Of a stretch of 64,000 bases of DNA, positions 1 to 64,000 are shown in pieces. Made by a program: the position numbers and the translations under genes. A model generated the notes under the pieces. It did not search any database, had not been told where the DNA came from, and saw only the letters and a program-made list of their open reading frames with translations. The stretch comes from Terriglobus sp. RCC_193 (lineage in GTDB: Bacteria; Acidobacteriota; Terriglobia; Terriglobales; Acidobacteriaceae), in contig NZ_JBFUPK010000001.1 of the NCBI RefSeq assembly GCF_041355105.1, positions 1 through 64,000 of the forward strand. The letters are read 5' to 3'. How positions within the stretch are numbered: position 1 is the stretch's first letter; every line of letters starts with the position of its first letter.

Positions 1-63
1 ACCCCAACAGATAGACGATTTTACAGCCACCAAAACCGTAACCCCAATCAAAAGACGATTTTA
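1..63. repeat. Two imperfect direct repeats, 40-bp period, at window edge
   Basis: Bases 1-23 and 41-63 both read ACCCCAA, a variable middle, then AGACGATTTTA; 19 of 23 positions agree. The unit may continue to the left of the window, so the copy number is unknown. A G-rich tract follows at about 70-83. No gene is seen in bases 1-237. Confidence 0.5.
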
Positions 64-237
64 GAAAAACAGGGGGGGAGGGGGTACCCCAGTGCCTGAA
101 TCCAGCCGTGGCTGCCTTCCATCTAATCCACAGGGCTGGTAACCTAGTAGAAGCCCCGGACTAGGGGTTGTGCTGCGCATCCCGACGGGTTCCTGTAGAG
201 TTTCGCCCGGTCGATTTCTTTGGAGAGAAAGTCAGCA

Positions 238-522
238 ATGGCAAAGGCAATCTGGAATGGCCAGACGGTGGCCGAAAGCGAGAGCTTCGAAACCGTAGAA
301 GGCAACATTTACTTCCCTGAGGAGACGGTGAAGCGCGAGTTCCTCCGCCCCAGCTCCACCTCATCTTCCTGCCCGTGGAAAGGCCAGGCGCGTTACTTTA
401 CTCTGCTGGTCGACGGCCAGGAGAATCCCGACGCAGCCTGGTACTATCCCGATCCCAAGCCGGCAGCCCGCCAGGTAAAGCACCACATCGCCTTCTGGCG
501 CGGCGTGGAAGTCTCCAAGTAG
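238..522 (+). CDS. DUF427 domain-containing protein
   Basis: A 94-residue protein matching the small DUF427 family in length and layout: an N-terminal AIWNG strand, then YFPEE, CPWKG and DAAWYYPDPK motifs, ending in a FWRGVEV strand. The family is a compact single-domain fold without a firmly assigned reaction. I chose ATG 238 over the in-frame TTG at 220 because GGAGAG at 222-227 is a well-placed ribosome binding site for 238 and lies inside the longer reading. It is a single gene followed by a strong terminator. Confidence 0.85.
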   Translation: MAKAIWNGQTVAESESFETVEGNIYFPEETVKREFLRPSSTSSSCPWKGQARYFTLLVDGQENPDAAWYYPDPKPAARQVKHHIAFWRGVEVSK

Positions 523-544
523 CATCGGAGCATTCGGTATCAGC

Positions 545-568
545 AAAGGCGGCCTTCGGGCCGCCTTT
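545..568. terminator. Rho-independent terminator, UUCG loop
   Basis: A perfect 10-bp stem (AAAGGCGGCC / GGCCGCCTTT) closed by a TTCG tetraloop lies 22 bases after the DUF427 stop. The A- and T-rich feet let it work in both directions, serving also the convergent ABC permease gene that ends at 591. Confidence 0.85.
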
Positions 569-590
569 GTGCTTGCTAGGGTGGAAATCC

Positions 591-2054
591 TCAGTGCCCA
601 AGATAGTCCGCAAGCCGAATGGAGGGGATCTCCAGCGAGGTACGGAAGCGCATTACCGGGTGATAAACGGTAGTGGTGAGTGATTGCACCTGGCAACCTT
701 TGGCAGCACCTGTAAGTACACGCGGACCGAAGTTCACAGGCCAGTGGATCAATGGATCGAAGCTTATGTTTCCCTCGTGCGTGGACACCTGCATCGGCAC
801 GATAGGGACTGCACAGCCCGGTGCCATGGTGGCATCGATCTCCATTGGATATCGCACAGAGTAGGCAAAGCGACATACAACGGCTGTTACAGCAGAGCGG
901 CTCTCGTAAGGTGGATTGACAGCATCACAACTTCCGCCTCCGGGAATGGCAAAGCGGTTCCGAATGTCAGTAGTTTGCGGTTCGCCGGGAGCGATCTCCT
1001 CTGCAGCTAATGACAAGCTGAGGTGAGTGTTCGCATCCCAGGCCTTCTTCAGCAAGGAAGATGGCAGATGTAGCATCATGCCATCTGCGGTCAGTGTCGT
1101 CGGATTCCACGGTGATGTGTAGCTGTATTCGTCCGCTTTTAGGGAATACTGCACAGCCGCATTATGCAACCGGTTTCCATTTGGCAGCCCCAACAGTTCA
1201 ATTGGCAAGGTGATCGCAGTCCGCCCAAAGCTCTCCTCTTCATGTTTGGTGGAATGTCCCGCCGCTGGAACATAGTGCAGGTGAAGCTGTGGCGCCGCTC
1301 CATCGTGATAGCGTGCCTTCAGCAGCAGTGTCCCCAACGACGCAGGTGCCATATTGGACATGGAGTAAATCAGTAGCAGAAAGAAGAGAGCAGTACAGCC
1401 CATCAGGATGCGACCCAACTGAACATTTCGCTTGTGATACAGCAGAACCAGAAGAGCGGTGAAGATGATTGTAAGAATCAGACCGAGGTAAAAGCGTACG
1501 AACGGAGCATCGGCGAGAGGCCCATTGTCGCCGAGCAGGTAGACCAACATTCCTGTCCAAACCACAAGACTGGCAAGCGTGGTGAAGAAGGTGGAGGCAA
1601 ATGTGGATGTGATGCATGCGATCAGAAGAAGCGGTATCCAAATAATGAGCACATGCTTTGCTGCAGATACCAGAAAACCCGCCACGAAAGGCGACACTCC
1701 CCCGTAGAGAGCCAGACACCACTGCATGACAAAGTAAGGCAGCGCAATGCATGCCAGCAGAAACAGCAGCTTTGCGCCCAATAGGCTCGTCCAGCGATAA
1801 GGCCGAGTGGTCCAGAATTGGCGGTTGCCCACAAGTGCTTCGTCATGTATCAGTCGTGTGATCATCGCCAGCCAGAACACCGGCACGACCACCACCAGCG
1901 GGCGGAACCACTGTAGTATCCCGTTTGACGTCCAATGCCCCGGCCAACCGATGGGGATAAGGAATCCCACCAGAATGAGCAATTCAAGATAGAGTGCTAG
2001 CTCGATCCATTGATGGCGAAGGTCTTTGCGGAAGATGTGCAGTGCCTGTGTCAT
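591..2054 (-). CDS. ABC transporter permease, ABC-2 type
   Basis: A 487-residue membrane protein. About seven hydrophobic segments lie between residues 18 and 236, then a roughly 250-residue hydrophilic tail that is probably extracytoplasmic. It pairs with the ATPase upstream: the ATPase stop and this ATG share the ATGA at 2051-2054, so translation is coupled. Together they form an export-type ABC system under a YtrA-like GntR repressor, an arrangement known from envelope-stress transporters in Bacillus. The substrate cannot be read from the sequence. Confidence 0.85.
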   Translation of the reverse strand: MTQALHIFRKDLRHQWIELALYLELLILVGFLIPIGWPGHWTSNGILQWFRPLVVVVPVFWLAMITRLIHDEALVGNRQFWTTRPYRWTSLLGAKLLFLLACIALPYFVMQWCLALYGGVSPFVAGFLVSAAKHVLIIWIPLLLIACITSTFASTFFTTLASLVVWTGMLVYLLGDNGPLADAPFVRFYLGLILTIIFTALLVLLYHKRNVQLGRILMGCTALFFLLLIYSMSNMAPASLGTLLLKARYHDGAAPQLHLHYVPAAGHSTKHEEESFGRTAITLPIELLGLPNGNRLHNAAVQYSLKADEYSYTSPWNPTTLTADGMMLHLPSSLLKKAWDANTHLSLSLAAEEIAPGEPQTTDIRNRFAIPGGGSCDAVNPPYESRSAVTAVVCRFAYSVRYPMEIDATMAPGCAVPIVPMQVSTHEGNISFDPLIHWPVNFGPRVLTGAAKGCQVQSLTTTVYHPVMRFRTSLEIPSIRLADYLGH

Positions 2055-2962
2055 GCGGCGCTCCGTTGCGTGCGAGTTACCGCCAGAAAGATCTCGCGCA
2101 GCCCGATGGACGTGGATTCAATCGTCTGCGTGGAAGGCAATGCGCTGCGGACTTCATCCTGCAATGACGCAGAGCTTCCATTGGCATGAACGAAGCGCAC
2201 CACTGCTCCGGAGCTCTCCGGGCACATCCAGTCACGTGGGAATGTGTACTGCACAGGTGCGCTGTCAGAGAGCGTTACGGTAACTTCGCGGAAGCGATCC
2301 AGCAATGTATCCAAAGGCTCTGCGAACATCAGGCAACCGTTGTGCAACATGGCTGCGTGCGTGGCGACAGGTTCAATCTCTGCGAGGTCGTGCGTGGAGA
2401 TCAGCACCGTTGGCGGGGTTCCATCTTCCGTAGCAAGGCGATCAATCAATGTGCGTGTCAGTTCGTCGCGCACCAGCGGATCGAGTCCGGAGAAGGGTTC
2501 GTCCATCAGGATGAGTTCGGGACGAAACGCAAGTACGCTGGCCAGTGCCAGCTTCATGCGCATACCGCGCGAGAGATCACGGATGCGGCGGTCTTCCGGC
2601 AGATCGAGATCGCTTAGCAGCGAACCTTCTTCCCACGTTGGATAGAAAGGGCGCAGATAATCCATGAAGCCGCGCACCGTCATCCACTCCGGCATCTCCT
2701 GGCCCTCGGCCACATAACCTACACGCGTGAACATCTCGCTGGTGAGCTTTGTGGAATCAGTTCCAAGCAACGTCACAGAACCCGATGTGGGATGAAGAAC
2801 ATTCAGCAAGAGCTTCAGCAGGGTCGTTTTACCTGCGCCATTGTGGCCTGCCAGCGCATACACCGATCCTCGCGGAATAGTCAGATCCAGCGGCGCAAGC
2901 GCGATGTGCTTGCCAAAGCGCATGGTGAGTTGGTGCGTCTGAATAACGGCATCCAATGTCAT
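2051..2962 (-). CDS. ABC transporter ATP-binding protein
   Basis: A 303-residue ATPase with Walker A (GHNGAGKTT), the signature region (LSRGMRMKLALA), Walker B (LILMDEPFSGLD) and a switch histidine in STHDLAE. About 80 residues follow the nucleotide-binding domain, as in YtrB/CcmA-like exporters. I use ATG 2962, which overlaps the regulator stop by 4 bases (ATGA). An upstream in-frame ATG at 2992 would lie inside the regulator gene and add ten unrelated residues. The order regulator-ATPase-permease is one operon. Confidence 0.92.
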   Translation of the reverse strand: MTLDAVIQTHQLTMRFGKHIALAPLDLTIPRGSVYALAGHNGAGKTTLLKLLLNVLHPTSGSVTLLGTDSTKLTSEMFTRVGYVAEGQEMPEWMTVRGFMDYLRPFYPTWEEGSLLSDLDLPEDRRIRDLSRGMRMKLALASVLAFRPELILMDEPFSGLDPLVRDELTRTLIDRLATEDGTPPTVLISTHDLAEIEPVATHAAMLHNGCLMFAEPLDTLLDRFREVTVTLSDSAPVQYTFPRDWMCPESSGAVVRFVHANGSSASLQDEVRSALPSTQTIESTSIGLREIFLAVTRTQRSAA

Positions 2963-3351
2963 TCGGCATCTCCGGGAAAGAGTCGGTTCCAATGTTTTTC
3001 TAGTGCTGCGGTTACGTCTTCCAGCGGGATGGAGAGACGCTTTGCTTCCACCACAAGTTCTTCCATCTGCTTGCCCAGCAGGTCTGTGCGTTGCGATGCC
3101 GTGGAACGCGGAGGCTCAGCGACCAATGTGCCGATACCGGGCACGGCCTGCAGCAGACCATCGGCAATCAACTGGCTGATGACCTTGTGCGCAGTATTTG
3201 GATTGATGGAAAGATCGCGGGACAGCGCACGCACGGAAGGGAAGAGGTCGCCGGGACGAAGATGACCTGCCACAATCGCACGCGTAGCGGCATAGACCAC
3301 TTGTTCGTGGATAGGTTGGCCGGGTTGCAGGCGTACGCGAAACGGTGTCAC
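2959..3351 (-). CDS. GntR-family transcriptional regulator, YtrA subfamily
   Basis: A short (130-residue) GntR protein: a winged helix (residues ~12-75, with PSVRALSRDLSINPNTAHKV as recognition region) and only a small C-terminal dimerisation segment, as in the YtrA subfamily that represses an adjacent ABC operon. I place the start at GTG 3351, giving MTPFRVRLQPGQPIHEQ, the usual YtrA-type N-terminus. The longer reading from TTG 3387 would translate the operator palindrome into a T/C-rich peptide unlike the family. The gene is probably autoregulated through that palindrome. Confidence 0.88.
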   Translation of the reverse strand: MTPFRVRLQPGQPIHEQVVYAATRAIVAGHLRPGDLFPSVRALSRDLSINPNTAHKVISQLIADGLLQAVPGIGTLVAEPPRSTASQRTDLLGKQMEELVVEAKRLSIPLEDVTAALEKHWNRLFPGDAE

Positions 3352-3383
3352 AGGTGTAGTAGTACAACTAGTACACCTGTGAC
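3347..3383. promoter_or_regulatory. YtrA-type operator, 12-bp arms, 13-bp spacer
   Basis: Perfect inverted repeat: GTCACAGGTGTA at 3347-3358 and TACACCTGTGAC at 3372-3383. The core GGTGTA-N13-TACACC closely matches the AGTGTA-N13-TACACT site described for B. subtilis YtrA. It overlaps the proposed GTG start of the regulator, so the site probably covers the promoter of a very short-leader or leaderless transcript. Confidence 0.8.
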
Positions 3384-3413
3384 GCAATAGAATTATTTAT
3401 ACCCGATGCCGTT

Positions 3414-4328
3414 TTATGGACGGGGAACCGGACCCGGCGTGCCCAGAATGTGAATGGTGTGCAGCCACGTTTCAGCCAGCGTGGGCCAATGCGAGATGGA
3501 TAGCTCCGTCGGACGCAGACCAAAGCCGTGACCACCCTGCGTAAACAGATGCAACTCTGCCGGCACCTTCGCGTCTTTGAGTGCTTGAAAATACACCAGA
3601 GCATTTTCAACGTGTGCGGTGTAGTCATCCTCTGCCATCACCAGAAACGTTGGAGGCGTATCGGTTACCGGCTTTACCGTGGGATTCACTTTGCCATCTG
3701 CGCCATTCAGCCAACCCGGATAGAGCAGCATTTGAAAATCTGGTTTGGCATCCGCAGTGGATGGTGGAATGTTCTTCCCTTGAAAATCTGAATGTGTACT
3801 CAACGCTGCTGCAAGATGTGCTCCTGCCGAGAATCCAATCGCACCAATGCGCTGCGGATCAATGCCCCACTCCGCAGCATGCGCACGTGCGATGCGCATG
3901 GCTTGCTGCGCGTCTTCCAGGTCTTCCACGTTGTCAGGGTAATGGCCAGTTTCCGGCACGCGATACTTCACCAGAAGGCACGTCATGCCGATGGAGTTCA
4001 GCCAGTCGCAGACCTCCGTGCCTTCCAGATTCCATGCCAGACGGATGTAAGCTCCACCGGGGAGCACCAACGCTGCAGCTCCGGTGTTCTTCTCCTTGAG
4101 TGGGAGATAGACGGAGAGTGTCGGCTTGCTCACGTTGGTGATGCGGACTGTCACCTTGCCGGAGACAATGCGGTTTGCGTCCGTGGTGGGGTCAATCTCT
4201 GGACCTGTGATCGTCGTCGGTTCAGGATTGCCATTGGGCCAGAGCGGCAGTGTGTGCTGTTGACTGAACGATGCACAAGGCACGAGTGCAAACAATGAAA
4301 TGGCACAAACCCAACGTCCAAGACCCAT
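3414..4328 (-). CDS. Secreted alpha/beta-hydrolase (esterase, BD-FAE/acetylxylan-esterase-like)
   Basis: A 304-residue protein with a signal peptide (about residues 1-22, ending near ASFSQ). The hydrolase core shows the oxyanion strand LPGGAY (88-93), nucleophile elbow GFSAG with Ser167, an acid in AEDD (~D234) and His267 in GGHGFG. This fits the carbohydrate-esterase-like alpha/beta hydrolases often annotated as xylanase or acetyl esterase. The substrate is inferred only. It lies 98 bp downstream of the histidine kinase gene, same strand. Confidence 0.82.
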   Translation of the reverse strand: MGLGRWVCAISLFALVPCASFSQQHTLPLWPNGNPEPTTITGPEIDPTTDANRIVSGKVTVRITNVSKPTLSVYLPLKEKNTGAAALVLPGGAYIRLAWNLEGTEVCDWLNSIGMTCLLVKYRVPETGHYPDNVEDLEDAQQAMRIARAHAAEWGIDPQRIGAIGFSAGAHLAAALSTHSDFQGKNIPPSTADAKPDFQMLLYPGWLNGADGKVNPTVKPVTDTPPTFLVMAEDDYTAHVENALVYFQALKDAKVPAELHLFTQGGHGFGLRPTELSISHWPTLAETWLHTIHILGTPGPVPRP

Positions 4329-4425
4329 GACGAACCCTCCGGTGATTTCGCAGCGGCGGTGAGGCCATCTGCGGGATCTCCGGAAGGGTATAGCAGTGGG
4401 AAGAAAGTTTGAACGAAGTTCGTTT

Positions 4426-5937
4426 TTAGTAAGCGCCGGTTTGTTCGATGGGCAGACGGACCTGGATGCAGGTATCGCCGGGTTTGCTGTGCAGCACGCT
4501 GAGTTGGCCCTTGTGCTTCGTCACAATGCGATTTGCAGTATCCAGTCCCAGCCCAAGTGCCTGTCCGATGCCCTTGGTGGTGAAGAAGGGTTCGAAGATG
4601 CGTGAACCAATCTCCGGGGCAATGCCGGGACCGTTGTCACAGACTTCCACCAGTACCGTGCTGCCACTGAGCGATGTGCGCAGCGTCAGCTTCGGCGTGT
4701 AGGATGCTTCGCACAGTCCCATCGCGTCCAGCGCATTTTCAATCAGTGCAGTCCACACCTGATTCAGTTCGCCGCCATAGGCCAGGATCTGCGGTACCTC
4801 TTCGCCATAGCAGCGATCCACTTCGACAGGGCCCAGTCGAGAAGTGAGCATGGCCAGCGTATTGTCCAGTGCCTCACGCAGATCAATCTCCTGGATGGGA
4901 GCCTGATCCATGTAGGAATAGCCACGGATGGCGGTGATCAATTCGAAGATGCGGCGCGTGGAGTCAATCACTGCATCTGTCATGCGTTCGGCATTCATGC
5001 CTGAGGCAAAGGATGCCAGTGCAACGGTAAGAGCTTCACCCTGAAGCACGTCGGCAAGAGAATCCAGATGCGTGGTTTCAATGATGGTCTCTGCCAGGAC
5101 TGGAGCAATGCGCCACGCATCTTCTATCTGGTGCGCTTCCATCCAGCGCAGCAGAACATCTTCACGAGCGGCAACATCCACAGCATCCGAACGCTGCGGC
5201 CTGCCGTCGGGCTGCATCAGATGCTGCATCGAGGCGATCCATTCGTTGTACGCGACCTTGGTATCACCGCCGATGCAAAGTGCACCGAGACGAAACTTCT
5301 GGTAGCCGTAGTTGCGTAGTTCCGTCCACAGATTGTTGGACGCGGAACGCGCTGCAGAAGCGGGATTGTTCAGTTCATGCGATAGATTTGCGGCGAGTTT
5401 GCCGAGCGCATTCAGCTTCTCCGCCTGCTGTTCCATGCGTGTGACTTCACGCGTGCGATCCAGCAGCGTGGAAACCACGATCTGCGTAAGCCCGGGAACA
5501 GCCTGCAGCATCTCCGGAAATGAACTCTCTTCAAAATCCAGTGTCCATACTTCGCCTGCGGCATAGCCGTCGCCGCCGTAGCTCTTCATGCGGCTGAAGG
5601 GAAGTTTGCCTGTGACAGAGCCGCTGCGGCCAATGAAGAAGGCGACAGGACCGCTGGCACGGCGCACATGCACCTCGCCCTGCAGCAGGATAGTCATGTG
5701 GTGGACCGGAGAGCCGCCGTGGAAGATGAGCGTGCCATCATGGGCTTTGCGTTCTGTGCCGTGTTCGGCCAGCCACACAAGATCGTCGTGGCTGAGGGTA
5801 TCCAGAGCCTTTACACGACGCAGCGCCGCGACACGATCCGGAATACTCGTAGGCTGTTCCGGTGCGAGCTGCGCAAAGATCAGGTCATCCCCAGAAAGGA
5901 CACCGTCGGCCGGGTTGGCGACTGCGGCGGTTGCCAT
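4426..5937 (-). CDS. Sensor histidine kinase with N-terminal cyclic-nucleotide-binding-like domain
   Basis: A 503-residue soluble protein with no membrane segment. Residues ~35-155 resemble a cNMP-binding (CRP-like) beta-roll. The dimerisation/phosphoacceptor box LSHELNNPASAA carries His187, and the ATPase domain has an N box (NQVWTALIENALDAM), G1 (DNGPGIAPE), F box (FEPFFTTK) and G2 (GLGLD). It is a cytoplasmic sensor kinase. No response regulator gene is adjacent, so it is an orphan. The ATG at 5937 has a good AGGAGGCG site just upstream. Confidence 0.9.
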   Translation of the reverse strand: MATAAVANPADGVLSGDDLIFAQLAPEQPTSIPDRVAALRRVKALDTLSHDDLVWLAEHGTERKAHDGTLIFHGGSPVHHMTILLQGEVHVRRASGPVAFFIGRSGSVTGKLPFSRMKSYGGDGYAAGEVWTLDFEESSFPEMLQAVPGLTQIVVSTLLDRTREVTRMEQQAEKLNALGKLAANLSHELNNPASAARSASNNLWTELRNYGYQKFRLGALCIGGDTKVAYNEWIASMQHLMQPDGRPQRSDAVDVAAREDVLLRWMEAHQIEDAWRIAPVLAETIIETTHLDSLADVLQGEALTVALASFASGMNAERMTDAVIDSTRRIFELITAIRGYSYMDQAPIQEIDLREALDNTLAMLTSRLGPVEVDRCYGEEVPQILAYGGELNQVWTALIENALDAMGLCEASYTPKLTLRTSLSGSTVLVEVCDNGPGIAPEIGSRIFEPFFTTKGIGQALGLGLDTANRIVTKHKGQLSVLHSKPGDTCIQVRLPIEQTGAY

Positions 5938-6079
5938 AATTCGCCTCCTGAGTCTTCAGGATATCGGATAAGCTGCCCCGCACCAGCAGATTGCGGCGAA
6001 CGGCTACTTTTTACGACTCAATGGTGAAACGCCTGCACCGAGAGGAAGGTTCCCTGACATGGTCTTGTGGCGTATCTCG

Positions 6080-6664
6080 TCAGGTTGTAAAGGCAGCCAG
6101 CAGCAGTTCCATGGAGTGTCGGACATGTTTCAGGGCTCGCTTGTTGCCATCCAGACGAGTCAACATAAGAGCGCCTTCCAATGAAGCGATGATTGTATCC
6201 GCAAGTTCCGCAGGATCAGACGACGTGCTGATTTCACCATCGCGAATCCCCTGCCTGACAATGGCGGCGATGCGGCGTCGCCAATCTGTAAATGCCTGCT
6301 GTACCAGGTCGCGCAGGGCCGCATTGCCGTCGTCTGCATCAATAGCGGTGTTCATCAGCGGACACCCGCCTTTCAGCGGAGAAGGTTCACTTACGAAACG
6401 ATCCATGATGTGCCGCAGCTTTTCCACAGATCCTGAGATGCTGTCGAGATCGTCCGTTCGCAGCTTTCGGACTACTGCAAGCGAAAATTTGAAGGCTTCC
6501 GCGGCAAGATCTTCTTTTGATTCGAAGTATCGGTAGATGCCTCCCTTTTCCAGCCCGGTCGCTTCCATGATGTCCGCAATGGAACACCCGGCATAGCCTC
6601 GCTGATTGAACAGCGGGGCTGCCAGCTCCACAATGCGTTGGCGTGTTTCCTCACCCTTTGTCAT
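6080..6664 (-). CDS. TetR-family repressor, NemR-like
   Basis: A 194-residue TetR regulator: a helix-turn-helix at ~10-55 (ATGLEKGGIYRYFESKEDL) and a ligand domain with the conserved KGGCPLMN motif carrying Cys101, like the redox-sensitive cysteine region of NemR-type repressors. It is divergent from an efflux transporter gene, with two AGACC-N4-GGTCT-like boxes between them. It probably represses both itself and the pump, responding to electrophiles or toxic compounds. The start has a GGAGGA site. Confidence 0.9.
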   Translation of the reverse strand: MTKGEETRQRIVELAAPLFNQRGYAGCSIADIMEATGLEKGGIYRYFESKEDLAAEAFKFSLAVVRKLRTDDLDSISGSVEKLRHIMDRFVSEPSPLKGGCPLMNTAIDADDGNAALRDLVQQAFTDWRRRIAAIVRQGIRDGEISTSSDPAELADTIIASLEGALMLTRLDGNKRALKHVRHSMELLLAAFTT

Positions 6665-6688
6665 ACGATCCTCCGGTCACTCTAAAAA

Positions 6689-6702
6689 AGACGAATCGGT
6701 CG
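6689..6702. promoter_or_regulatory. NemR-like operator box 1 (imperfect)
   Basis: AGACG-AATC-GGTCG, matching AGACC-N4-GGTCT at 8 of 10 arm positions. It lies 25 bp upstream of the TetR start, on the repressor side of the divergent region. Confidence 0.55.
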
Positions 6703-6731
6703 CTTCTCCCATTTCATCAGATGCAGGAAAG

Positions 6732-6745
6732 AGACCACACGGTCT
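6732..6745. promoter_or_regulatory. NemR-like operator box 2 (perfect)
   Basis: AGACC-ACAC-GGTCT, a perfect palindrome identical in arms and spacing to the core of the E. coli NemR box (TAGACC-N4-GGTCTA). It ends 21 bp before the MFS start codon, placed to block the pump promoter. Confidence 0.72.
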
Positions 6746-6766
6746 TTTATAAGGGAGATACTCACA

Positions 6767-8386
6767 ATGGACTCCGAAGCTGTGGCCGCTTCTTCACAGC
6801 CTATTGCAAAGCGGCCCGCTGTGAACCCATGGGTTGTGGCATTGACGGTGACTCTGGCGACCTTCATGGAACTGCTGGATACGTCGATTGCGAATGTATC
6901 GTTACCGCATATTGCGGGCGGCCTGGGACGGAGCTTCGATGAAGTCACCTGGGTACTGACTACCTACCTGGTGGCAAACGCGGTAGTTCTGCCGATGTCG
7001 GCGTGGCTTAGCCGCGTCTTCGGCCGCAAGAACTATTACATGGCATGTGTTGCGCTGTTTACCGTTACGTCTTTACTGTGCGGCATCGCTCCCAGTCTGC
7101 CGTTCATGCTGATGGCGCGGATCTTACAGGGAGTGGGTGGAGGTGGGTTGGCGCCGGTGGAACAGGCCATTCTGGTGGACACGTTTCCCCCGGCCAAGCG
7201 AGCATCGGCCTTCGCTCTTTACACGGTCGCCATTGTGACAGCACCTGCCATTGGTCCGGTGCTGGGTGGCTGGATCACGGACAACTATAACTGGCGCTGG
7301 GTCTTCCTCATCAACATCCCCATCGGCATTCTTTCGCTCTATCTCACTGGCCGCTTTGTGCATGATCCCGAGAGCTTCGCCGCGGAACGTGCAACAGTAC
7401 ACGGCCCCGATGGGCGTTTGAAAGTCGATGGAATTGGCATTGGCCTTATCGGGCTTGGATCGGCAGCGCTGGAAGTGCTGTTGGACCGTGGGCAGATCGA
7501 CGACTGGTTCGGCTCGCCGTTCATTGTATGGATGGCGATTGCCGCGGTGGCGTGTCTCAGTACTGCGGTGATATGGGAGTTACGACAGGCTGATCCCGTA
7601 ATCGATTTTCGCCTGTTGAAGACGCGGAACTTCGCCATCGCATGTGCTTTTTATTTTCTGTTCGGTGTGGGCCTGTTTGCATCGACAACTCTCATACCGC
7701 AGATACTTCAGTCTCTCTACGGATATCGTGCCATTGATGCGGGACTCGTCCTCGGGCCAGGCGCGTTTGTGATCACCGTTCTTGCACCCGTCGGTGCGCA
7801 GCTTGTGCAGCGGCGCATCATTCATCCACGCACACTTCTGTTCGGTGCAGTCACGGTAGTTGGGTTGTCGTTTATTCACTACAGTCGCTTCACCCTCCAG
7901 ACGGACTACGCACATTACGCATGGGCACGTGCATTGCAGGGATTGGGTTACGCCTTCTTCTTTGTGCCGTTGACGATGCTGGCGTATTCCGAACTGAAAC
8001 CTGACCAAAACAACCGCGCGTCCAGCCTGACTAACTTTTTTCGTAACTGGGGCGGCTCATTTGGAATTGCCTTCGCAACTACGCTGGCAGAACGACGCGA
8101 GAATCTGCATCAGAGCAACGTGGGTTCCTGGTTGAACGGCTCATCCTCTGCCTTGCAAAATGCTGTGAAGTCAACCGCTGCTTACCTGCAGACGCACGGC
8201 TTTTCACATGCCGATGCCACTGCTGCAGCGTATGCGCGCGTCTACGAACAATTGCAGGCACAAAGCCAGTTACTGGCATTTATGGATTGCTTCTTCCTCA
8301 TCGGTGTCATGACGCTGGCCGCCGTGCCGCTGTTGTTCCTGGTGCGAAACTTCAAGGTTGGCGGTGGCGGTGATGGCGCGCATTAG
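6767..8386 (+). CDS. MFS drug efflux transporter, DHA2 (EmrB/QacA) type
   Basis: A 539-residue integral membrane protein with about 14 hydrophobic segments. DHA2 hallmarks include LDTSIANVSLPHIAGGLG in the first helix, WVLTTYLVANAV and the antiporter-type APAIGPVLGGWI in helix 5. It exports drugs or toxic small molecules by proton antiport, probably with an EmrA-like partner that is not encoded here. AAGGGAGA at 6751-6758 is a strong ribosome binding site for ATG 6767. The divergent TetR gene is its likely regulator. Its stop directly abuts the stop of the convergent oxidoreductase gene. Confidence 0.93.
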   Translation: MDSEAVAASSQPIAKRPAVNPWVVALTVTLATFMELLDTSIANVSLPHIAGGLGRSFDEVTWVLTTYLVANAVVLPMSAWLSRVFGRKNYYMACVALFTVTSLLCGIAPSLPFMLMARILQGVGGGGLAPVEQAILVDTFPPAKRASAFALYTVAIVTAPAIGPVLGGWITDNYNWRWVFLINIPIGILSLYLTGRFVHDPESFAAERATVHGPDGRLKVDGIGIGLIGLGSAALEVLLDRGQIDDWFGSPFIVWMAIAAVACLSTAVIWELRQADPVIDFRLLKTRNFAIACAFYFLFGVGLFASTTLIPQILQSLYGYRAIDAGLVLGPGAFVITVLAPVGAQLVQRRIIHPRTLLFGAVTVVGLSFIHYSRFTLQTDYAHYAWARALQGLGYAFFFVPLTMLAYSELKPDQNNRASSLTNFFRNWGGSFGIAFATTLAERRENLHQSNVGSWLNGSSSALQNAVKSTAAYLQTHGFSHADATAAAYARVYEQLQAQSQLLAFMDCFFLIGVMTLAAVPLLFLVRNFKVGGGGDGAH

Positions 8387-9406
8387 TTATGGAAAGGTGA
8401 TGACAATCTTGCCGAAGTGATTCGCCTTTTCGAGAGAGTGGAATGCCTCTTTTGCATGTTCAAACTCAAACGTGCGATCAATGATGGGATGGATGTCGTT
8501 GTCTGCAAACGCCTGCAACGATTCAACCAACATTGCCCGCGACCCCACATAAATGCCCTGAACGCGCAATGTCTTCATCAAAATCTGTCCGATATTCAAC
8601 GGCTGTTCCAGGCCCGTAAGTACGCCAATGACGCTGACCTGTGCGCCAACGGCTGCAGACCGTAGCGAGAGCGGAAGTGTGCCTGCACCTCCCACCTCCA
8701 GAACATGCGTCGCGCCGACCTTACCCGTGATATCGCGTACCTGCTTGTCCCATTCGAGGTGGCGGCGATAGTTGATCGCATGATCCGCACCGAGCGAGAG
8801 TGCCCGCCCCAGCTTGTCGTCAGAACTGCTGGTAATGAGGATGCGTGCTCCACGCATCTTTGCGATTTGGAGACCGAAGATACTGACGCCGCCCGTACCC
8901 AACAGCAGCACCGTATCCTGCGGGCCGATGTTCGCTGTATTCACCAGCGCATGCCACGCCGTGACAGCGGCACATGGAAAAGTGGCAGCCTCTGTGTAAC
9001 TCAGCTTCTCGGGAATGGCGACGAGTGCGCGTTCCGGAAAGAGTTGATGTGTCGTCAGTGTGCCGTCGATCGCGCCGCCTAATGCGGAGGCCGGTGCCGC
9101 AGCCGTAACGGGGCCGTCAAGCCAGTCGAGAAAGAATGGCGCTACAACGCGATCGCCCTTGCGAAACGCAGTGACGGCAGAACCAACTGCAACCACTTCT
9201 CCAGCGCCGTCAGAGCAGGGAATCCGCGGCTTTTGCACATGCGGATCATAGCGGCCCTGTACCAGCATCAGGTCGCGATAGTTCAACGACACCGCGTGTA
9301 TCTTCACCAGAACGTCATGCGGCGCAGGTTCAGGCAAAGTGATGTCATCAAAGGTCAAGGCATCGATGGAGAAGTCTCCACTCAGGCGGAGTGCTGTGGC
9401 AGTCAT
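8387..9406 (-). CDS. NAD(P)-dependent alcohol dehydrogenase / quinone oxidoreductase (zinc-independent MDR)
   Basis: A 339-residue medium-chain dehydrogenase: a GroES-like catalytic domain (residues ~20-125, SLNYRDLMLVQGRY) and a Rossmann domain with the GTGGVSIFGLQIAKM cofactor motif. The cysteine cluster that binds structural zinc in classical ADHs is missing, and SDGAGEVVAVG replaces the usual zinc-site spacing, so a quinone-oxidoreductase or enone-reductase role is more likely than alcohol oxidation. I use ATG 9406; an in-frame GTG lies six bases upstream. Confidence 0.87.
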   Translation of the reverse strand: MTATALRLSGDFSIDALTFDDITLPEPAPHDVLVKIHAVSLNYRDLMLVQGRYDPHVQKPRIPCSDGAGEVVAVGSAVTAFRKGDRVVAPFFLDWLDGPVTAAAPASALGGAIDGTLTTHQLFPERALVAIPEKLSYTEAATFPCAAVTAWHALVNTANIGPQDTVLLLGTGGVSIFGLQIAKMRGARILITSSSDDKLGRALSLGADHAINYRRHLEWDKQVRDITGKVGATHVLEVGGAGTLPLSLRSAAVGAQVSVIGVLTGLEQPLNIGQILMKTLRVQGIYVGSRAMLVESLQAFADNDIHPIIDRTFEFEHAKEAFHSLEKANHFGKIVITFP

Positions 9407-9431
9407 GTTCACTTGGATGCATGCAGACAGA

Positions 9432-9463
9432 AAGGCGTCTCACTGAAAGTGGTGAGACGCCTT
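9432..9463 (-). terminator. Hairpin terminator, 12-bp stem
   Basis: AAGGCGTCTCAC and GTGAGACGCCTT form a perfect 12-bp stem with an 8-base loop, 22 bases after the stop of the oxidoreductase gene at 9485. A moderately T-rich tail follows on the minus strand. Confidence 0.8.
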
Positions 9464-9484
9464 CGAATCGTTGCAAGAGTTTGT

Positions 9485-10123
9485 TTAGTAACCGATGGTG
9501 AAGCGTTGGTTCAGGTGCTTCGGTACTTCCAATTCATTCGCCAGTGCTATGGCATAGTCTTCAAACGAAATGCGGCTGTTGCCCTGCGCATCCGCGACAA
9601 GATTGTCCGTGTCCAGGCGGAACTTGCCGGTACGCTCACCGGGTTCAAAGAAGCCCGCAGGTGCGAAGTATGTCCAGCTGATGCCGCTGGAATTCTTCAG
9701 GCTGTTGTATAGCTTGATGTGCGTGTCCACGATGGGCAGATATGACTCTGGCAGATAGCCGCTGTCACGCAGCGTTACGCCTGGAGCTACGAACAATCCG
9801 CCAGCGCCGCCAACGACGAGCAGACGCGGTCCATTGTTCTGCTTGATCGCTTCCACCAGGTTTGCAGTGATGGGCAGCAGAGCATCTGTGTTATCTAACG
9901 GGGGACCCAGCGCAGAAACAACCGCGTCCGCATTTGCACCCTTCAGAATCTGTGCGGTTTTGGCAACGTTGGTCAGGTCATCCTGCACCACGCTTACGTT
10001 TGCCAGCCTGTCCACGTTCTGCGGATTGCGCGCCACGGCAACTACCGTATGACCCCGATTCACCAACTCCTTCAAAATCACCTTGCCGGATTTTCCAGTA
10101 GCACCGTAAAGAACAACCTTCAT
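9485..10123 (-). CDS. NAD(P)H-binding oxidoreductase (atypical SDR, YwnB/BVR-B-like)
   Basis: A 212-residue single Rossmann-domain protein with the atypical-SDR glycine motif GATGKSGK at residues 7-14 and no YxxxK catalytic pair at the usual position. It resembles the NAD(P)H-binding family of flavin/biliverdin-reductase-like proteins, whose substrates are mostly unknown. ATG 10123 is chosen because AAGGAG at about 10131-10136 is well placed; nine residues of the longer reading precede it and do not fit the fold. Confidence 0.88.
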   Translation of the reverse strand: MKVVLYGATGKSGKVILKELVNRGHTVVAVARNPQNVDRLANVSVVQDDLTNVAKTAQILKGANADAVVSALGPPLDNTDALLPITANLVEAIKQNNGPRLLVVGGAGGLFVAPGVTLRDSGYLPESYLPIVDTHIKLYNSLKNSSGISWTYFAPAGFFEPGERTGKFRLDTDNLVADAQGNSRISFEDYAIALANELEVPKHLNQRFTIGY

Positions 10124-10217
10124 GATGAGCTCCTTTTCGCAGCAGTACATTCTCTGCGCTTACAAACAATCAGATGTAGTTCGATATCGAATGATTCATT
10201 AAGAAGTGCAAATAAGA

Positions 10218-10247
10218 TGGGCCGCGGAGAGATTCTCCCGCGGCCCA
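10218..10247 (-). terminator. Terminator hairpin after ilvC
   Basis: TGGGCCGCGG (10218-10227) pairs with CCGCGGCCCA (10238-10247), extended inwards by AGA/TCT with one bulged base. It lies 29 bases downstream of the ilvC stop, with a T-rich tail on the minus strand, and marks the 3' end of the ilv/leu operon. Confidence 0.85.
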
Positions 10248-10275
10248 CCATTCTATTCCTTGGAGTTAAAAGCGA

Positions 10276-11388
<1,113 letters not shown>

Positions 11389-12012
11389 TTAAACATCGTG
11401 TTCCGCGAATTGATTCGGCAGCGCATCCATGGGATCCAGCTCGCCTGGGTCGTTGATCTGGAAAACAGTCTGATGTGCTTTGCTGCCCAGCGCCTTCATT
11501 ACCTTGCCGCTGTGCTGGCCGCGACGCATGGCCATGCGGCCAGTGCGGCTGACTTCGAGGATCTCGTAATCGCTCTCACGCAATACCTGGATCAGACCTT
11601 CAATCTTGCTGGCGCTGCCAGTCATCTCCAGCATGACGCTCTCTGGAGCAAGATCGACAATGCGCGCACGGAAAACCTGCGCCAGTTCGAAGATCTGCGT
11701 ACGCGAGTGCACACCATGCGGCGCATTGGGCCCAGCAGCTACCTTGACCAGGCAAAGCTCGCGGATAACAGCCTCGCTGCGGCCCACCTCGTCCACGTCG
11801 CGCGTAATCTCCAGTTTGTACAGCGATGCCTTCACGCGGAACGCGGCATTCTCCGGCGCGTCGCAGACAATGGTCATGCGCGAAACATCTTCACGCTCCG
11901 TCTCGCCTACGGTCAGCGAAACAATGTTGATGTTGAGGCGGCGGAACAGGGAAGCCACGCGCGTGAGAACGCCCGGCCGGTTATCAACGTGTGCGATGAA
12001 GGTATGAAGCAT
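11389..12012 (-). CDS. ilvN: Acetolactate synthase small (regulatory) subunit
   Basis: A 207-residue protein opening with an ACT domain (HTFIAHVDNRPGVLTRVASLFRRLNINIVSLTVG, residues 3-37) and continuing into the ALS small-subunit C-terminal domain. It binds valine and gives feedback control to the catalytic subunit. In most bacteria it follows ilvB directly; here about 520 bp carrying an antisense transposase-like gene separate the two. The length is larger than E. coli IlvN and closer to IlvH-type subunits with a C-terminal extension. Confidence 0.95.
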   Translation of the reverse strand: MLHTFIAHVDNRPGVLTRVASLFRRLNINIVSLTVGETEREDVSRMTIVCDAPENAAFRVKASLYKLEITRDVDEVGRSEAVIRELCLVKVAAGPNAPHGVHSRTQIFELAQVFRARIVDLAPESVMLEMTGSASKIEGLIQVLRESDYEILEVSRTGRMAMRRGQHSGKVMKALGSKAHQTVFQINDPGELDPMDALPNQFAEHDV

Positions 12013-12073
12013 AATCTCAGGCAGCCTTTCGCTGTTCTGTTATGTCGTGGGTGGACGCTATACTCGTGCCACC

Positions 12074-12526
12074 ATGCAGATCATTGATCATGTGTTGCTG
12101 CACGTGATCTTCAGCACGCAGCGGCAGAAGCCTGTGCTGAAGGACGATGCGCTTCGCGCCGCTGTGCATGCGGCCATTCGCGACAGACTCAGTCATTCCG
12201 AGAACGTTTGTCTTGCCGTCGGCGGAACAGCGGATCATGTTCACGTCGCGCTGTATCTTTCGCGCAAGATGACCGTGCACAAACTTGTCGATCATTTGAA
12301 GAAGGTCACGGTTCCCGTCATTCGTCAGAGCGGGGAACCGAACGCCTTCTTCAAATGGCAACAGAGTTACATGGCCTTCTCGGTCGGCCTTGCGGACCGC
12401 GATGCGCTCATCCATTACGTGCAAACGCAGGAAGAAGTCCATCGCACGCGAACCTTCCAGCAGGAACTGCTGGCCATGTTCGCGAAGTACGATGTTGGCT
12501 TCGACGAGCGCTTTGTGTGGAAGTGA
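12074..12526 (+). CDS. IS200/RAYT-like HUH transposase (Y1_Tnp family)
   Basis: A 150-residue single-domain HUH endonuclease. The HUH motif is His55-Val-His57 in GGTADHVHVALY, and the likely catalytic tyrosine is Tyr115 in HYVQTQEEVH; both are intact. Length and motif spacing match the stand-alone IS200-like/RAYT proteins found as single copies in many genomes rather than IS605 TnpA with TnpB. It is antisense to the ilv/leu operon and lies between ilvB and ilvN. No insertion-sequence ends or target duplications are visible. ATG 12074 is used; a GTG at 12047 is less likely. Confidence 0.85.
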   Translation: MQIIDHVLLHVIFSTQRQKPVLKDDALRAAVHAAIRDRLSHSENVCLAVGGTADHVHVALYLSRKMTVHKLVDHLKKVTVPVIRQSGEPNAFFKWQQSYMAFSVGLADRDALIHYVQTQEEVHRTRTFQQELLAMFAKYDVGFDERFVWK

Positions 12527-12536
12527 GCGCAACGTC

Positions 12537-14315
12537 TTAGTCCTCGCTCGTTTCAATCAGCGGATTCGGTCGGCGCACCATCTCATGCAGAGCGGCTCCG
12601 GGTGCAATCATCGGATACACGCCATCTTCTTTTTCCACTGAGAAGTTGATCAGGAAGGAGGAAGAACCCGTGCGTGCCTTCGTAACGGTCGGCACCACAT
12701 CCTTGCGCTCGGTTACATGGGCGCCCGGAATGCCGTGCGCATCTGCCAGTTTCACAAAGTCCGGAGACAGGATCGGAGAGCAGGAATAGTTCTTGTCGTA
12801 GAACGCCTCCTGCCACTGCCGCACCATGCCCAGGAAGCCGTTGTTAATCACGGCAATGTTGATGTGCAGACCTTCCTGCTGAATGGTGGAAAGCTCGGCA
12901 GCGGTCATCTGGAAGCCGCCGTCACCCGCGATCATCCACACATCCTTTTCAGGACAGGCAATCTTCGCGCCGATAGCCGCAGGCAATGCGAATCCCATAG
13001 TGCCAAGGCCACCACTGGTCACCAGCGAGCGCGTGTCTTCATGCTTGAAGTACTGGGCCTCCCACATCTGGTGTTGGCCCACATCGGTCGCAATGATGGT
13101 GTTGCTAAGGCGTCCCGCAGCCTTCGCCTCCTGCCAGATGTCGTTGATCACATGCGCGGCATACAAGTGGCCGTTGTCCGGCAGATTGATGATGTCGCGT
13201 ACGCTGGCATCGCCCTTCATCGCGCGAATCTCTTCACGCCACTGCTTCGTGGCATCCTGCGTCGTGGGCGCGCCTGTCGCGTCGATCAGCGGAGCCATCG
13301 TCTGCAGCACCTGCTTCAGATCGCCGATCAAGGCAACATCGACCCTGACATTTTTGTTGATCTCGCTGGGATCAATCTCAATGTGAATCTTCTTTGCATT
13401 GGGTGCGTAATGCGCCAGGTTGCCGGTTACACGATCGTCAAAGCGCATACCAAAGGCCAGCAATAGATCAGCATTCTGGATCGCGTTATTCACCCATGAT
13501 TCGCCGTGCATGCCCATCATGCCCAGTGCCAGCGGATGCGAAGCAGGGAAGGCACCAAGGCCAAGCAGAGTGGTTGCCACAGGAATCTTGTGGCGCTCTG
13601 CAAAGGCAAGCACTTCTGCCTCTGCTTCAGAGTGAATGATGCCGTGGCCCGCAAGAATCACAGGGCGGGATGAAGCACGCATCAGTTCAATCGCCTGCTG
13701 CATTTCTTCTGAATCGGCCTTCAGCATGGGATGCGGACGATACGCGCGTGGCTTCGAAAGATCGAAGTCGAACGCACACGCAGCCTGCTGTGCATCCTTC
13801 GTAATGTCCACCAACACGGGGCCAGGACGGCCGCTGCGCGCAATCTGGAAGGCTTCACGAACAACGGCAGCAATATCCTCAGCCTTTGTCACCACGAAGT
13901 TATGCTTCGTGATGGGCAGAGTAATGCCGGTGATGTCCACTTCCTGAAACGCATCCGTGCCCAGCACCTTGCTTGCAACCTGTCCCGTGATGGCAACCAT
14001 GGGAATGCTATCCAGCATGGCGGTTGCAAGGCCCGTAACAAGGTTCGTTGCACCGGGTCCGCTGGTGGCCATGCACACGCCTACCTTGCCGCTGGCTCGC
14101 GCGTAACCATCGGCCATGTGCGCTGCGGACTGCTCATGCCGCACCAGTACATGGTGGATGGTGGGGAAGTTGCGCAGCGCGTCGTAGATAGGAAGGATGG
14201 CTCCGCCGGGATAGCCAAAGACCGTGGTGACGCCTTCACCTGCAAGTGTGGCCCACAGGATTTCCGATCCGGTGAGGGTGGGGGCGTGATGGGCAGTGTT
14301 CGCTGTGTCGCTCAT
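12537..14315 (-). CDS. ilvB: Acetolactate synthase large (catalytic) subunit
   Basis: A 592-residue thiamine-diphosphate enzyme that condenses pyruvate into acetolactate, the first step to valine and leucine. It shows GVTTVFGYPGGAILPIYDAL, the VRHEQSAAHMADGYAR region with the catalytic glutamate and the ThDP motif GDGGFQM...NN near the C-terminus. ATG 14315 is chosen: AGGAG sits eight bases upstream, whereas a GTG at 14366 would add 17 residues ahead of the MSDTAN start. Its stop is only 10 bases from the stop of the antisense RAYT-like gene. Confidence 0.96.
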   Translation of the reverse strand: MSDTANTAHHAPTLTGSEILWATLAGEGVTTVFGYPGGAILPIYDALRNFPTIHHVLVRHEQSAAHMADGYARASGKVGVCMATSGPGATNLVTGLATAMLDSIPMVAITGQVASKVLGTDAFQEVDITGITLPITKHNFVVTKAEDIAAVVREAFQIARSGRPGPVLVDITKDAQQAACAFDFDLSKPRAYRPHPMLKADSEEMQQAIELMRASSRPVILAGHGIIHSEAEAEVLAFAERHKIPVATTLLGLGAFPASHPLALGMMGMHGESWVNNAIQNADLLLAFGMRFDDRVTGNLAHYAPNAKKIHIEIDPSEINKNVRVDVALIGDLKQVLQTMAPLIDATGAPTTQDATKQWREEIRAMKGDASVRDIINLPDNGHLYAAHVINDIWQEAKAAGRLSNTIIATDVGQHQMWEAQYFKHEDTRSLVTSGGLGTMGFALPAAIGAKIACPEKDVWMIAGDGGFQMTAAELSTIQQEGLHINIAVINNGFLGMVRQWQEAFYDKNYSCSPILSPDFVKLADAHGIPGAHVTERKDVVPTVTKARTGSSSFLINFSVEKEDGVYPMIAPGAALHEMVRRPNPLIETSED

Positions 14316-14398
14316 GCGTGCGGCTCCTGCTGGTTCTTGCTGTGGCGTACCTGCATTTACAGGCACGCCATGGTTTCCTATGTAGTTCGTTAAGAAAG

Positions 14399-16099
14399 CT
14401 AATTCGTCACGGCGCCAAGGCTGGCCGAGCTTACCGTGTTGGCATACTTGGAAAAGACGCCGCGCTTGTAACGTGGTTCAGGCTCCTTGAAACCTGCCTT
14501 GCGCTTTGCCAGTTCTTCATCGCTAATCTCAACTCGAAGCTGCCGATTATTGATGTCGAACGTGATCAGGTCGCCTTCCTGCACAAACGCAATGGGGCCG
14601 GCATCATAAGCTTCCGGAGCAACGTGTCCTGCCATCAGGCCGCGTGTCGCGCCAGAGAAACGTCCATCGGTCAGCAGCGCAACGGTTTCGCTTAGTTCTG
14701 GAATACCCTTGATCGCGGCAGTCACGGCGAGCATTTCACGCATGCCCGGTCCGCCCTTCGGACCTTCGTAGCGAATCACGCAGACATCGTTCGGCTTGAT
14801 TTCGCCACGCTCCACCGCAGCGAAGCAATCATCTTCACGATCAAAGATGCGTGCCGGGCCCTGATGGAAGAGACGATTGTGGCCTGCCACTTTGATCACG
14901 CAACCTTCAGGAGCAAGATTGCCCTTCAGGATGACCAGACCGCCAGTTTCCTTGAGAGGCTTGTCAATGGGATAGATCACAGGCTGGCCCGGTGTTTCAT
15001 GGGCGGCCTTCGCTTCCTCGCGGATCGACTTGCCGGTCACGGTGATGTTGTTGCCGTCAATCAAACCGGCATCCAGCAGTCGCTGTGCCAGCACGCGCGA
15101 GCCGCCTGCATCCTGGTAATCCTTTGCGGCATACTTGCCGCCGGGCGACAGATCGCAGATGTGCGGTGTGCGCTCGTTGATGGCGTTGAAGTCATCAATG
15201 GTGAAGGGGATCTTGTACTCGTGCGCAATGGCCAGCAGATGCAGCACAGCATTGGTGCTGCCACCGCTGGCGCAGACTGCGGCATAGGCATCTTCAATCG
15301 CCTTGCGCGTCACAATCTGCGAAGGCTTCAGGTTCTTGCGTGCCAGATCCATCACCAGACGTCCGGCTTCACGCGAGGCCGCAGCCTTCTCCGGCGACAT
15401 CGCAGGAACCCCCGTGATCTGGATCGGCGAGATGCCGAGAAATTCGCCAGCCATCGCCATGGTGTTTGCAGTGAACTGTCCACCGCAGGCGCCGGGGCCG
15501 GGACATGCAGCAGCTTCTACAGCTTCGAGCTGATCGTCGTTAATGGTGCCAGCAGCGTGCGAGCCGATGGCTTCAAACACGCTGAGAATGGTGATTTCCT
15601 TCACCGTGCCATCCGGCTGCGGCAGCTTGCCCGGTGCAATGCTACCGCCGTAGAGCATGAGGCCGGGAATGTCGAGGCGTCCCAGCGCCATGATGGCGGC
15701 GGGCATGTTCTTATCGCAGCCCGCAATGCAAACCAGACCATCAAAGCTATTGGCGCGCGCAACGAGTTCAATGGAGTCGGCGATGACTTCACGCGACACC
15801 AGCGAAGCCTTCATGCCCTCAGTGCCCATGGTGATGCCGTCATGCACGGTGATGGTGTTGAACTCCATCGGTGTGCCGCCTGCTTCGCGAATGCCTTGCT
15901 TTACGGCCTCAGACACCTGACGCAGGTGAAAGTTACACGGACCTACTTCGGTCCACGTGTTGGCAATACCGATGATGGGCTTATGCAGGTCTTCCTTGGA
16001 AAAACCAACGGAACGGAAATAGCTGCGCGCAGCCGCGCGATTTGGTCCTTCGGTAAGGATGACGGAATTACGTTTGCCGGGATCGAGTTCGTTGCTCAA
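14399..16099 (-). CDS. ilvD: Dihydroxy-acid dehydratase
   Basis: A 566-residue iron-sulfur enzyme that dehydrates dihydroxyisovalerate and dihydroxymethylvalerate to the 2-oxo acids. Cluster cysteines are seen in [10 protein letters not shown] and [17 protein letters not shown]; the third lies near the N-terminus in VGPCNFHLR. The C-terminal [16 protein letters not shown] motif is conserved. Length is typical. It sits between the small zinc-ribbon gene and ilvB on the same strand. Confidence 0.97.
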
Positions 16100-16114
16100 T
16101 GTTTTCTCACTTTG

Positions 16115-16408
16115 TTACGAAACAGTTGTCGTTTCAGGCTCTTCGATTACGCAGTCACAAGACAGTAGCTGACCATGACACCGAGGGCACTCTTCGATAT
16201 CACAGCCGATGTGGTGATAATTACCAGGAAGCACTGCACAATCTCCACATCGACGTCTTAGAACTCCATCTGGATCGGGCTTCATAGTTGGATCAAGTTC
16301 GTCACCATACTTCACTGGAGCCATAGCGCCATCAGCCGTGGGAATGGCAGGAGGAATACAACCTGCAGCTTCATGCATTTCCTGATTGCAGTGTTTACAG
16401 ATTGCCAT
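16115..16408 (-). CDS. Small zinc-ribbon protein of unknown function
   Basis: A 97-residue cysteine-rich protein. CKHC sits at residues 4-7, CGDC at about 54-57, a CDIEECPRCHGQ segment follows, and a closing CDC precedes an acidic tail. The spaced CxxC pairs predict two zinc ribbons. Only 13 bases separate it from leuD and 15 from ilvD, so it is co-transcribed with them. No family function is recognised. An AAGG-containing site precedes the ATG. Confidence 0.72.
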   Translation of the reverse strand: MAICKHCNQEMHEAAGCIPPAIPTADGAMAPVKYGDELDPTMKPDPDGVLRRRCGDCAVLPGNYHHIGCDIEECPRCHGQLLSCDCVIEEPETTTVS

Positions 16409-16421
16409 TTCGTTACCTTAC

Positions 16422-17057
16422 CTATGCAGCGGAAGTTTTCGGCGCGGACCAGAATTCGTTATCGTGCTTTGCTTCAAAGTCGTTCAGCGCATCCACGTGA
16501 CGCAGTGTCAGACCAATGTCATCGAGTCCATTCAGCAGGCAATACTTGCGGAAGGGGGCAATGTCAAAGTGTGCAGAGAAGCCATGCTCGTCCGTGACCG
16601 TCTGTGCTTCCAGATTCACTGTGACCTTGTTGTTGGGGTCTTCCGTGCAATGCGTCATCAGCGCGGTCACATCTTCTTCGCTCAGGCGTACCAGGATGAT
16701 GCCGTTTTTGCCCGCGTTGGAATAGAAAATGTCTGCGAAAGTGGGTGCAATCACAGCGCGAAAGCCGTATTGGAAGATGGCCCATGCAGCATGTTCGCGC
16801 GACGAACCGCAGCCGAAGTTCTTCTCCGCAATCAGAATCTGCGCACCTTGGTGCTCTGGTTTGTTCAGCACAAAGTTCTTATTCGGCGAAACATCATCAG
16901 GAACGTCCAGGTTGTAACGCCAGTCATAGAACAGGAAGTCGCCATAGCCTGTTCGTTCAATGCGCTTCAGGAACTGCTTCGGAATAATCTGGTCCGTGTC
17001 GATGTTCGGCAGCGGCAACGGTACGGCCTTGCTGGTAAGTACATTGATCGGCTCCAT
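16422..17057 (-). CDS. leuD: 3-isopropylmalate dehydratase small subunit
   Basis: A 211-residue swivel-domain subunit of isopropylmalate isomerase, acting with LeuC in leucine synthesis. Typical motifs are LPLPNIDTDQIIPKQFLK and the FGCGSSREHAAWA loop, which contacts substrate. The start is ATG 17057, giving [11 protein letters not shown]. It overlaps the leuC stop by one base (TAATG) and has AAGGAGG upstream; the in-frame extension to 17267 lies inside leuC and is not protein-like. Confidence 0.96.
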   Translation of the reverse strand: MEPINVLTSKAVPLPLPNIDTDQIIPKQFLKRIERTGYGDFLFYDWRYNLDVPDDVSPNKNFVLNKPEHQGAQILIAEKNFGCGSSREHAAWAIFQYGFRAVIAPTFADIFYSNAGKNGIILVRLSEEDVTALMTHCTEDPNNKVTVNLEAQTVTDEHGFSAHFDIAPFRKYCLLNGLDDIGLTLRHVDALNDFEAKHDNEFWSAPKTSAA

Positions 17058-18481
17058 TAGCGCGCCTCCTTCTTCCACTTGCGAATATCGGTGAAGTGCC
17101 CGGTGATCGCGGCAACAGCAGCCATCTCCGGCGATACAAGATGCGTACGACCACCGCGTCCCTGGCGGCCTTCGAAGTTGCGGTTCGAAGTGGAGGCGCA
17201 ACGTTCGCCGGGCTGCAGAATATCCGGGTTCATGCCCAGGCACATGGAACAACCGGGCTCGCGCCACTCAAAACCCGCTTCCTTGAAGATGGTGTCCAAA
17301 CCTTCTTCTTCGGCCTGCTTCTTCACATGCTGCGAACCGGGAACGACCATCGCACGAACCTTCGTGGCAATGTGATGTCCCTTGACCACCTCAGCGGCGG
17401 CGCGCAGATCTTCAATGCGGCCATTGGTGCAGGAGCCAAGAAAGACAGTGTCAATCTTGATCTCTTCCATCGGCGTGCCCGGCTTCAGGTCCATGTATTC
17501 GTAAGCCTTGGCAAAGCTCTTGCGATCAGCCTCGGTCGGCGCTTCCTCCAGCGTTGGTACTTTGCCATCAATGGTGGCGTGCATGCCCGGCGATGTTCCC
17601 CAGGTCACTGCAGGAGCGAGTGTCGCGGCATCGATAAACAATTCGCGATCAAAGACAGCGCCTTCATCGGTAGGCAGCGTCTTCCAGTGCGCCAAAGCTT
17701 CTTCCCACGCCTTGCCTTCGGGAGAGAAGCGGCGACCTTTCAGGTACGCAAAGGTCTTCTCATCGGGAGCAATCATGCCAGCGCGCGCGCCAGCTTCAAT
17801 GCTCATGTTGCACACCGTCATGCGGCCTTCCATGCTGAGCGCGCGGATAGCGGAACCTGCATACTCAATCGCGTAGCCGGTCGCGCCGTCGGTGCCAATG
17901 CGGCCAATGATGTCCAGAATGATGTCCTTCGCCGTAACACCGAAAGGCAGCTCGCCATCCACGGTAATGCGGAACGTCTTTGGCTTGGGCTGTGACAGTG
18001 TTTGCGTGGCCATCACGTGTTCCACTTCGCTGGTGCCAATACCGAAGGCCAGCGCGCCGAAAGCACCATGCGTCGACGTATGCGAATCGCCGCAGACAAT
18101 CGTCATACCCGGCTTGGTCGCGCCCAGTTCCGGCCCGATCATGTGCACAATGCCTTGCGAAGCATCCTGCACATCGAAGAACTCAATGCCAAACTCCGCG
18201 CAGTTCTTGCGCAATGCATTTACCTGTGCGGCGCTGATCTGATCTGCAATCACAAGGCGATCCGCAGCGCTGGTGGTGGGAACATTGTGATCTACCGTTG
18301 CAATGTGACGGTCAGGCCGACGCAGTTTACGGCCTGTCATGCGCAGACCGTCGAAGGCCTGCGGCGAAGTGACTTCATGCACAAGCTGCAGATCGACATA
18401 TAGGATGGCAGGTTCGCCTTCCGGTTCTGCAACCAGATGCTGCTGCCAGACTTTTTCAAACAGTGTCTTTGGTGCGGACAT
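17057..18481 (-). CDS. leuC: 3-isopropylmalate dehydratase large subunit
   Basis: A 474-residue aconitase-superfamily subunit that carries the [4Fe-4S] cluster, with cysteines visible in [14 protein letters not shown] and [11 protein letters not shown]. It also shows the conserved [29 protein letters not shown] stretch (shown here in part: [14 protein letters not shown]). Size matches the bacterial heterodimeric type rather than the archaeal one. It is translationally coupled to leuD. Confidence 0.97.
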
Positions 18482-18529
18482 TGTGGCTTACCTCTGGGGC
18501 AAAAGCCCGTGTTGCTCGATAGAAAATAT

Positions 18530-19630
18530 TTAGGAAGCAGCGGCTCCAAGTTCAGCAGTGACCTGATCCAGGATGAGTTGCCCCATCTTCGATGTGCTGA
18601 CAGTCTGCTGTCCGGCAATGTCGCCGCGAGCAATATCGGTTGTGCGATAACCCGCTTCCAACACCTTCACCACAGCGTCTTCAATGATCTTTGCTTCGGC
18701 ATTCAGACCGGCGGAATGACGCAGAACAAGCGCTGCGGTGAGAATCGCGCCAATGGGATTTGCCTTGCCCTGTCCTGCAATATCCGGTGCGGAACCATGT
18801 ACGGGCTCGTACAGGTTCACCTTGCCACCAAGCGTGGCAGACGGCAGCATGCCCAGCGATCCGGTGATGACGCCGCTCTCATCGGAGAGGATGTCGCCAA
18901 ACAAATTCTCAGTAAGCACCACATCAAAATCACGCGGACGATTCATCAGGTGGATTGCCATCGAATCCACAAGCTGATGTTCCAGCGTCACGGTGGGATA
19001 ATCCTTCGCAACCTCAGTGACTACGGCGCGCCACAACTGCGAGCACTCCAGCACATTGGCCTTGTCCACGCTGGTGACCTTCTTCTTATCGCGCTTGGCG
19101 GCGATATCGAATGCGATCTTTGCAACGCGTTCCACTTCATGGCGTGTATAGACCATTGTGTTGTGTGCGCGGTCGGTCGTCTTGTCCCATGCGCGCGGCT
19201 GGCCGAAGTAAAGACCACCCAACAGCTCACGAACAAAGAGGATGTCCACGCCTGCGGTAATCTCCGGGCGCAGCGGCGAGTTATCGGCCAGTGCCTTGTA
19301 GGCCGTTGCAGGGCGCAGGTTCGCAAAGCCGCCAAGTTCTGCACGAATCTTCAGCAGACCTGCTTCCGGGCGTTCGCTGGGCGGAAGGGAATTGAACTTG
19401 TTATCGCCCACTGCGCCAAGAAGTGCAGCGTCGCTGGCCAGTGTTGCTTTTAGTGTCGCTTCCGGCAGCGGTGTACCGTGCGCATCAATCGCCGCGCCGC
19501 CAATCAGCAGCGAGGTGTAAGTAAAGGTATGTCCACCAGCGGCTGCAACGGTGTTCAGCATGTTGACTGCTTCGTTGGTAACTTCCGGGCCGATGCCGTC
19601 ACCGGCGAGGAGTGCAATCTTCAGATTCAT
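18530..19630 (-). CDS. leuB: 3-isopropylmalate dehydrogenase
   Basis: A 366-residue NAD-dependent decarboxylating dehydrogenase. It begins [14 protein letters not shown], and has the substrate-binding arginines in [17 protein letters not shown] and the metal-binding aspartates in [22 protein letters not shown]. Start ATG 19630 gives the family-typical [17 protein letters not shown]; the longer reading to 19681 adds 17 residues without support. It lies 85 bp after leuA. Confidence 0.96.
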
Positions 19631-19715
19631 CGTCGTCGAAACTTTCCTTGCAAAATGGTTGCGAATCGCAGCAGAACGCATGGGATGAGCTGCGATGAAC
19701 GGTTAGGAATAGGAA

Positions 19716-20882
19716 CTATACAGTTGCAGACTGCGGCACCAGCGCTGTGATGTCCTGATCGTAGATATCCTTCTTGCGATCAGCCAGGGCAGTAAAGCGC
19801 GTGTAGACCTGATCCAGCTCATCTTTCGTCAGATTGAAGCCAAGTTCCTTCAGGCGATGTTCCAACGCACGACGGCCGCTGTGCTTGCCCAGCACGATCG
19901 TGTTGGAGTTCACACCAAAGTGCGCGGCGGACATGATCTCGTACGTCAGCGGATTGGCCAGCACACCGTGCTGATGAATACCGCTGGCATGTGCGAACGC
20001 ATTCTTGCCCACGATTGCTTTGTTGGGCGAAGGCGTGAACGAGATGATCTCGTCCAACATGCGGCTTGTCGGCCCAATCTGATCCAGCACCAGATTGTTG
20101 GTATAGGGGTACAGGTCGTTCCGAATCTTCAGAATTGCCGCTACCTCTTCCAGAGAAGCGTTCCCTGCACGCTCGCCAATGCCATGCATGGCTACTTCTA
20201 CCTGGCGTGCGCCACCCTGCAGGCCCGCAACGGTGTTGATGACGGCAAGGCCAAGGTCGTCATGGCAGTGCGTGGAAAAGATGATCTTGTCTGCATTGGG
20301 AATACGGCCGCGAACCATCTCAAACATGGCGCAGTATTCCACAGGCGTGGAGTAGCCCACGGTATCCGGAAGGTTGATGGTGGTTGCTCCAGCATCAATC
20401 GCTGCCTGCACAATCTGAATCAGAAAGTCCGGGTCAGAACGTGTGGCATCTTCGGCGGAAAACTCCACATCATCGGTATAGCTCCTGGCCAGACGCACGC
20501 ATTCTGCTGCCTGATCCAGTGCCTGCTGGCGCGAGATGCGCAGCTTCGCTTCCAGGTGAAGATCACTGGATGCAATGAAGACGTGGATGCGGTTTGATGC
20601 GGCTGGCTCAATGGCTTTTCCGGCGCGTTCCACGTCAATGGTCTTGCAGCGGGCCAGCGCGGCAATGCGCGGACCTTTCACTTCGCTTGCAATCGCACGA
20701 ACCGATTCAAAGTCGCCGTCAGACGCGATAGGAAAGCCGGCTTCAATAATATCCACGCCAAGCGCCGCAAGCTGATGGGCGAAGCGGAGCTTCTCCGCAT
20801 GGTGCATGGTGCAGCCCGGTGATTGTTCACCGTCACGCAACGTTGTGTCGAAGAAATACACGCGATCCGAAGCAGTGCTCAT
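19716..20882 (-). CDS. leuA: 2-isopropylmalate synthase, short form without regulatory domain
   Basis: A 388-residue enzyme condensing 2-ketoisovalerate with acetyl-CoA. The HMGL-like TIM barrel shows FFDTTLRDGEQSPG at the start, FSTHCHDDLGLAV with the metal histidines and GIGERAGNASLEEV. The protein ends at about the point where LeuA proteins of ~510 residues begin the leucine-binding C-terminal domain, and the 85 bp before leuB cannot hold it. It may therefore lack leucine feedback inhibition. The start ATG 20882 has GAGGAAA upstream. First gene of the operon. Confidence 0.93.
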   Translation of the reverse strand: MSTASDRVYFFDTTLRDGEQSPGCTMHHAEKLRFAHQLAALGVDIIEAGFPIASDGDFESVRAIASEVKGPRIAALARCKTIDVERAGKAIEPAASNRIHVFIASSDLHLEAKLRISRQQALDQAAECVRLARSYTDDVEFSAEDATRSDPDFLIQIVQAAIDAGATTINLPDTVGYSTPVEYCAMFEMVRGRIPNADKIIFSTHCHDDLGLAVINTVAGLQGGARQVEVAMHGIGERAGNASLEEVAAILKIRNDLYPYTNNLVLDQIGPTSRMLDEIISFTPSPNKAIVGKNAFAHASGIHQHGVLANPLTYEIMSAAHFGVNSNTIVLGKHSGRRALEHRLKELGFNLTKDELDQVYTRFTALADRKKDIYDQDITALVPQSATV

Positions 20883-20909
20883 GGTTTCCTCTTGAAACAC
20901 AGTATAGCG

Positions 20910-20924
20910 ATAAGCAATCCTTAT
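20910..20924. promoter_or_regulatory. Palindrome in the leuA/LysR divergent region, candidate LysR operator
   Basis: ATAAG-CAATC-CTTAT is a perfect inverted repeat 28 bp upstream of leuA. Further CTTAT and ATAAG half-sites occur at 20920 and 20944-20948, and TATAGCGA appears at 20903-20910 and again at 20953-20960. This fits a LysR-type site serving both genes. Confidence 0.45.
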
Positions 20925-21003
20925 ATGCAGTGATAGCATCATCATAAGTTTTTATAGCGAATGAGGTGGTCGGACTGCATGTCGGCTTCTTCGGAGAAAT
21001 GCC

Positions 21004-21927
21004 GTGGATCTGTTTGCCCTGGAAACCTTTCTTGCTGTAGCGGAAGAGCGCAGTTTCTCGCGGGCGGCCGTTCGTCTGCACCGCACGCAGCCTGCTGTCA
21101 GCCAGGCCATTTCGAAGCTGGAAGGCGAGCTCGGTGAGGCGCTTTTTGACAGGGGGGCCCGTGATGCCACGCTCACCGATGCGGGGGAGGTCCTTCGCGA
21201 ATACGCTCAGAAACTGCTGAACCTGCGTGTGGAAGCAAGGCACGCCCTGGGTGAGTTGCGCAGCCTGCACCGCGGGAGCCTGAATCTCGCTGCCAACGAA
21301 TACACCTGTCTTTATTTGCTGCCTGTGCTGGACCGCTTCCGGCGTGTACATCCCCGGATCAAGGTCACTGTGCAGCGTAGCCTGGCAAGCCGCATTCCGG
21401 ATGATGTGCTTCTGCATTCCGTGGAGATTGGCGTGCTCAGCTTTAAACCGGAAGACCGCGCGCTGAAATCCATCGTGGTCTATCGCGATGAGCTTGCGTT
21501 TGTCGTGAATCCTCGACATCCGATGGCGAAAACGGAAGAGGTGTCGATCCGTGATCTTGGTGGACAGCACTTTGTTGCGCACAATGTCCCTTCACCGCAG
21601 CGCGACAAGGTGTTCGAGGCCTTTCGCCGGCATCGTACGAACCTTCTTATTGATGTGGAATTGCCCAGCCTGGAGGCAGTCCGTCGTTTCGTGGAGCTGG
21701 GAAACGGCGTGGCGCTGGTTCCTGCACTCACAGTGGAACGAGAGCTGAAGTCCGGTGCCCTCACCCGCGTCCGCGTTAAAGAACTGCAGATGGAGCGCAA
21801 GCTGCGGCTGGTCCATCGGCGCGAGGCGAACCTCTCCCATGCCGCGATTGAGTTTCTGCGTGGTGTCCGGGAGTACGCGGAGGCCACGGAAGGGTCGTAT
21901 TGTTTCCTGCCGGAACGGGGCGATTGA
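21004..21927 (+). CDS. LysR-family transcriptional regulator
   Basis: A 307-residue LysR protein: a winged helix at residues ~2-60 (LFALETFLAVAEERSFSRAA, RTQPAVSQAISKLE), then a periplasmic-binding-like effector domain (~90-295). It is divergent from leuA with a 121-bp shared region, suggesting it controls the leu/ilv operon, though the effector cannot be read. GTG 21004 is used; CGGAGA lies seven bases upstream and the next residues match the family start. Confidence 0.9.
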   Translation: MDLFALETFLAVAEERSFSRAAVRLHRTQPAVSQAISKLEGELGEALFDRGARDATLTDAGEVLREYAQKLLNLRVEARHALGELRSLHRGSLNLAANEYTCLYLLPVLDRFRRVHPRIKVTVQRSLASRIPDDVLLHSVEIGVLSFKPEDRALKSIVVYRDELAFVVNPRHPMAKTEEVSIRDLGGQHFVAHNVPSPQRDKVFEAFRRHRTNLLIDVELPSLEAVRRFVELGNGVALVPALTVERELKSGALTRVRVKELQMERKLRLVHRREANLSHAAIEFLRGVREYAEATEGSYCFLPERGD

Positions 21928-22080
21928 GCCTCCGAGCGAAAGGAAAGTTTTCATTTCTGAAAGATTCGCTGCTCACCGAATAGCAGTGCCGCAGTCCTAA
22001 CAGGTACAATCAGAAGCTGTACGTCCTCTGCGCGCGCCCGAACGGCGCCACACCGAACGACGTTGAGGTTGGTCATACGA

Positions 22081-22683
22081 ATGAAGAAAACGATGTGGAT
22101 GTGCGCCCTGCTCGCTGGCGCGTTAGCGGCTCATGCTCAGGAGAGCCGGCAGGATGTAAGCATCAGCGCTTTGGGGAATATTCCTCCCCAGGTCAATGGG
22201 CGCGGTATTCAGGTCAATGCAGATATGGCATTGGGCGCGCTGGCCAGCTACCGTTTTATGCTGACCCCGCGTAGCGCTCTGGAAGCGAACTACGGTTTCT
22301 CGCAGTACATGACACAACTGCGGAATACGAGCTTCAATACCTACCAGATTCACACACGCCAGCAGGAAATCTCCTTTGGCTACGTGTATAGCCGCAACTA
22401 CCGTAACTACAATCCGTTCGCGGAAGTCGGTATTGGCGCGTACGTGTTTTCGCCCATTCGCGATTTCGACACGCAGTCTCTGGACGCCAAGCGTCAGATG
22501 AGTCTCGGCGGCTTCTTCGGAGCCGGTGTTGCGTATGAAATCAGCCCCAGCTATGACATCCGCATCGGCTATCGCGGCGCTATCGTGAAGACGCCCAGCT
22601 TCAAGCTGCCGTCAGACGCCTACAACACGGGCCGCTACGAAGTGATCTCCATGCCGACGCTCGGTGTTGCTTACCACTTCTAA
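22081..22683 (+). CDS. Outer membrane beta-barrel protein
   Basis: A 200-residue protein with a signal peptide (MKKTMWMCALLAGALAAHAQ, cleavage near residue 19-20). Alternating hydrophobic strands follow, and the C-terminus VAYHF ends in an aromatic residue, as expected for BamA-dependent barrels. It looks like an 8-strand OmpA/OmpW-type porin-like fold with unknown cargo. ATG 22081 is used; an upstream in-frame TTG at 22063 is not needed. It converges with another small barrel gene across a shared terminator. Confidence 0.82.
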   Translation: MKKTMWMCALLAGALAAHAQESRQDVSISALGNIPPQVNGRGIQVNADMALGALASYRFMLTPRSALEANYGFSQYMTQLRNTSFNTYQIHTRQQEISFGYVYSRNYRNYNPFAEVGIGAYVFSPIRDFDTQSLDAKRQMSLGGFFGAGVAYEISPSYDIRIGYRGAIVKTPSFKLPSDAYNTGRYEVISMPTLGVAYHF

Positions 22684-22700
22684 AAACGCCGCATATGTTT

Positions 22701-22740
22701 CAACAGAAAAGCCCCGGAGCAATCCGGGGCTTTTCTGTTG
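22701..22740. terminator. Perfect 18-bp bidirectional terminator
   Basis: An uninterrupted 18-bp stem with a GCAA tetraloop: left arm 22701-22718, right arm 22723-22740. Core CCCCGGA/TCCGGGG is flanked by AAAA/TTTT, giving T-tracts in both directions between convergent barrel genes. Confidence 0.93.
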
Positions 22741-22760
22741 CTGAAATCCTGCAGCAGCGA

Positions 22761-23321
22761 CTAGTGGAAGTGATACGCCACGCCTACGCTGAATGCCTGA
22801 GGGGCAAGAGAACTGCCGCTGGATGGAAAACTAAACCAGTGCTGGTAGTCGTAATCGCCCCGGAGATTGATGGAACGGGTGAGGTTGTAATCCAGGCCAC
22901 CCCCAAAAGCCATCAAGTTGTAGGCGAGGTTGGCGCGATCATACGGAAAGTTGAATACACCACGGCCATACGAAACGCGTGCATAGGGATTAAACCGATT
23001 CTTGCGGAGGATAACGTATCGACCGCCGAGTTCGTAGGTACGTTCGTAGAGTTTGTCATTGTTCGGGGTGTTTGCCTGGCGGAAATTAAATTCCACACCC
23101 CAGTGAGGTTTGAAATCGTATGCGGCATATGCACCCCAGCCACGATAATGCGGCCCATAGTCTGACGACACGATGGTGAAATACCCACCCGCCTGTAGAT
23201 CGGCTTTGCGATAGGCTGTGGCAGTACCTGCCTGGCCATTCGCGTGTGCCGGAAAGTGCGAGCAAAGGAATACGGTGGCAAGCACCGCAGCAAGCTTGGA
23301 TTTCTGTCTTCGTAGCGGCAA
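22761..23321 (-). CDS. Outer membrane beta-barrel protein
   Basis: A 186-residue protein: basic N-terminus, hydrophobic stretch (KLAAVLATVFLCSHFPAHA, ~8-26) as signal peptide, amphipathic strands rich in Tyr and Gly, and terminal GVAYHFH. It shares the VAYHF end and general size with the convergent gene at 22081, so the two are probably the same broad fold. I use TTG 23321 because AAAGGAG lies just upstream; the reading from 23381 has no signal-peptide-like start. Confidence 0.78.
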   Translation of the reverse strand: MPLRRQKSKLAAVLATVFLCSHFPAHANGQAGTATAYRKADLQAGGYFTIVSSDYGPHYRGWGAYAAYDFKPHWGVEFNFRQANTPNNDKLYERTYELGGRYVILRKNRFNPYARVSYGRGVFNFPYDRANLAYNLMAFGGGLDYNLTRSINLRGDYDYQHWFSFPSSGSSLAPQAFSVGVAYHFH

Positions 23322-23482
23322 GAGGACTCCTTTGTGCTGTAGCTCAATTTTGTCCGGGCTTTTAACCCTTAGCCCTTGCACATACCTTGGGAACTATGAG
23401 GCGGCAAACAGGTCTCTTCTGCTCTTTTAACGTTTATGAAGGCCCTGGGCTTAGACGATGGATAGTTGGGGGACTTGTCTAA

Positions 23483-23513
23483 GCCGGACGAGTCTATCGT
23501 TCCCTCGTCCGGC
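23483..23513 (-). terminator. Hairpin terminator after the M48-like gene
   Basis: GCCGGACGAG (23483-23492) and CTCGTCCGGC (23504-23513) form a perfect 10-bp stem with an 11-base loop just after the stop at 23522. The T-run is weak. Confidence 0.65.
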
Positions 23514-23521
23514 CTGACCCA

Positions 23522-25465
23522 TCACTGTTGCGGCGGGGCGGGCGGATTTGCCGTTCCGGTTGTGCCAGCCGCAGGGGCGGGCGTCGCGGTTGTATCCGCA
23601 GGAGGTGCACCGGCGGACGGTTGAGCTTGTGCGGGAGCTGCTTGCGTTCCGGTACCTGCAGCCGGAGCGCCGATGGCATTGCCGTTTGCGTCGGTGGTTG
23701 CAGCGGCACCTGCCGCTGCTGCCGCCGCTGCGCCTGCTCCCGCACCATCAACTGGAGGCTTGTAGTAGCTCAGCTTCAGGTAGACCGGAGTAACTTCAAA
23801 CGGCATCTTGTCGCGCGAGGAAAGCAGTGGTTCGTACGATGCGTGCATCTGCACCACCTGATCCGTCCAGGGATCAAAGCGCAGGAAGGACGACAGTGGC
23901 ATGGCCGCGTTCTGCTTCAGGTCGTTCTGATCCAGCTTCGGACCTTTACCGACTAATGGCTGGAGCCAGAAGGTGTTCGTCTTTACATCCTTGATCAGCG
24001 AATCACCAACCATCGGATCGTTCAGCGCGGTGAGTGCCTTTGCGCGATCCTGAAGCTGTGCCAGGTAAAGACCAAACTGGCTTGCTGCCTCGTTCAGTTC
24101 CTTGGGCTGCAGCAGTTCCAGGGTCTTCTTTGCTGCCTCTTCGTTGTCCTTATCCGTGTGATGCATCGGGATCTTCTGGAACGCCGAAGTATCAGGGAAG
24201 AGGAGACGATCATTGAACGCGTACTTCGTGTCCAGGCGATGTCCCTGGAGGATGTGCGCAACCTGGAAGGCGATGACCGCGTACAGGTTGTTCACCTGTT
24301 CGTTGTTATTGCCCGGAACAGCAGTGGTGTCAATCAGGCCCTTGGACAGAACGATGGTATTGCCAATCGACAACGACTCCAGCGGTTCCGTCAGCAGGGT
24401 ACGCACGCGGATGGGGCGTGCCACCTGAATGTTGTTATAAGCCAGAATATTGCCGGCAATCTGCTCCAGAATCTTGTCGAAGTCTGAAGGAGAATCCAGC
24501 AGGCCAGCCTGGAAAAGCCGGTTCACGACATTATCTTCTGCCTGCTGCACCCATGCACGCTGTGCGCCAAGCGGAGAGACATCCTGAGCGTCGTTCGAGA
24601 CGTCCGTTGCGCCCTGAACCTCCACATCCACATTCTCGGCATCGCTTGTGGGAACCTTCAGCGCGTATCCCCAGACGTGGTTCACTGCCTTGAACTTCAC
24701 GGTGTTTTCCGTGCTCTTCGGATCGCTCTCTTCTACGTAGAACGACGTCGGCAGCCACAGGTTCTCCTGCGCGTTGGTGCGCCAGGAATCGAAGTGGTAG
24801 AACTCGCGGAAGTCTTTTTCGCTGCCGGCAAACGAGCCATTAAAACGAACGATATTTCCGTTGCGGCGCTCCACCCAGATGCGGCCAAAGAAGCGACCGC
24901 GGGAGCCGCCTTTGGCGGGTTCCACGTCGAAGACCATCGTGGGCACGGAGCCGAGAAAGTCATTGCGGACAAAGCCAAAGTTGTAGTTCGTCTTGTCGAA
25001 ACCGTGGGCATCCACCAGGATCATCTGGACAAATCCCACTTCATTGAATTGAAGGTGGAACTGCTTGTTGATGCCGGTAATGTACGACATGGAACTCTTG
25101 AAGAATCCCTTGGACTTGTGGTCCGCGGTCTCGTAGCTTTCTCCATTGAGAACCTTCTTGAAGTCCACTCGGCCCAGAAAGTGCTGGTCAGAAACCGGGA
25201 CCTGCAGAAGCGCCGGATCGGGCTTCATATTCTGGATGTAGGTCTCAACGAGTGGCGCACGTTCCTGAATAACTTTAATGACTTCCTGCTCACGCGCGAT
25301 GGCTTTATCCAACAGCGCGGACTGGGCCGGGGTTAACTTGCGTGCGGGTAGATCATCCTTTTTCTTCTTGCTCAGGATTGGAAATGCAGCCAGCGCCGGC
25401 ATCGCCGAAGCGGTGAGAAGCGTGGCGGCAACACCCACGATGCAAGACCTGCGAAGGTTCCTCAT
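23522..25465 (-). CDS. Secreted degenerate M48-peptidase-like protein
   Basis: A 647-residue protein with a signal peptide (residues 1-27, AMPALAAF). Residues ~40-290 form a domain that may bind lipids or partners, and ~310-430 resemble the M48 metallopeptidase core. Where the zinc motif HExxH should stand, residues 400-404 read FQVAH, in AVIAFQVAHILQGHRLDTKYAF (quoted in part). The first His and catalytic Glu are gone while flanking residues are kept, so it is probably a catalytically dead paralogue. The last ~75 residues are Ala/Pro/Gly/Thr-rich and low in complexity. Confidence 0.75.
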   Translation of the reverse strand: MRNLRRSCIVGVAATLLTASAMPALAAFPILSKKKKDDLPARKLTPAQSALLDKAIAREQEVIKVIQERAPLVETYIQNMKPDPALLQVPVSDQHFLGRVDFKKVLNGESYETADHKSKGFFKSSMSYITGINKQFHLQFNEVGFVQMILVDAHGFDKTNYNFGFVRNDFLGSVPTMVFDVEPAKGGSRGRFFGRIWVERRNGNIVRFNGSFAGSEKDFREFYHFDSWRTNAQENLWLPTSFYVEESDPKSTENTVKFKAVNHVWGYALKVPTSDAENVDVEVQGATDVSNDAQDVSPLGAQRAWVQQAEDNVVNRLFQAGLLDSPSDFDKILEQIAGNILAYNNIQVARPIRVRTLLTEPLESLSIGNTIVLSKGLIDTTAVPGNNNEQVNNLYAVIAFQVAHILQGHRLDTKYAFNDRLLFPDTSAFQKIPMHHTDKDNEEAAKKTLELLQPKELNEAASQFGLYLAQLQDRAKALTALNDPMVGDSLIKDVKTNTFWLQPLVGKGPKLDQNDLKQNAAMPLSSFLRFDPWTDQVVQMHASYEPLLSSRDKMPFEVTPVYLKLSYYKPPVDGAGAGAAAAAAAGAAATTDANGNAIGAPAAGTGTQAAPAQAQPSAGAPPADTTATPAPAAGTTGTANPPAPPQQ

Positions 25466-25574
25466 GGTTTGAACGGCTCCTATGAAGTTCCGGGTAGGGA
25501 ACAGGTTTCAGCGTACACAAAATCTGACCGGAATTAAGCCAGAGTCTCTTACCAAAGTAGGAGACCCTGCCGTT

Positions 25575-26705
25575 TTAGCCGGCGAGCTGGAAGTTAATGT
25601 TGACCACGCCATCCCAATCGGTCGGTTGACCGTTGGACATCGCGGGCTGGAAACGCATACCCTGTACGGCTCGCACCGCTGCTTGATCCAGACCATGGCC
25701 AAGACCGCTCTGAACGCCAACCACGGAAACAGCTCCAGACGCTGTGACGTGAATTTTGACGTAAACGGTGCCTTCCAGGCGTAGACTTCGCGCTTCTTCT
25801 GTATATTGCGGCTTCGGTTTATAGAGCACCTTCGGCGCACTCTTGGCCGGACCGGCATTGACCTGGGCCTGCGGAATGGACGGAGGGGTGGGACCTTTGG
25901 CAATCGCAATGGCGCCCACGGGCTTGGCCGTCAGCGGGCCAGTACCACCGGGAACGCCTGTGCTGATGCCTTTAATCGGCTGTGGGGCATTGTCACGGCC
26001 GCCCATCTGGCCGTTCGGAGAGCCGGAACCAGCAATTGCAATCTTCGACGGCGGCCCAAATCCGGTATTGCCCGCTGGCATGCCCGGCGCGCCGCTATGG
26101 CCCAGGTTGACCGGCGATACGGCCGGACCGCTGGTGTTGTTAATCGGATTGGTCAGGTTGCCCAGACGAACTGCAGACGGATGAGCGTCATGGTTCGGTA
26201 CCGACGCGGCCTGCGCAATGTTGACCGCTACCGGTTTCGGTGCGGGCGGAGGCGTTACGGCCTTCGGCGGCGCCGGCGTAATGATGGGCTGGGCCTTCAG
26301 AACGGGCTGCGGTTGGACCTTCGGCGGTTCCGGAACCTCAATCTTCGGAACGTTTGGCTGAATTTTCGGCGGCTCCACCTTCACCACCGGCGGCTTCGGG
26401 AGCTTCGGCGGCGGCACAGGTTTCGGCGGTTCCGGCGGCTTCACATTGTTAAATGTGATGGTCTTCTGTGCCTGCTGTTGAACGACATGTCTCGCCGTCA
26501 GGACGCTGATCCAGATGAGGAGCGCTGCCAGCGAGGTATTGATGAAAAACGCGGCAAAGAAGCGATTCTTGCGCTTCTCTGAATCTTCCATCACACCAAA
26601 AGTCTTAAAGGCTAAATCCCGTTGCGAAAGGAACGGTGTTGCCGGAGACGCAGTCTGGCCTCCGGGCACACGGTTTCGCTCGTGATCAGGCATTTCGTTT
26701 GCCAT
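25575..26705 (-). CDS. TonB-family energy transducer-like protein
   Basis: A 376-residue protein with TonB architecture: a cytoplasmic N-terminus, one membrane helix (about residues 50-70), a long Pro/Lys-rich periplasmic spacer (PKPVPPPKLPKPP and similar, ~85-150), a Gly/Asn/Pro-rich linker and a C-terminal TonB domain (YTEEARSLRLEGTVYVKIHV to FQPA, ~285-376). It passes proton-motive energy to outer membrane receptors or works as a TonB-like periplasmic protein. No exbB/exbD is adjacent. ATG 26705 follows GAGG by about 11 bases. Confidence 0.83.
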   Translation of the reverse strand: MANEMPDHERNRVPGGQTASPATPFLSQRDLAFKTFGVMEDSEKRKNRFFAAFFINTSLAALLIWISVLTARHVVQQQAQKTITFNNVKPPEPPKPVPPPKLPKPPVVKVEPPKIQPNVPKIEVPEPPKVQPQPVLKAQPIITPAPPKAVTPPPAPKPVAVNIAQAASVPNHDAHPSAVRLGNLTNPINNTSGPAVSPVNLGHSGAPGMPAGNTGFGPPSKIAIAGSGSPNGQMGGRDNAPQPIKGISTGVPGGTGPLTAKPVGAIAIAKGPTPPSIPQAQVNAGPAKSAPKVLYKPKPQYTEEARSLRLEGTVYVKIHVTASGAVSVVGVQSGLGHGLDQAAVRAVQGMRFQPAMSNGQPTDWDGVVNINFQLAG

Positions 26706-27087
26706 ACGTCGTGCAATCCTCAAAATTCAGTATCAAACAGGCGATGACCGGAGTCCTTGGTCCGCCCTATACCCGCTTGGAGCAGGCTTGCTTTACACGC
26801 CGTTTTTACGGTCGCGTTCGTTCTTTTGGAATAGCGCTTCCACGCGAAGCATCCGGGAGGATGCATTGAGTGTAAGGCAGGACAGCGCAAGAACTTACCA
26901 GCATCATAAGCGACACGGATACGAATGCAATCGAAATCCGTCTCTCTTTTCATGCAAAATCTACGTTCAGGACTCCCTTCATTACTCCAATAGGGGATGA
27001 GACGTCCGAAATATGAAAAACGTACACGTGCTTATGCAAGAATCGTAGGCTACGCTGTATCCCCAATCGGCGTGTGATGATAAACCC
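26706..27087. other. Intergenic region between divergent tonB-like and galE genes
   Basis: About 380 bp without a convincing gene. It must carry the promoters of both divergent genes. No clear palindrome, repeat or conserved regulatory element was seen; the short open frames here lack ribosome binding sites and protein-like composition. Confidence 0.6.
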
Positions 27088-28059
27088 ATGAATTATCTGG
27101 TTACCGGCGGTGCCGGCTATATCGGTGGCACTGTCAGCCGCCTACTGTTAGAACGCGGTCATCGCGTGACGGTTTACGACAATCTTTGCCACAGCAAGAA
27201 GGAAGCGCTCCCTCCATCTGCAACTTTTGTGGAGGGAGACATTGCCGACGCAAATCTTCTGAGCCAAACCCTCCGCGAAGGTCAGTTTGATGGCGTACTG
27301 CATTTTGCCGCTCTCATCGAAGCTGGCGAAAGCATGAAGCGTCCGGACGTCTACTTTCGCAACAACACAGCAGGCACGCTCACGCTGCTGGAATGCATGC
27401 AGCAGACCGGCACCCAGCGCCTCGTGTTCTCTTCCACCGCAGCTTGCTATGGGGAACCGAAGCGTGCTCCCATTGAAGAGACGGATGAGCTGAAGCCGAC
27501 GAACGCCTATGGAGAAAGCAAACTCCTCAGCGAATACATGATGCGTTGGTTTTCTGAGCGCATGGGCCTTCGTTACGCTGCGCTTCGCTATTTCAACGTG
27601 GCAGGAGCCATCCCAGGTTACGGCGAGGCGCACGAGCCGGAGAGCCACCTGATCCCGCTGATTCTTGATACCGCACTCGGCCTGCGAGACAACATCCGTA
27701 TCTATGGCGAGGACTATCCCACAAAGGACGGTACCTGCGTCCGCGACTATGTCCACGTAGCGGATCTTGCAGAAGCACATCTGCTGGCAATGGATTCGCT
27801 CGCAACGCAGCAGCGCGCCATCTACAACATCGGCAACGGTCAGGGATTCACCGTGCGCGAGGTGATTGAGAGTGCACGCCGCGTTACAGGGCGTGAGATT
27901 CCCGTCATCGCGGAAGCACGCCGTCCGGGCGATCCTGCGGTGCTGGTCGCCAGTTCCGCAAAGATTCAGCGCGAACTGGGATGGGCGCCGAAGTTCGAGC
28001 AGCTCGATGCAATTCTTGCCACGGCATGGGAGTGGCACCAGAAACTCCGCGCTGTTTAG
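27088..28059 (+). CDS. galE: UDP-glucose 4-epimerase
   Basis: A 323-residue extended SDR interconverting UDP-glucose and UDP-galactose. The N-terminal motif GGAGYIGG binds NAD; Ser115/116 of FSSTAACYG with Tyr141 and Lys145 (YGESK) form the catalytic set. RYFNVAGA and GTCVRDYVHVADLAEAH are typical GalE signatures. It supplies sugar nucleotides for polysaccharide or LPS. A DUF421 gene starts 30 bp downstream on the same strand. Confidence 0.94.
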   Translation: MNYLVTGGAGYIGGTVSRLLLERGHRVTVYDNLCHSKKEALPPSATFVEGDIADANLLSQTLREGQFDGVLHFAALIEAGESMKRPDVYFRNNTAGTLTLLECMQQTGTQRLVFSSTAACYGEPKRAPIEETDELKPTNAYGESKLLSEYMMRWFSERMGLRYAALRYFNVAGAIPGYGEAHEPESHLIPLILDTALGLRDNIRIYGEDYPTKDGTCVRDYVHVADLAEAHLLAMDSLATQQRAIYNIGNGQGFTVREVIESARRVTGREIPVIAEARRPGDPAVLVASSAKIQRELGWAPKFEQLDAILATAWEWHQKLRAV

Positions 28060-28088
28060 AAGCAGTAGCAAGGATGTAGGCTGGCGGC

Positions 28089-28649
28089 ATGTTGCATGAC
28101 ATGTTGCACGTGCCCCTGCCCATCCTGGAAAAGATTCTCCGCCCCATCATCGTGTACCTCACGCTGGTGATCCTGCTGCGCGTTTTTGGCAAACGTGAAC
28201 TGGCACAATTGAATCCGTTTGATCTGGTAGTTCTGCTGTCGTTGTCGAACACGGTGCAGAACGCCATCATCGGCGAAGACAATTCATTGCTTGGCGGTCT
28301 GATCGGTGCGGTGGCGCTTCTGGCCGCCAACTGGACACTGAACCGCATTCTGTTTGCGATGCCAAAGCTCAACAGCGCGTTGCAGGGCAGCAGAACAGTT
28401 CTGGTGCGCAACGGCAAGGTAGATGAAGATGCCATGCGCAAGGAAATCCTCAGCCATGAAGAACTCATCGAGGTACTGCACAAGCAGAGTATCCGCGGCC
28501 TATCCGATGTGAAGGAATGCACGCTGGAGCCCGGCGGCACGTTCTACGTGGAAACGCGTGAAGAAAGTTTCCCCAGCGTGCGCCACCAGGAAATCCTGAA
28601 AAAGCTCGACGCTCTTATGCAGGAGGTGAAGGCGCTGCAGCAGGCATGA
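28089..28649 (+). CDS. DUF421 (YetF-like) membrane protein
   Basis: A 186-residue protein: three hydrophobic segments in the first ~90 residues (VYLTLVILLRVFGKRELAQL, then LLGGLIGAVALLAANW), followed by a soluble DUF421 domain with the SRTVLVRNGKVDEDAM segment. YetF-type proteins are envelope-associated and of unclear function. It probably shares a transcript with galE. Its stop abuts the stop of the convergent small gene. Confidence 0.87.
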   Translation: MLHDMLHVPLPILEKILRPIIVYLTLVILLRVFGKRELAQLNPFDLVVLLSLSNTVQNAIIGEDNSLLGGLIGAVALLAANWTLNRILFAMPKLNSALQGSRTVLVRNGKVDEDAMRKEILSHEELIEVLHKQSIRGLSDVKECTLEPGGTFYVETREESFPSVRHQEILKKLDALMQEVKALQQA

Positions 28650-28847
28650 TTATTTCTTCGCTTCCATCTTCTTCACTTTGGCCAGTTCTTCGTACCAGCG
28701 TTTGGGTTTGGTAGCCAAATCCATGTCGTGCAGCGCCTCGCGGTAGCCGCCCATGTAGATGGAATACATCACCGCCAGCGCACATCCCACGCCGAACATA
28801 AAGCCGAGAGCGACACCGATCAGCGTGGAAATGGCAAATCCGTACAT
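28650..28847 (-). CDS. Small single-span membrane protein
   Basis: A 65-residue protein with one hydrophobic, glycine-rich segment at residues ~4-33 and a basic tail (KPKRWYEELAKVKKMEAKK). It ends at the base next to the DUF421 stop. The ribosome binding site is weak. I accept it because of its clear membrane-plus-basic-tail layout and the otherwise empty strand, but it could be spurious. Confidence 0.5.
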   Translation of the reverse strand: MYGFAISTLIGVALGFMFGVGCALAVMYSIYMGGYREALHDMDLATKPKRWYEELAKVKKMEAKK

Positions 28848-28925
28848 GCCAAAAGCCTATCAAGTGCGGCACACTTGCGGTGATTGGGGTATCGGCATGG
28901 CCAGTCGTGTTGTCTACAACGTAAA

Positions 28926-30905
28926 ATGTCGCGCATGGCTGTAGACGCAACCGTCGCTTCCTCTTCCTTCACGTCGTCCCTTCGCGAAGACCGCATATTT
29001 CCGCCACCGGCCGAGTTCGCCGCACAGGCCAGCATTCGTTCCCGTGAGCAATACGATGCACTGTATCGTCGCTCCATTGAAGACAGTGATGGCTTCTGGG
29101 CGGAGCAGGCACAACTCCTCGACTGGTTCCAGCCCTTCCACACCGTGCTGGAGTGGAACGTACCCCATGCAAAGTGGTTCACCGGTGGAACGCTGAATCT
29201 TTGCTACAACGCAGTGGATCGTCATGCGCAGGGGGCACGTGCCTCGAAAACCGCGTTGATCTGGGAAGGCGAGCCGGGTGAAGTCCGTTCGCTCACCTAT
29301 AAAGAACTGCACATTGAGGTGCAGCGCTTTGCCAATGTGTTGAAGAATCTCGGCGTGAAGAAGGGCGACCGCGTCGCCATTTACATGGGCGTCTCGCCGG
29401 AGATTGTTCTGGCCGTGCTAGCCTGTGCGCGGCTCGGCGCAGTGCACAACGTTGTCTTTGGCGGATTCGCCGCCCAGGCGCTCGCGGACCGCATGGCCGA
29501 CTCGGAATGCCGCGTGCTCATCACGCAGGATGCCAGCTTCCGTCGCGGACAGGAAGTACCGCTGAAGTCCATCGCCGATGAAGCTGTCGCACGCACACCC
29601 GGCGTGGAGCATGTGCTGGTCTATCGTCGCAGCGGTCGCGATGTTCCCATGAAGGAAGGCCGTGATCACTGGCTGCACGAAGAACTCGCAAAGGTCAGTA
29701 GCGAATGCACCGCGGAACCCATGGATTCCGAAGATCCGCTCTTCATCCTCTATACCAGCGGCACCACGGGCAAGCCCAAGGGGCTGGTCCACACCACTGC
29801 TGGTTACGGTCTGGGAACCATGCTCACCTCCAAGTACATCTTCGACCTGCAGGAGCAGGACGTGTACTGGTGCACTGCGGACGTGGGCTGGATCACAGGT
29901 CACAGTTATGTCGTCTATGGCCCGCTCTTGAACGGCGCAACCGCGCTTCTTTACGAGGGCGCACCGAACTGGCCGGAAGTCGATCGCTTCTGGGATATCG
30001 TCGATCGCCACAAGGTTTCCGTTTTCTACACTGCACCCACGGCCATCCGCGCCTTCATGAAGTGGGGCACAGAGCATGTGCGCAAGCACTCACTGGCGTC
30101 ACTGCGTCTTCTGGGCACGGTGGGTGAGCCCATCAATCCGGAAGCGTGGATGTGGTATCACCGCGAAATCGGCCACGAGCGCTGCCCCATTGTGGATACG
30201 TGGTGGCAGACTGAAACAGGCTCCATCATGATCGCGCCCATCCCCGGCGCAGTCGCCACGAAACCGGGTTCTGCAACGTTGCCATTCTTCGGTGTGCTGC
30301 CGGAGATTGTCACGAAGGAAGGCGAGCCCGTTCCGCCGGGAGACGGTGGCCTGCTGGTCATCCGCAAGCCGTGGCCGGCCATGGCTCGCACCATCTATGG
30401 CAATCCGGAGCGTTATCAGGCTGCTTACTGGAATGAGATTCCTGGCAGCTACTTCACGGGAGACGGCGCACGTCGCGATGAAAATGGCTACTTCTGGCTA
30501 ATGGGCCGCGTGGATGACGTGTTAAACGTCAGCGGCCACCGCCTGGGCACCATGGAAATCGAATCCGCTCTCGTTGCGCATACCAAGGTGACCGAAGCTG
30601 CGGTTGTCGGACGTCCGGATGATCTGAAGGGCGAAGGCATCGTCGCGTTTGTTTCTGTGGAAGATGGCATCCATGTCGACAAGGCACTTGAAGACGACCT
30701 GAAGAAGTTCGTCGCAAAGGAGATCGGTGCGCTTGCGCGTCCTGATGAAATCCGCTTCACACAGGCGCTGCCGAAGACACGTTCGGGCAAGATCATGCGC
30801 CGCCTGCTGCGTGAACTGGCTGCTACGGGCGATGTGAAGGGCGACACGACTACGCTGGAAGACTTCAGCGTGGTGGCAAAGCTTAAGGAGAAGGACGAGG
30901 AGTAG
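28926..30905 (+). CDS. acs: Acetyl-CoA synthetase (AMP-forming)
   Basis: A 659-residue adenylate-forming enzyme activating acetate to acetyl-CoA. It shows the P-loop-like [16 protein letters not shown], the adenine-binding [12 protein letters not shown], hinge [13 protein letters not shown] and the catalytic, acetylation-regulated lysine in [11 protein letters not shown] near the C-terminus. Two nearby ATGs (28926, 28935) both lack a good ribosome binding site; I list the first. An inverted pair of dispersed repeats follows its stop and may act as a terminator. Confidence 0.95.
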
Positions 30906-30933
30906 TCGTTCGTTTCTTTATCTAACGAATTTC

Positions 30934-31085
30934 GTCATCCTGAGCGGAGCACGAAGTGCGGAGTCGGAGGACCTGCTTTCTTTTCCCTGACTACGATGCT
31001 GCGGGAATAGGGATTCCAGGCAGCATTCCAGAGGGCACAGAGGAAAGCAGGTCCTTCGGCTTCACTTTGTTTCGCTCAGGATGAC
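30934..31085. repeat. Inverted pair of dispersed GTCATCCTGAGCG repeats
   Basis: One copy runs 30934-30980, from GTCATCCTGAGCG to GGACCTGCTTTC. A second, inverted copy runs 31043-31085. The ~62-base centre holds its own hairpin, ATGCTGC (30996-31002) with GCAGCAT (31020-31026). The whole can fold into a long stem between acs and the convergent kinase gene. Confidence 0.85.
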
Positions 31086-31138
31086 GCGCCTCGCGCGTGT
31101 AGGAATGCTGCTGGTTTCTATAACAAATAAGGGCCTGC

Positions 31139-33556
31139 TTACTTGTGCAGGTGGCTGCTCGGTTCCGTCGGTAGTGTGAACAGGAACCGGGCGCCGCTGC
31201 CCAGTTCGCTCTCAGCCCAGATGCGTCCACCGTGTTGCGAAACGATGCTGCGGCAGATGGCCAGTCCCAACCCGGTGCCGCCCATCACACGCGCATCGGA
31301 AGCGTCCACCTGCTGAAAACGTCCGAAGATCAGTTCCAGTTTGTCGCTGGGAACGCCGCGGCCGTGGTCGCGCACTTCAATCGTGGCTTCGCCCGGAGCA
31401 CTGTAGTGCGCTTCCATGTGAATCTCGCCGCCGTCGGGCGAAAACTTGATGGCATTTGAGATGAGATTCGTCAACATCTGCAGAATGCGATCGCTGTCCA
31501 CCCACACATGCACGCCCGGCTTGCCGTAGGTGAAGTGGATATTGTTCTTCGCTGCGGTGCCGCTCAACAGATCGGTGGCGCGATGCATCAACGCATCCAT
31601 GTCGACATCGCTGGAGTGCAGTTGTGCTTTGCCGGAACCAATCCGTTCCAGTTCCAGAATATCGTTCACCAGGTTAACTAACCGATCAGTGTTCCCAATC
31701 GCAATACCCAGCATCTGTTCGGTTTTTTCCGGCCGCGACTTCAACGCGCCGGAAGCGATCAGGCCAAGCGACGCACGCATACTCGTCAGCGGTGTGCGTA
31801 GTTCATGCGACACGGTGGAGACGAACTCATCCTTCATGCGATCCAGCGCGCGCCGCTCTGTCGTGTCCGTAAACGCCACCACAATGCCAGCCGCGCTGCC
31901 GTTGTTGACCATCGGACAGGCCACATACTCTACCGGAAAGCTGGTGCCATCCTTGCGCCAGAACACATCGGTGCTCACGCGCACCGTCTTTGAATCGTGC
32001 ACGGAGTTGATGATGGGGCAATCGCTCTCCGCATACGGCGATCCATCCGCCTGTGTGTGATGCGTGAGTGCATGAAGGTTCTGCCCCAGGATCACACTTT
32101 CAATCTCATCGGTGCGATATCCCAGCATCTGCGCTGCAGCGGGATTGCACACCGTCGCAATGCCGTTCAGATCCGTACCGAAGATGCCATCACCCACGGA
32201 ATCCAGGATCGAATTGGATTGCCGCGTCAACGCGGAAAGCCGTTCTTCGGCATGCACTTTTTCCGTAATGTCCACGGCGAAGCACAGCGCGTAGTGTTCG
32301 CGAGTCGTAGCTTCAATCAGGCGGTTACGATAGGCCAGCACACGCACCTCACCATCACGATGGCTGAATTCGAAGGTCCCCTGTGCCTCACCTGTTTCCG
32401 CCAGCACATGCAGATACTCTTCAAATGCCCGTCGTTGATCGTTGGGCATGAAATCGGTCAGAGGACGGTCAATCATCTCCTCCATCGCGTATCCCACGTT
32501 TTCCGCTCCATAGGTGTTGATGGAGATCAGCGTACCGTCCAGCGCATGCGTGAAGACCGCGCCCAGCGAGCCTTCAATCAGCGTGCGGTAACGCGCTTCG
32601 CTCTCGCGCAGGGTCAGTTCTGCTTCGCGCTGCAGCGTAACGTCGATGCCTGTCGCAATCAGAAAGGCCACTTCACCTTGTGCATCGGGCAGCGCAGTTG
32701 CTGTCCATTGAATACGGCGAATGGATTCGTCACGCGTCAGCCAGCGATTCTCATACGCAAAAGGGAAGTGTCCATCGCGCATCTGCTGATAGGTGGCAAT
32801 GTTGGCTTCGCGATCTTCCGGTGGCACCAGCGTGTCCCACTCCGCACGTCCAACAACGTCGCTTAACGAAAGGCCGGAGATCGTTTCGCAGATGCGATTG
32901 AAACGCACAATGCGTCCGGCGGTATCCAGCACCACAACCAGCGCGCCTACCGTATCCAGCACCGCAGAGACGAAGTTGCGTTCCACCGTCAACGCCGACT
33001 CCACACGCTGGCGCGAACGTGCATCGCGATCGGCCATGCGTGTCGTCAGGTTCAACTCCAGCCGTGTCATCACCTGCCGAGCCATCAAGCGCAGCGTGGC
33101 GGCTTCCATCTCGTTCAACCGGCGCGGTTCTTCATCAAACACGCAGAGCGTTCCCACCGCCTGCCCATCCGCTGTGCGCAGCGGCGCGCCTGCATAGAAG
33201 CGATACGCCTTATCGCCTACTGGGATGTAGCCATTGGGATAGTGCCCGTCGTTCGCGGCATCGGGAATCTGAAAGATGTCGTCGCCCAGCACTGTTTCAT
33301 CGCACGGTGCCTCCGGTCGAGGCATGGTGCGCGAAGGCAGACCCACACGCGACTTGAACCACACTCGATCGCGTTCCACGAACGAAATAGCGGCAGCGCT
33401 CGTATCGCATATTTGCGCCACGAGTTGTGTTATCTCGTCCAGCGCAGGTTCGGGCAGGCTGTTGATCTCCAGCCGCTCCAGTGATTGCAGCCGCCGTTCC
33501 TCCGGCAGCACCGTGGGGCGGGAGACAGCGTCGCGTTGAAGTCCGGGTGTCGTCAT
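31139..33556 (-). CDS. GAF/triple-PAS sensor histidine kinase
   Basis: An 805-residue soluble kinase: a GAF domain (~25-170), three PAS domains (~190-310, 320-435, 445-570), HisKA with His584 in VSHELRTPLTSMRASLG, and HATPase with N box (NLISNAIKFSPDGG), DHGRGV and GTGLGLAICRSI. It has no transmembrane segment, so it senses internal signals such as redox, ligands or light; no cofactor-binding cysteine or histidine could be assigned. It is an orphan without a neighbouring response regulator. The gene for a small NTF2-like protein lies 10 bp upstream on the same strand. Confidence 0.93.
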   Translation of the reverse strand: MTTPGLQRDAVSRPTVLPEERRLQSLERLEINSLPEPALDEITQLVAQICDTSAAAISFVERDRVWFKSRVGLPSRTMPRPEAPCDETVLGDDIFQIPDAANDGHYPNGYIPVGDKAYRFYAGAPLRTADGQAVGTLCVFDEEPRRLNEMEAATLRLMARQVMTRLELNLTTRMADRDARSRQRVESALTVERNFVSAVLDTVGALVVVLDTAGRIVRFNRICETISGLSLSDVVGRAEWDTLVPPEDREANIATYQQMRDGHFPFAYENRWLTRDESIRRIQWTATALPDAQGEVAFLIATGIDVTLQREAELTLRESEARYRTLIEGSLGAVFTHALDGTLISINTYGAENVGYAMEEMIDRPLTDFMPNDQRRAFEEYLHVLAETGEAQGTFEFSHRDGEVRVLAYRNRLIEATTREHYALCFAVDITEKVHAEERLSALTRQSNSILDSVGDGIFGTDLNGIATVCNPAAAQMLGYRTDEIESVILGQNLHALTHHTQADGSPYAESDCPIINSVHDSKTVRVSTDVFWRKDGTSFPVEYVACPMVNNGSAAGIVVAFTDTTERRALDRMKDEFVSTVSHELRTPLTSMRASLGLIASGALKSRPEKTEQMLGIAIGNTDRLVNLVNDILELERIGSGKAQLHSSDVDMDALMHRATDLLSGTAAKNNIHFTYGKPGVHVWVDSDRILQMLTNLISNAIKFSPDGGEIHMEAHYSAPGEATIEVRDHGRGVPSDKLELIFGRFQQVDASDARVMGGTGLGLAICRSIVSQHGGRIWAESELGSGARFLFTLPTEPSSHLHK

Positions 33557-33565
33557 CAGCAGGTC

Positions 33566-34099
33566 TTACGGCTTGGGCAGTCTGCAGCATTCTCCCGCAT
33601 CGGCGGGTTCGTTCGCGCTGGCATCCAGCGCCACTTTCCATTGGCCGTTGATCTTCTTCCAGACAGTGATGTAGCGACCGGAGAGTACAACCTCCGCGCC
33701 GTTCTTATCCTTACCGCGACCATCATAGTGGCCCCATGTAAATCCCATATCCCCGCTCGGCCCCATCTGTGCGCCCAGGGGTTGCCACTTCAATTCGTAT
33801 TCGCTGGGATTCCAGTTGGCTGCTGCGGCAATGTTCGCCTTGCCATACGTCGGTTGCTTGCCGTTATTCAGCGTCAGGGCATCATCCGCAAACCAGCTTG
33901 AGAACACCTTGCCGCCGCCCTTCACGGTTTCATCGCTGAACTTCGAATCCAGCACCAGCAATTCAATGGTGCCGGGCGACAGCGTCGGTTGCGTCACAGG
34001 ATTGTTCGTCGGCGCCTTCTTCGACAGAGGATCAAGCTGTGCCGCTGCCGTTATCGGCAGTAGAAGAAGCAGTGCGAATGCAGAAATCGTCTTCAGCAT
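33566..34099 (-). CDS. Secreted NTF2-like (DUF4440/SnoaL-type) protein
   Basis: A 177-residue protein with a signal peptide (MLKTISAFALLLLLPITAAAQ). The mature part resembles the cone-shaped NTF2-like fold: a helix with FSSWFADDALTLNNGK, then strands ending in VWKKINGQWKVALDASANEP. Many such proteins bind small ligands or are uncharacterised. ATG 34099 has GAGGA upstream; a TTG 12 bases earlier is less likely. It is upstream of and close to the histidine kinase gene. Confidence 0.75.
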   Translation of the reverse strand: MLKTISAFALLLLLPITAAAQLDPLSKKAPTNNPVTQPTLSPGTIELLVLDSKFSDETVKGGGKVFSSWFADDALTLNNGKQPTYGKANIAAAANWNPSEYELKWQPLGAQMGPSGDMGFTWGHYDGRGKDKNGAEVVLSGRYITVWKKINGQWKVALDASANEPADAGECCRLPKP

Positions 34100-34157
34100 G
34101 GAAATCCTCAAGGTTTCACTTTACCCGCAGCCGCAGGAAACAGGTAGAGTGTGGTGG

Positions 34158-35576
34158 ATGCCCTCCGATACCAGCCTGAATACCTCCATGCGTTCCATCC
34201 GCAGAGAAATCGCATTATGGGTGCTTGCCGCACTGGCCCTCACGGTGGGATTTGCGCTTGTATCTGCAAGCGGTACGGCACATACCGTCGGTCTGGTATT
34301 GCGTGTCGGCGGTGTTCTGCTGCTGGCCTGCTGGGCTGCTTTTATACGTCCGCGACTCACCCCCTGGATCGTTGTGGGCATGGTCGCCGGTGTGGAACTG
34401 GGGCTCGACGCACCCTCCATCGCCATCGGCTCGCACTTCCTCTCCAACATCTTTCTCCGACTGGTGAAGACCATCGTCGCGCCGCTGATTCTTGCCACAC
34501 TCATCAGCGGCATCGCAGGCCACGGCGACCTGAAAAGCGTTGGCCGCATGGGCTGGAAGAGCCTGCTGTACTTTGAAGTGCTCACCACCATCGCGCTGGT
34601 GGTGGGACTGGCTGCGGCGAACATTTCGAAGGCCGGTGTGGGCCTCGCATTGCCTGCGGAACTTGCCGGGTCGGTGTCTTCCGCCGCGCCCCTGCACTGG
34701 CAGGAGTTTCTGGAACACGTTTTCCCGGAGAATCTCGCAAAATCCATCGCAGAGGGGCAGGTGTTACAGGTGGCGGTCTTCGCGGCCATCTTCGGCATGG
34801 CGCTGGCCATGACACCGCGTGATAAGGCCGAGCCTGTACTCCGATTGACCGAGGGGTTAAGCGAAACGATGTTTCGTTTCACCAACATCGTCATGTACAC
34901 CGCGCCACTGGGTGTCATGTCGGCCATGGCATACACCATTGCGAAGATGGGCCCCGGCGTCCTGGTTCACCTTGGCAAACTGCTGCTCGTCTTTTACGCC
35001 GCCCTGCTGGTTTTCATATTCTGCGTCCTGTTGCCGGTAGCCCTGCTGGCGAAACTGCCGTTGAGACGCCTTCTACGACATCTCTCAGGACCGGCGGCCA
35101 TTGCGTTTGCCACCGCCACCAGTGAAGCCGCACTCCCACGTGCCATGGAGGAGATGGAGGCATTCGGCGTCCCGCGCCGCATTCTTTCCTTCGTCATTCC
35201 CGCGGGATACTCGTTCAACCTCGACGGCTCCACGCTGTACCTTGCTATGGCGATGGTGTTTGTCGCCCAGGTGGCAAACGTTCCGCTCAGCTTTGGCACG
35301 CAGATTTTCATGATGGGCACGCTCATGCTCGCATCCAAAGGCGTGGCCGGTGTACCCCGTGCGGTGTTGGTGGTGCTGCTGGCCACGGCAGGCACCCTGC
35401 GCCTCCCCAGCGAGCCAATCCTCGTCCTGCTGGGCATCGACGCCCTCATGGACATGGGTCGTACCGCCATCAACGTGGTGGGCAACTGCCTCGCCTCCGC
35501 TGTGGTTGCCCGGTGGGAGGGAGCCCTCTTTGAGGAAAACCCGGCACCCGCCGTTATCGCTGCGATGCAGGAGTAA
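34158..35576 (+). CDS. Dicarboxylate/amino acid:cation symporter (DAACS/GltP-like)
   Basis: A 472-residue inner membrane transporter with about eight helices and two re-entrant loops. Family marks are FLRLVKTIVAPLILATLISG, the serine-containing ATATSEAALPRAMEE loop (SEAALP) and IPAGYSFNLDGSTLYLA. It imports C4-dicarboxylates, glutamate or aspartate with H+ or Na+. ATG 34158 follows AGGTAGAG; a second ATG at 34188 lacks a site. dxs starts 81 bp later. Confidence 0.92.
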   Translation: MPSDTSLNTSMRSIRREIALWVLAALALTVGFALVSASGTAHTVGLVLRVGGVLLLACWAAFIRPRLTPWIVVGMVAGVELGLDAPSIAIGSHFLSNIFLRLVKTIVAPLILATLISGIAGHGDLKSVGRMGWKSLLYFEVLTTIALVVGLAAANISKAGVGLALPAELAGSVSSAAPLHWQEFLEHVFPENLAKSIAEGQVLQVAVFAAIFGMALAMTPRDKAEPVLRLTEGLSETMFRFTNIVMYTAPLGVMSAMAYTIAKMGPGVLVHLGKLLLVFYAALLVFIFCVLLPVALLAKLPLRRLLRHLSGPAAIAFATATSEAALPRAMEEMEAFGVPRRILSFVIPAGYSFNLDGSTLYLAMAMVFVAQVANVPLSFGTQIFMMGTLMLASKGVAGVPRAVLVVLLATAGTLRLPSEPILVLLGIDALMDMGRTAINVVGNCLASAVVARWEGALFEENPAPAVIAAMQE

Positions 35577-35657
35577 TTACAATCAGTGGAGGCGGAAATA
35601 TCCGCTGTCTGCGGCGGACACCTGTCTTGCGCGACAGCACCCCATCCGCAAGGAAAC

Positions 35658-37547
35658 ATGAGCAACCACCTCTCGACGATCAAATCTCCGGCTGACGTAA
35701 AAAAACTGACCATTCCGCAACTGACGGAGCTGGCGCAGGAGATTCGTGACCGTCTCATCCAAAGCGTAGCGCGTACCGGTGGCCACATCGGCCCCAACCT
35801 CGGCGTGGTGGAACTCACCATCGCCATGCACTACGTCTTCGATACGCCAAAGGATTCGTTCGTCTTCGACGTCAGCCATCAGGCCTATGTGCATAAATTG
35901 CTGACTGGCCGTGAAGATCGTTTCGATACCATCCGCCAGCCCGGCGGTTTGAACGGCTTCATGCTCCGTACTGAGAGCGAACACGACAGCTTTGGTGCAG
36001 GCCACGCGGGGACTGCACTCAGCGCCGCCCTCGGCATGGCCGTCGCGCGCGATCTCAACGGCGGCAGCGAACATATCGTGGCGCTCGCAGGCGACGCGGC
36101 CTTCACCTGCGGCATCAGCTATGAAGCCCTGAACAACGTGGCCGCGCAGACCAAGCGCCTCATCATCGTGCTGAACGACAACGAGTGGTCCATCGACAAG
36201 AATGTCGGCGCCATCGCAGGCTACTTCCACAAAATCGTTACGCACCCGCGCTTCACCTACCTGCACGACCGCGCATCGGAATTGATTGAACGCTTCGGCG
36301 GCAAGACCGCGAAGCATCTTCAGCGCAAGGCAGAGGAAAGCGTCAAAGGCCTGCTCGGCCCGTCCATGCTTTTTGAAGAGTTTGGCCTTGATTACTACGG
36401 CCCCATTGATGGACACGATCTTCCGCTGCTCGTCGCCACCTTCCAGTTCCTCAAGGCGCAGAACAAGCCCGTGGTGCTGCATGCCCTCACGCAAAAGGGC
36501 CGCGGCTTCCAGCCGGCCATGGACAAGCAGAAGAAGTTCCACGGCCTTGGCCCCTACGATCCCGAAACCGGCGAAACCAGCGCCACCGGGCAGAAGACCT
36601 ACTCTGAAATCTTCGCGGAAACACTGGTCAAACTCGCCAACAACGATCCCAAGGTCGTTGCCATTACCGCAGCCATGCCCAACGGCACCGCGCTCGATCT
36701 TTTCCGTCCGTATCATCCCGGTCGCTACTTCGATGTGGGCATTGCAGAGGAGCACGCGGTGATCTTCGCCGCAGGCATGGCCACCAAGGGATACAAGCCC
36801 TTCTGCGCCATTTACTCCACCTTCCTGCAGCGTGCCTTCGATCCCATCGTTCATGATGTGGCTTTGCAGGAACTCCCCGTAGTGTTCTGCATGGATCGTG
36901 GCGGCCTCAGCGGCGACGACGGCCCAACGCACCACGGCCTCTTCGACATCAGCTATCTGCGCTGCATCCCCAACCTCGTGCACATGGTGCCAAAGGACGA
37001 GGACGAACTCGCCGACATGATGCAGACAGCATTGCTGCACAGCGGCCCATCCGCTATCCGTTATCCACGCGGCAACGGCCCGGGAACTGCTGTGAAGGCG
37101 CAGCCCACCGCACTCGAAATCGGTAAGGCGGAAGTCATTGAAGAAGGTTCAGATGTTGCCATCTTCGGCTTGGGCGCGCTGCTGCCTATGGCAAAGGAGA
37201 TGGCTGCACAACTACGCCGCTACGGTCTTAGCGTCGCCGTCATCAATCCACGTTTTGTGAAGCCCATCGATCGCGAATGCGTCGAGCGCTACGGCCGCTC
37301 CTGTGGTCTGCTCGTCACGTTTGAGGATCACGTGCTTTCCGGTGGCTACGGTTCCGCAGTGCTGGAAGCGCTCAATACCGCCGAGATCAACACACCCGTC
37401 GTCCGCATCGGCTGGCCCGATCAGTTCATCGAACACGGCAAGGTGGATGCACTGCGCGAGAAATACGGTATCAGTGTCAAAGCCGCCATGGAGCAGGCGG
37501 AACCGTATGTTCAGGCCCTTCTGCAGGGTCGTCTCGCAGCCCGTTAA
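35658..37547 (+). CDS. dxs: 1-deoxy-D-xylulose-5-phosphate synthase
   Basis: A 629-residue ThDP enzyme making DXP from pyruvate and glyceraldehyde 3-phosphate, the entry to the MEP isoprenoid pathway. Conserved parts: VARTGGHIGPNLGVVELT, FDVSHQAYVHKLLTGR, YYGPIDGHD, FDVGIAEEHAVIFAAGMA and DRGGLSGDDGPTHHG. The ThDP motif reads GDAAFTCG (G145-D146-A147) instead of the GDGA of E. coli, as in the Chlamydia/Verrucomicrobia-like branch. AAGGAAA precedes ATG 35658. Confidence 0.95.
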   Translation: MSNHLSTIKSPADVKKLTIPQLTELAQEIRDRLIQSVARTGGHIGPNLGVVELTIAMHYVFDTPKDSFVFDVSHQAYVHKLLTGREDRFDTIRQPGGLNGFMLRTESEHDSFGAGHAGTALSAALGMAVARDLNGGSEHIVALAGDAAFTCGISYEALNNVAAQTKRLIIVLNDNEWSIDKNVGAIAGYFHKIVTHPRFTYLHDRASELIERFGGKTAKHLQRKAEESVKGLLGPSMLFEEFGLDYYGPIDGHDLPLLVATFQFLKAQNKPVVLHALTQKGRGFQPAMDKQKKFHGLGPYDPETGETSATGQKTYSEIFAETLVKLANNDPKVVAITAAMPNGTALDLFRPYHPGRYFDVGIAEEHAVIFAAGMATKGYKPFCAIYSTFLQRAFDPIVHDVALQELPVVFCMDRGGLSGDDGPTHHGLFDISYLRCIPNLVHMVPKDEDELADMMQTALLHSGPSAIRYPRGNGPGTAVKAQPTALEIGKAEVIEEGSDVAIFGLGALLPMAKEMAAQLRRYGLSVAVINPRFVKPIDRECVERYGRSCGLLVTFEDHVLSGGYGSAVLEALNTAEINTPVVRIGWPDQFIEHGKVDALREKYGISVKAAMEQAEPYVQALLQGRLAAR

Positions 37548-37661
37548 TTTGTATCTCGTAAAATCAGTGTGATGTCGTATTGCGACTTCTTTCGCCACAA
37601 CGTGTTATGGCTCGGCATCTGTTGTTTTTTATGACATTCACTACGGCGGGATAACTGCACG

Positions 37662-39110
37662 ATGATGGAACTGCAGCAGCATGATATTCAGATAGCGAAA
37701 CAAATTGCGGGCGATTGGGCGCGTCACATGGCGGAAATGCCTTCGGAAGTGCGCCCGCTGCTGCAACAGGTCCTCAATGAACATCAAGACGATCTCCGCA
37801 AGCGCTACCAGACCTATATCACCAACGACCAGGGTATTGCGGCTATCGTCAACACGGACGAGGCGCGGAGCGGATTCACAGATATCTTCATGCATTGGGT
37901 TGGAGAGCTGCTGGCCCTGGAGAATATCTCGACCGAGGCCTACTGTGAACGTCAGTTCGAGGTAGGTGCCATGATGGAGCGCGTCGGTCTGCCTGCCTAC
38001 GCACTGTCCCGCGCCATGCGCAAACTCAAGCTCTGGTTCGTGCATTACCTCTCGCTCCAGCCTCTGCCCACACAACTCTTCGCGGACTGCATGCGCGCCA
38101 TCATCAACCTGGTGGACTATTCCGTGGAAATTCGCGAGGTCAGCTACCAGACCAGCGTCGCCACGCACGCCCGCATGGATGAGGCCTACCGCCTTCAGGC
38201 GCTTGGGCAAAATCTGGCCACCGAACGTGAACGCCAGCGCGCCTTACTGATGGAATGGGGCCACAACGTATTCACCGCCTTCCATCAGGGCGATACGACA
38301 GGACGTCTCCCGCGACTCTGGAAATCTGACTTTGGTCTGTGGGTAAACCACAAGGCTGACCTTCTCTTTGAGGGTGCTTCGGAGATGGAGCAGATCGTCG
38401 CAGCCATCAATCGCGTGGACTCTGATCTGATCCCCGGGCTGGCGCTGTCCGCAGAAGCGGAACGTGCTGTCATCAGCGAGTGGATGCGTCGCATTCAGGA
38501 AGAGATATCCTGCATCAAGTTCTCTCTCAGCGCCATGTTTGACGCGCGGCTTGAGGCGGAAAACGGTCGCGATCCGCTCACCCAGCTTCTTAATCGTCGC
38601 TTCCTTCCGTCGCTTCTCGCACGGGAGATTGCCTTGCAGAAACGCAGATCGGACCGCGGGTTCTGCATTGTCATGCTGGACCTGGATCACTTCAAAAACG
38701 TCAACGATCAGCACGGCCATCAGTGTGGTGACACGGTTCTGCGTCACGCTGCAGAGGTCATCGTCAGCACTGCCAGGCCATCGGATTTTGCCTTCCGTTA
38801 TGGTGGCGAAGAGTTCGTCCTCGTCCTTGTGGACTGCACCGCTGCGCATGCGGAAGAAGTGGCGCAGCGCATCCGGCAGCGAGTTCAGGAAATGGTCATC
38901 CCCCTTCCCACCGGCGACCAGATCCAGGTCACCGCAAGCCTAGGCGTCGCACCGTTCTCTGACGATCTGGATTATGAGTTGCTGTTGCAGCGCGTGGATC
39001 AAGCCCTGTACCTGGCAAAGCAGAAGGGGCGTAACCGCGTGGAAATCGCTCATACGGCAACCGTCCTGGTGGCCGCAGAGAAAGCCTCCGGAAGCTGGTT
39101 GCAGGCTTAA
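37662..39110 (+). CDS. Diguanylate cyclase with globin-like sensor lacking the proximal histidine
   Basis: A 482-residue soluble protein. Residues ~5-155 resemble the globin-coupled sensor of E. coli YddV/DosC. A linker follows, then a GGDEF domain at ~320-465 with an intact active site, GGEEF at 381-385, and an inhibitory c-di-GMP site, RPSD at 372-375. At the position aligned with the heme-ligating His98 of YddV (Q-H-T-V-A-E) this protein has Gln-Phe99-Glu-Val, so heme binding through that ligand is unlikely. It probably makes c-di-GMP under control of a non-heme or altered globin fold. Confidence 0.85.
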   Translation: MMELQQHDIQIAKQIAGDWARHMAEMPSEVRPLLQQVLNEHQDDLRKRYQTYITNDQGIAAIVNTDEARSGFTDIFMHWVGELLALENISTEAYCERQFEVGAMMERVGLPAYALSRAMRKLKLWFVHYLSLQPLPTQLFADCMRAIINLVDYSVEIREVSYQTSVATHARMDEAYRLQALGQNLATERERQRALLMEWGHNVFTAFHQGDTTGRLPRLWKSDFGLWVNHKADLLFEGASEMEQIVAAINRVDSDLIPGLALSAEAERAVISEWMRRIQEEISCIKFSLSAMFDARLEAENGRDPLTQLLNRRFLPSLLAREIALQKRRSDRGFCIVMLDLDHFKNVNDQHGHQCGDTVLRHAAEVIVSTARPSDFAFRYGGEEFVLVLVDCTAAHAEEVAQRIRQRVQEMVIPLPTGDQIQVTASLGVAPFSDDLDYELLLQRVDQALYLAKQKGRNRVEIAHTATVLVAAEKASGSWLQA

Positions 39111-39646
39111 GCGTTCCCTCGGCGCTTTGCCAGAGTCTCCACAAACTGCGGCATCAGCTCCGCCATCCGCCGTTGCCGATAGGCAAACGTCCGCCGCATC
39201 TGCGCCTTGACGGCCACAGCATGAAGCAAATCGCCCAGCGGCAGTCCGTATTCCACACGATCCTTCACCTGCGTGCCTGCCACACCATCTCGCGTCTCTT
39301 CCTTCACGCTGTGACAGTGCCGCCAGAACACAAACGGTCCGGCGGTCTGCCGATCGTAGAAGTGGCTGTTCCATTCAAATTCTGTGATCACCGCATGCCA
39401 GTTCAGCCGAAAAGGAAGGCGCGGCAGCACCCGAAAGCTGAGGATCATAGTGGTGCCCACGCCCGGCCCCAGCCGCCCCGGTGAACCAGCAGGGGGCGCG
39501 GGTGGCGCAATCAACCGCAACTCCTCAATCCGCGCCTGTTGCCACGCAGGCATCAGCGGAGGCAGATTCTGCGGATTTGCCAGGAAGGCAAACACCATGG
39601 GAACGGGGAAGGGAAGCCACTGGCTGCTTTCGTAAATGTGACGCAT
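39107..39646 (-). CDS. SRPBCC-superfamily (polyketide cyclase/dehydrase-like) protein
   Basis: A 179-residue helix-grip protein: an opening strand HIYESSQWLPFPVPMVFAFLANPQNLPPLMPAW typical of START/SRPBCC domains (shown in part by PVPMVFAFLANP), later VKDRVEYGLPLG and a C-terminal helix. Such proteins bind hydrophobic ligands; some neighbour nucleoside-epimerase-like genes. Its stop overlaps the end of the convergent diguanylate cyclase by four bases. It is divergent from the siderophore receptor across the tandem palindromes. Confidence 0.83.
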   Translation of the reverse strand: MRHIYESSQWLPFPVPMVFAFLANPQNLPPLMPAWQQARIEELRLIAPPAPPAGSPGRLGPGVGTTMILSFRVLPRLPFRLNWHAVITEFEWNSHFYDRQTAGPFVFWRHCHSVKEETRDGVAGTQVKDRVEYGLPLGDLLHAVAVKAQMRRTFAYRQRRMAELMPQFVETLAKRRGNA

Positions 39647-39698
39647 GAACTCCCAGTTTCCCTCAAAACGAAGGCCCGGATTCCGGTAATCGGATAGA

Positions 39699-39738
39699 GG
39701 ACTGATTAAGTCCGAAAAATAATGGACTCAGATAGTCC
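39699..39738. promoter_or_regulatory. Tandem GGACT-N5-AGTCC palindromes
   Basis: Two perfect palindromes of the same design: GGACT-GATTA-AGTCC (39699-39713) and GGACT-CAGAT-AGTCC (39724-39738), 25 bp apart. A weaker relative, GGACT-TGTAC-GGTCT, lies at 39764-39778. All are in the divergent region before the siderophore receptor and SRPBCC genes. The regulator is unknown; the arms do not look like a Fur box. Confidence 0.7.
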
Positions 39739-39908
39739 TATTTCATGTAATCTTTTTCATATCGGACTTGTACGGTCTTAGATGGAAACCCAAGTAATTG
39801 GGATGGTTTTCGTCTGTTCCGTTGCTTTCCGTAGCGCGTAGTTGAGGGACTTCGCACGATTTGATCAGGGCGTCTCAGGCCGCCCGAGCCCCGGAGCGTA
39901 ATCAAGAA

Positions 39909-42635
39909 ATGAAAAAGAACGAAGATTCTAGTCGTCTGCGCGGAAAGCTGATGCTGACCGGCACCCTTGCGATGTTTGCCATGGGAACCCTGCATGCAGA
40001 GGGTTCTGTTTCCACGGAGAAGGATGAAGCCAAGCCAAAGGAGCCGGTGAACGGCGACGCGGCAAAGGACAGTGAGCAGCGGGCACGCGCCAGCCAGGAA
40101 GTCCATAAGTTCGATATCCCTGCAGGAACCCTGTCGGAGGTCGTGGCTGCCATGGAGAAGGCCACTGGTCTCAGCATTGCGGTGCCGCAGAAATATGCCT
40201 CGCTTCCCTCGCCGGGTGTGCAGGGCGTGCGCACAACGGAAGAAGCGCTCACCGTCGTTCTGAAGGGAACCAATATTTCCGCCGACTTTATCTCGACGGA
40301 TCACGTTCAGTTGGGCCTCCATGCAGCCGGCCAGGATGTTACAGTCACCGCCACGTCTGAGATGCCATCGCTGAAGTACACGGCGCCTTTACGCGATCTG
40401 CCGCAGACCATCACGGTCATCCCGGAAAACGTTATTGAGAACACGGCTTCCACCAGCCTGGTGGAAGCGCTCCGCACCGTGCCTGGTATTGCTTTCGGCG
40501 CGGGCGAGGGTGGTAACCCGACGGGCGACCGTCCGTTCATTCGCGGTGTCGATTCGCAGAGCAGCACCTTTGTGGACGGCATGCGCGACATCGGCGCGCA
40601 GTCGCGCGAGGTGTTTGACCTGGAGTCGATTGAAGTTGCCAAGGGACCCAGCGGCGGCTATGCAGGCCGCGCGGCTTCGGGCGGCAGTATCAACCTGAAC
40701 AGCAAGATGGCTCGTCGTGAAACCTTCCTGAATGGCTATTACAGCCCGGGTTCGGCAAACTTTTTCCGCGGCGCATTTGACGCCAGCACGAAGCTCACGC
40801 GTTGGGCCTCCGGTCGCTTGAACGGCATGTGGCAGAACTCTGATGTTGCCGGTCGCGACATCGTGAACAACCATCGCTATGGATTTGCCCCGTCGCTGCT
40901 GTTCAACATTACGAAGAACGGTCGCGTCTTCCTGAACTACTACGAGCTGGATTCGCACGACATTCCTGATCCCGGTATCCCGTACAACAACCCGACGGAT
41001 TACTACAACACGACCACCAACATTGGTCGTCCCGATGGTCGTGCGCGCGTGTTCCAGGTGGGTGATGGTCAGCCCCTGGTGGTGAACCGCAAAAACTTCT
41101 ATGGCTTCCGCGGCCGTGACTTCCGCAATGAGAAGGTGAAGACCGTGTTCGGTCGTGCGGAGTACAACCTGTCGGAGAACACCGTTCTGCGCAACAGCTA
41201 TCGCTGGGGTAAGTCGGGTCAGGATTATGTCAGCTCGCAGGCGGATGACAGCCAGGGCAACATCTACTATGGCTTGCTGTACCGTCGCGCGTTGAATCGC
41301 GTGACCAAAGTGGACACGGCAATCGACCAAACCGATCTGTCAGGCCGCGTGAAAACCGGATCGATTCAGCACACGTATGCCGTAGGCGGCGAGTTTTCGC
41401 GTGAGCGTAGCTGGAACACGTCATACACGGTGGGCAGCTTGAGTGGGTCATCCATCACGCCTGCCATCCCCAGTTATTACCTTGTGAATCCGAACACGAA
41501 CGCGCGTTTGGCATACAGCGCCAGCCGTTGCCCGGTGGGTGCGGGTGCTGCCAGCGGTTACTACTGCGAAGATTTTCTGAACCCGACGGTGGATGATCCA
41601 TTCGTGGGTGTGCGGACGGTAATTCCGACCCAGGTGGGAACGACGACCGCCTTTACGAACACGAACTATACCAACGCAATTGTGAAGAACAACACGCCGA
41701 CGCGGCAGATCAGCACATCGAAGTCCGTGTATGGCTTTGACACGGTCCGCTTCCTTGAGCAGTTGCAGGCAACGGTCGGCATCCGTTATGACCATTACGA
41801 TTCGAACTATCGCAATGTGTTGACGTGCGTGCCCACAGCTACTGTGCCGTGTACCTTTGCAACGACAGCAGACCTGGTGAACTATCAGGCGGGCGTGACG
41901 TACAAGCCGGTGAAGTCGGGCACGATCTATGGTTCGGTCAGCAACTCGTCCACGCCTCCGGGTAACGCGTTGTCGCAGGGACAGGATGGATCGGCGATCA
42001 CCAGCATCATCAATCAGGCGTTGCCACCGGAGAAGACACGCTCGGTAGAAGCTGGAGCGAAGTGGGAAGTGTTCAGTACCAAGGCACTTGCTACCGTTGC
42101 CTTCTTCCAATCGAACACGGAGAACGTGCGCATTACGCTGGCAGACAGTTCGATTGCCGCTGCGGGTACGCGCCGTAATCGCGGTATCGACATCAGCATG
42201 ACGGGCTACACCAGCGCCAAGTGGCAGATATTTGGTGGCTACACCTTCATGAAAGCTATCCTGACCAACGCAGGTGGTGCGGGTACGGCAGCCGGTCTGC
42301 AGGATGGCCGTCGCTTTCCCAACACGCCGGAGCACAGCTTCAGCGTTACCAGCTATTACCAGGTAACGCACAAGCTGAACCTTGGCGGAGGCATCTACGG
42401 CTCGGGCAAGGTGTACGGTGCGGATAATCCCACGACCATCTACTCCACCAAGTGGGTTCCCGGCTACGCTCGCGTGGACATCTACGGTTCGTATCGCTTC
42501 AATCCGCACATCGAATTGCAGGGCAACATTCAGAACCTGAACAACAAGACGTACTTCCTGCAGGCATACACCACGCATTACGCAGCGCTGGCTCCTGCCC
42601 GTCAGGGTCGCCTTACCTTGAACGTCCGCTGGTAA
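39909..42635 (+). CDS. TonB-dependent siderophore receptor with STN domain
   Basis: A 908-residue outer membrane receptor. After a signal peptide (~1-30), residues ~66-135 form an STN (secretin/TonB N-terminal) domain, then a TonB-box-like DVTVTA (~143-148), the plug (~155-260, LRDLPQTITVIPENVIENT, RPFIRGVDSQSSTFVDGMRD) and a 22-strand barrel ending in RQGRLTLNVRW. The closest general type is catecholate siderophore receptors such as Fiu/PiuA. STN domains usually signal to FecR-like anti-sigma factors, but none is nearby. First gene of a three-gene operon. Confidence 0.93.
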   Translation: MKKNEDSSRLRGKLMLTGTLAMFAMGTLHAEGSVSTEKDEAKPKEPVNGDAAKDSEQRARASQEVHKFDIPAGTLSEVVAAMEKATGLSIAVPQKYASLPSPGVQGVRTTEEALTVVLKGTNISADFISTDHVQLGLHAAGQDVTVTATSEMPSLKYTAPLRDLPQTITVIPENVIENTASTSLVEALRTVPGIAFGAGEGGNPTGDRPFIRGVDSQSSTFVDGMRDIGAQSREVFDLESIEVAKGPSGGYAGRAASGGSINLNSKMARRETFLNGYYSPGSANFFRGAFDASTKLTRWASGRLNGMWQNSDVAGRDIVNNHRYGFAPSLLFNITKNGRVFLNYYELDSHDIPDPGIPYNNPTDYYNTTTNIGRPDGRARVFQVGDGQPLVVNRKNFYGFRGRDFRNEKVKTVFGRAEYNLSENTVLRNSYRWGKSGQDYVSSQADDSQGNIYYGLLYRRALNRVTKVDTAIDQTDLSGRVKTGSIQHTYAVGGEFSRERSWNTSYTVGSLSGSSITPAIPSYYLVNPNTNARLAYSASRCPVGAGAASGYYCEDFLNPTVDDPFVGVRTVIPTQVGTTTAFTNTNYTNAIVKNNTPTRQISTSKSVYGFDTVRFLEQLQATVGIRYDHYDSNYRNVLTCVPTATVPCTFATTADLVNYQAGVTYKPVKSGTIYGSVSNSSTPPGNALSQGQDGSAITSIINQALPPEKTRSVEAGAKWEVFSTKALATVAFFQSNTENVRITLADSSIAAAGTRRNRGIDISMTGYTSAKWQIFGGYTFMKAILTNAGGAGTAAGLQDGRRFPNTPEHSFSVTSYYQVTHKLNLGGGIYGSGKVYGADNPTTIYSTKWVPGYARVDIYGSYRFNPHIELQGNIQNLNNKTYFLQAYTTHYAALAPARQGRLTLNVRW

Positions 42636-42638
42636 TGA

Positions 42639-43328
42639 ATGCAACAACAGCCAACACAAGCCGATCTGGAACTGGTGTACGCCGCAGCTCAACGCGGCGT
42701 GCCCCAGGCCCAGGTCATGTATGGACAAATACTGCTGGACGGCAAGCTTGTCCCGCAGAATGCCACAGCGGCACTGCATTGGTTTGAACGCGCTGCCAAG
42801 GGTGGCGACGTGATGGCCATGAACATGGTGGGCCGTTGCCTTGATCAGGGATGGGGTGTTGCACCCAGCGCTGCGCTTGCTGCTCCGTGGTTTCGCAAGG
42901 CAGCAGATAAGGGCCTCGACTGGGGCATGTACAACCTGGCTACGCTGCTCACGCAGGGAAGCGGTGTGCCGGAAGACAAGGTCGAAGCACTCCACTGGTT
43001 TCGCAAAGCCGCTGCGTTGCATCATGTGAAATCCATCAACATCCTCGGCGGCTTTTATGAAGATGGCTGGGTGGTCCAGAAAGACATTGCCATTGCCCGC
43101 GAGCACTATCTGCGCGCTGCCGAAGGTGGCGATTTCCGCGGCCAGTTTAACCACGCGCGCATGCTCATCACGGATGGCGACATTGCCGGTGCCATTCAGT
43201 GGTTGCGCAAAGTTCCTGAAACCGCGACACCCGCCTTCATCGCAAAGATGAAGCACTTTCTTTTGCAATGGCCTGTGCCTGCACTGCATGCATTCGCCAA
43301 TACACTCTCGGAGCCGCAGAACGCATAA
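42639..43328 (+). CDS. Sel1-repeat protein of a siderophore-receptor operon
   Basis: A 229-residue protein made of about five to six Sel1-type helical repeats (A.GV.QAQVMYG..., ALHWFERAAKGGDVMAMNMVG, WFRKAADKGLDWGMYNLA, HWFRKAAALHHVKSINILG). These form a solenoid for protein contacts. It starts three bases after the receptor stop. A Sel1 protein also accompanies piuA and piuC in Pseudomonas (PA4514-PA4516), so the association is conserved. Confidence 0.88.
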   Translation: MQQQPTQADLELVYAAAQRGVPQAQVMYGQILLDGKLVPQNATAALHWFERAAKGGDVMAMNMVGRCLDQGWGVAPSAALAAPWFRKAADKGLDWGMYNLATLLTQGSGVPEDKVEALHWFRKAAALHHVKSINILGGFYEDGWVVQKDIAIAREHYLRAAEGGDFRGQFNHARMLITDGDIAGAIQWLRKVPETATPAFIAKMKHFLLQWPVPALHAFANTLSEPQNA

Positions 43329-43367
43329 GTGTGCGTGTTCTACTCCGCTGACATTGAGGTTCAAGCT

Positions 43368-44048
43368 GTGCTGATACAGGTCCCTGAAGTTCTCACCACC
43401 GAACAGGTCAAACGTTTTCGCGCCATGCTCGACGCCACCGATTGGGTCGATGGCAAAGTCACCGCCGGTCATCAATCCGCGCAAGTGAAGGACAACATGC
43501 AGTTGTCCGAGACGAATCCCGTTGCCATTGAGATCGGCAAGGAGATTCTGACGGAACTCAATCGGAATCCAGTATTCGTCTCTGCAGCACTGCCGAAGAA
43601 AATCTTTCCGCCACTCTTCAATCGCTATACAGGTGGCCAGTCATTCGGGAATCACGTGGACAACTCCGTGCGCCGCATCCATAGCACTGGCGAATATGTT
43701 CGCACCGATCTTTCCATGACGCTCTTCCTCAGTGAGCCCGAGGAATACGACGGCGGCGAACTCGTCATTGAAGACACATACGGCAGCAAAAGCATCAAGC
43801 TTCCTGCAGGCGACGCGATCCTCTATCCCTCCACCAGCCTGCATCATGTACGCCCTGTCACGCGTGGCGCTCGCGTGTGTTCGTTCTTCTGGATGCAGAG
43901 CATGGTGCGCGGTGACGATCAGCGTTCACTTCTGCTCAGCCTCGATGTCGCCATTCAAAAGCTCAACCGCGATGTACCCAATCAGGAGTCTGTGGTGGAA
44001 CTGACAGGTGTGTATCACAACCTGCTGCGACAGTGGGTTGAGCTGTAG
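43368..44048 (+). CDS. piuC: PKHD-type Fe(II)/2-oxoglutarate dioxygenase (PiuC/YbiX)
   Basis: A 226-residue oxygenase, exactly the family length. Iron ligands are His96 and Asp98 (NHVDNSVRR) and His159/160 ([13 protein letters not shown]); a following arginine binds 2-oxoglutarate. PiuC/YbiX is tied to iron-siderophore uptake receptors, but its substrate is unknown. I use GTG 43368, giving [14 protein letters not shown] as in homologues, with GAGGT upstream; the open frame extends further 5' to 43329. Confidence 0.92.
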
Positions 44049-44093
44049 ACGCATCGTGTTTGTTCGCGCTGATACACCTCAGCGTGAACAAAG

Positions 44094-44137
44094 AGCGAGG
44101 AGCCGGAATGCCGCCCTCACGGCACCGGCTCCTCGCT
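44094..44137 (+). terminator. Terminator after piuC
   Basis: AGCGAGGAGCCGG (44094-44106) pairs with CCGGCTCCTCGCT (44125-44137). Inside, TGCCG and CGGCA form a second stem across a two-base bulge, so about 18 bp in all, followed by TGTTTC. It closes the receptor-Sel1-piuC operon. Confidence 0.87.
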
Positions 44138-44162
44138 GTTTCATCCAGGTAGGAATATGAGT

Positions 44163-44189
44163 GTCATTCTGAGCGAAGCGAAGAATCCC
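44163..44189 (+). repeat. Dispersed repeat, GAATCCC-type copy
   Basis: Begins GTCATTCTGAGCG, continues AAGCGAAGAATCCC. Identical over 27 bases to the copy at 56647. Confidence 0.88.
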
Positions 44190-44304
44190 GCGGATGTTTC
44201 CTGGCGACGCTGCGAAAGGATTTTGGCAAGATGGCAGGCCAGCTTCGCAGAGCGAAGGCTCGTACGCACAAAAGTGCCCTGAATGAAACGAAGTACAAAA
44301 GTGC

Positions 44305-44350
44305 GTCATCCTGAGCGAAACGAAGTGAAGTCGAAGGACCTGTTTTCTTC
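44305..44350 (+). repeat. Dispersed repeat, GGACCTG-type copy
   Basis: Begins GTCATCCTGAGCG and ends CGAAGGACCTGTTTTCTTC, matching the arms of the inverted pair at 30934-31085. Confidence 0.85.
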
Positions 44351-44387
44351 ACTGCCCACTACAACGCCACAAGGCAATCCGAAGCCG

Positions 44388-44945
44388 TCAGTTCGGTAGC
44401 AATACCGCATCCACAATATGAATCAGGCCATTCTTCTGCGGCACATCCGCAGTCAGAATCACGGCTGAGTTTCCCTTCTCATCTGTCAGCGTAATCACGT
44501 CACCGGCAGCTTTCACCGTGATGGCTTCGCCTTCCATGCTGGTCAGTGTTGCGGTGCCGTGTCCCTTGTGCACCATCTTCTTCAGCTTTGCGGAAGTGAT
44601 CTTCCCCGGCACCACCAGGTAGGTCAGCACCCTTGTCAGGTCAGCTCTGTTCTCCGGCTTGCTCAGACCGGCTGCAGTGCCGGCGGGTAATTTCTGAAAC
44701 GCATCGTTCGTCGGCGCAAATACGGTGTAAGGACCTTTGTCATTCAACTTGTCTTCCAGCCCGGCGCGTTTCACGTCCGCTGCAAATGCTGTCAGCACAG
44801 GTGATGTGGCCGTGTTTTCCGCAATCGATTTCTTCGACAACATCTGAACGCCGCCCACATCCGTACCCTTCTGCGTGGCTGCATACACGCTGCAGCTCAT
44901 GCAGACCAGTGCCACGGCCGTTCCTGCGAATGTCTTCATCCTCAT
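44388..44945 (-). CDS. Secreted fasciclin (FAS1) domain protein
   Basis: A 185-residue protein with a signal peptide (~1-22, MSCSVYA) and one FAS1 domain: TAFAADVKRAGLEDKL, GPYTVFAPTNDAFQKLP (H1 box), LTYLVVPGKI and NGLIHIVDAVLLP (H2 box). FAS1 domains mediate adhesion or matrix contacts at the cell surface. It stands alone on the minus strand. Confidence 0.92.
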   Translation of the reverse strand: MRMKTFAGTAVALVCMSCSVYAATQKGTDVGGVQMLSKKSIAENTATSPVLTAFAADVKRAGLEDKLNDKGPYTVFAPTNDAFQKLPAGTAAGLSKPENRADLTRVLTYLVVPGKITSAKLKKMVHKGHGTATLTSMEGEAITVKAAGDVITLTDEKGNSAVILTADVPQKNGLIHIVDAVLLPN

Positions 44946-45091
44946 CTCCCGCTTCTTCAGATGTCTTTCACAATCTTCCTGTCATCTGTTTTTAACGCGA
45001 AACTTCGTTTCAATGCGTATACCCATGCGAATGCATTCTCTTTCGGGACATTGACAACACCCGACGCGAACTTTCAACTATAGGAGTGGAC

Positions 45092-45622
45092 GTGAATTTA
45101 CAGCGGACGACGGTGCAACAGGATACCCACAAAGCACCGCATCCCTCACATCATCTGGAGGCGCGCGACTCTGGACTGTATCTCATTGGCCTGTTCAAGC
45201 TGGCGAAGGCGATTTTCTTTCTCGGCGTCAGCCTCGGTGCGTTGCACTTCATCCACCACGACCTGGCCAATGCCGTTGACCGGATCTTCCGCGAATTGCA
45301 CTTCGATCCTGAAAGCCGCGTCGTCGATTTCATCACGGACAAGGTAGCGCTCGTCACGCATCGCAAACTGCGCCTCATCAGCCTGGGCAGCGTCCTGTAC
45401 GCCATGCTGTGCTGCACAGAAGCCTACGGCCTGCTGCGTCGTCGCGTCTGGGCAGAATTCGTCACGCTCTGGCTGTCGGTCTCATTCCTTCCCTGGGAGA
45501 GCTTCGAGATCTATCGCGCCCCAAGTCTCTGGCACATCTCCATCCTGCTGGTGAACCTGGCCGTCGTCGCGTACCTGGTCTGGATGCTGCAGCGCAAGAA
45601 GCGCCGTAAGGAAACCGTCTGA
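45092..45622 (+). CDS. DUF2127 membrane protein
   Basis: A 176-residue protein with about four membrane segments: GLYLIGLFKLAKAIFFLGVSLG near the start, then helices around LRLISLGSVLYAMLCCTEAYGL, WAEFVTLWLSVSFLPW and ISILLVNLAVVAYLVWML; the tail RKKRRKETV is basic. DUF2127 function is unknown. I use GTG 45092; the GTG at 45086 overlaps the TAGGAG ribosome binding site. No co-directional neighbour is close. Confidence 0.85.
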   Translation: MNLQRTTVQQDTHKAPHPSHHLEARDSGLYLIGLFKLAKAIFFLGVSLGALHFIHHDLANAVDRIFRELHFDPESRVVDFITDKVALVTHRKLRLISLGSVLYAMLCCTEAYGLLRRRVWAEFVTLWLSVSFLPWESFEIYRAPSLWHISILLVNLAVVAYLVWMLQRKKRRKETV

Positions 45623-45660
45623 ACCTCGTTCCTCCGGGGCTGGGTACTGCAGGTGCAGAC

Positions 45661-45675
45661 TCCCACAACCTCCCA
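45661..45675 (-). promoter_or_regulatory. Second MraZ-like repeat pair, minus strand
   Basis: TCCCA at 45661-45665 and 45671-45675, i.e. TGGGA-N5-TGGGA on the minus strand, with the same 10-bp spacing as the main box about 300 bp downstream. Confidence 0.4.
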
Positions 45676-45961
45676 CTGACAGGCAATTTCGCCGTTTCCC
45701 CAACAGAAAACGACCCGAACCTTCCTGAAATCGCCTTAAATCCCCAGATCTGCCGCTGACAAACCTCAGGAAAACCGTCGTTACATGCCTGTGGGGTTCT
45801 CCACAAGTAGCTTCCGGCGTTCAGAACCACCAAAATTACTACTACAGGTTGTGGTGGTTATGAAAACCCGTCTACAGGTTTGATTTTCCACAAAGACGCC
45901 AGCGAAGAGGAAAAATCTTCGAATTTCTCTCTTGTGTTTCGCCGCGCTAAGAGAGACGATG

Positions 45962-45996
45962 TGGGCTGTGGTGGGAAAAAGTGGATGAAAGTGTCC
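45962..45996 (+). promoter_or_regulatory. MraZ-binding box
   Basis: TGGGC (45962), TGGGA (45972), TGGAT (45982) and a degraded TGTCC (45992), each ten bases apart with five-base spacers. This is the TGGGN direct-repeat design known for MraZ autoregulation. It lies about 100-130 bp upstream of mraZ. Confidence 0.75.
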
Positions 45997-46091
45997 AATC
46001 TTTCCTCGCCTGAAACGATTCTAGGCTTCCTGTGGACCGAAAGACAGCCTTTGGAACCACAGGCGGTACGACAGAAGGGTGAAACGAACCG

Positions 46092-46532
46092 ATGTTCCGG
46101 GGAAATCACACAGCACGCGTGGACGAAAAGGGGCGGCTCAAGCTGCCCGCTGAGTTCAAGCGTCGTGTGGATGAGGCCTACGGACCGCAGTTCTACATCA
46201 CCAGCAAAGATGGCAAGCGCGCGGAGATTTACCCCATCCGCGAGTGGGAAAAGGTCGAGGCAAAGCTGGAGCAGATTCCCAGCCTGAACCCCGCCCGAAA
46301 GAAGTTTCTGGACGTGACGAACTATTACGGCCAGATGGCAGAGCTGGACGCCGCAGGGCGACTTCTCCTGCCGCAGATTTTGCGTGAAAGCGCAAAGGTG
46401 ACCGCCGAAGTGGTGGTTCTCGGAGCGCAGACATACCTGGAAGTGGTCAACCATGACGACTTCAAGGCCAAGCTGGACGCCGAGCCACTGAGCGAGGCAG
46501 ATATGACAACCCTGGCGGATCTGGGGTTGTAG
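46092..46532 (+). CDS. mraZ: Transcriptional regulator MraZ
   Basis: A 146-residue protein with two AbrB-like SpoVT swapped-hairpin domains: MFRGNHTARVDEKGRLKLPAEFK at the start and a second repeat, GQMAELDAAGRLLLPQILRE (~77-96). MraZ forms rings that bind TGGGN repeats and represses the dcw operon; a matching box lies upstream. First gene of the cluster, 39 bp ahead of rsmH. Confidence 0.96.
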   Translation: MFRGNHTARVDEKGRLKLPAEFKRRVDEAYGPQFYITSKDGKRAEIYPIREWEKVEAKLEQIPSLNPARKKFLDVTNYYGQMAELDAAGRLLLPQILRESAKVTAEVVVLGAQTYLEVVNHDDFKAKLDAEPLSEADMTTLADLGL

Positions 46533-46571
46533 GAAGTTTCGCCCTGAGTGGGCACGCATGGAGGCGGAGAA

Positions 46572-47540
46572 ATGAGCGATCCGCAACATGTGCCGGTTCT
46601 TTTCGAAGAGGTTTTAGACCTTCTCAAAGTGCGCCGCGGAGGAACGTACGCGGATGCCACGCTGGGCCTGGCGGGCCATTCCAGCGCGATTGCGCGCAGG
46701 CTGGGGCCGCAGGGAACGCTGATCGCATTCGATCGCGACCCGCAGGCGATGGAGATTGCAAAGGCCAATCTCGAAGCGTTGCGTGAGGAGCTTGGGCCGG
46801 AGATGCCGCAACTGCGGTTGATCCCGCGGGCATTCTCATCGGCAGCGGAACAGATCGAGCGTGCATCGCTCGATGGCTTGCTCGCAGATTTCGGCGTCAG
46901 CAGCCTCCAGCTCGATCAGGCGCACAGAGGATTCAGTTTTCGGCAGGACGCACCGCTGGATATGCGCATGGATACGCGCAGCGGTGAAACTGCCGGGCAA
47001 GTGGTAAATCAGGCGGACGAAGAAGAACTCGCCAATCTGATTTACGAATTCGGAGAGGAAAGGAGGTCGCGGAGAATCGCCAGAGCCATTGTGAGGGCAC
47101 GGCCGATACTTACCACGGCGGAATTAGCCAAAGTAATATCTGCCGCTGCCCCAGCAATGAAATCGGACAAGATTCATCCTGCGACAAGAACCTTTCAAGC
47201 TATCCGGATTCGCGTGAATGACGAACTCGGAGAGATCCGGTCGCTGCTCGAAAGCGCGCCATCTCTTCTTAAGTTCGGTGGAAGACTTGCGGTCATCAGC
47301 TTTCATTCGCTGGAAGATCGCATTGCAAAAGATGCGCTGCGTGAAGGCGCGCAGCACGGTATTTGGAACGTAATCACTCGTAAGCCGGTGATTGCGACAG
47401 AAGAAGAAGAGCGACGCAATCCAAGGTCGCGCAGCGCTAAGTTACGAGTTGCTGAACGTATCAAACCGGAACGTTCAGAAGTTACAAGGAAGATACCTCC
47501 GCAAGGTGGAAGCAGTCGCGGATATCGTCCTGGAAGATAA
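46572..47540 (+). CDS. rsmH: 16S rRNA C1402 N4-methyltransferase
   Basis: A 322-residue SAM-dependent methyltransferase. HVPVLFEEVLDLL opens it; the SAM site is DATLGLAGHSSAIARRL with FDRDPQAM; GLLADFGVSSLQLD, GFSFRQDAPLDMRMD and ISFHSLEDRIAKD are family marks. It methylates C1402 of 16S rRNA in the decoding centre. ATG 46572 has GGAGGCGGAGA upstream; the frame is open from 46548. A 298-bp gap with strong RNA structure follows. Confidence 0.96.
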   Translation: MSDPQHVPVLFEEVLDLLKVRRGGTYADATLGLAGHSSAIARRLGPQGTLIAFDRDPQAMEIAKANLEALREELGPEMPQLRLIPRAFSSAAEQIERASLDGLLADFGVSSLQLDQAHRGFSFRQDAPLDMRMDTRSGETAGQVVNQADEEELANLIYEFGEERRSRRIARAIVRARPILTTAELAKVISAAAPAMKSDKIHPATRTFQAIRIRVNDELGEIRSLLESAPSLLKFGGRLAVISFHSLEDRIAKDALREGAQHGIWNVITRKPVIATEEEERRNPRSRSAKLRVAERIKPERSEVTRKIPPQGGSSRGYRPGR

Positions 47541-47617
47541 GTCGGTTGAGGAAATTGTGGATAAACCTGTGGACAATGTGAATAACTCCGCAGGAAATCC
47601 ACTTAGGAAGTAAATAA

Positions 47618-47770
47618 CACTCTTCAGCCCCGGTCGTTAGAGCAGATTTCGCTCAGGGGACAAAGAACAAAAGAGTGCGGTGCAACTCCGATTCGGTAAG
47701 TGCAAGTTATCGAATCGGCTCTGGTGATAAGACGCCTTCCATAGCGGAAGGAAGCTGTCTTCGTCCAGAG
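47618..47770 (+). ncRNA. Candidate structured RNA element upstream of ftsL
   Basis: A 153-base segment that pairs with itself almost throughout. Stem 1: CACTCTT (47618-47624)/AAGAGTG (47671-47677), enclosing CCCC/GGGG (47628-47631/47656-47659) and GAGC/GCTC (47640-47643/47651-47654). Stem 2: CCGATTCG (47688-47695)/CGAATCGG (47711-47718). Stem 3: CTCTGG/CCAGAG (47719-47724/47765-47770) enclosing AAGAC/GTCTT and CCTTCC/GGAAGG around ATAGC. It matches no riboswitch that I recognise. It lies in the rsmH-ftsL gap, so it would be a cis-acting intercistronic element. Confidence 0.6.
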
Positions 47771-47838
47771 ATAAGTAAGTGCGAATCAAGCTGGATTTCT
47801 ACCCTGATGTAAGGGATCCAGAGATGGAGAGGGCAGCG

Positions 47839-48354
47839 ATGGAAGCAACGATGACAATACCGGGAATGGTTGCGGGCCGCGCACAGCGCGAACGCGCCGA
47901 GTCGTTTCGAGATCACAATCGCACGGTCTTCGACCAGCAGCGCCGTGCGCGCCGCGGTCCCACGCCTGAAATCTTCTTCACCAAGCATCTGGATAACAGC
48001 CGCATCGTGAAGGCGGATGATCCTGAACGCCGCCGTGAAATGCGTTCTTTCACGGTCGCCATGAGCGTTCTGTTTCTTCTGGTCATGACCTATGTGTGGC
48101 AGCACTTCTCGTCCATTGAAGTGGGTTACAACATCGAAGCGAAGAAGCTGCAGGTGGAAAAGCTTCACGAAGAGAATCGCCAGCTTCATCTGACGGAAGC
48201 GCAACTTTCCGATCCGGATCGCATTGACCGCATCGCGCGTCAACTTGGCCTGGATACACCGCAGCCCGGTCAGGTCGTTCGCCCGGATGGTTCGTTCTCT
48301 AGCTCCGCGCCAGTCCTTGCGGAAGCGCAGGTATCTCCCGCGATTCTCCAGTAA
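47839..48354 (+). CDS. ftsL: Cell division protein FtsL-like
   Basis: A 171-residue bitopic protein: a charged cytoplasmic N-terminus (~75 residues), one membrane helix (FTVAMSVLFLLVMTYVWQHF, ~73-92) and a leucine-zipper-like periplasmic coiled coil (EAKKLQVEKLHEENRQLHLTEAQL, shown in part) followed by DPDRIDRIARQLGL, the FtsL/DivIC ending. It links FtsB/FtsQ with the FtsW-FtsI synthase at the septum. I use ATG 47839, with GAGAGG six bases upstream; ATG 47824 and GTG 47779 are alternatives. Recognition rests on position and layout more than on sequence. Confidence 0.83.
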   Translation: MEATMTIPGMVAGRAQRERAESFRDHNRTVFDQQRRARRGPTPEIFFTKHLDNSRIVKADDPERRREMRSFTVAMSVLFLLVMTYVWQHFSSIEVGYNIEAKKLQVEKLHEENRQLHLTEAQLSDPDRIDRIARQLGLDTPQPGQVVRPDGSFSSSAPVLAEAQVSPAILQ

Positions 48355-48359
48355 GTGAA

Positions 48360-48427
48360 GAAAGCCTCACGTATCCGTGGCTTTCGCTGACATAGTTGAG
48401 GGGAGAAGTTATTGCAACTTACTCCCC
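48360..48427 (+). other. Two hairpins between ftsL and ftsI
   Basis: Hairpin 1: GAAAGCC (48360-48366)/GGCTTTC (48379-48385). Hairpin 2: GGGGAG-AAGTT (48400-48410) pairs with AACTT-a-CTCCCC (48416-48427) around ATTGC, one bulged base. They end about 25 bases before the ftsI start and may cause processing or attenuation. Confidence 0.6.
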
Positions 48428-48452
48428 TGAACCACCAAGGCCGGAAGCAACG

Positions 48453-50774
48453 ATGAATTCCTCCTCACGCCAGCCACTGACCGCTCCCATCCGTCGCATC
48501 CGGTTCGTCTGGATGGCGATTTTTTTCATGGCGTGGACAGGCGTGATCGGGTTGCGTCTGGTGTGGTTGCAGGTCATCCGCCATCACGACTGGACAGAGC
48601 GCGCGGCGAAGCAGCAGCAGCGCACCTTTGAAGTCGCACCGCGCCGTGGCGTTCTTTACGATCGCAACCTCCGCGAACTTGCAGTAACTGTTCTTGCCGA
48701 ATCGGTATACGCAGTTCCGAGTGAATTAGGCGACAACCGCGCCAACGTTGCGGAGCTTGTTTCCGGCATCGTTCACGTGGATCCGACAGATACCTTTACG
48801 TCGCATGGAGCCATCCTTGCGCGCCTCAATGCTTCGCGTAACTTTGCCTGGATCGCACGCAAGCTCACACCGGAACAGGTGCAGCGCATCCGCGAGTTGA
48901 ACCTGAAGGGCGTCTACTTTCAGAAAGAATTCAAACGCTTCTATCCCAACACCGATCTCGCTGCACAAACCCTCGGCTATGTTGGCATCGACGATATCGG
49001 TCTCGGCGGCATGGAACGCGAATTTGAAGATGATCTGCACGGAACACCCGGCCATGTACTGACTGCGGTCGATGCGAAGCGTCATGCATTGACCAGCGAT
49101 GAGCGTGAACCGCTGCCGGGCCAGAACCTTGTTCTCTCCATCGACACCAACATTCAATACATTGCCGAACGCGCTCTGGATGCGCAGATGGAGAAGATGA
49201 AGGCCGCACACGGCACGGTCGTGGTCCAGGACCCGCACACCGGCCACATTCTGGCTCTTGCCATCTCGCCGCGTTACAACCCCAACGACCTGAAGCATCA
49301 GGATCCCGCGATCCTGAAGAACCTCGCCGTCAGCGATGTCTATGAACCGGGTTCTACCTTCAAGCTCGTAACCTATGCTGCCGCGCTGGATGGTGCAGGC
49401 GTACAGCCAACGGACATTGTCGATTGCCAGGGTGGGGCCATGACCATGTTCGGTCGCACACTGCACGACGATAAGTCGGATCACTTCGGCCGTGTCACGG
49501 TCCAGTTTGCTTTGGAGCATTCCAGCGACGTCGGCGCGGCGAAGATGGCATTGAAGCTGGGCAATCAAAAGTTCTACGACTACATTCGCGGTTTCGGTTT
49601 TGGCGATCGTAGTGGCGTAGAGTTGCCCAGCGAAACACGCGGACTGTTGCGCGCGCCGCGCAAATGGGAAGCTACCAGCATCCTCTCCATTGCCATCGGC
49701 CATGAAGTCGCAGTGACACCCATTCAGCTTGTGACGATGGTCTCTTCCATCGCCAATGGTGGAACCTACCTGCCGCCACACATCCTGCTGAATGAAACGG
49801 AACACTCCAAAGGCGATGGCCAGCTTCAACCAGCGGCCTATCATCCTTCCACCCAGGTTCCGGAGAAGCTTCCCGATGGCGCGCACCGTGTCATTACAGA
49901 ACTCACCGCAGCAAAGATGCGGATGATGATGCACGGCACCATCACGGAAGGCACAGGTTCAGAGGCTGCTCTGAACGGGTACAGTGCCGGTGGCAAGACG
50001 GGCACGGCGCAGAAAATTGATCCCGTTACACACACCTATTCGCATTCCAGAACCGTTGCCAGCTTTGCAGGTTTTGCACCGGTGAACAATCCCGCCATCT
50101 CAGTGGCAGTGGTCATTGATGATCCGCAGGTAGGCTCTCGTTACGGTGGCACCACCAGCGCGCCCGTGTTTGCAGAAGTTGCACAGCAGGTGCTGGAATA
50201 TCTCGGTGTTCCGCACGATCAGCCACTAAAACCTGCGAAGAAAGATGCCGCTGTTGCACCGAAAATGGAACTGGCCTCCACAGAAACGCCGAACGAAGAT
50301 CCAGGCGATCTGAATGCGCTGTATGAAGAGTTGAATGCGTTGCCGGCGGATGATCCTCTGAAGCAGAAGAATGATGCAGCAGTTGCGATGGCAACGGCGA
50401 AAGCAGCACCCGTGCAAACTTCCGCGCCGGAGAAGAAGGGCGTCTTCGCTGCACTTCCTGACAAGATCATGAAGGCTTTCCGTGAACATGGCGGCTCTTC
50501 TCTCATGACGGACGAGGCAGAAAGCAAGCCTCTTCCAAAGGCCGCTCCGCAACCGCAAAGTACGACGCGCCGGGATGGAGCCGTTGTTGTAGATGCCAGC
50601 GCAAAGGTTGCGGTCCCCGTGTTGGATGGAGGCCTGCGCTCTGTGATTCAGAAAGCATCTGCAGCAGGTTTGCGGGTGCAGCCCGTGGGCAGTGGGCTCG
50701 CGCGTGAGCAGGTTCCGGCTGCAGGCACCATGGTGCCCATTGGCACAGAAGTTGTGGTGCGGTTCACCCGATGA
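48453..50774 (+). CDS. ftsI: Septal peptidoglycan transpeptidase FtsI (PBP3) with PASTA tail
   Basis: A 773-residue class B penicillin-binding protein. One N-terminal membrane helix (FVWMAIFFMAWTGVIGLRLVW, in part) precedes the pedestal (RRGVLYDRN) and the transpeptidase with Ser301-T-F-K304, a second motif S357-S-D359 (Asp instead of the more common Asn) and K515-T-G-T518. After ~residue 600 comes an Ala/Pro-rich linker and a C-terminal PASTA-like domain (VPVLDGGLRSVIQKASAAGL). It crosslinks septal wall with FtsW. ATG 48453 is chosen over the longer frame from 48396. Confidence 0.95.
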   Translation: MNSSSRQPLTAPIRRIRFVWMAIFFMAWTGVIGLRLVWLQVIRHHDWTERAAKQQQRTFEVAPRRGVLYDRNLRELAVTVLAESVYAVPSELGDNRANVAELVSGIVHVDPTDTFTSHGAILARLNASRNFAWIARKLTPEQVQRIRELNLKGVYFQKEFKRFYPNTDLAAQTLGYVGIDDIGLGGMEREFEDDLHGTPGHVLTAVDAKRHALTSDEREPLPGQNLVLSIDTNIQYIAERALDAQMEKMKAAHGTVVVQDPHTGHILALAISPRYNPNDLKHQDPAILKNLAVSDVYEPGSTFKLVTYAAALDGAGVQPTDIVDCQGGAMTMFGRTLHDDKSDHFGRVTVQFALEHSSDVGAAKMALKLGNQKFYDYIRGFGFGDRSGVELPSETRGLLRAPRKWEATSILSIAIGHEVAVTPIQLVTMVSSIANGGTYLPPHILLNETEHSKGDGQLQPAAYHPSTQVPEKLPDGAHRVITELTAAKMRMMMHGTITEGTGSEAALNGYSAGGKTGTAQKIDPVTHTYSHSRTVASFAGFAPVNNPAISVAVVIDDPQVGSRYGGTTSAPVFAEVAQQVLEYLGVPHDQPLKPAKKDAAVAPKMELASTETPNEDPGDLNALYEELNALPADDPLKQKNDAAVAMATAKAAPVQTSAPEKKGVFAALPDKIMKAFREHGGSSLMTDEAESKPLPKAAPQPQSTTRRDGAVVVDASAKVAVPVLDGGLRSVIQKASAAGLRVQPVGSGLAREQVPAAGTMVPIGTEVVVRFTR

Positions 50775-51136
50775 GTACAGCGCACTGGTCGCTCATCCTT
50801 CTCGGCGGAGCAGGCATGGGTATTCTCGTTGGCATGCTCGGCACCAGTGGAGCCATCACCATTCCGGTGCTCGTTTATCTTTTTGGACTTACCCAGGTGC
50901 GCGCGCAGGGAACGTCACTATTCATTGCAGCGTTGCCCATCTGGATTGCACCGCTGCTGCCCTATGCCCGCGCGGGGAATGTTGATTGGCGCTTCGGGTT
51001 GCTCATCGCTGCTGGCATCGGTATCGGCGGATACTTTGGTGGTCAGATCGCGCAAACCATGCCCACCTTCGCACTGCGCCGTTGCTTTGCGGTTGCACTG
51101 GCCGCGGTCGCCATCCGCATGTTCTTTCAGCGGTAG
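50771..51136 (+). CDS. Half-size TauE/SafE-type membrane protein
   Basis: A 121-residue hydrophobic protein with about four membrane helices and the glycine-rich GAGMGILVGMLGTSGAITIPVLVY opening (in part) of the sulfite exporter TauE/SafE family. Full members have two such halves (~250 residues), so this one would act as a dimer. Its ATG overlaps the ftsI stop by four bases, so translation is coupled, and murE starts 13 bases later. A role in anion export is inferred from family only. Confidence 0.82.
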   Translation: MSTAHWSLILLGGAGMGILVGMLGTSGAITIPVLVYLFGLTQVRAQGTSLFIAALPIWIAPLLPYARAGNVDWRFGLLIAAGIGIGGYFGGQIAQTMPTFALRRCFAVALAAVAIRMFFQR

Positions 51137-51148
51137 AATCGGCCCAGT

Positions 51149-52645
51149 ATGCAATGGTCTGAAGTCATTCACGGACTGCCAACATTGGCGCTGGGCGACA
51201 CGCATCATGTTGAGGTCAGCTGCGTCACGTATGACTCGCGCGAAGTTCGTCCCGGCACTCTCTTTGTGGCCATGCGCGGTGAAACCACAGATGGTAATCG
51301 CTACGTGCGTGCCGCGCTGGATGCAGGTGCATCCGCCATCGTCACAGATTCACGCGAAAGCTTTGCCTTCGCCGACGCACGCCAAGTCCCTGCAGCACTC
51401 ATCGAACATGGTCGCCAGGCACTTGCTATTGTCACCGCCAACTTCTATCAGCACCCAGAACGCGCTTTGAAACTCACCGGTATCACCGGCACCAACGGCA
51501 AGACCACTACGGCATTTCTTGTAGAAGGCCTGCTGCGCAGTGCTGGCAGAAAGTCTGCGTTGATCGGCACGATTGAAACGCACATTGTGGATGAAGTGCG
51601 TCCCAGCCCACACACCACGCCGGAGAGTCGCGATGTCCTCGCCATCTTTGCGGATGCCGTCGCAGCAGGCGCAACAGAAGTGGTCATGGAGATGAGTTCG
51701 CACGCACTCGCGCAGGAACGTGTCTATGCCATCCCGGTCGATGTGGCGATCTTCACAAATCTAACGCAGGACCACCTCGACTTCCACGGCACCATGGACG
51801 CATATGCTCAGGCAAAGGCGCGACTCTTTCAAGGAGTCGGTGCACCGCCACCACGCATCGCAGTGATTAACGCGGACGATCCCCAGGCCGCAATGATGCA
51901 ACAAGCCGCGTCACACTGCGAAACCGTGTGGACGTACGGCATCGACGCCGCTGCGGATTTTCAGGCTGCTGGCGTTGTCCTTCGCGCAGGAGAAACCAGC
52001 TTCGCGTTATCCACGCCCTTCGGCAATGCAGAAGTCGTTTCGCAACTCACCGGCCGCGTCAACGTATATAACCTCCTCGCCGCCATAGCAGCCGCAGTGG
52101 GGCGCGGCATCGCATTAGAAGATGCAATTGCATTCGCTGCCACATTGAAACCTGTTCCAGGCCGCTTCGAAACGGTGGCCAACACGCTCGGTTTTAGTGT
52201 TGTCGTCGATTACGCACACACTGATGATGCATTGCGCAATCTCATCACACTCGCACGTGAACTTGCAGGCAACGCGCGCGTGGTCACGCTCTTCGGTTGC
52301 GGCGGCGATCGCGACAAAACAAAGCGCCCAAAGATGGGCTGCGCTGCAGGCGAGGGAAGTGATATCGTCCTCATCACCAGCGACAATCCGCGCAGCGAAG
52401 ACCCCGCCATCATCGCAGAAGAAGCACTGGTTGGAGTGGAAGCCAGTGGCAATAAGAACGTCCGCATCATGCTTGATCGCGCAGAGGCGATCACACTCGC
52501 AATCAACGAAGCGAAGCCGGGAGACATCGTACTGATCGCAGGCAAAGGCCATGAAAAAACACAGACGGCAAAGGGAGTCTCTCTGCCCTTTGATGATGTT
52601 GCCGTGGCCGCGTCCGCACTGCGCAAAAGGGAAGCACAAGCATGA
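51149..52645 (+). CDS. murE: UDP-MurNAc-L-Ala-D-Glu:meso-diaminopimelate ligase
   Basis: A 498-residue Mur ligase adding the third stem residue. ATP loop GITGTNGKTTTAFLVEGL (~112-129), the carbamylated-lysine region YAQAKARLFQGV, and DNPR at residues 412-415 followed by SEDP, the signature of meso-diaminopimelate specificity, as expected in a Gram-negative. Coupled to murF by an ATGA overlap. Confidence 0.96.
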   Translation: MQWSEVIHGLPTLALGDTHHVEVSCVTYDSREVRPGTLFVAMRGETTDGNRYVRAALDAGASAIVTDSRESFAFADARQVPAALIEHGRQALAIVTANFYQHPERALKLTGITGTNGKTTTAFLVEGLLRSAGRKSALIGTIETHIVDEVRPSPHTTPESRDVLAIFADAVAAGATEVVMEMSSHALAQERVYAIPVDVAIFTNLTQDHLDFHGTMDAYAQAKARLFQGVGAPPPRIAVINADDPQAAMMQQAASHCETVWTYGIDAAADFQAAGVVLRAGETSFALSTPFGNAEVVSQLTGRVNVYNLLAAIAAAVGRGIALEDAIAFAATLKPVPGRFETVANTLGFSVVVDYAHTDDALRNLITLARELAGNARVVTLFGCGGDRDKTKRPKMGCAAGEGSDIVLITSDNPRSEDPAIIAEEALVGVEASGNKNVRIMLDRAEAITLAINEAKPGDIVLIAGKGHEKTQTAKGVSLPFDDVAVAASALRKREAQA

Positions 52646-54030
52646 CACTGACACTGGGCCAGGTGGCTGACTGGATTCACGCCGAAGGCGATTTCGACCT
52701 GCAAACGCAGGTCTACGGATACTCCATCGACTCGCGCACCGTCGGCGCAGGCGAACTCTTCTTCGCCGTGCAGGGCGAACGTTTCGATGGGCATGATTTT
52801 GTCGCCTCCGCATTGAAGAACGGTGCCACGGCTGCTGTAGTCAGCACCCATTGGGTCGTTCCATCCGAAGTCGACAGCACAAAACTGTTGCGTGTCCCCG
52901 AGAGTGAAGACTGCGTTTTGAAAGCGCTGCAGGGACTCGCGCGCGCAGTGCGGCGCCACTGGGGAAAACGTGTCATCGGCATTACCGGATCGGCAGGCAA
53001 GACCACCACAAAGGAATGCGTAGCCGCCGTGCTCTCTGCCAAGTTTCGCGTGCTCAAATCCGCAGGCAATCTGAATAACGGTTTCGGCGTACCTCTGCAA
53101 CTGCTGAAACTTGAGCCGGAACATGAAGTGGCTGTGATTGAAATGGGCATGAACCACGCGGGTGAAATCGCTGCTCTGGCCAGGATCGCAGAACCGGACT
53201 GGGCTGTTGTCAGCAATGTTGCGCCAGTGCATCTGGAACATTTTGCAGACGGCATCAAGGGCATTGCGAATGCAAAGCACGAACTGGTGCAGGCTCTTCC
53301 GGAAAATGGCATAGCGTTTCTAAACGCAGACGATCCATACGTTTCCACCTTCGGTCGCGACCGCGAAGACCACACACGTTACTTCGGATTGCAGGCCGCA
53401 TCCGCAAACATACGTGCCGGCAACGTGCATAGTGAAGGTGCCGACGGCATGAGTTTCACCGTGCAGACAGCCAGGGAATCGCTGCCTGCACACATTGCAT
53501 TGCTTGGCGAACACAACGTCTACAACGCACTCGCAGGCATATCGGTTGGCCTGGAAAGCGGTATGCAGCTCAACGAATGCATCGCCGCTTTGCAGCAACT
53601 GCACCCGGCGGACAAGCGCGGCGAACAGATACTGTTCCGAGGCGCGCGCATCATCAACGACTCTTACAACAGCAATCCACGTGCTCTGAATGCCATGGTC
53701 GATGCGTTGATGGCCGTCGATGCCACGCGCCATATCGTCATCGCCGGAGAAATGCTGGAGCTAGGCCCGGAAGCTGCAACCCTGCACGCCCAATGCGGTG
53801 AATACATGAAGACACGCGGTGTCAATGCGGTCATCGGCGTCCGTGGCCACGCCGCGGAACTTGTTCGTGGTGCAGGCGATACCGCCCTCTTTGTCGACAC
53901 ACCGGAAGAAGCAGGCACATGGATGCTTGAAAATCTTCGCGAAGGCGATGCGGTTTTGCTCAAGGCATCCCGTGGCGTTCAACTCGAACGCGCACTTACG
54001 GCGCTCGGTATCCAGGCCGCCGGACATTAA
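52642..54030 (+). CDS. murF: UDP-MurNAc-tripeptide:D-Ala-D-Ala ligase
   Basis: A 462-residue Mur ligase that adds D-Ala-D-Ala. N-terminal domain with GYSIDSRTVGAGELFFAVQGERFDGHDFV (in part), ATP loop ITGSAGKTTTKE (~115), EMGMNHAGEIAALARIAEP, AGEMLELG and the C-terminal KASRGVQLE. The start overlaps the murE stop by four bases. Confidence 0.96.
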   Translation: MTLTLGQVADWIHAEGDFDLQTQVYGYSIDSRTVGAGELFFAVQGERFDGHDFVASALKNGATAAVVSTHWVVPSEVDSTKLLRVPESEDCVLKALQGLARAVRRHWGKRVIGITGSAGKTTTKECVAAVLSAKFRVLKSAGNLNNGFGVPLQLLKLEPEHEVAVIEMGMNHAGEIAALARIAEPDWAVVSNVAPVHLEHFADGIKGIANAKHELVQALPENGIAFLNADDPYVSTFGRDREDHTRYFGLQAASANIRAGNVHSEGADGMSFTVQTARESLPAHIALLGEHNVYNALAGISVGLESGMQLNECIAALQQLHPADKRGEQILFRGARIINDSYNSNPRALNAMVDALMAVDATRHIVIAGEMLELGPEAATLHAQCGEYMKTRGVNAVIGVRGHAAELVRGAGDTALFVDTPEEAGTWMLENLREGDAVLLKASRGVQLERALTALGIQAAGH

Positions 54031-54124
54031 TTTCGTATCGGCTGCCGAACTCGTCGTGCTTCCGCAGGCCATCCACGCGTAAGCTGAAGGCGTACTTTTC
54101 GCTCACACCCATCGGAGGGGAACG

Positions 54125-55261
54125 TTGCTCTACTGGCTGCTCTATCAGAAGATGTACCCGATTTTCCGGGTCTTTCGCATCTTCCGCTATCTCACCTTCC
54201 GCTGTGTCTTTGCCAGCCTCACGGCGCTTGCCATCGGCATGCTCATCGGCCCATTTGTCATCCGGCGTCTGCGCGAATTTCAGATCGGCCAGTACATCCG
54301 CGACGAAGGCCCGGAGAGTCATAAGAAAAAGACCGGCACACCCACCATGGGCGGCGTGCTCATCTGCATCTCCATCCTTGTGCCAACGCTTCTCTGGAGC
54401 GACCTCTCCAACCCGTTAGTGTGGATAACGATTCTTTCCACCACAGCCTTCGGCGCCATTGGCTTTGCCGACGATTACATTAAGGTCGTTCACAAGCGGA
54501 ACCTCGGACTCACCAGCCTCCAGAAGTTGTTGCTGCAATTCATCGCCAGCTTCGGCGTTGCGGCATCGCTTGTCTTCCTGGAATCGCGCGGCATGTATTC
54601 CACGCGGCTTGTCGTGCCGTTCATCAAACAGTTTCGGCCTGACCTGATCATCGGCACCTTCCAGCACATTCACGGCCTCTACTGGCTCAGCTTTCTGCCG
54701 TTCGTTGTGTTTGTGATGTTGGTCATCAGCTTCAGTTCCAACGCGGTAAATCTCACCGACGGTCTGGATGGACTCGCCATCGGCTGCACCATCATCGCCG
54801 CCGCTGCGCTCACCGTATTGACTTACGTCAGCGGCCACATGGTCTTCAGCGACTACCTCGAACTCCAGCGTATGCCGCTCGCAGGTGAACTCACAATCTT
54901 CTGCGGCGCCATGGTCGGCGCTTCCATCGGCTTCCTCTGGTACAACGCGCATCCGGCGGAAGTCTTCATGGGCGACGTCGGTTCGCTCGCACTCGGCGGC
55001 GCCATCTCTACCGTTGCCGTACTCATCAAGCAGGAACTGCTCCTGCCCTTCATCGGCGGCGTCTTCATTCTGGAAGCGGTCAGCGTCATGCTGCAGGTGG
55101 GCAGTTACAAACTGCGCGGCGGCAAACGCATCTTCAAAATGGCACCTCTCCACCATCACTTCGAGTTAAGCGGATGGAGCGAAAGCAAAGTCATCACCCG
55201 CTTTTGGATCATGGCGCTCGTCTTCGCCCTCTTCGCACTTACAACACTGAAGCTGCGGTAA
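54125..55261 (+). CDS. mraY: Phospho-MurNAc-pentapeptide transferase (lipid I synthesis)
   Basis: A 378-residue membrane enzyme with about ten helices that moves phospho-MurNAc-pentapeptide to undecaprenyl phosphate. Marks: KKTGTPTMGGVLI, FADDYIKV (catalytic aspartates), NLTDGLDGLAIG and FMGDVGSLALGG, plus the PLHHHFEL end loop. TTG 54125 is the start, with GGAGGGG directly upstream; the first residues MLYWLLYQ match homologues. Confidence 0.96.
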   Translation: MLYWLLYQKMYPIFRVFRIFRYLTFRCVFASLTALAIGMLIGPFVIRRLREFQIGQYIRDEGPESHKKKTGTPTMGGVLICISILVPTLLWSDLSNPLVWITILSTTAFGAIGFADDYIKVVHKRNLGLTSLQKLLLQFIASFGVAASLVFLESRGMYSTRLVVPFIKQFRPDLIIGTFQHIHGLYWLSFLPFVVFVMLVISFSSNAVNLTDGLDGLAIGCTIIAAAALTVLTYVSGHMVFSDYLELQRMPLAGELTIFCGAMVGASIGFLWYNAHPAEVFMGDVGSLALGGAISTVAVLIKQELLLPFIGGVFILEAVSVMLQVGSYKLRGGKRIFKMAPLHHHFELSGWSESKVITRFWIMALVFALFALTTLKLR

Positions 55262-55272
55262 GCTAACAATCC

Positions 55273-56631
55273 ATGGAGTTCAAAGGCAAACGCGTCCTCG
55301 TCGTCGGTCTCGGCAAAAGCGGAGTCTCCGCCGCGCTGTATCTGCGTAAACTTGGCGCACGCGTTACGGTCAGCGACAGCCGACCCAGCGAAGCACTCGC
55401 CAAGGAAATCCCTGCTCTTCTGGATGCCGGCGTAATGGTGGAGAGCGGTGGGCACGGCGTGCTCACTTTTCGCCGTCAGGACCTCATCGTCCTCTCGCCT
55501 GGCGTGCCTCTTTCTACTCCGGAAGTGCAGCAGTCCCAGCGCTTCGGCGTGCCCATCATCGGCGAAGTCGAACTCGCATCCCTCGCCCTTCAAGGCAGGA
55601 TCATCGCCATCACCGGCTCCAACGGCAAGACCACCACGACCTCGCTCGTTGGCCACATTCTGCTGCATGCCGATTACGAAACCAGGATCGGTGGCAACAT
55701 CGGCTTGCCTGTCGTGGAGATGGTCGAAGGCTCTACCGAAAAGACATGGAGCGTTCTCGAAGTCTCCAGCTTCCAGCTTGAAACCATTGAGACTTTCCGC
55801 CCGCACATTGCTGCCGTGTTGAACATCACACCGGACCATCTCGATCGTCATGGATCGTTTGAGAATTACGCAGCAGCCAAGGCGCGCATTACAGAAAATC
55901 AAACGCCGGATGACTTCCTCGTTCTCAACGCGGAAGACAAACCCACGCAGATGGTGGCCGCAAAAACAAAGGCGCAGATTTTCTGGTTCAGCGGCGTTCG
56001 CCGAGTAAAACAGGGCGCATTCGCACACAACGACGGCATCTATTTCATCGCGAAAGAGGGCGGCACACCTGAGCCCATCATGCCGCTTGCTGAGATTCCA
56101 TTGCGTGGCGCGCACAACGTGGAGAATGTTCTCGCCGCCATCGTCATGGCCAAACTCGCAGGCATCTCCACCGACGAAATTCGCGAAGCCGTCGCGTCTT
56201 TCACCGCCGTCGACCATCGCCTGCAATTCGTCGCAAAGAAGCGCGGCGTGGAGTATTACAACGACTCGAAGGCCACCAACGTTGACGCCACCATCAAGGC
56301 GCTTGAGTCGTTCCCCTCCGGCATCCGCCTCATCCTCGGCGGCAAAGACAAGGCATCCGATTACACGCAACTGCTCCCGCTACTAAAGGAGCGCACCGTC
56401 GCCGTGTACACCATCGGCGCGGCAGCAGACATCATCGCAAAACAGATTGGCGATCAGGTAAAGCTCACACCCGCAGGCACCCTGGCAGAGGCCGTCCGCC
56501 TTGCGTCAGAATCCGCTCAACCGGGAGAAACCGTACTCCTCGCTCCGGCGTGTGCCAGCTTCGACCAGTTCACCAGTTATGAACACCGCGGCCGTGTCTT
56601 TGTCGAGTTAGTCAAAACCCTGCCGGAGTAA
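55273..56631 (+). CDS. murD: UDP-MurNAc-L-Ala:D-Glu ligase
   Basis: A 452-residue Mur ligase adding D-glutamate. It begins KRVLVVGLGKSGVSAALYL, with ATP loop ITGSNGKTTTTSLVGH (~113-128), GGNIGLPVVEMV, NITPDHLDRHGSFENYAAAKARI (in part) and DSKATNVDAT. ATG 55273 lies 11 bases after mraY. The next gene, ftsW, follows only after a 221-bp gap that contains a dispersed repeat. Confidence 0.96.
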   Translation: MEFKGKRVLVVGLGKSGVSAALYLRKLGARVTVSDSRPSEALAKEIPALLDAGVMVESGGHGVLTFRRQDLIVLSPGVPLSTPEVQQSQRFGVPIIGEVELASLALQGRIIAITGSNGKTTTTSLVGHILLHADYETRIGGNIGLPVVEMVEGSTEKTWSVLEVSSFQLETIETFRPHIAAVLNITPDHLDRHGSFENYAAAKARITENQTPDDFLVLNAEDKPTQMVAAKTKAQIFWFSGVRRVKQGAFAHNDGIYFIAKEGGTPEPIMPLAEIPLRGAHNVENVLAAIVMAKLAGISTDEIREAVASFTAVDHRLQFVAKKRGVEYYNDSKATNVDATIKALESFPSGIRLILGGKDKASDYTQLLPLLKERTVAVYTIGAAADIIAKQIGDQVKLTPAGTLAEAVRLASESAQPGETVLLAPACASFDQFTSYEHRGRVFVELVKTLPE

Positions 56632-56646
56632 ACCCTCTGTAGGTCC

Positions 56647-56673
56647 GTCATTCTGAGCGAAGCGAAGAATCCC
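56647..56673 (+). repeat. Dispersed repeat inside the dcw cluster
   Basis: Begins GTCATTCTGAGCG and ends GAATCCC, 15 bases after the murD stop. Identical to the 44163 copy over 27 bases. Confidence 0.88.
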
Positions 56674-56852
56674 CACCCATCTTTGCGTACCGACACGTCT
56701 GAAATTTTTCAGGCACGAATGCAAGTTTTGTGAACTTTGCGAAAATGTAGCGAACTCTGTGTTCGTTACTATCAACAACCGCCGAACCAACTTAGATACT
56801 CTGCCCCATCTGCGCAGCACAAATCCCCTCGCAAAGAAACTAATCTTCCCTT

Positions 56853-57944
56853 ATGGCGAAGCGTGTCGGCGTGGATAAGTGGTTGTTTGGCACAGTGCTG
56901 GCACTGGTGTTCTTCGGCCTCGTGATGATCTTTTCCACCTCGGCTATCCTGGCCAAAGCCCAGTTCGGCTCGCCATATCACTTTGTCATCAGCCAGTTAA
57001 TCTTTGCTGTCCTGGGCATCATCGCGCTCTTCATTCTCCAGCGGGTGGACTACCGCAAATACAACAACCCCAAGGTTGTCTTCCCGGCCATTGCTATTAC
57101 GGCGTTATTGTTGCTCGGGGTCTTCTTCATGGGAGGCATGAATGGCGCACATCGCTGGATTCGCGTCGGCGGACTCACGCTGCAGCCGTCGGAATTAGCC
57201 AAGCCGCTCATCGTCCTCTTCCTCGCGTATTTCCTGCAAAGCCGCATCCACCAGATGGACGACATCAAGGGTACGCTCATCCGCGCTGCCGCCGTGCCGC
57301 TGCTCTTCATCCTGCTCATCGTTAAAGAGCCGGACCTTGGCACTGCCCTCGTCTGCGCAGGCGTCACAGGACTGATGCTCGCACTTGCAGGCATCCGCCT
57401 TCGCTGGATAGGCATTGCCGCCGCGGCTGCCGCTCCAGTTCTCTACTACATGCTCTTTCACGTGGCCTTCCGCCGTGCCCGTATGCTCGCCTTCATGAAT
57501 CCTGAGGCAGATCCCCGCGGCGCCGGTTTCCACATCCTGCAGTCGCTTATCGCGGTGGGTTCCGGCGGCTTCTTCGGCAAAGGCCTTACGGAAGGCATGC
57601 AGAAGCTGTTCTATCTCCCCGAGCCGCAGACGGACTTCATCTATGCCACAGTGTGTGAAGAACTTGGCCTCATCGGCGCGCTGTGCGTGCTGGCAGCCTT
57701 CGCATTCCTCGGCTATCGCGGCCTGCGCGCTGCGTATTTGTCGACGGATCCCTTCGCGCGCTTCCTCGCCTTCGGCATGACGTCGGCCATCCTCATCCAG
57801 GCCTTCTTCAACATGAGCGTCGTCATCGCGCTGCTGCCCACCAAGGGCATCCCGCTGCCATTCATCTCGTCCGGCGGCACCAGCGTCTTCATCACGCTGG
57901 CCAGCATGGGCGTGCTGCTTAACATCACGCGCGAGATTGACTGA
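56853..57944 (+). CDS. ftsW: Septal peptidoglycan polymerase FtsW
   Basis: A 363-residue SEDS glycosyltransferase with about ten helices. Marks: GLVMIFSTSA in helix 1, GAHRWIRVGGLTLQPSELAK, VKEPDLGTALV with the catalytic aspartate, DFIYATVCEELGLIGAL and GIPLPFISSGGTSVF. It polymerises lipid II at the septum with FtsI. The 221-bp upstream gap suggests its own promoter. murG starts one base after its stop. Confidence 0.95.
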   Translation: MAKRVGVDKWLFGTVLALVFFGLVMIFSTSAILAKAQFGSPYHFVISQLIFAVLGIIALFILQRVDYRKYNNPKVVFPAIAITALLLLGVFFMGGMNGAHRWIRVGGLTLQPSELAKPLIVLFLAYFLQSRIHQMDDIKGTLIRAAAVPLLFILLIVKEPDLGTALVCAGVTGLMLALAGIRLRWIGIAAAAAAPVLYYMLFHVAFRRARMLAFMNPEADPRGAGFHILQSLIAVGSGGFFGKGLTEGMQKLFYLPEPQTDFIYATVCEELGLIGALCVLAAFAFLGYRGLRAAYLSTDPFARFLAFGMTSAILIQAFFNMSVVIALLPTKGIPLPFISSGGTSVFITLASMGVLLNITREID

Positions 57945-57945
57945 C

Positions 57946-59028
57946 GTGGCTGCAAACGACAACCTGCGCGTTCTCATCGCAGGCGGTGGCACCGGCGGTC
58001 ACGTTATCCCCGCGCTTGCCATCGCACGCGAACTGCGCGACCGTCACGCGGCTGAAGTGCGGTTGCTTGGGACACCGCGAGGCATCGAAACAAAGCTCGT
58101 TCCGGAAGCAGGCTTTCCACTCGAACTGATGCAGGTGGGCCAACTCGCCAACGTGTCATTGCTTACGCGCATCAAGACCCTCGCAGACCTCCCGCTCGGC
58201 ATCCTTCACTGCATCCGTCTGTTGCGCAGCTTCCGTCCGCAGGTAGTAGTTGGAGTTGGTGGATACGCCAGCGGTCCTGCAATGATTGCAGCCACACTGC
58301 TGCGCATCTCCACGCTCGCATACGAGCCCAATGCCGTACCCGGCATGGTGAATCGCGTTCTCGGCAAACGCGTCAGCGCCGCAGCCGTAGCCTTTGAAGA
58401 AACGCGCAGTTACTTTCGCAACGCCGAAGTCACCGGCGTCCCCGTTCGCTCGGAAATCTTTCAGACTGGCTCACTGGTCACGCAGCCACCGCGTCTGCTC
58501 ATCACCGCAGGCAGCAACGGCGCGAAGGTGTTCAATGACACAGTGCCTCTGATCGCCGCCGATCTTCTTACAGCCATTCCGCATCTCACCATCGTTCACC
58601 AGACAGGCGAGCGTGCCTTCGCTGCAACAGAAACGGCCTATCGCAACGCCGGTATCCCCGCGGAACGTGTGACGGTGTTGCCATTCCTGAAAGACATGCC
58701 GCAGCAACTCGAACAGGCCACGCTGGTGCTTGCACGCTCTGGCAGCACGGTGGCAGAACTCGCAGCAGCGGGACGTCCGGCATTGTTGGTTCCATTTCCG
58801 CAAGCGGCGGACGACCATCAGACCAAAAACGCCCTCGCCATGGTCCGCATCGGCGCAGCAGAGATGCTGCCGCAAGCGGAACTGACACCGGACATCCTCC
58901 GCACACGCCTGATCGCACTGCTCACTGCACCAGGACATCTGCAGAAGATGTCCCAGGCAGCCAGGTCCGGAGCAAAGCCAGATGCCTTGCAGAACATCGG
59001 CAATCGCATCGTCTCTCTCGCGCGCTAA
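57946..59028 (+). CDS. murG: UDP-GlcNAc:lipid I GlcNAc transferase
   Basis: A 360-residue GT28 enzyme that turns lipid I into lipid II at the inner membrane. GGGTGGHVIPALAIA opens the N-terminal domain; VVGVGGYASGPAM and the sugar-nucleotide site LARSGSTVAELAAAGRPALLVPFPQAADDHQ (shown in part) follow. GTG 57946 directly follows the ftsW TGA; a TTG nine bases earlier overlaps ftsW and is an alternative. Confidence 0.95.
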   Translation: MAANDNLRVLIAGGGTGGHVIPALAIARELRDRHAAEVRLLGTPRGIETKLVPEAGFPLELMQVGQLANVSLLTRIKTLADLPLGILHCIRLLRSFRPQVVVGVGGYASGPAMIAATLLRISTLAYEPNAVPGMVNRVLGKRVSAAAVAFEETRSYFRNAEVTGVPVRSEIFQTGSLVTQPPRLLITAGSNGAKVFNDTVPLIAADLLTAIPHLTIVHQTGERAFAATETAYRNAGIPAERVTVLPFLKDMPQQLEQATLVLARSGSTVAELAAAGRPALLVPFPQAADDHQTKNALAMVRIGAAEMLPQAELTPDILRTRLIALLTAPGHLQKMSQAARSGAKPDALQNIGNRIVSLAR

Positions 59029-59047
59029 CTGGAAATAAGCAAGAAGA

Positions 59048-59073
59048 AAGGCCCGGCAATTGTGCCGGGCCTT
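59048..59073. terminator. Bidirectional terminator after murG
   Basis: AAGGCCCGGCA (59048-59058) and TGCCGGGCCTT (59063-59073) form a perfect 11-bp stem with an AATTG-type loop between the convergent murG and WxxGxW genes. Confidence 0.85.
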
Positions 59074-59101
59074 GATCCCTCTGGGGGAGGGAAGTTGATG
59101 T

Positions 59102-60055
59102 TTACCGGTGACCGCCGCCACCACCACCACGGGAACCTCCGCCCCCGCCGCCGTGGAATCCACCACCGCCGCCACCGCTGAAGCCACCACCGCCACCGAA
59201 GTTGCCGCCACCCGAAGGTGCTGAGAAGCTGCGTCCACCACCGCCGTAGTTACCGCCGGGTGAGGAAAAGCTCCGCGCTCCGTTAAAGTTGCCGCCTGGC
59301 TGCGAGAAGCTGCGGGTCTGGCCACCGGGCTGGCCATAGCGGTTCGCACCACCCGGCTGACCGGCAAATCCATTACCACGGTTAAACGATCCGCCGGGCT
59401 GTCCGCCGCGGTTGAAGTTGCCACCGTTCACGCCGCCGCGGAATCCATTCCCTCCGTTAAAGCCGCGTCCGCCGTTGAAGCCAGCGCTGCGGAAGTTCGC
59501 CGGAGGATGTCCATTGAACCCCGGTCCACCACCGCGGATATTCCCACGGAAACCACCGTAGCTGCCGTTGTACCAGCGACCGCCGAAGCCCGGTCCGAAG
59601 TGGCAATAGGTGCGGTTGTACCAGAAGCGTCCACTGTTCCAGTAGCCGCCATAGAAGCCCACACCAAAGTAGCCCCAGCCGTAGTTCACGCCACCGTAGT
59701 AGCCCACGGTTGGACCCCAATAGCCCGCGTTCCACAGCCATCCGCTGTCGTAGCCAGGACCCCACCAACCAGGCGTCCACAGTGCGCCAGTATAGGGAGG
59801 CATCACCCAGGCGCCGTTTACCCAGTAATAGTCGTTCGCCGCAGAATCCCATGCCCAGTAGCCGGGCGTCCAGATGTAGCCGTCGCCGGGAGCAACGGGC
59901 TGGTCGTATTCGGGAATCGCCGGGGGAGCACCAAAGCTGGCCGCAACCACCACCTGGGCCTGCGCGTCGTTCGTCGTCATCAACGCAGCCACGGGAGCAA
60001 GAGACAGGGCAGCAATCGCTGCAAACTTTCCAAACTTCATCATCTCAATCACCAT
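59102..60055 (-). CDS. Secreted glycine-rich WxxGxW-repeat protein (paralogue 1)
   Basis: A 317-residue exported protein: a signal peptide (~6-33, ending NDAQAQ), a repeat domain with several W-x2-G-x-W-like units (YIWTPGYWAWD, YYWVNGAWVMPP, ALWTPGWWGPG, WLWNAGYWGP), then an Asn/Gly/Phe-rich tail ending in poly-Gly and a basic HR. This matches the YXWGXW/WxxGxW repeat families of Proteobacteria and Acidobacteria; the function is unknown. It lies between murG and murC on the other strand. ATG 60055 is used; 60043 is possible. Confidence 0.83.
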   Translation of the reverse strand: MVIEMMKFGKFAAIAALSLAPVAALMTTNDAQAQVVVAASFGAPPAIPEYDQPVAPGDGYIWTPGYWAWDSAANDYYWVNGAWVMPPYTGALWTPGWWGPGYDSGWLWNAGYWGPTVGYYGGVNYGWGYFGVGFYGGYWNSGRFWYNRTYCHFGPGFGGRWYNGSYGGFRGNIRGGGPGFNGHPPANFRSAGFNGGRGFNGGNGFRGGVNGGNFNRGGQPGGSFNRGNGFAGQPGGANRYGQPGGQTRSFSQPGGNFNGARSFSSPGGNYGGGGRSFSAPSGGGNFGGGGGFSGGGGGGFHGGGGGGSRGGGGGGHR

Positions 60056-60259
60056 GCCGGATCTTCTTCGCCTGTCCGTCCCCTTGCGGCGGGGTTCGAT
60101 CGAAGCCCGGTCGGTTCTCCGGGAGCCATCCCGGATCAACGTCATTAATTTGAACACCGAAACCCGGCTCAGGTTGCGGTTGAATGAAAAGCGCCAGTCT
60201 CAGCCACCAAAAAGCAGAGCCGGAAGCCTGAAAAGCCGCCGACTCTGCGGGTAAACCCC

Positions 60260-61417
60260 TTAGAATCTGCCAAAACTGCGTATACCTGAGGGCATGTTGT
60301 GACCACCCTGAGGAGCACTGAAGTTCGGGCGATCCCCACCACCAAACCGATTACCGCCCTGCGGAGCCTGGGAAGCACCGCCACGGAAATCATTCGGCTG
60401 CGCATTCTGCGCCGGACGATCGAAATTCCGCTGCACCGGCGCGTTCGGCTGAACGGTGTTGTTTCCCCGGCCACCATCCATCGGCATCTCCCGGCGAGGA
60501 GGATTCGGTGTATTCACCTGCCCCCCTTGCGGAAACCCACGCTGCGGAGGATTGGGCGTGTTCACCTGCGGAGGCCGGTTCTGGTTGTCATTGCCGCCGG
60601 ACCAGCGCATGCCATTGTTGCCTCCGTCGCGGTTCGCTCCATCGCGCGCAGGCTGCTGCGTGTTGCCAGTAAACCCGTTGCTACGGCCATCGCTGCCGCG
60701 CCCGTCATTTCCACGGAAGTCCTGTGGACTCCCACCGCGGAAGCCATTATTCGACGGAGTAGAAACCACCCCGCGATTAAATCCACGATCACGCTGCGTC
60801 ATCGTAGGCCCAAAGCGCCGATCCAGCATCGCGCGTTGCTCATCGCGGTTGGGCTGCATACGCAGTCCGCCGGGGCCACCGTTGAACGACACGCGAGCGC
60901 CGCCACGGTTCCAGTCGCCTCCCACAGGCCGCACAAACGTGTTGTGAACAAACCGCATATCCACGCGGTTGATCGCCGTGTTGTAAAAGAAGCGGTTGCC
61001 GTTCCAGTAGCCGCCCTCATAGCCGGTCCCGAAATAGCCAAAGCCATAGTTCACGCCGCCATAGAAGCCCACTTCCGGGCCCCAATATCCGGCGTTCCAT
61101 ACATAGCCGCTGTTGCCATAAGCCCAATATCCGGGCGTCCACAGCAGGCCGGTTTCCGGCGCCATCACCCACTCGCCGTCCACCCAGTAGTAATCCTGCA
61201 CCTGGTCGTCCCATGCCCAGTAGCCGGGCGTCCAGAGGTAGCCATCGCCTGGCGCGAAGGGTTGTTCCATCACCGGCAACGGAGGCGGTGCCACCCGCGC
61301 CACGCCCACGTTCACTGAGATACCCCACTGCGCACGCAGCGTGGGCGTGGCCATCAGGCTGGCTGCGGCAATAGCAAGAGTTGTCACGGAGGTCCGAACT
61401 GCGGTGGGAACGTACAT
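60260..61417 (-). CDS. Secreted glycine-rich WxxGxW-repeat protein (paralogue 2)
   Basis: A 385-residue paralogue of the neighbouring gene: signal peptide (~10-30, TPTLRAQ) and the same repeat block (YLWTPGYWAWD, YYWVDGEWVMAPETG, LLWTPGYWAYGN, GYVWNAGYWGPEVGFYGGVN). The tail differs: it is Asn/Gln/Pro/Arg-rich with a duplicated QVNTPNPP segment and little poly-Gly. A tandem duplication followed by tail divergence explains the pair. It is 204 bp from, and divergent to, murC. Confidence 0.83.
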   Translation of the reverse strand: MYVPTAVRTSVTTLAIAAASLMATPTLRAQWGISVNVGVARVAPPPLPVMEQPFAPGDGYLWTPGYWAWDDQVQDYYWVDGEWVMAPETGLLWTPGYWAYGNSGYVWNAGYWGPEVGFYGGVNYGFGYFGTGYEGGYWNGNRFFYNTAINRVDMRFVHNTFVRPVGGDWNRGGARVSFNGGPGGLRMQPNRDEQRAMLDRRFGPTMTQRDRGFNRGVVSTPSNNGFRGGSPQDFRGNDGRGSDGRSNGFTGNTQQPARDGANRDGGNNGMRWSGGNDNQNRPPQVNTPNPPQRGFPQGGQVNTPNPPRREMPMDGGRGNNTVQPNAPVQRNFDRPAQNAQPNDFRGGASQAPQGGNRFGGGDRPNFSAPQGGHNMPSGIRSFGRF

Positions 61418-61620
61418 GGTCGTGCTCCTTCCGCCATGCCGCCCCGCATCCCGCGGGTGAGGCTGGCTTACACATGCTCAAACGCAGTTTTGCGACAAAA
61501 GTTGCGTATCCCGGCACCGCATCGCCCTGAAAATAAACGTTTCGCGTGGAAATGCTCCGCAGGGCGGCGTTCACACTGCTACAGTGATTTCTGATTCTGT
61601 AACGGGAGAACGGTTCGGCC

Positions 61621-62991
61621 TTGTTCGCAGCGGCGCAGCGCGTACACTTTATCGGGATTGGCGGCATCGGCATGAGCGGCATCGCTGAGATCCTGCTTTC
61701 CATGGGTTTCCCTGTCAGCGGATCCGACCTCCGTACCTCGCCCACCACAGACCGCCTCAAGAAACTCGGCGCAGCCATCTTCGTCGGCCACGCCGCAGAA
61801 CAGGTACGCCCCGCCGACGTCGTCGTCATCAGCTCGGCTGTCGCCAAGGACAATCCCGAAGTCGTCGAAGCCCAGGCCCGCCACATCCCCGTCATCCCCC
61901 GCGCTGAGATGCTCGCCGAACTGATGCGCCTGAAATACGGCGTCGCCATCGCTGGCATGCACGGCAAAACCACCACCACCAGCATGGTGGCGGCAGTGCT
62001 GGAGACAGGCGGCCTCGACCCCACCGTAGTGGTGGGCGGTCGCGTGGACATGTTCGGTTCCAACGCGCGTCCCGGCCAGTCGCAGTACCTCGTCGCAGAA
62101 GCCGATGAGAGCGACCGCAGCTTCCTCAAACTCTCGCCCATCCTCGCCGTTGTCACAAACCTTGATCGCGAACACATGGAAAACTATCGCGACATGGACG
62201 ACGTGGAGCAGTGCTTCGTCGACTTCATGAACAAGGTCCCGTTCTACGGAGCCACCACCGCCTGCATTGACGACCCGCTCCTGCGCGCCATCCTTCCGCG
62301 CGTCACCAAGCGTGTCATGACTTACGGCGAAAGCCCCGAAGCAGACTTCCAGCTCGTCATGCTGCCCGCCGAAGCGGAAAGCTACTCCACCTTTGAAGTG
62401 AACGCACGCGGCATCGTGCTCGGCCCGTTCAAGCTGCATGTGCCCGGCAAACACAACGTCCTGAACGCAACGGCTGCCGTTGCCATTGGTGTGGAACTCG
62501 GTGTACCGCCAAAGCAGATCGCCGCAGGCTTATCGCGTTTTCGCGGCGTTGATCGCCGTTTCCAGACCAAAGGCGAAGCCCGCGGCGTCACCGTCATTGA
62601 CGACTACGGTCACCACCCCACCGAAATTCGTGCCACGCTGCAGGCCGCGCGCGACGTAGGCTATCGTCGCGTCCATGTCCTCTTCCAGCCGCATCGTTAT
62701 ACGCGCACACGCGATCTCTTTGAAGATTTCATTCTCGCCTTCAAGAATGCGGATCGCGTGGAAGTAGTGGACATCTACGCCGCCAGCGAACAGCCCATCG
62801 AAGGCGTCTCTTCCGGTGCTCTCGTCCGCGCCATGCGCAACGCAGGCATCGACGCCAACTACGCACCCAGCCTCGAAGCCGGCGCACAACGCGTCGCAGA
62901 AGCTGCTGCCAAGGGCGAAGCCATTCTCACACTCGGCGCAGGCAGCATCTCGCAGGCAGGCCCCATGATCCTGGAAGCACTGCGCAAATAG
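61621..62991 (+). CDS. murC: UDP-MurNAc:L-alanine ligase
   Basis: A 456-residue Mur ligase adding the first stem residue. It opens VHFIGIGGIGMSGIAEIL; ATP loop IAGMHGKTTTTSMVAA (~113-128), EADESDRSF, NLDREHMENY and DDYGHHPTEI are family marks. TTG 61621 is the start, with GGGAGAA about ten bases upstream. It is cut off from murG by the two WxxGxW genes, so it has its own promoter. No ftsQ/ftsA/ftsZ follows. Confidence 0.95.
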   Translation: MFAAAQRVHFIGIGGIGMSGIAEILLSMGFPVSGSDLRTSPTTDRLKKLGAAIFVGHAAEQVRPADVVVISSAVAKDNPEVVEAQARHIPVIPRAEMLAELMRLKYGVAIAGMHGKTTTTSMVAAVLETGGLDPTVVVGGRVDMFGSNARPGQSQYLVAEADESDRSFLKLSPILAVVTNLDREHMENYRDMDDVEQCFVDFMNKVPFYGATTACIDDPLLRAILPRVTKRVMTYGESPEADFQLVMLPAEAESYSTFEVNARGIVLGPFKLHVPGKHNVLNATAAVAIGVELGVPPKQIAAGLSRFRGVDRRFQTKGEARGVTVIDDYGHHPTEIRATLQAARDVGYRRVHVLFQPHRYTRTRDLFEDFILAFKNADRVEVVDIYAASEQPIEGVSSGALVRAMRNAGIDANYAPSLEAGAQRVAEAAAKGEAILTLGAGSISQAGPMILEALRK

Positions 62992-63036
62992 CTGGGAACT
63001 GCTATTCCCCATGAACTTCTATTCTCCATGGAAGCC

Positions 63037-63063
63037 GTCATTCTGAGCAAAGCGAAGAATCCC
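63037..63063 (+). repeat. Dispersed repeat copy, GAATCCC type
   Basis: GTCATTCTGAGCA, then AAGCGAAGAATCCC; one mismatch to the 44163 copy. Confidence 0.85.
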
Positions 63064-63096
63064 GACGAACTCTCATCCTGCCAAAGCCCTCACAAG

Positions 63097-63161
63097 CTTC
63101 CAGCCACAAACCAAAACCAGCTTCGCAAAGGCGAAGCTCCTACGGTCGAAGACCGTCATCC
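63097..63161 (+). repeat. Direct repeat unit, copy 1
   Basis: A ~65-bp unit from CTTCCAGCCA through the palindrome AGCTTCGCAAAGGCGAAGCT to GGTCGAAGACCGTCATCC. Copy 2 is at 63246. Confidence 0.85.
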
Positions 63162-63187
63162 AACAAGCTCATACGGTTCGAAAGGCC

Positions 63188-63214
63188 GTCATTCTGAGCG
63201 CAGCGAAGAATCCC
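63188..63214 (+). repeat. Dispersed repeat copy, GAATCCC type
   Basis: GTCATTCTGAGCG, then CAGCGAAGAATCCC. It is preceded by a partial third copy of the direct repeat (TACGGTTCGAAAGGCC). Confidence 0.85.
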
Positions 63215-63245
63215 AACGCATTTCCCCCGGCAACAAGCTCAATCC

Positions 63246-63311
63246 CTTCCAGCCATAAACCCAAAACCAGCTTCGCAAAGGCGAAGCTCGTACGGTCGAA
63301 GACCGTCATCC
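63246..63311 (+). repeat. Direct repeat unit, copy 2
   Basis: Nearly identical to 63097-63161, one inserted base and two or three substitutions. It runs directly into the GGACCTG-type dispersed repeat. Confidence 0.85.
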
Positions 63312-63348
63312 TGAACGCAGCGAAGCGAAGCTGAAGGACCTGCATTCC
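63305..63348 (+). repeat. Dispersed repeat copy, GGACCTG type
   Basis: Starts GTCATCCTGAACG and ends GAAGGACCTGCATTCC, matching the 30934 and 44305 copies with an internal AAGCG duplication. Confidence 0.83.
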
Positions 63349-63409
63349 CCTCAACCCACTACAACGCACCAGAAAAACCCAACACACCAGTAGCCACGAA
63401 ACCGGGTGC

Positions 63410-63434
63410 CCCAGGTTCGCGAAGTTAACCTGGG
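63410..63434. repeat. Palindrome CCCAGGTT-N9-AACCTGGG
   Basis: An 8-bp inverted repeat with a nine-base loop, in a GGGTGCCCCAGG context. Confidence 0.6.
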
Positions 63435-63496
63435 TATTCGTGCAAAGCACGAACCAGCGAAGCTCCATCGCGCCAAGGGGGCGACTTCTTTGAAGG

Positions 63497-63516
63497 GGCA
63501 GGGCTTCAGCCCTGCC
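63497..63516. repeat. Hairpin GGCAGGGCT-TC-AGCCCTGCC
   Basis: Perfect 9-bp stem with a two-base centre, followed by GTTTAA. It may also act as a terminator for murC. Confidence 0.65.
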
Positions 63517-63535
63517 GTTTAACCCGAACCGAGAA

Positions 63536-63551
63536 AGCGGCTTCAGCCGCT
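63536..63551. repeat. Hairpin AGCGGCT-TC-AGCCGCT
   Basis: Perfect 7-bp stem with the same GCTTCAGC centre as the hairpin 39 bases upstream; the two look like members of one family. Confidence 0.6.
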
Positions 63552-63577
63552 GAGGGGATGCAGGGTAAAGTGTTGCC

Positions 63578-64000
63578 ATGCTCCGCAAGGTCCTTTCGCT
63601 CGCTCTCTGTGCCGTCACACTTTCTGCCGCCGCTCAAAAACACACACTCGCCGACGACGTAAACCCGCTCGTAGGCACCTCCGCAGAAGGCAATACCTTC
63701 CCCGGAGTGGGCGTGCCCTACGGCATGACGTCATGGACACCCGCGATCACGCGGACAGAGAAAAAGGGCACCGTGGCCTACCTGTACGACGCGCCACGAC
63801 TCTACGGCATCCGTGCCACACACTTCCTCTCCGGCTCCGCAGTGCAGGACTACGGCAGCTTCCAATTCCTCGCAGGCACCGGCAGTTTCCCCACGGACGC
63901 ATCGCAGCGAGCCTCCCGCTTTCCACATACCGACGAACACACCTCACCCTATCGCTATGACGTTTCCTTGCCTGATCTGCACGTCAAAGCCAGCGTGACG
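63578..64000 (+). CDS. GH92 family glycoside hydrolase (alpha-mannosidase), 5' part
   Basis: The first 141 codons of a gene that runs off the window. A signal peptide (MLRKVLSLALCAVTLSAAAQ) precedes the GH92 N-terminal pattern: VNPLVGTSAEGNTFPGVGVPYGMTSWTP (in part) and ATHFLSGSAVQDYG. GH92 enzymes are calcium-dependent exo-alpha-mannosidases, secreted or periplasmic, acting on mannans or N-glycans. The frame is open to the last base. ATG 63578 is the start. Confidence 0.88.
   Translation, partial: MLRKVLSLALCAVTLSAAAQKHTLADDVNPLVGTSAEGNTFPGVGVPYGMTSWTPAITRTEKKGTVAYLYDAPRLYGIRATHFLSGSAVQDYGSFQFLAGTGSFPTDASQRASRFPHTDEHTSPYRYDVSLPDLHVKASVT

Follow-up and report, generated by a model that had tools for sequence, protein, structure and literature searches.

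What fills the 298 bases between the rsmH stop codon (47540) and the ftsL ATG (47839) in the window, the 64,000-nucleotide stretch of Terriglobus sp. RCC_193 DNA analysed here, and does it serve ftsL? A sequence-only reading had proposed a candidate structured RNA at this site, acting in cis on ftsL expression and perhaps able to switch between two states. The reading that we consider best, at a probability of roughly one half, is that the gap holds a structured, untranslated, lineage-specific ftsL leader found in one group within Terriglobus. Cis control of ftsL by such a leader would be consistent with its position.

The locus and its predicted fold

The following features are referred to throughout, in their order along the window:

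46548-47540, + strand: rsmH (mraW), the upstream gene; Pfam Methyltransf_5, E 8e-100
47556-47585, + strand: three 9-base direct repeats, TGTGGATAA, TGTGGACAA and TGTGAATAA, resembling DnaA boxes and MraZ GTGG repeats
47618-47677, + strand: hairpin A, with a conserved GTTAGAGC-N7-GCTC core; model R3 has a single matching place per genome in all 6 carriers
47688-47718, + strand: hairpin B, 8 perfect pairs (CCGATTCG/CGAATCGG) plus a further arm; two-sided changes at 2/12 pairs
47719-47770, + strand: hairpin C, three-tier, from the fold; alone not significant in the six-sequence alignment
47783-47798, + strand: hairpin D, GAATC/GATTT in the window and GGAATC/GATTCC in relatives
47791-47821, + strand: hairpin E, CTGGAT/ATCCAG; incompatible with hairpin D, its end 5 bases short of the ribosome site
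47826-47833, + strand: ribosome-binding site GGAGAGGG, identified by eye
47839-48354, + strand: ftsL, from an ATG start common to relatives; an FtsL/DivIC-type protein

A gene for a PBP transpeptidase (ftsI) lies downstream of ftsL. The earlier description of an operon whose other genes mostly overlap was overstated: mraZ and rsmH are 15 bases apart, ftsL and ftsI at least 41, and the sole overlap among the operon genes inspected is that of the end of ftsI with its neighbour (50771-50774). No sigma-70-like promoter was found on the + strand, and an intrinsic terminator was likewise considered and rejected, no terminator-like site being found on that strand. The stretch around the ftsL start (window ~47817-47853) has three 35-base matches with equal scores in one genome of the T. 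albidus group (G002:C1:3215054, 4713398 and 5619173).

Hairpins A, B and C lie where they had been claimed, and are present in both the minimum-energy and the centroid folds of 47618-47838; hairpin D is a further one, absent from that first account. The folding energy of this stretch is -75.3 kcal/mol, against a mean of -63.66 for shuffled sequences (z -2.55, 1/200 shuffles as good). The sequence-only reading had recognised no known riboswitch here. Rfam 15 (4227 models, including the mraW RNA RF01746), with the gathering cut-off of each family as the criterion, gave 0 matches in the window, and a search of 47500-47900 at E up to 10 returned one chance match only, which scored 12.2 bits where the cut-off is 48.

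Distribution within Terriglobus

RsmH is present in 19/19 genomes of the genus, and the rsmH-ftsL stretch was obtained from 18 of them, G009, with its single weak match, being left out. The hairpin-A element lies between the two genes in six of the 18 (G000, G003, G013, G005, G011 and G018). G016 retains the 8-mer GTTAGAGC and little else of the element, G001, G010, G004 and G014 have other sequence in the gap, and short gaps are seen in G007, G006 and the T. albidus group (G002, G008, G012, G015 and G017). Run on 11 whole genomes, model R3 for hairpin A matched six, at one place each and always in this gap, with an additional weaker match at the same place on the reverse strand in G003 and G013; run with stricter filters on 200 genomes of the family it matched three, all of them Terriglobus and all at the rsmH-ftsL locus. 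When 29 RsmH+FtsL sequences were placed in a FastTree tree, the carriers grouped with G016, G014 and G001, through a joining node with a support of just 0.13. Three of the six carrier sequences are near-identical, so that they represent about three independent lineages.

Such a distribution would also suit an ordinary spacer, in which an ancestral RNA was lost and the gap has been drifting, its hairpins being common by descent and of little function beyond the ribosome site. Within the genus the gap differs greatly in length and content, 12 of the 18 stretches are without the element, G016 has the look of a near-complete loss, and the single-sequence z is just -2.55. We hold this reading to be unlikely, if a serious contender; against it stand the compensating changes described below and the failure of any of 100 shuffled alignments to fold as well as the real one.

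Conservation of structure in the carriers

The gap sequences of the six carriers were aligned (alignment A3), with column shuffles as controls. The consensus fold of the whole gap gave a z of -4.9 for all six sequences and of -6.1 for the five without G018, with 0/100 column shuffles as good in either case. Taken alone, the hairpin D region gave z -8.9 (0/200 as good) and hairpin A a weak -1.5 (13/200), and hairpins B and C each showed no signal in the six sequences (200/200 and 122/200 shuffles as good, respectively). Changes on both sides of a pair occur at 6/22 pairs of hairpin A and 2 of the 12 of hairpin B, eight altogether. Hairpin D pairs in all six of the genomes in which it was checked (G000, G003, G013, G005, G011 and G001).

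When a given structure was tested on the alignment, 80.7% of cells were paired against 75.8% after shuffling, and the covariation score was 0.189 against 0.112, a value reached by 0/500 shuffles; the number of pairs with a two-sided change (equalled in 62/500) and the number of pair types (476/500) were unremarkable, and since helix 3 was out of register in this test, hairpin D is understated in it. In its own alignment hairpin A has 93.3% of its cells paired, with 0/500 shuffles as good, a covariation score reached by 8/500 shuffles, and a number of changed pairs reached by 120/500; folded singly, its sequences take one shape in the three lineages, with different outer stems. The slid controls somewhat favour the tested structures, because these were derived from the same sequences.

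The proposal of a structured RNA has thus held up, the fold being kept in relatives with compensating changes and 0/100 shuffled alignments doing as well over the whole gap, and hairpins A, B and D are conserved among relatives with compensating changes, two-sided ones being seen in A and B. Judged by these alignments, the element is a predicted structured cis-leader RNA in the usual sense, with helices kept by compensating changes in about three independent lineages.

Coding potential of the gap

Translation of the segment had been named as the finding that would speak against an RNA. The longest reading frames of the leader differ from genome to genome. One + frame over hairpins B-E is open in G000, G003 and G013 and closed in G005, G011 and G018; over its 38 codons, 8 non-synonymous and 2 synonymous changed codons separate G000 from G003, and 9 and 2 separate G000 from G013. 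Translation of the gap was rejected on these two grounds, the closed frames elsewhere and the mostly non-synonymous changes where the frame is open, and the gap is therefore read as untranslated, no frame looking conserved as protein.

On the leader reading, 47618-47838 would be the structured untranslated 5' leader of the ftsL(-ftsI) message. Transcription would enter it from one or both of two promoters, that of mraZ and another close to the repeats at 47556-47585, and the folded leader may tune the amount of FtsL through RNA stability or through access to the ribosome site past hairpins D and E. Stable consecutive hairpins within an operon gap would also be expected of a separate small RNA, made or released by the gap and acting elsewhere rather than as a cis leader, and there is precedent in E. 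coli, for which the excision of small RNAs from messages has been reported (PMC6156199). This we think improbable, the + strand being without a terminator-like site and the most conserved hairpin adjoining the ribosome site.

The proposed two-state switch

The sequence-only reading had GATTCG (47690-47695), the left arm of its second stem, pairing alternatively with CGAATC at 47711-47716 or with a second CGAATC at 47782-47787, close to the ftsL start codons, and had pointed to GTAAGTGC as recurring at both places. All of these are present in the sequence. With ATG 47839 taken as the start, as shared by relatives, the second CGAATC in fact stands ~50 bases before the ftsL start codon. The switch itself did not survive comparison: the arm at 47690-47695 makes 6, 4, 4, 4 and 3 of 6 pairs with 47782-47787 in G000, G003, G013, G005 and G011, so that the pairing is full in one genome of five, against 6, 5 and 5 of 6 for the local hairpin B arm in the first three and 5 of 5 in each of the last two. 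Neither the repeated GTAAGTGC nor the alternative 6-base pairing is kept by relatives or exceeds chance, and the GATTCG switch was rejected as a mechanism, relatives not keeping the pairing at the second site.

CGAATC at 47782-47787 instead supplies the left arm of hairpin D, whose right arm can alternatively pair downstream, beside the ribosome site, as hairpin E; this is so in G000, G003 and G013 only. If any switch exists, hairpins D and E, each of which precludes the other, would be the better candidate, with both present in just these three close genomes.

Direct repeats after rsmH and upstream of mraZ

Between rsmH and the hairpins lies the array of direct repeats at 47556-47585. The pattern TGTGGATAA-N(1-5)-TGTGG occurs in 8/19 genomes of the genus, once in each and always in the rsmH-ftsL gap, its reversed control having a single occurrence in total, and a TGTGGA(A/T)AA box is found in 11 of the 18 rsmH-ftsL stretches, five of them without hairpin A. 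T. roseus has four exact TTATCCACA boxes, one of them in the rsmH-ftsL gap and one ~0.3 kb upstream of mraZ. Compared with a control pattern, single TTATCCACA boxes are not enriched in G011, G003 or G007 and slightly so in G000. The repeats are spaced at 12 and 9 in the window, and at 11-12 and then ~10 in relatives (by eye).

Upstream of mraZ, GTGG units stand at an exact 10-base period: of the 15 genomes in which the mraZ start was located (that of G013 was not), 12 have three such units and the other three have two. In the window the three units, exactly 10 bases apart, lie at 45961-45984, and 11/14 relatives have the same. This layout resembles that of an MraZ operator. For Burkholderia, the available part of PMC7761207 describes MraZ sites as having a GTG motif and repeats of 7 bases set 3 bases apart; the portion of PMC9395523 at hand gives no MraZ site.

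On these repeats one could build an account in which the functional element is DNA, an array at 47556-47585 bound by MraZ or DnaA that drives an internal promoter, the hairpins being no more than passengers. It would draw on the boxes in stretches lacking hairpin A, on the box pair found once per genome in this gap, and on the 10-base period of the GTGG units upstream of mraZ, which is that described for the MraZ site as far as the text of PMC7761207 was available; it places the array outside the hairpins, leaves their compensating changes unexplained, and has to accommodate a spacing of 12 and 9 here rather than 10 and single TTATCCACA boxes no commoner than the reversed control in four genomes (15/10, 4/6, 9/14 and 8/14). 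We regard it as quite improbable. The gene dnaA lies ~1.09 Mb from the locus in G011 and ~1.26 Mb in G003, which makes a replication origin at the array less likely; GC skew, sampled over 20 stretches, was too noisy to be informative.

A different RNA in neighbouring genera

Most loci of Granulicella, Edaphobacter, Silvibacterium and their relatives carry, in this same rsmH-ftsL gap, a different and much more strongly conserved RNA of ~115 nt, here called the sister RNA. Loci were taken from an FtsL scan of named genomes, as the best 80 of 98 encoding a relative; model R1 matches 56 of these 80 at E < 1e-5 (for example L042:1807-1918) and misses 24, ten of them Terriglobus (L035-L041, L100, L101 and L104) and 14 others. 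Its fold consists of P1 (CGGGCCGGG/CCCGGCCCG) enclosing P2 (GTTGTC/GACAAC), with a near-invariant GTCC..CC and GGCGAAAG. Over 49 sequences, in an alignment that had been fitted to the structure, 8/15 pairs show two-sided changes, 98.4% of cells are paired, and 0/500 shuffles match on any of five measures. R1 is found in 40/299 genomes of the class and 10/106 genera, with one match each; 39 of the 40 are in Acidobacteriaceae, and the single match outside the family, in G253, has an E of 3.2e-5. Model R2 is found in 26/396 genomes of the phylum. Of the 35 loci stored from the R1 and R2 genome searches, all 35 have rsmH on one side and ftsL on the other (L144 and L145 being the same place). Three lineages further removed (L110, L113 and L114) have a small open frame of ~40 codons between the sister RNA and ftsL; judged by eye, it begins MSHLYNF or MSHIYNF and is hydrophobic in its C-terminal half. 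Rfam gave one chance-level match only for 16 relative loci (11 sister-type and 5 Terriglobus).

The sister RNA is likely to form a pseudoknot, between a pyrimidine-rich linker and a downstream purine stretch. It is called likely only because, by eye, the arms and their position change together in divergent members; in a single-sequence test on the 49 sequences the mean score was 16.3 against 14.4 for shuffled flanks, ~36% of shuffles reaching the observed value, and the composition of the two partners, a 5' arm rich in pyrimidines and a flank rich in purines, makes single-sequence tests of this kind weak.

Like the sister RNA, the window element lies between rsmH and ftsL, is structured and is untranslated, whereas the sequence and fold of the sister RNA, with its likely pseudoknot, are different. 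Membership of the window element in the sister family was rejected, R1 and R2 finding nothing above chance in Terriglobus gaps: with filters off on 16 Terriglobus loci, the best in-gap match on the + strand was at the chance level of ~9 bits (L012; E 1.6 with R1 and 3.9 with R2), and neither the R1 search of the class nor the R2 search of the phylum matched any listed Terriglobus genome. With both models blank there, the ancestral RNA has probably been lost in Terriglobus, and the window element would be a newcomer or else a descendant changed beyond recognition. Of the two RNAs, the sister RNA makes the stronger and more novel case.

Relation to known RNAs

The mraW RNA motif lies upstream of mraW. 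In the available part of its description (Weinberg 2010, PMC2864571; Rfam RF01746) it is assigned to Actinomycetales. Like the window RNA it is structured and associated with the rsmH (mraW) part of the division cluster; the window RNA differs in lying downstream of rsmH and in another phylum, and RF01746 is unmatched in the window and in 16 relative loci. Acido-1 (RF01686) and Acido-Lenti-1 (RF01687), listed in the same portion of that paper as not cis-regulatory, are also structured RNAs of Acidobacteria, and neither has a match in the window or in the 16 relative loci tested. Among the open-access papers on RNAs of this kind, in the parts available, none has an RNA between rsmH and ftsL, and the same open-access literature yielded no published name or description for the sister RNA; the available portions of PMC11109978 and PMC6429828 make no mention of acidobacter, granulicella, terriglobus, ftsL or mraW.

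Possible implications for division in Acidobacteriaceae

A broader and decidedly tentative proposal, on the doubtful side in our own estimate, is that Acidobacteriaceae control ftsL by leader RNAs that lie outside the libraries searched. An ancestral, probably pseudoknotted RNA, marked by its near-invariant motifs, would serve in several genera, where it might act as a riboswitch that senses a wall precursor or a growth signal; in Terriglobus the site would have passed to an element that is unrelated or has diverged completely. In well-studied bacteria FtsL counts among the divisome proteins that are limiting. A conserved RNA fixed before ftsL across much of the family would, if true, be a direct handle on how division is set in these soil bacteria, and the degree of conservation of the sister RNA would suffice for screens for a ligand or a protein. 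If the proposal is true, Terriglobus would also present a case in which an operon lost one RNA and a different sequence came to fold at the vacated site.
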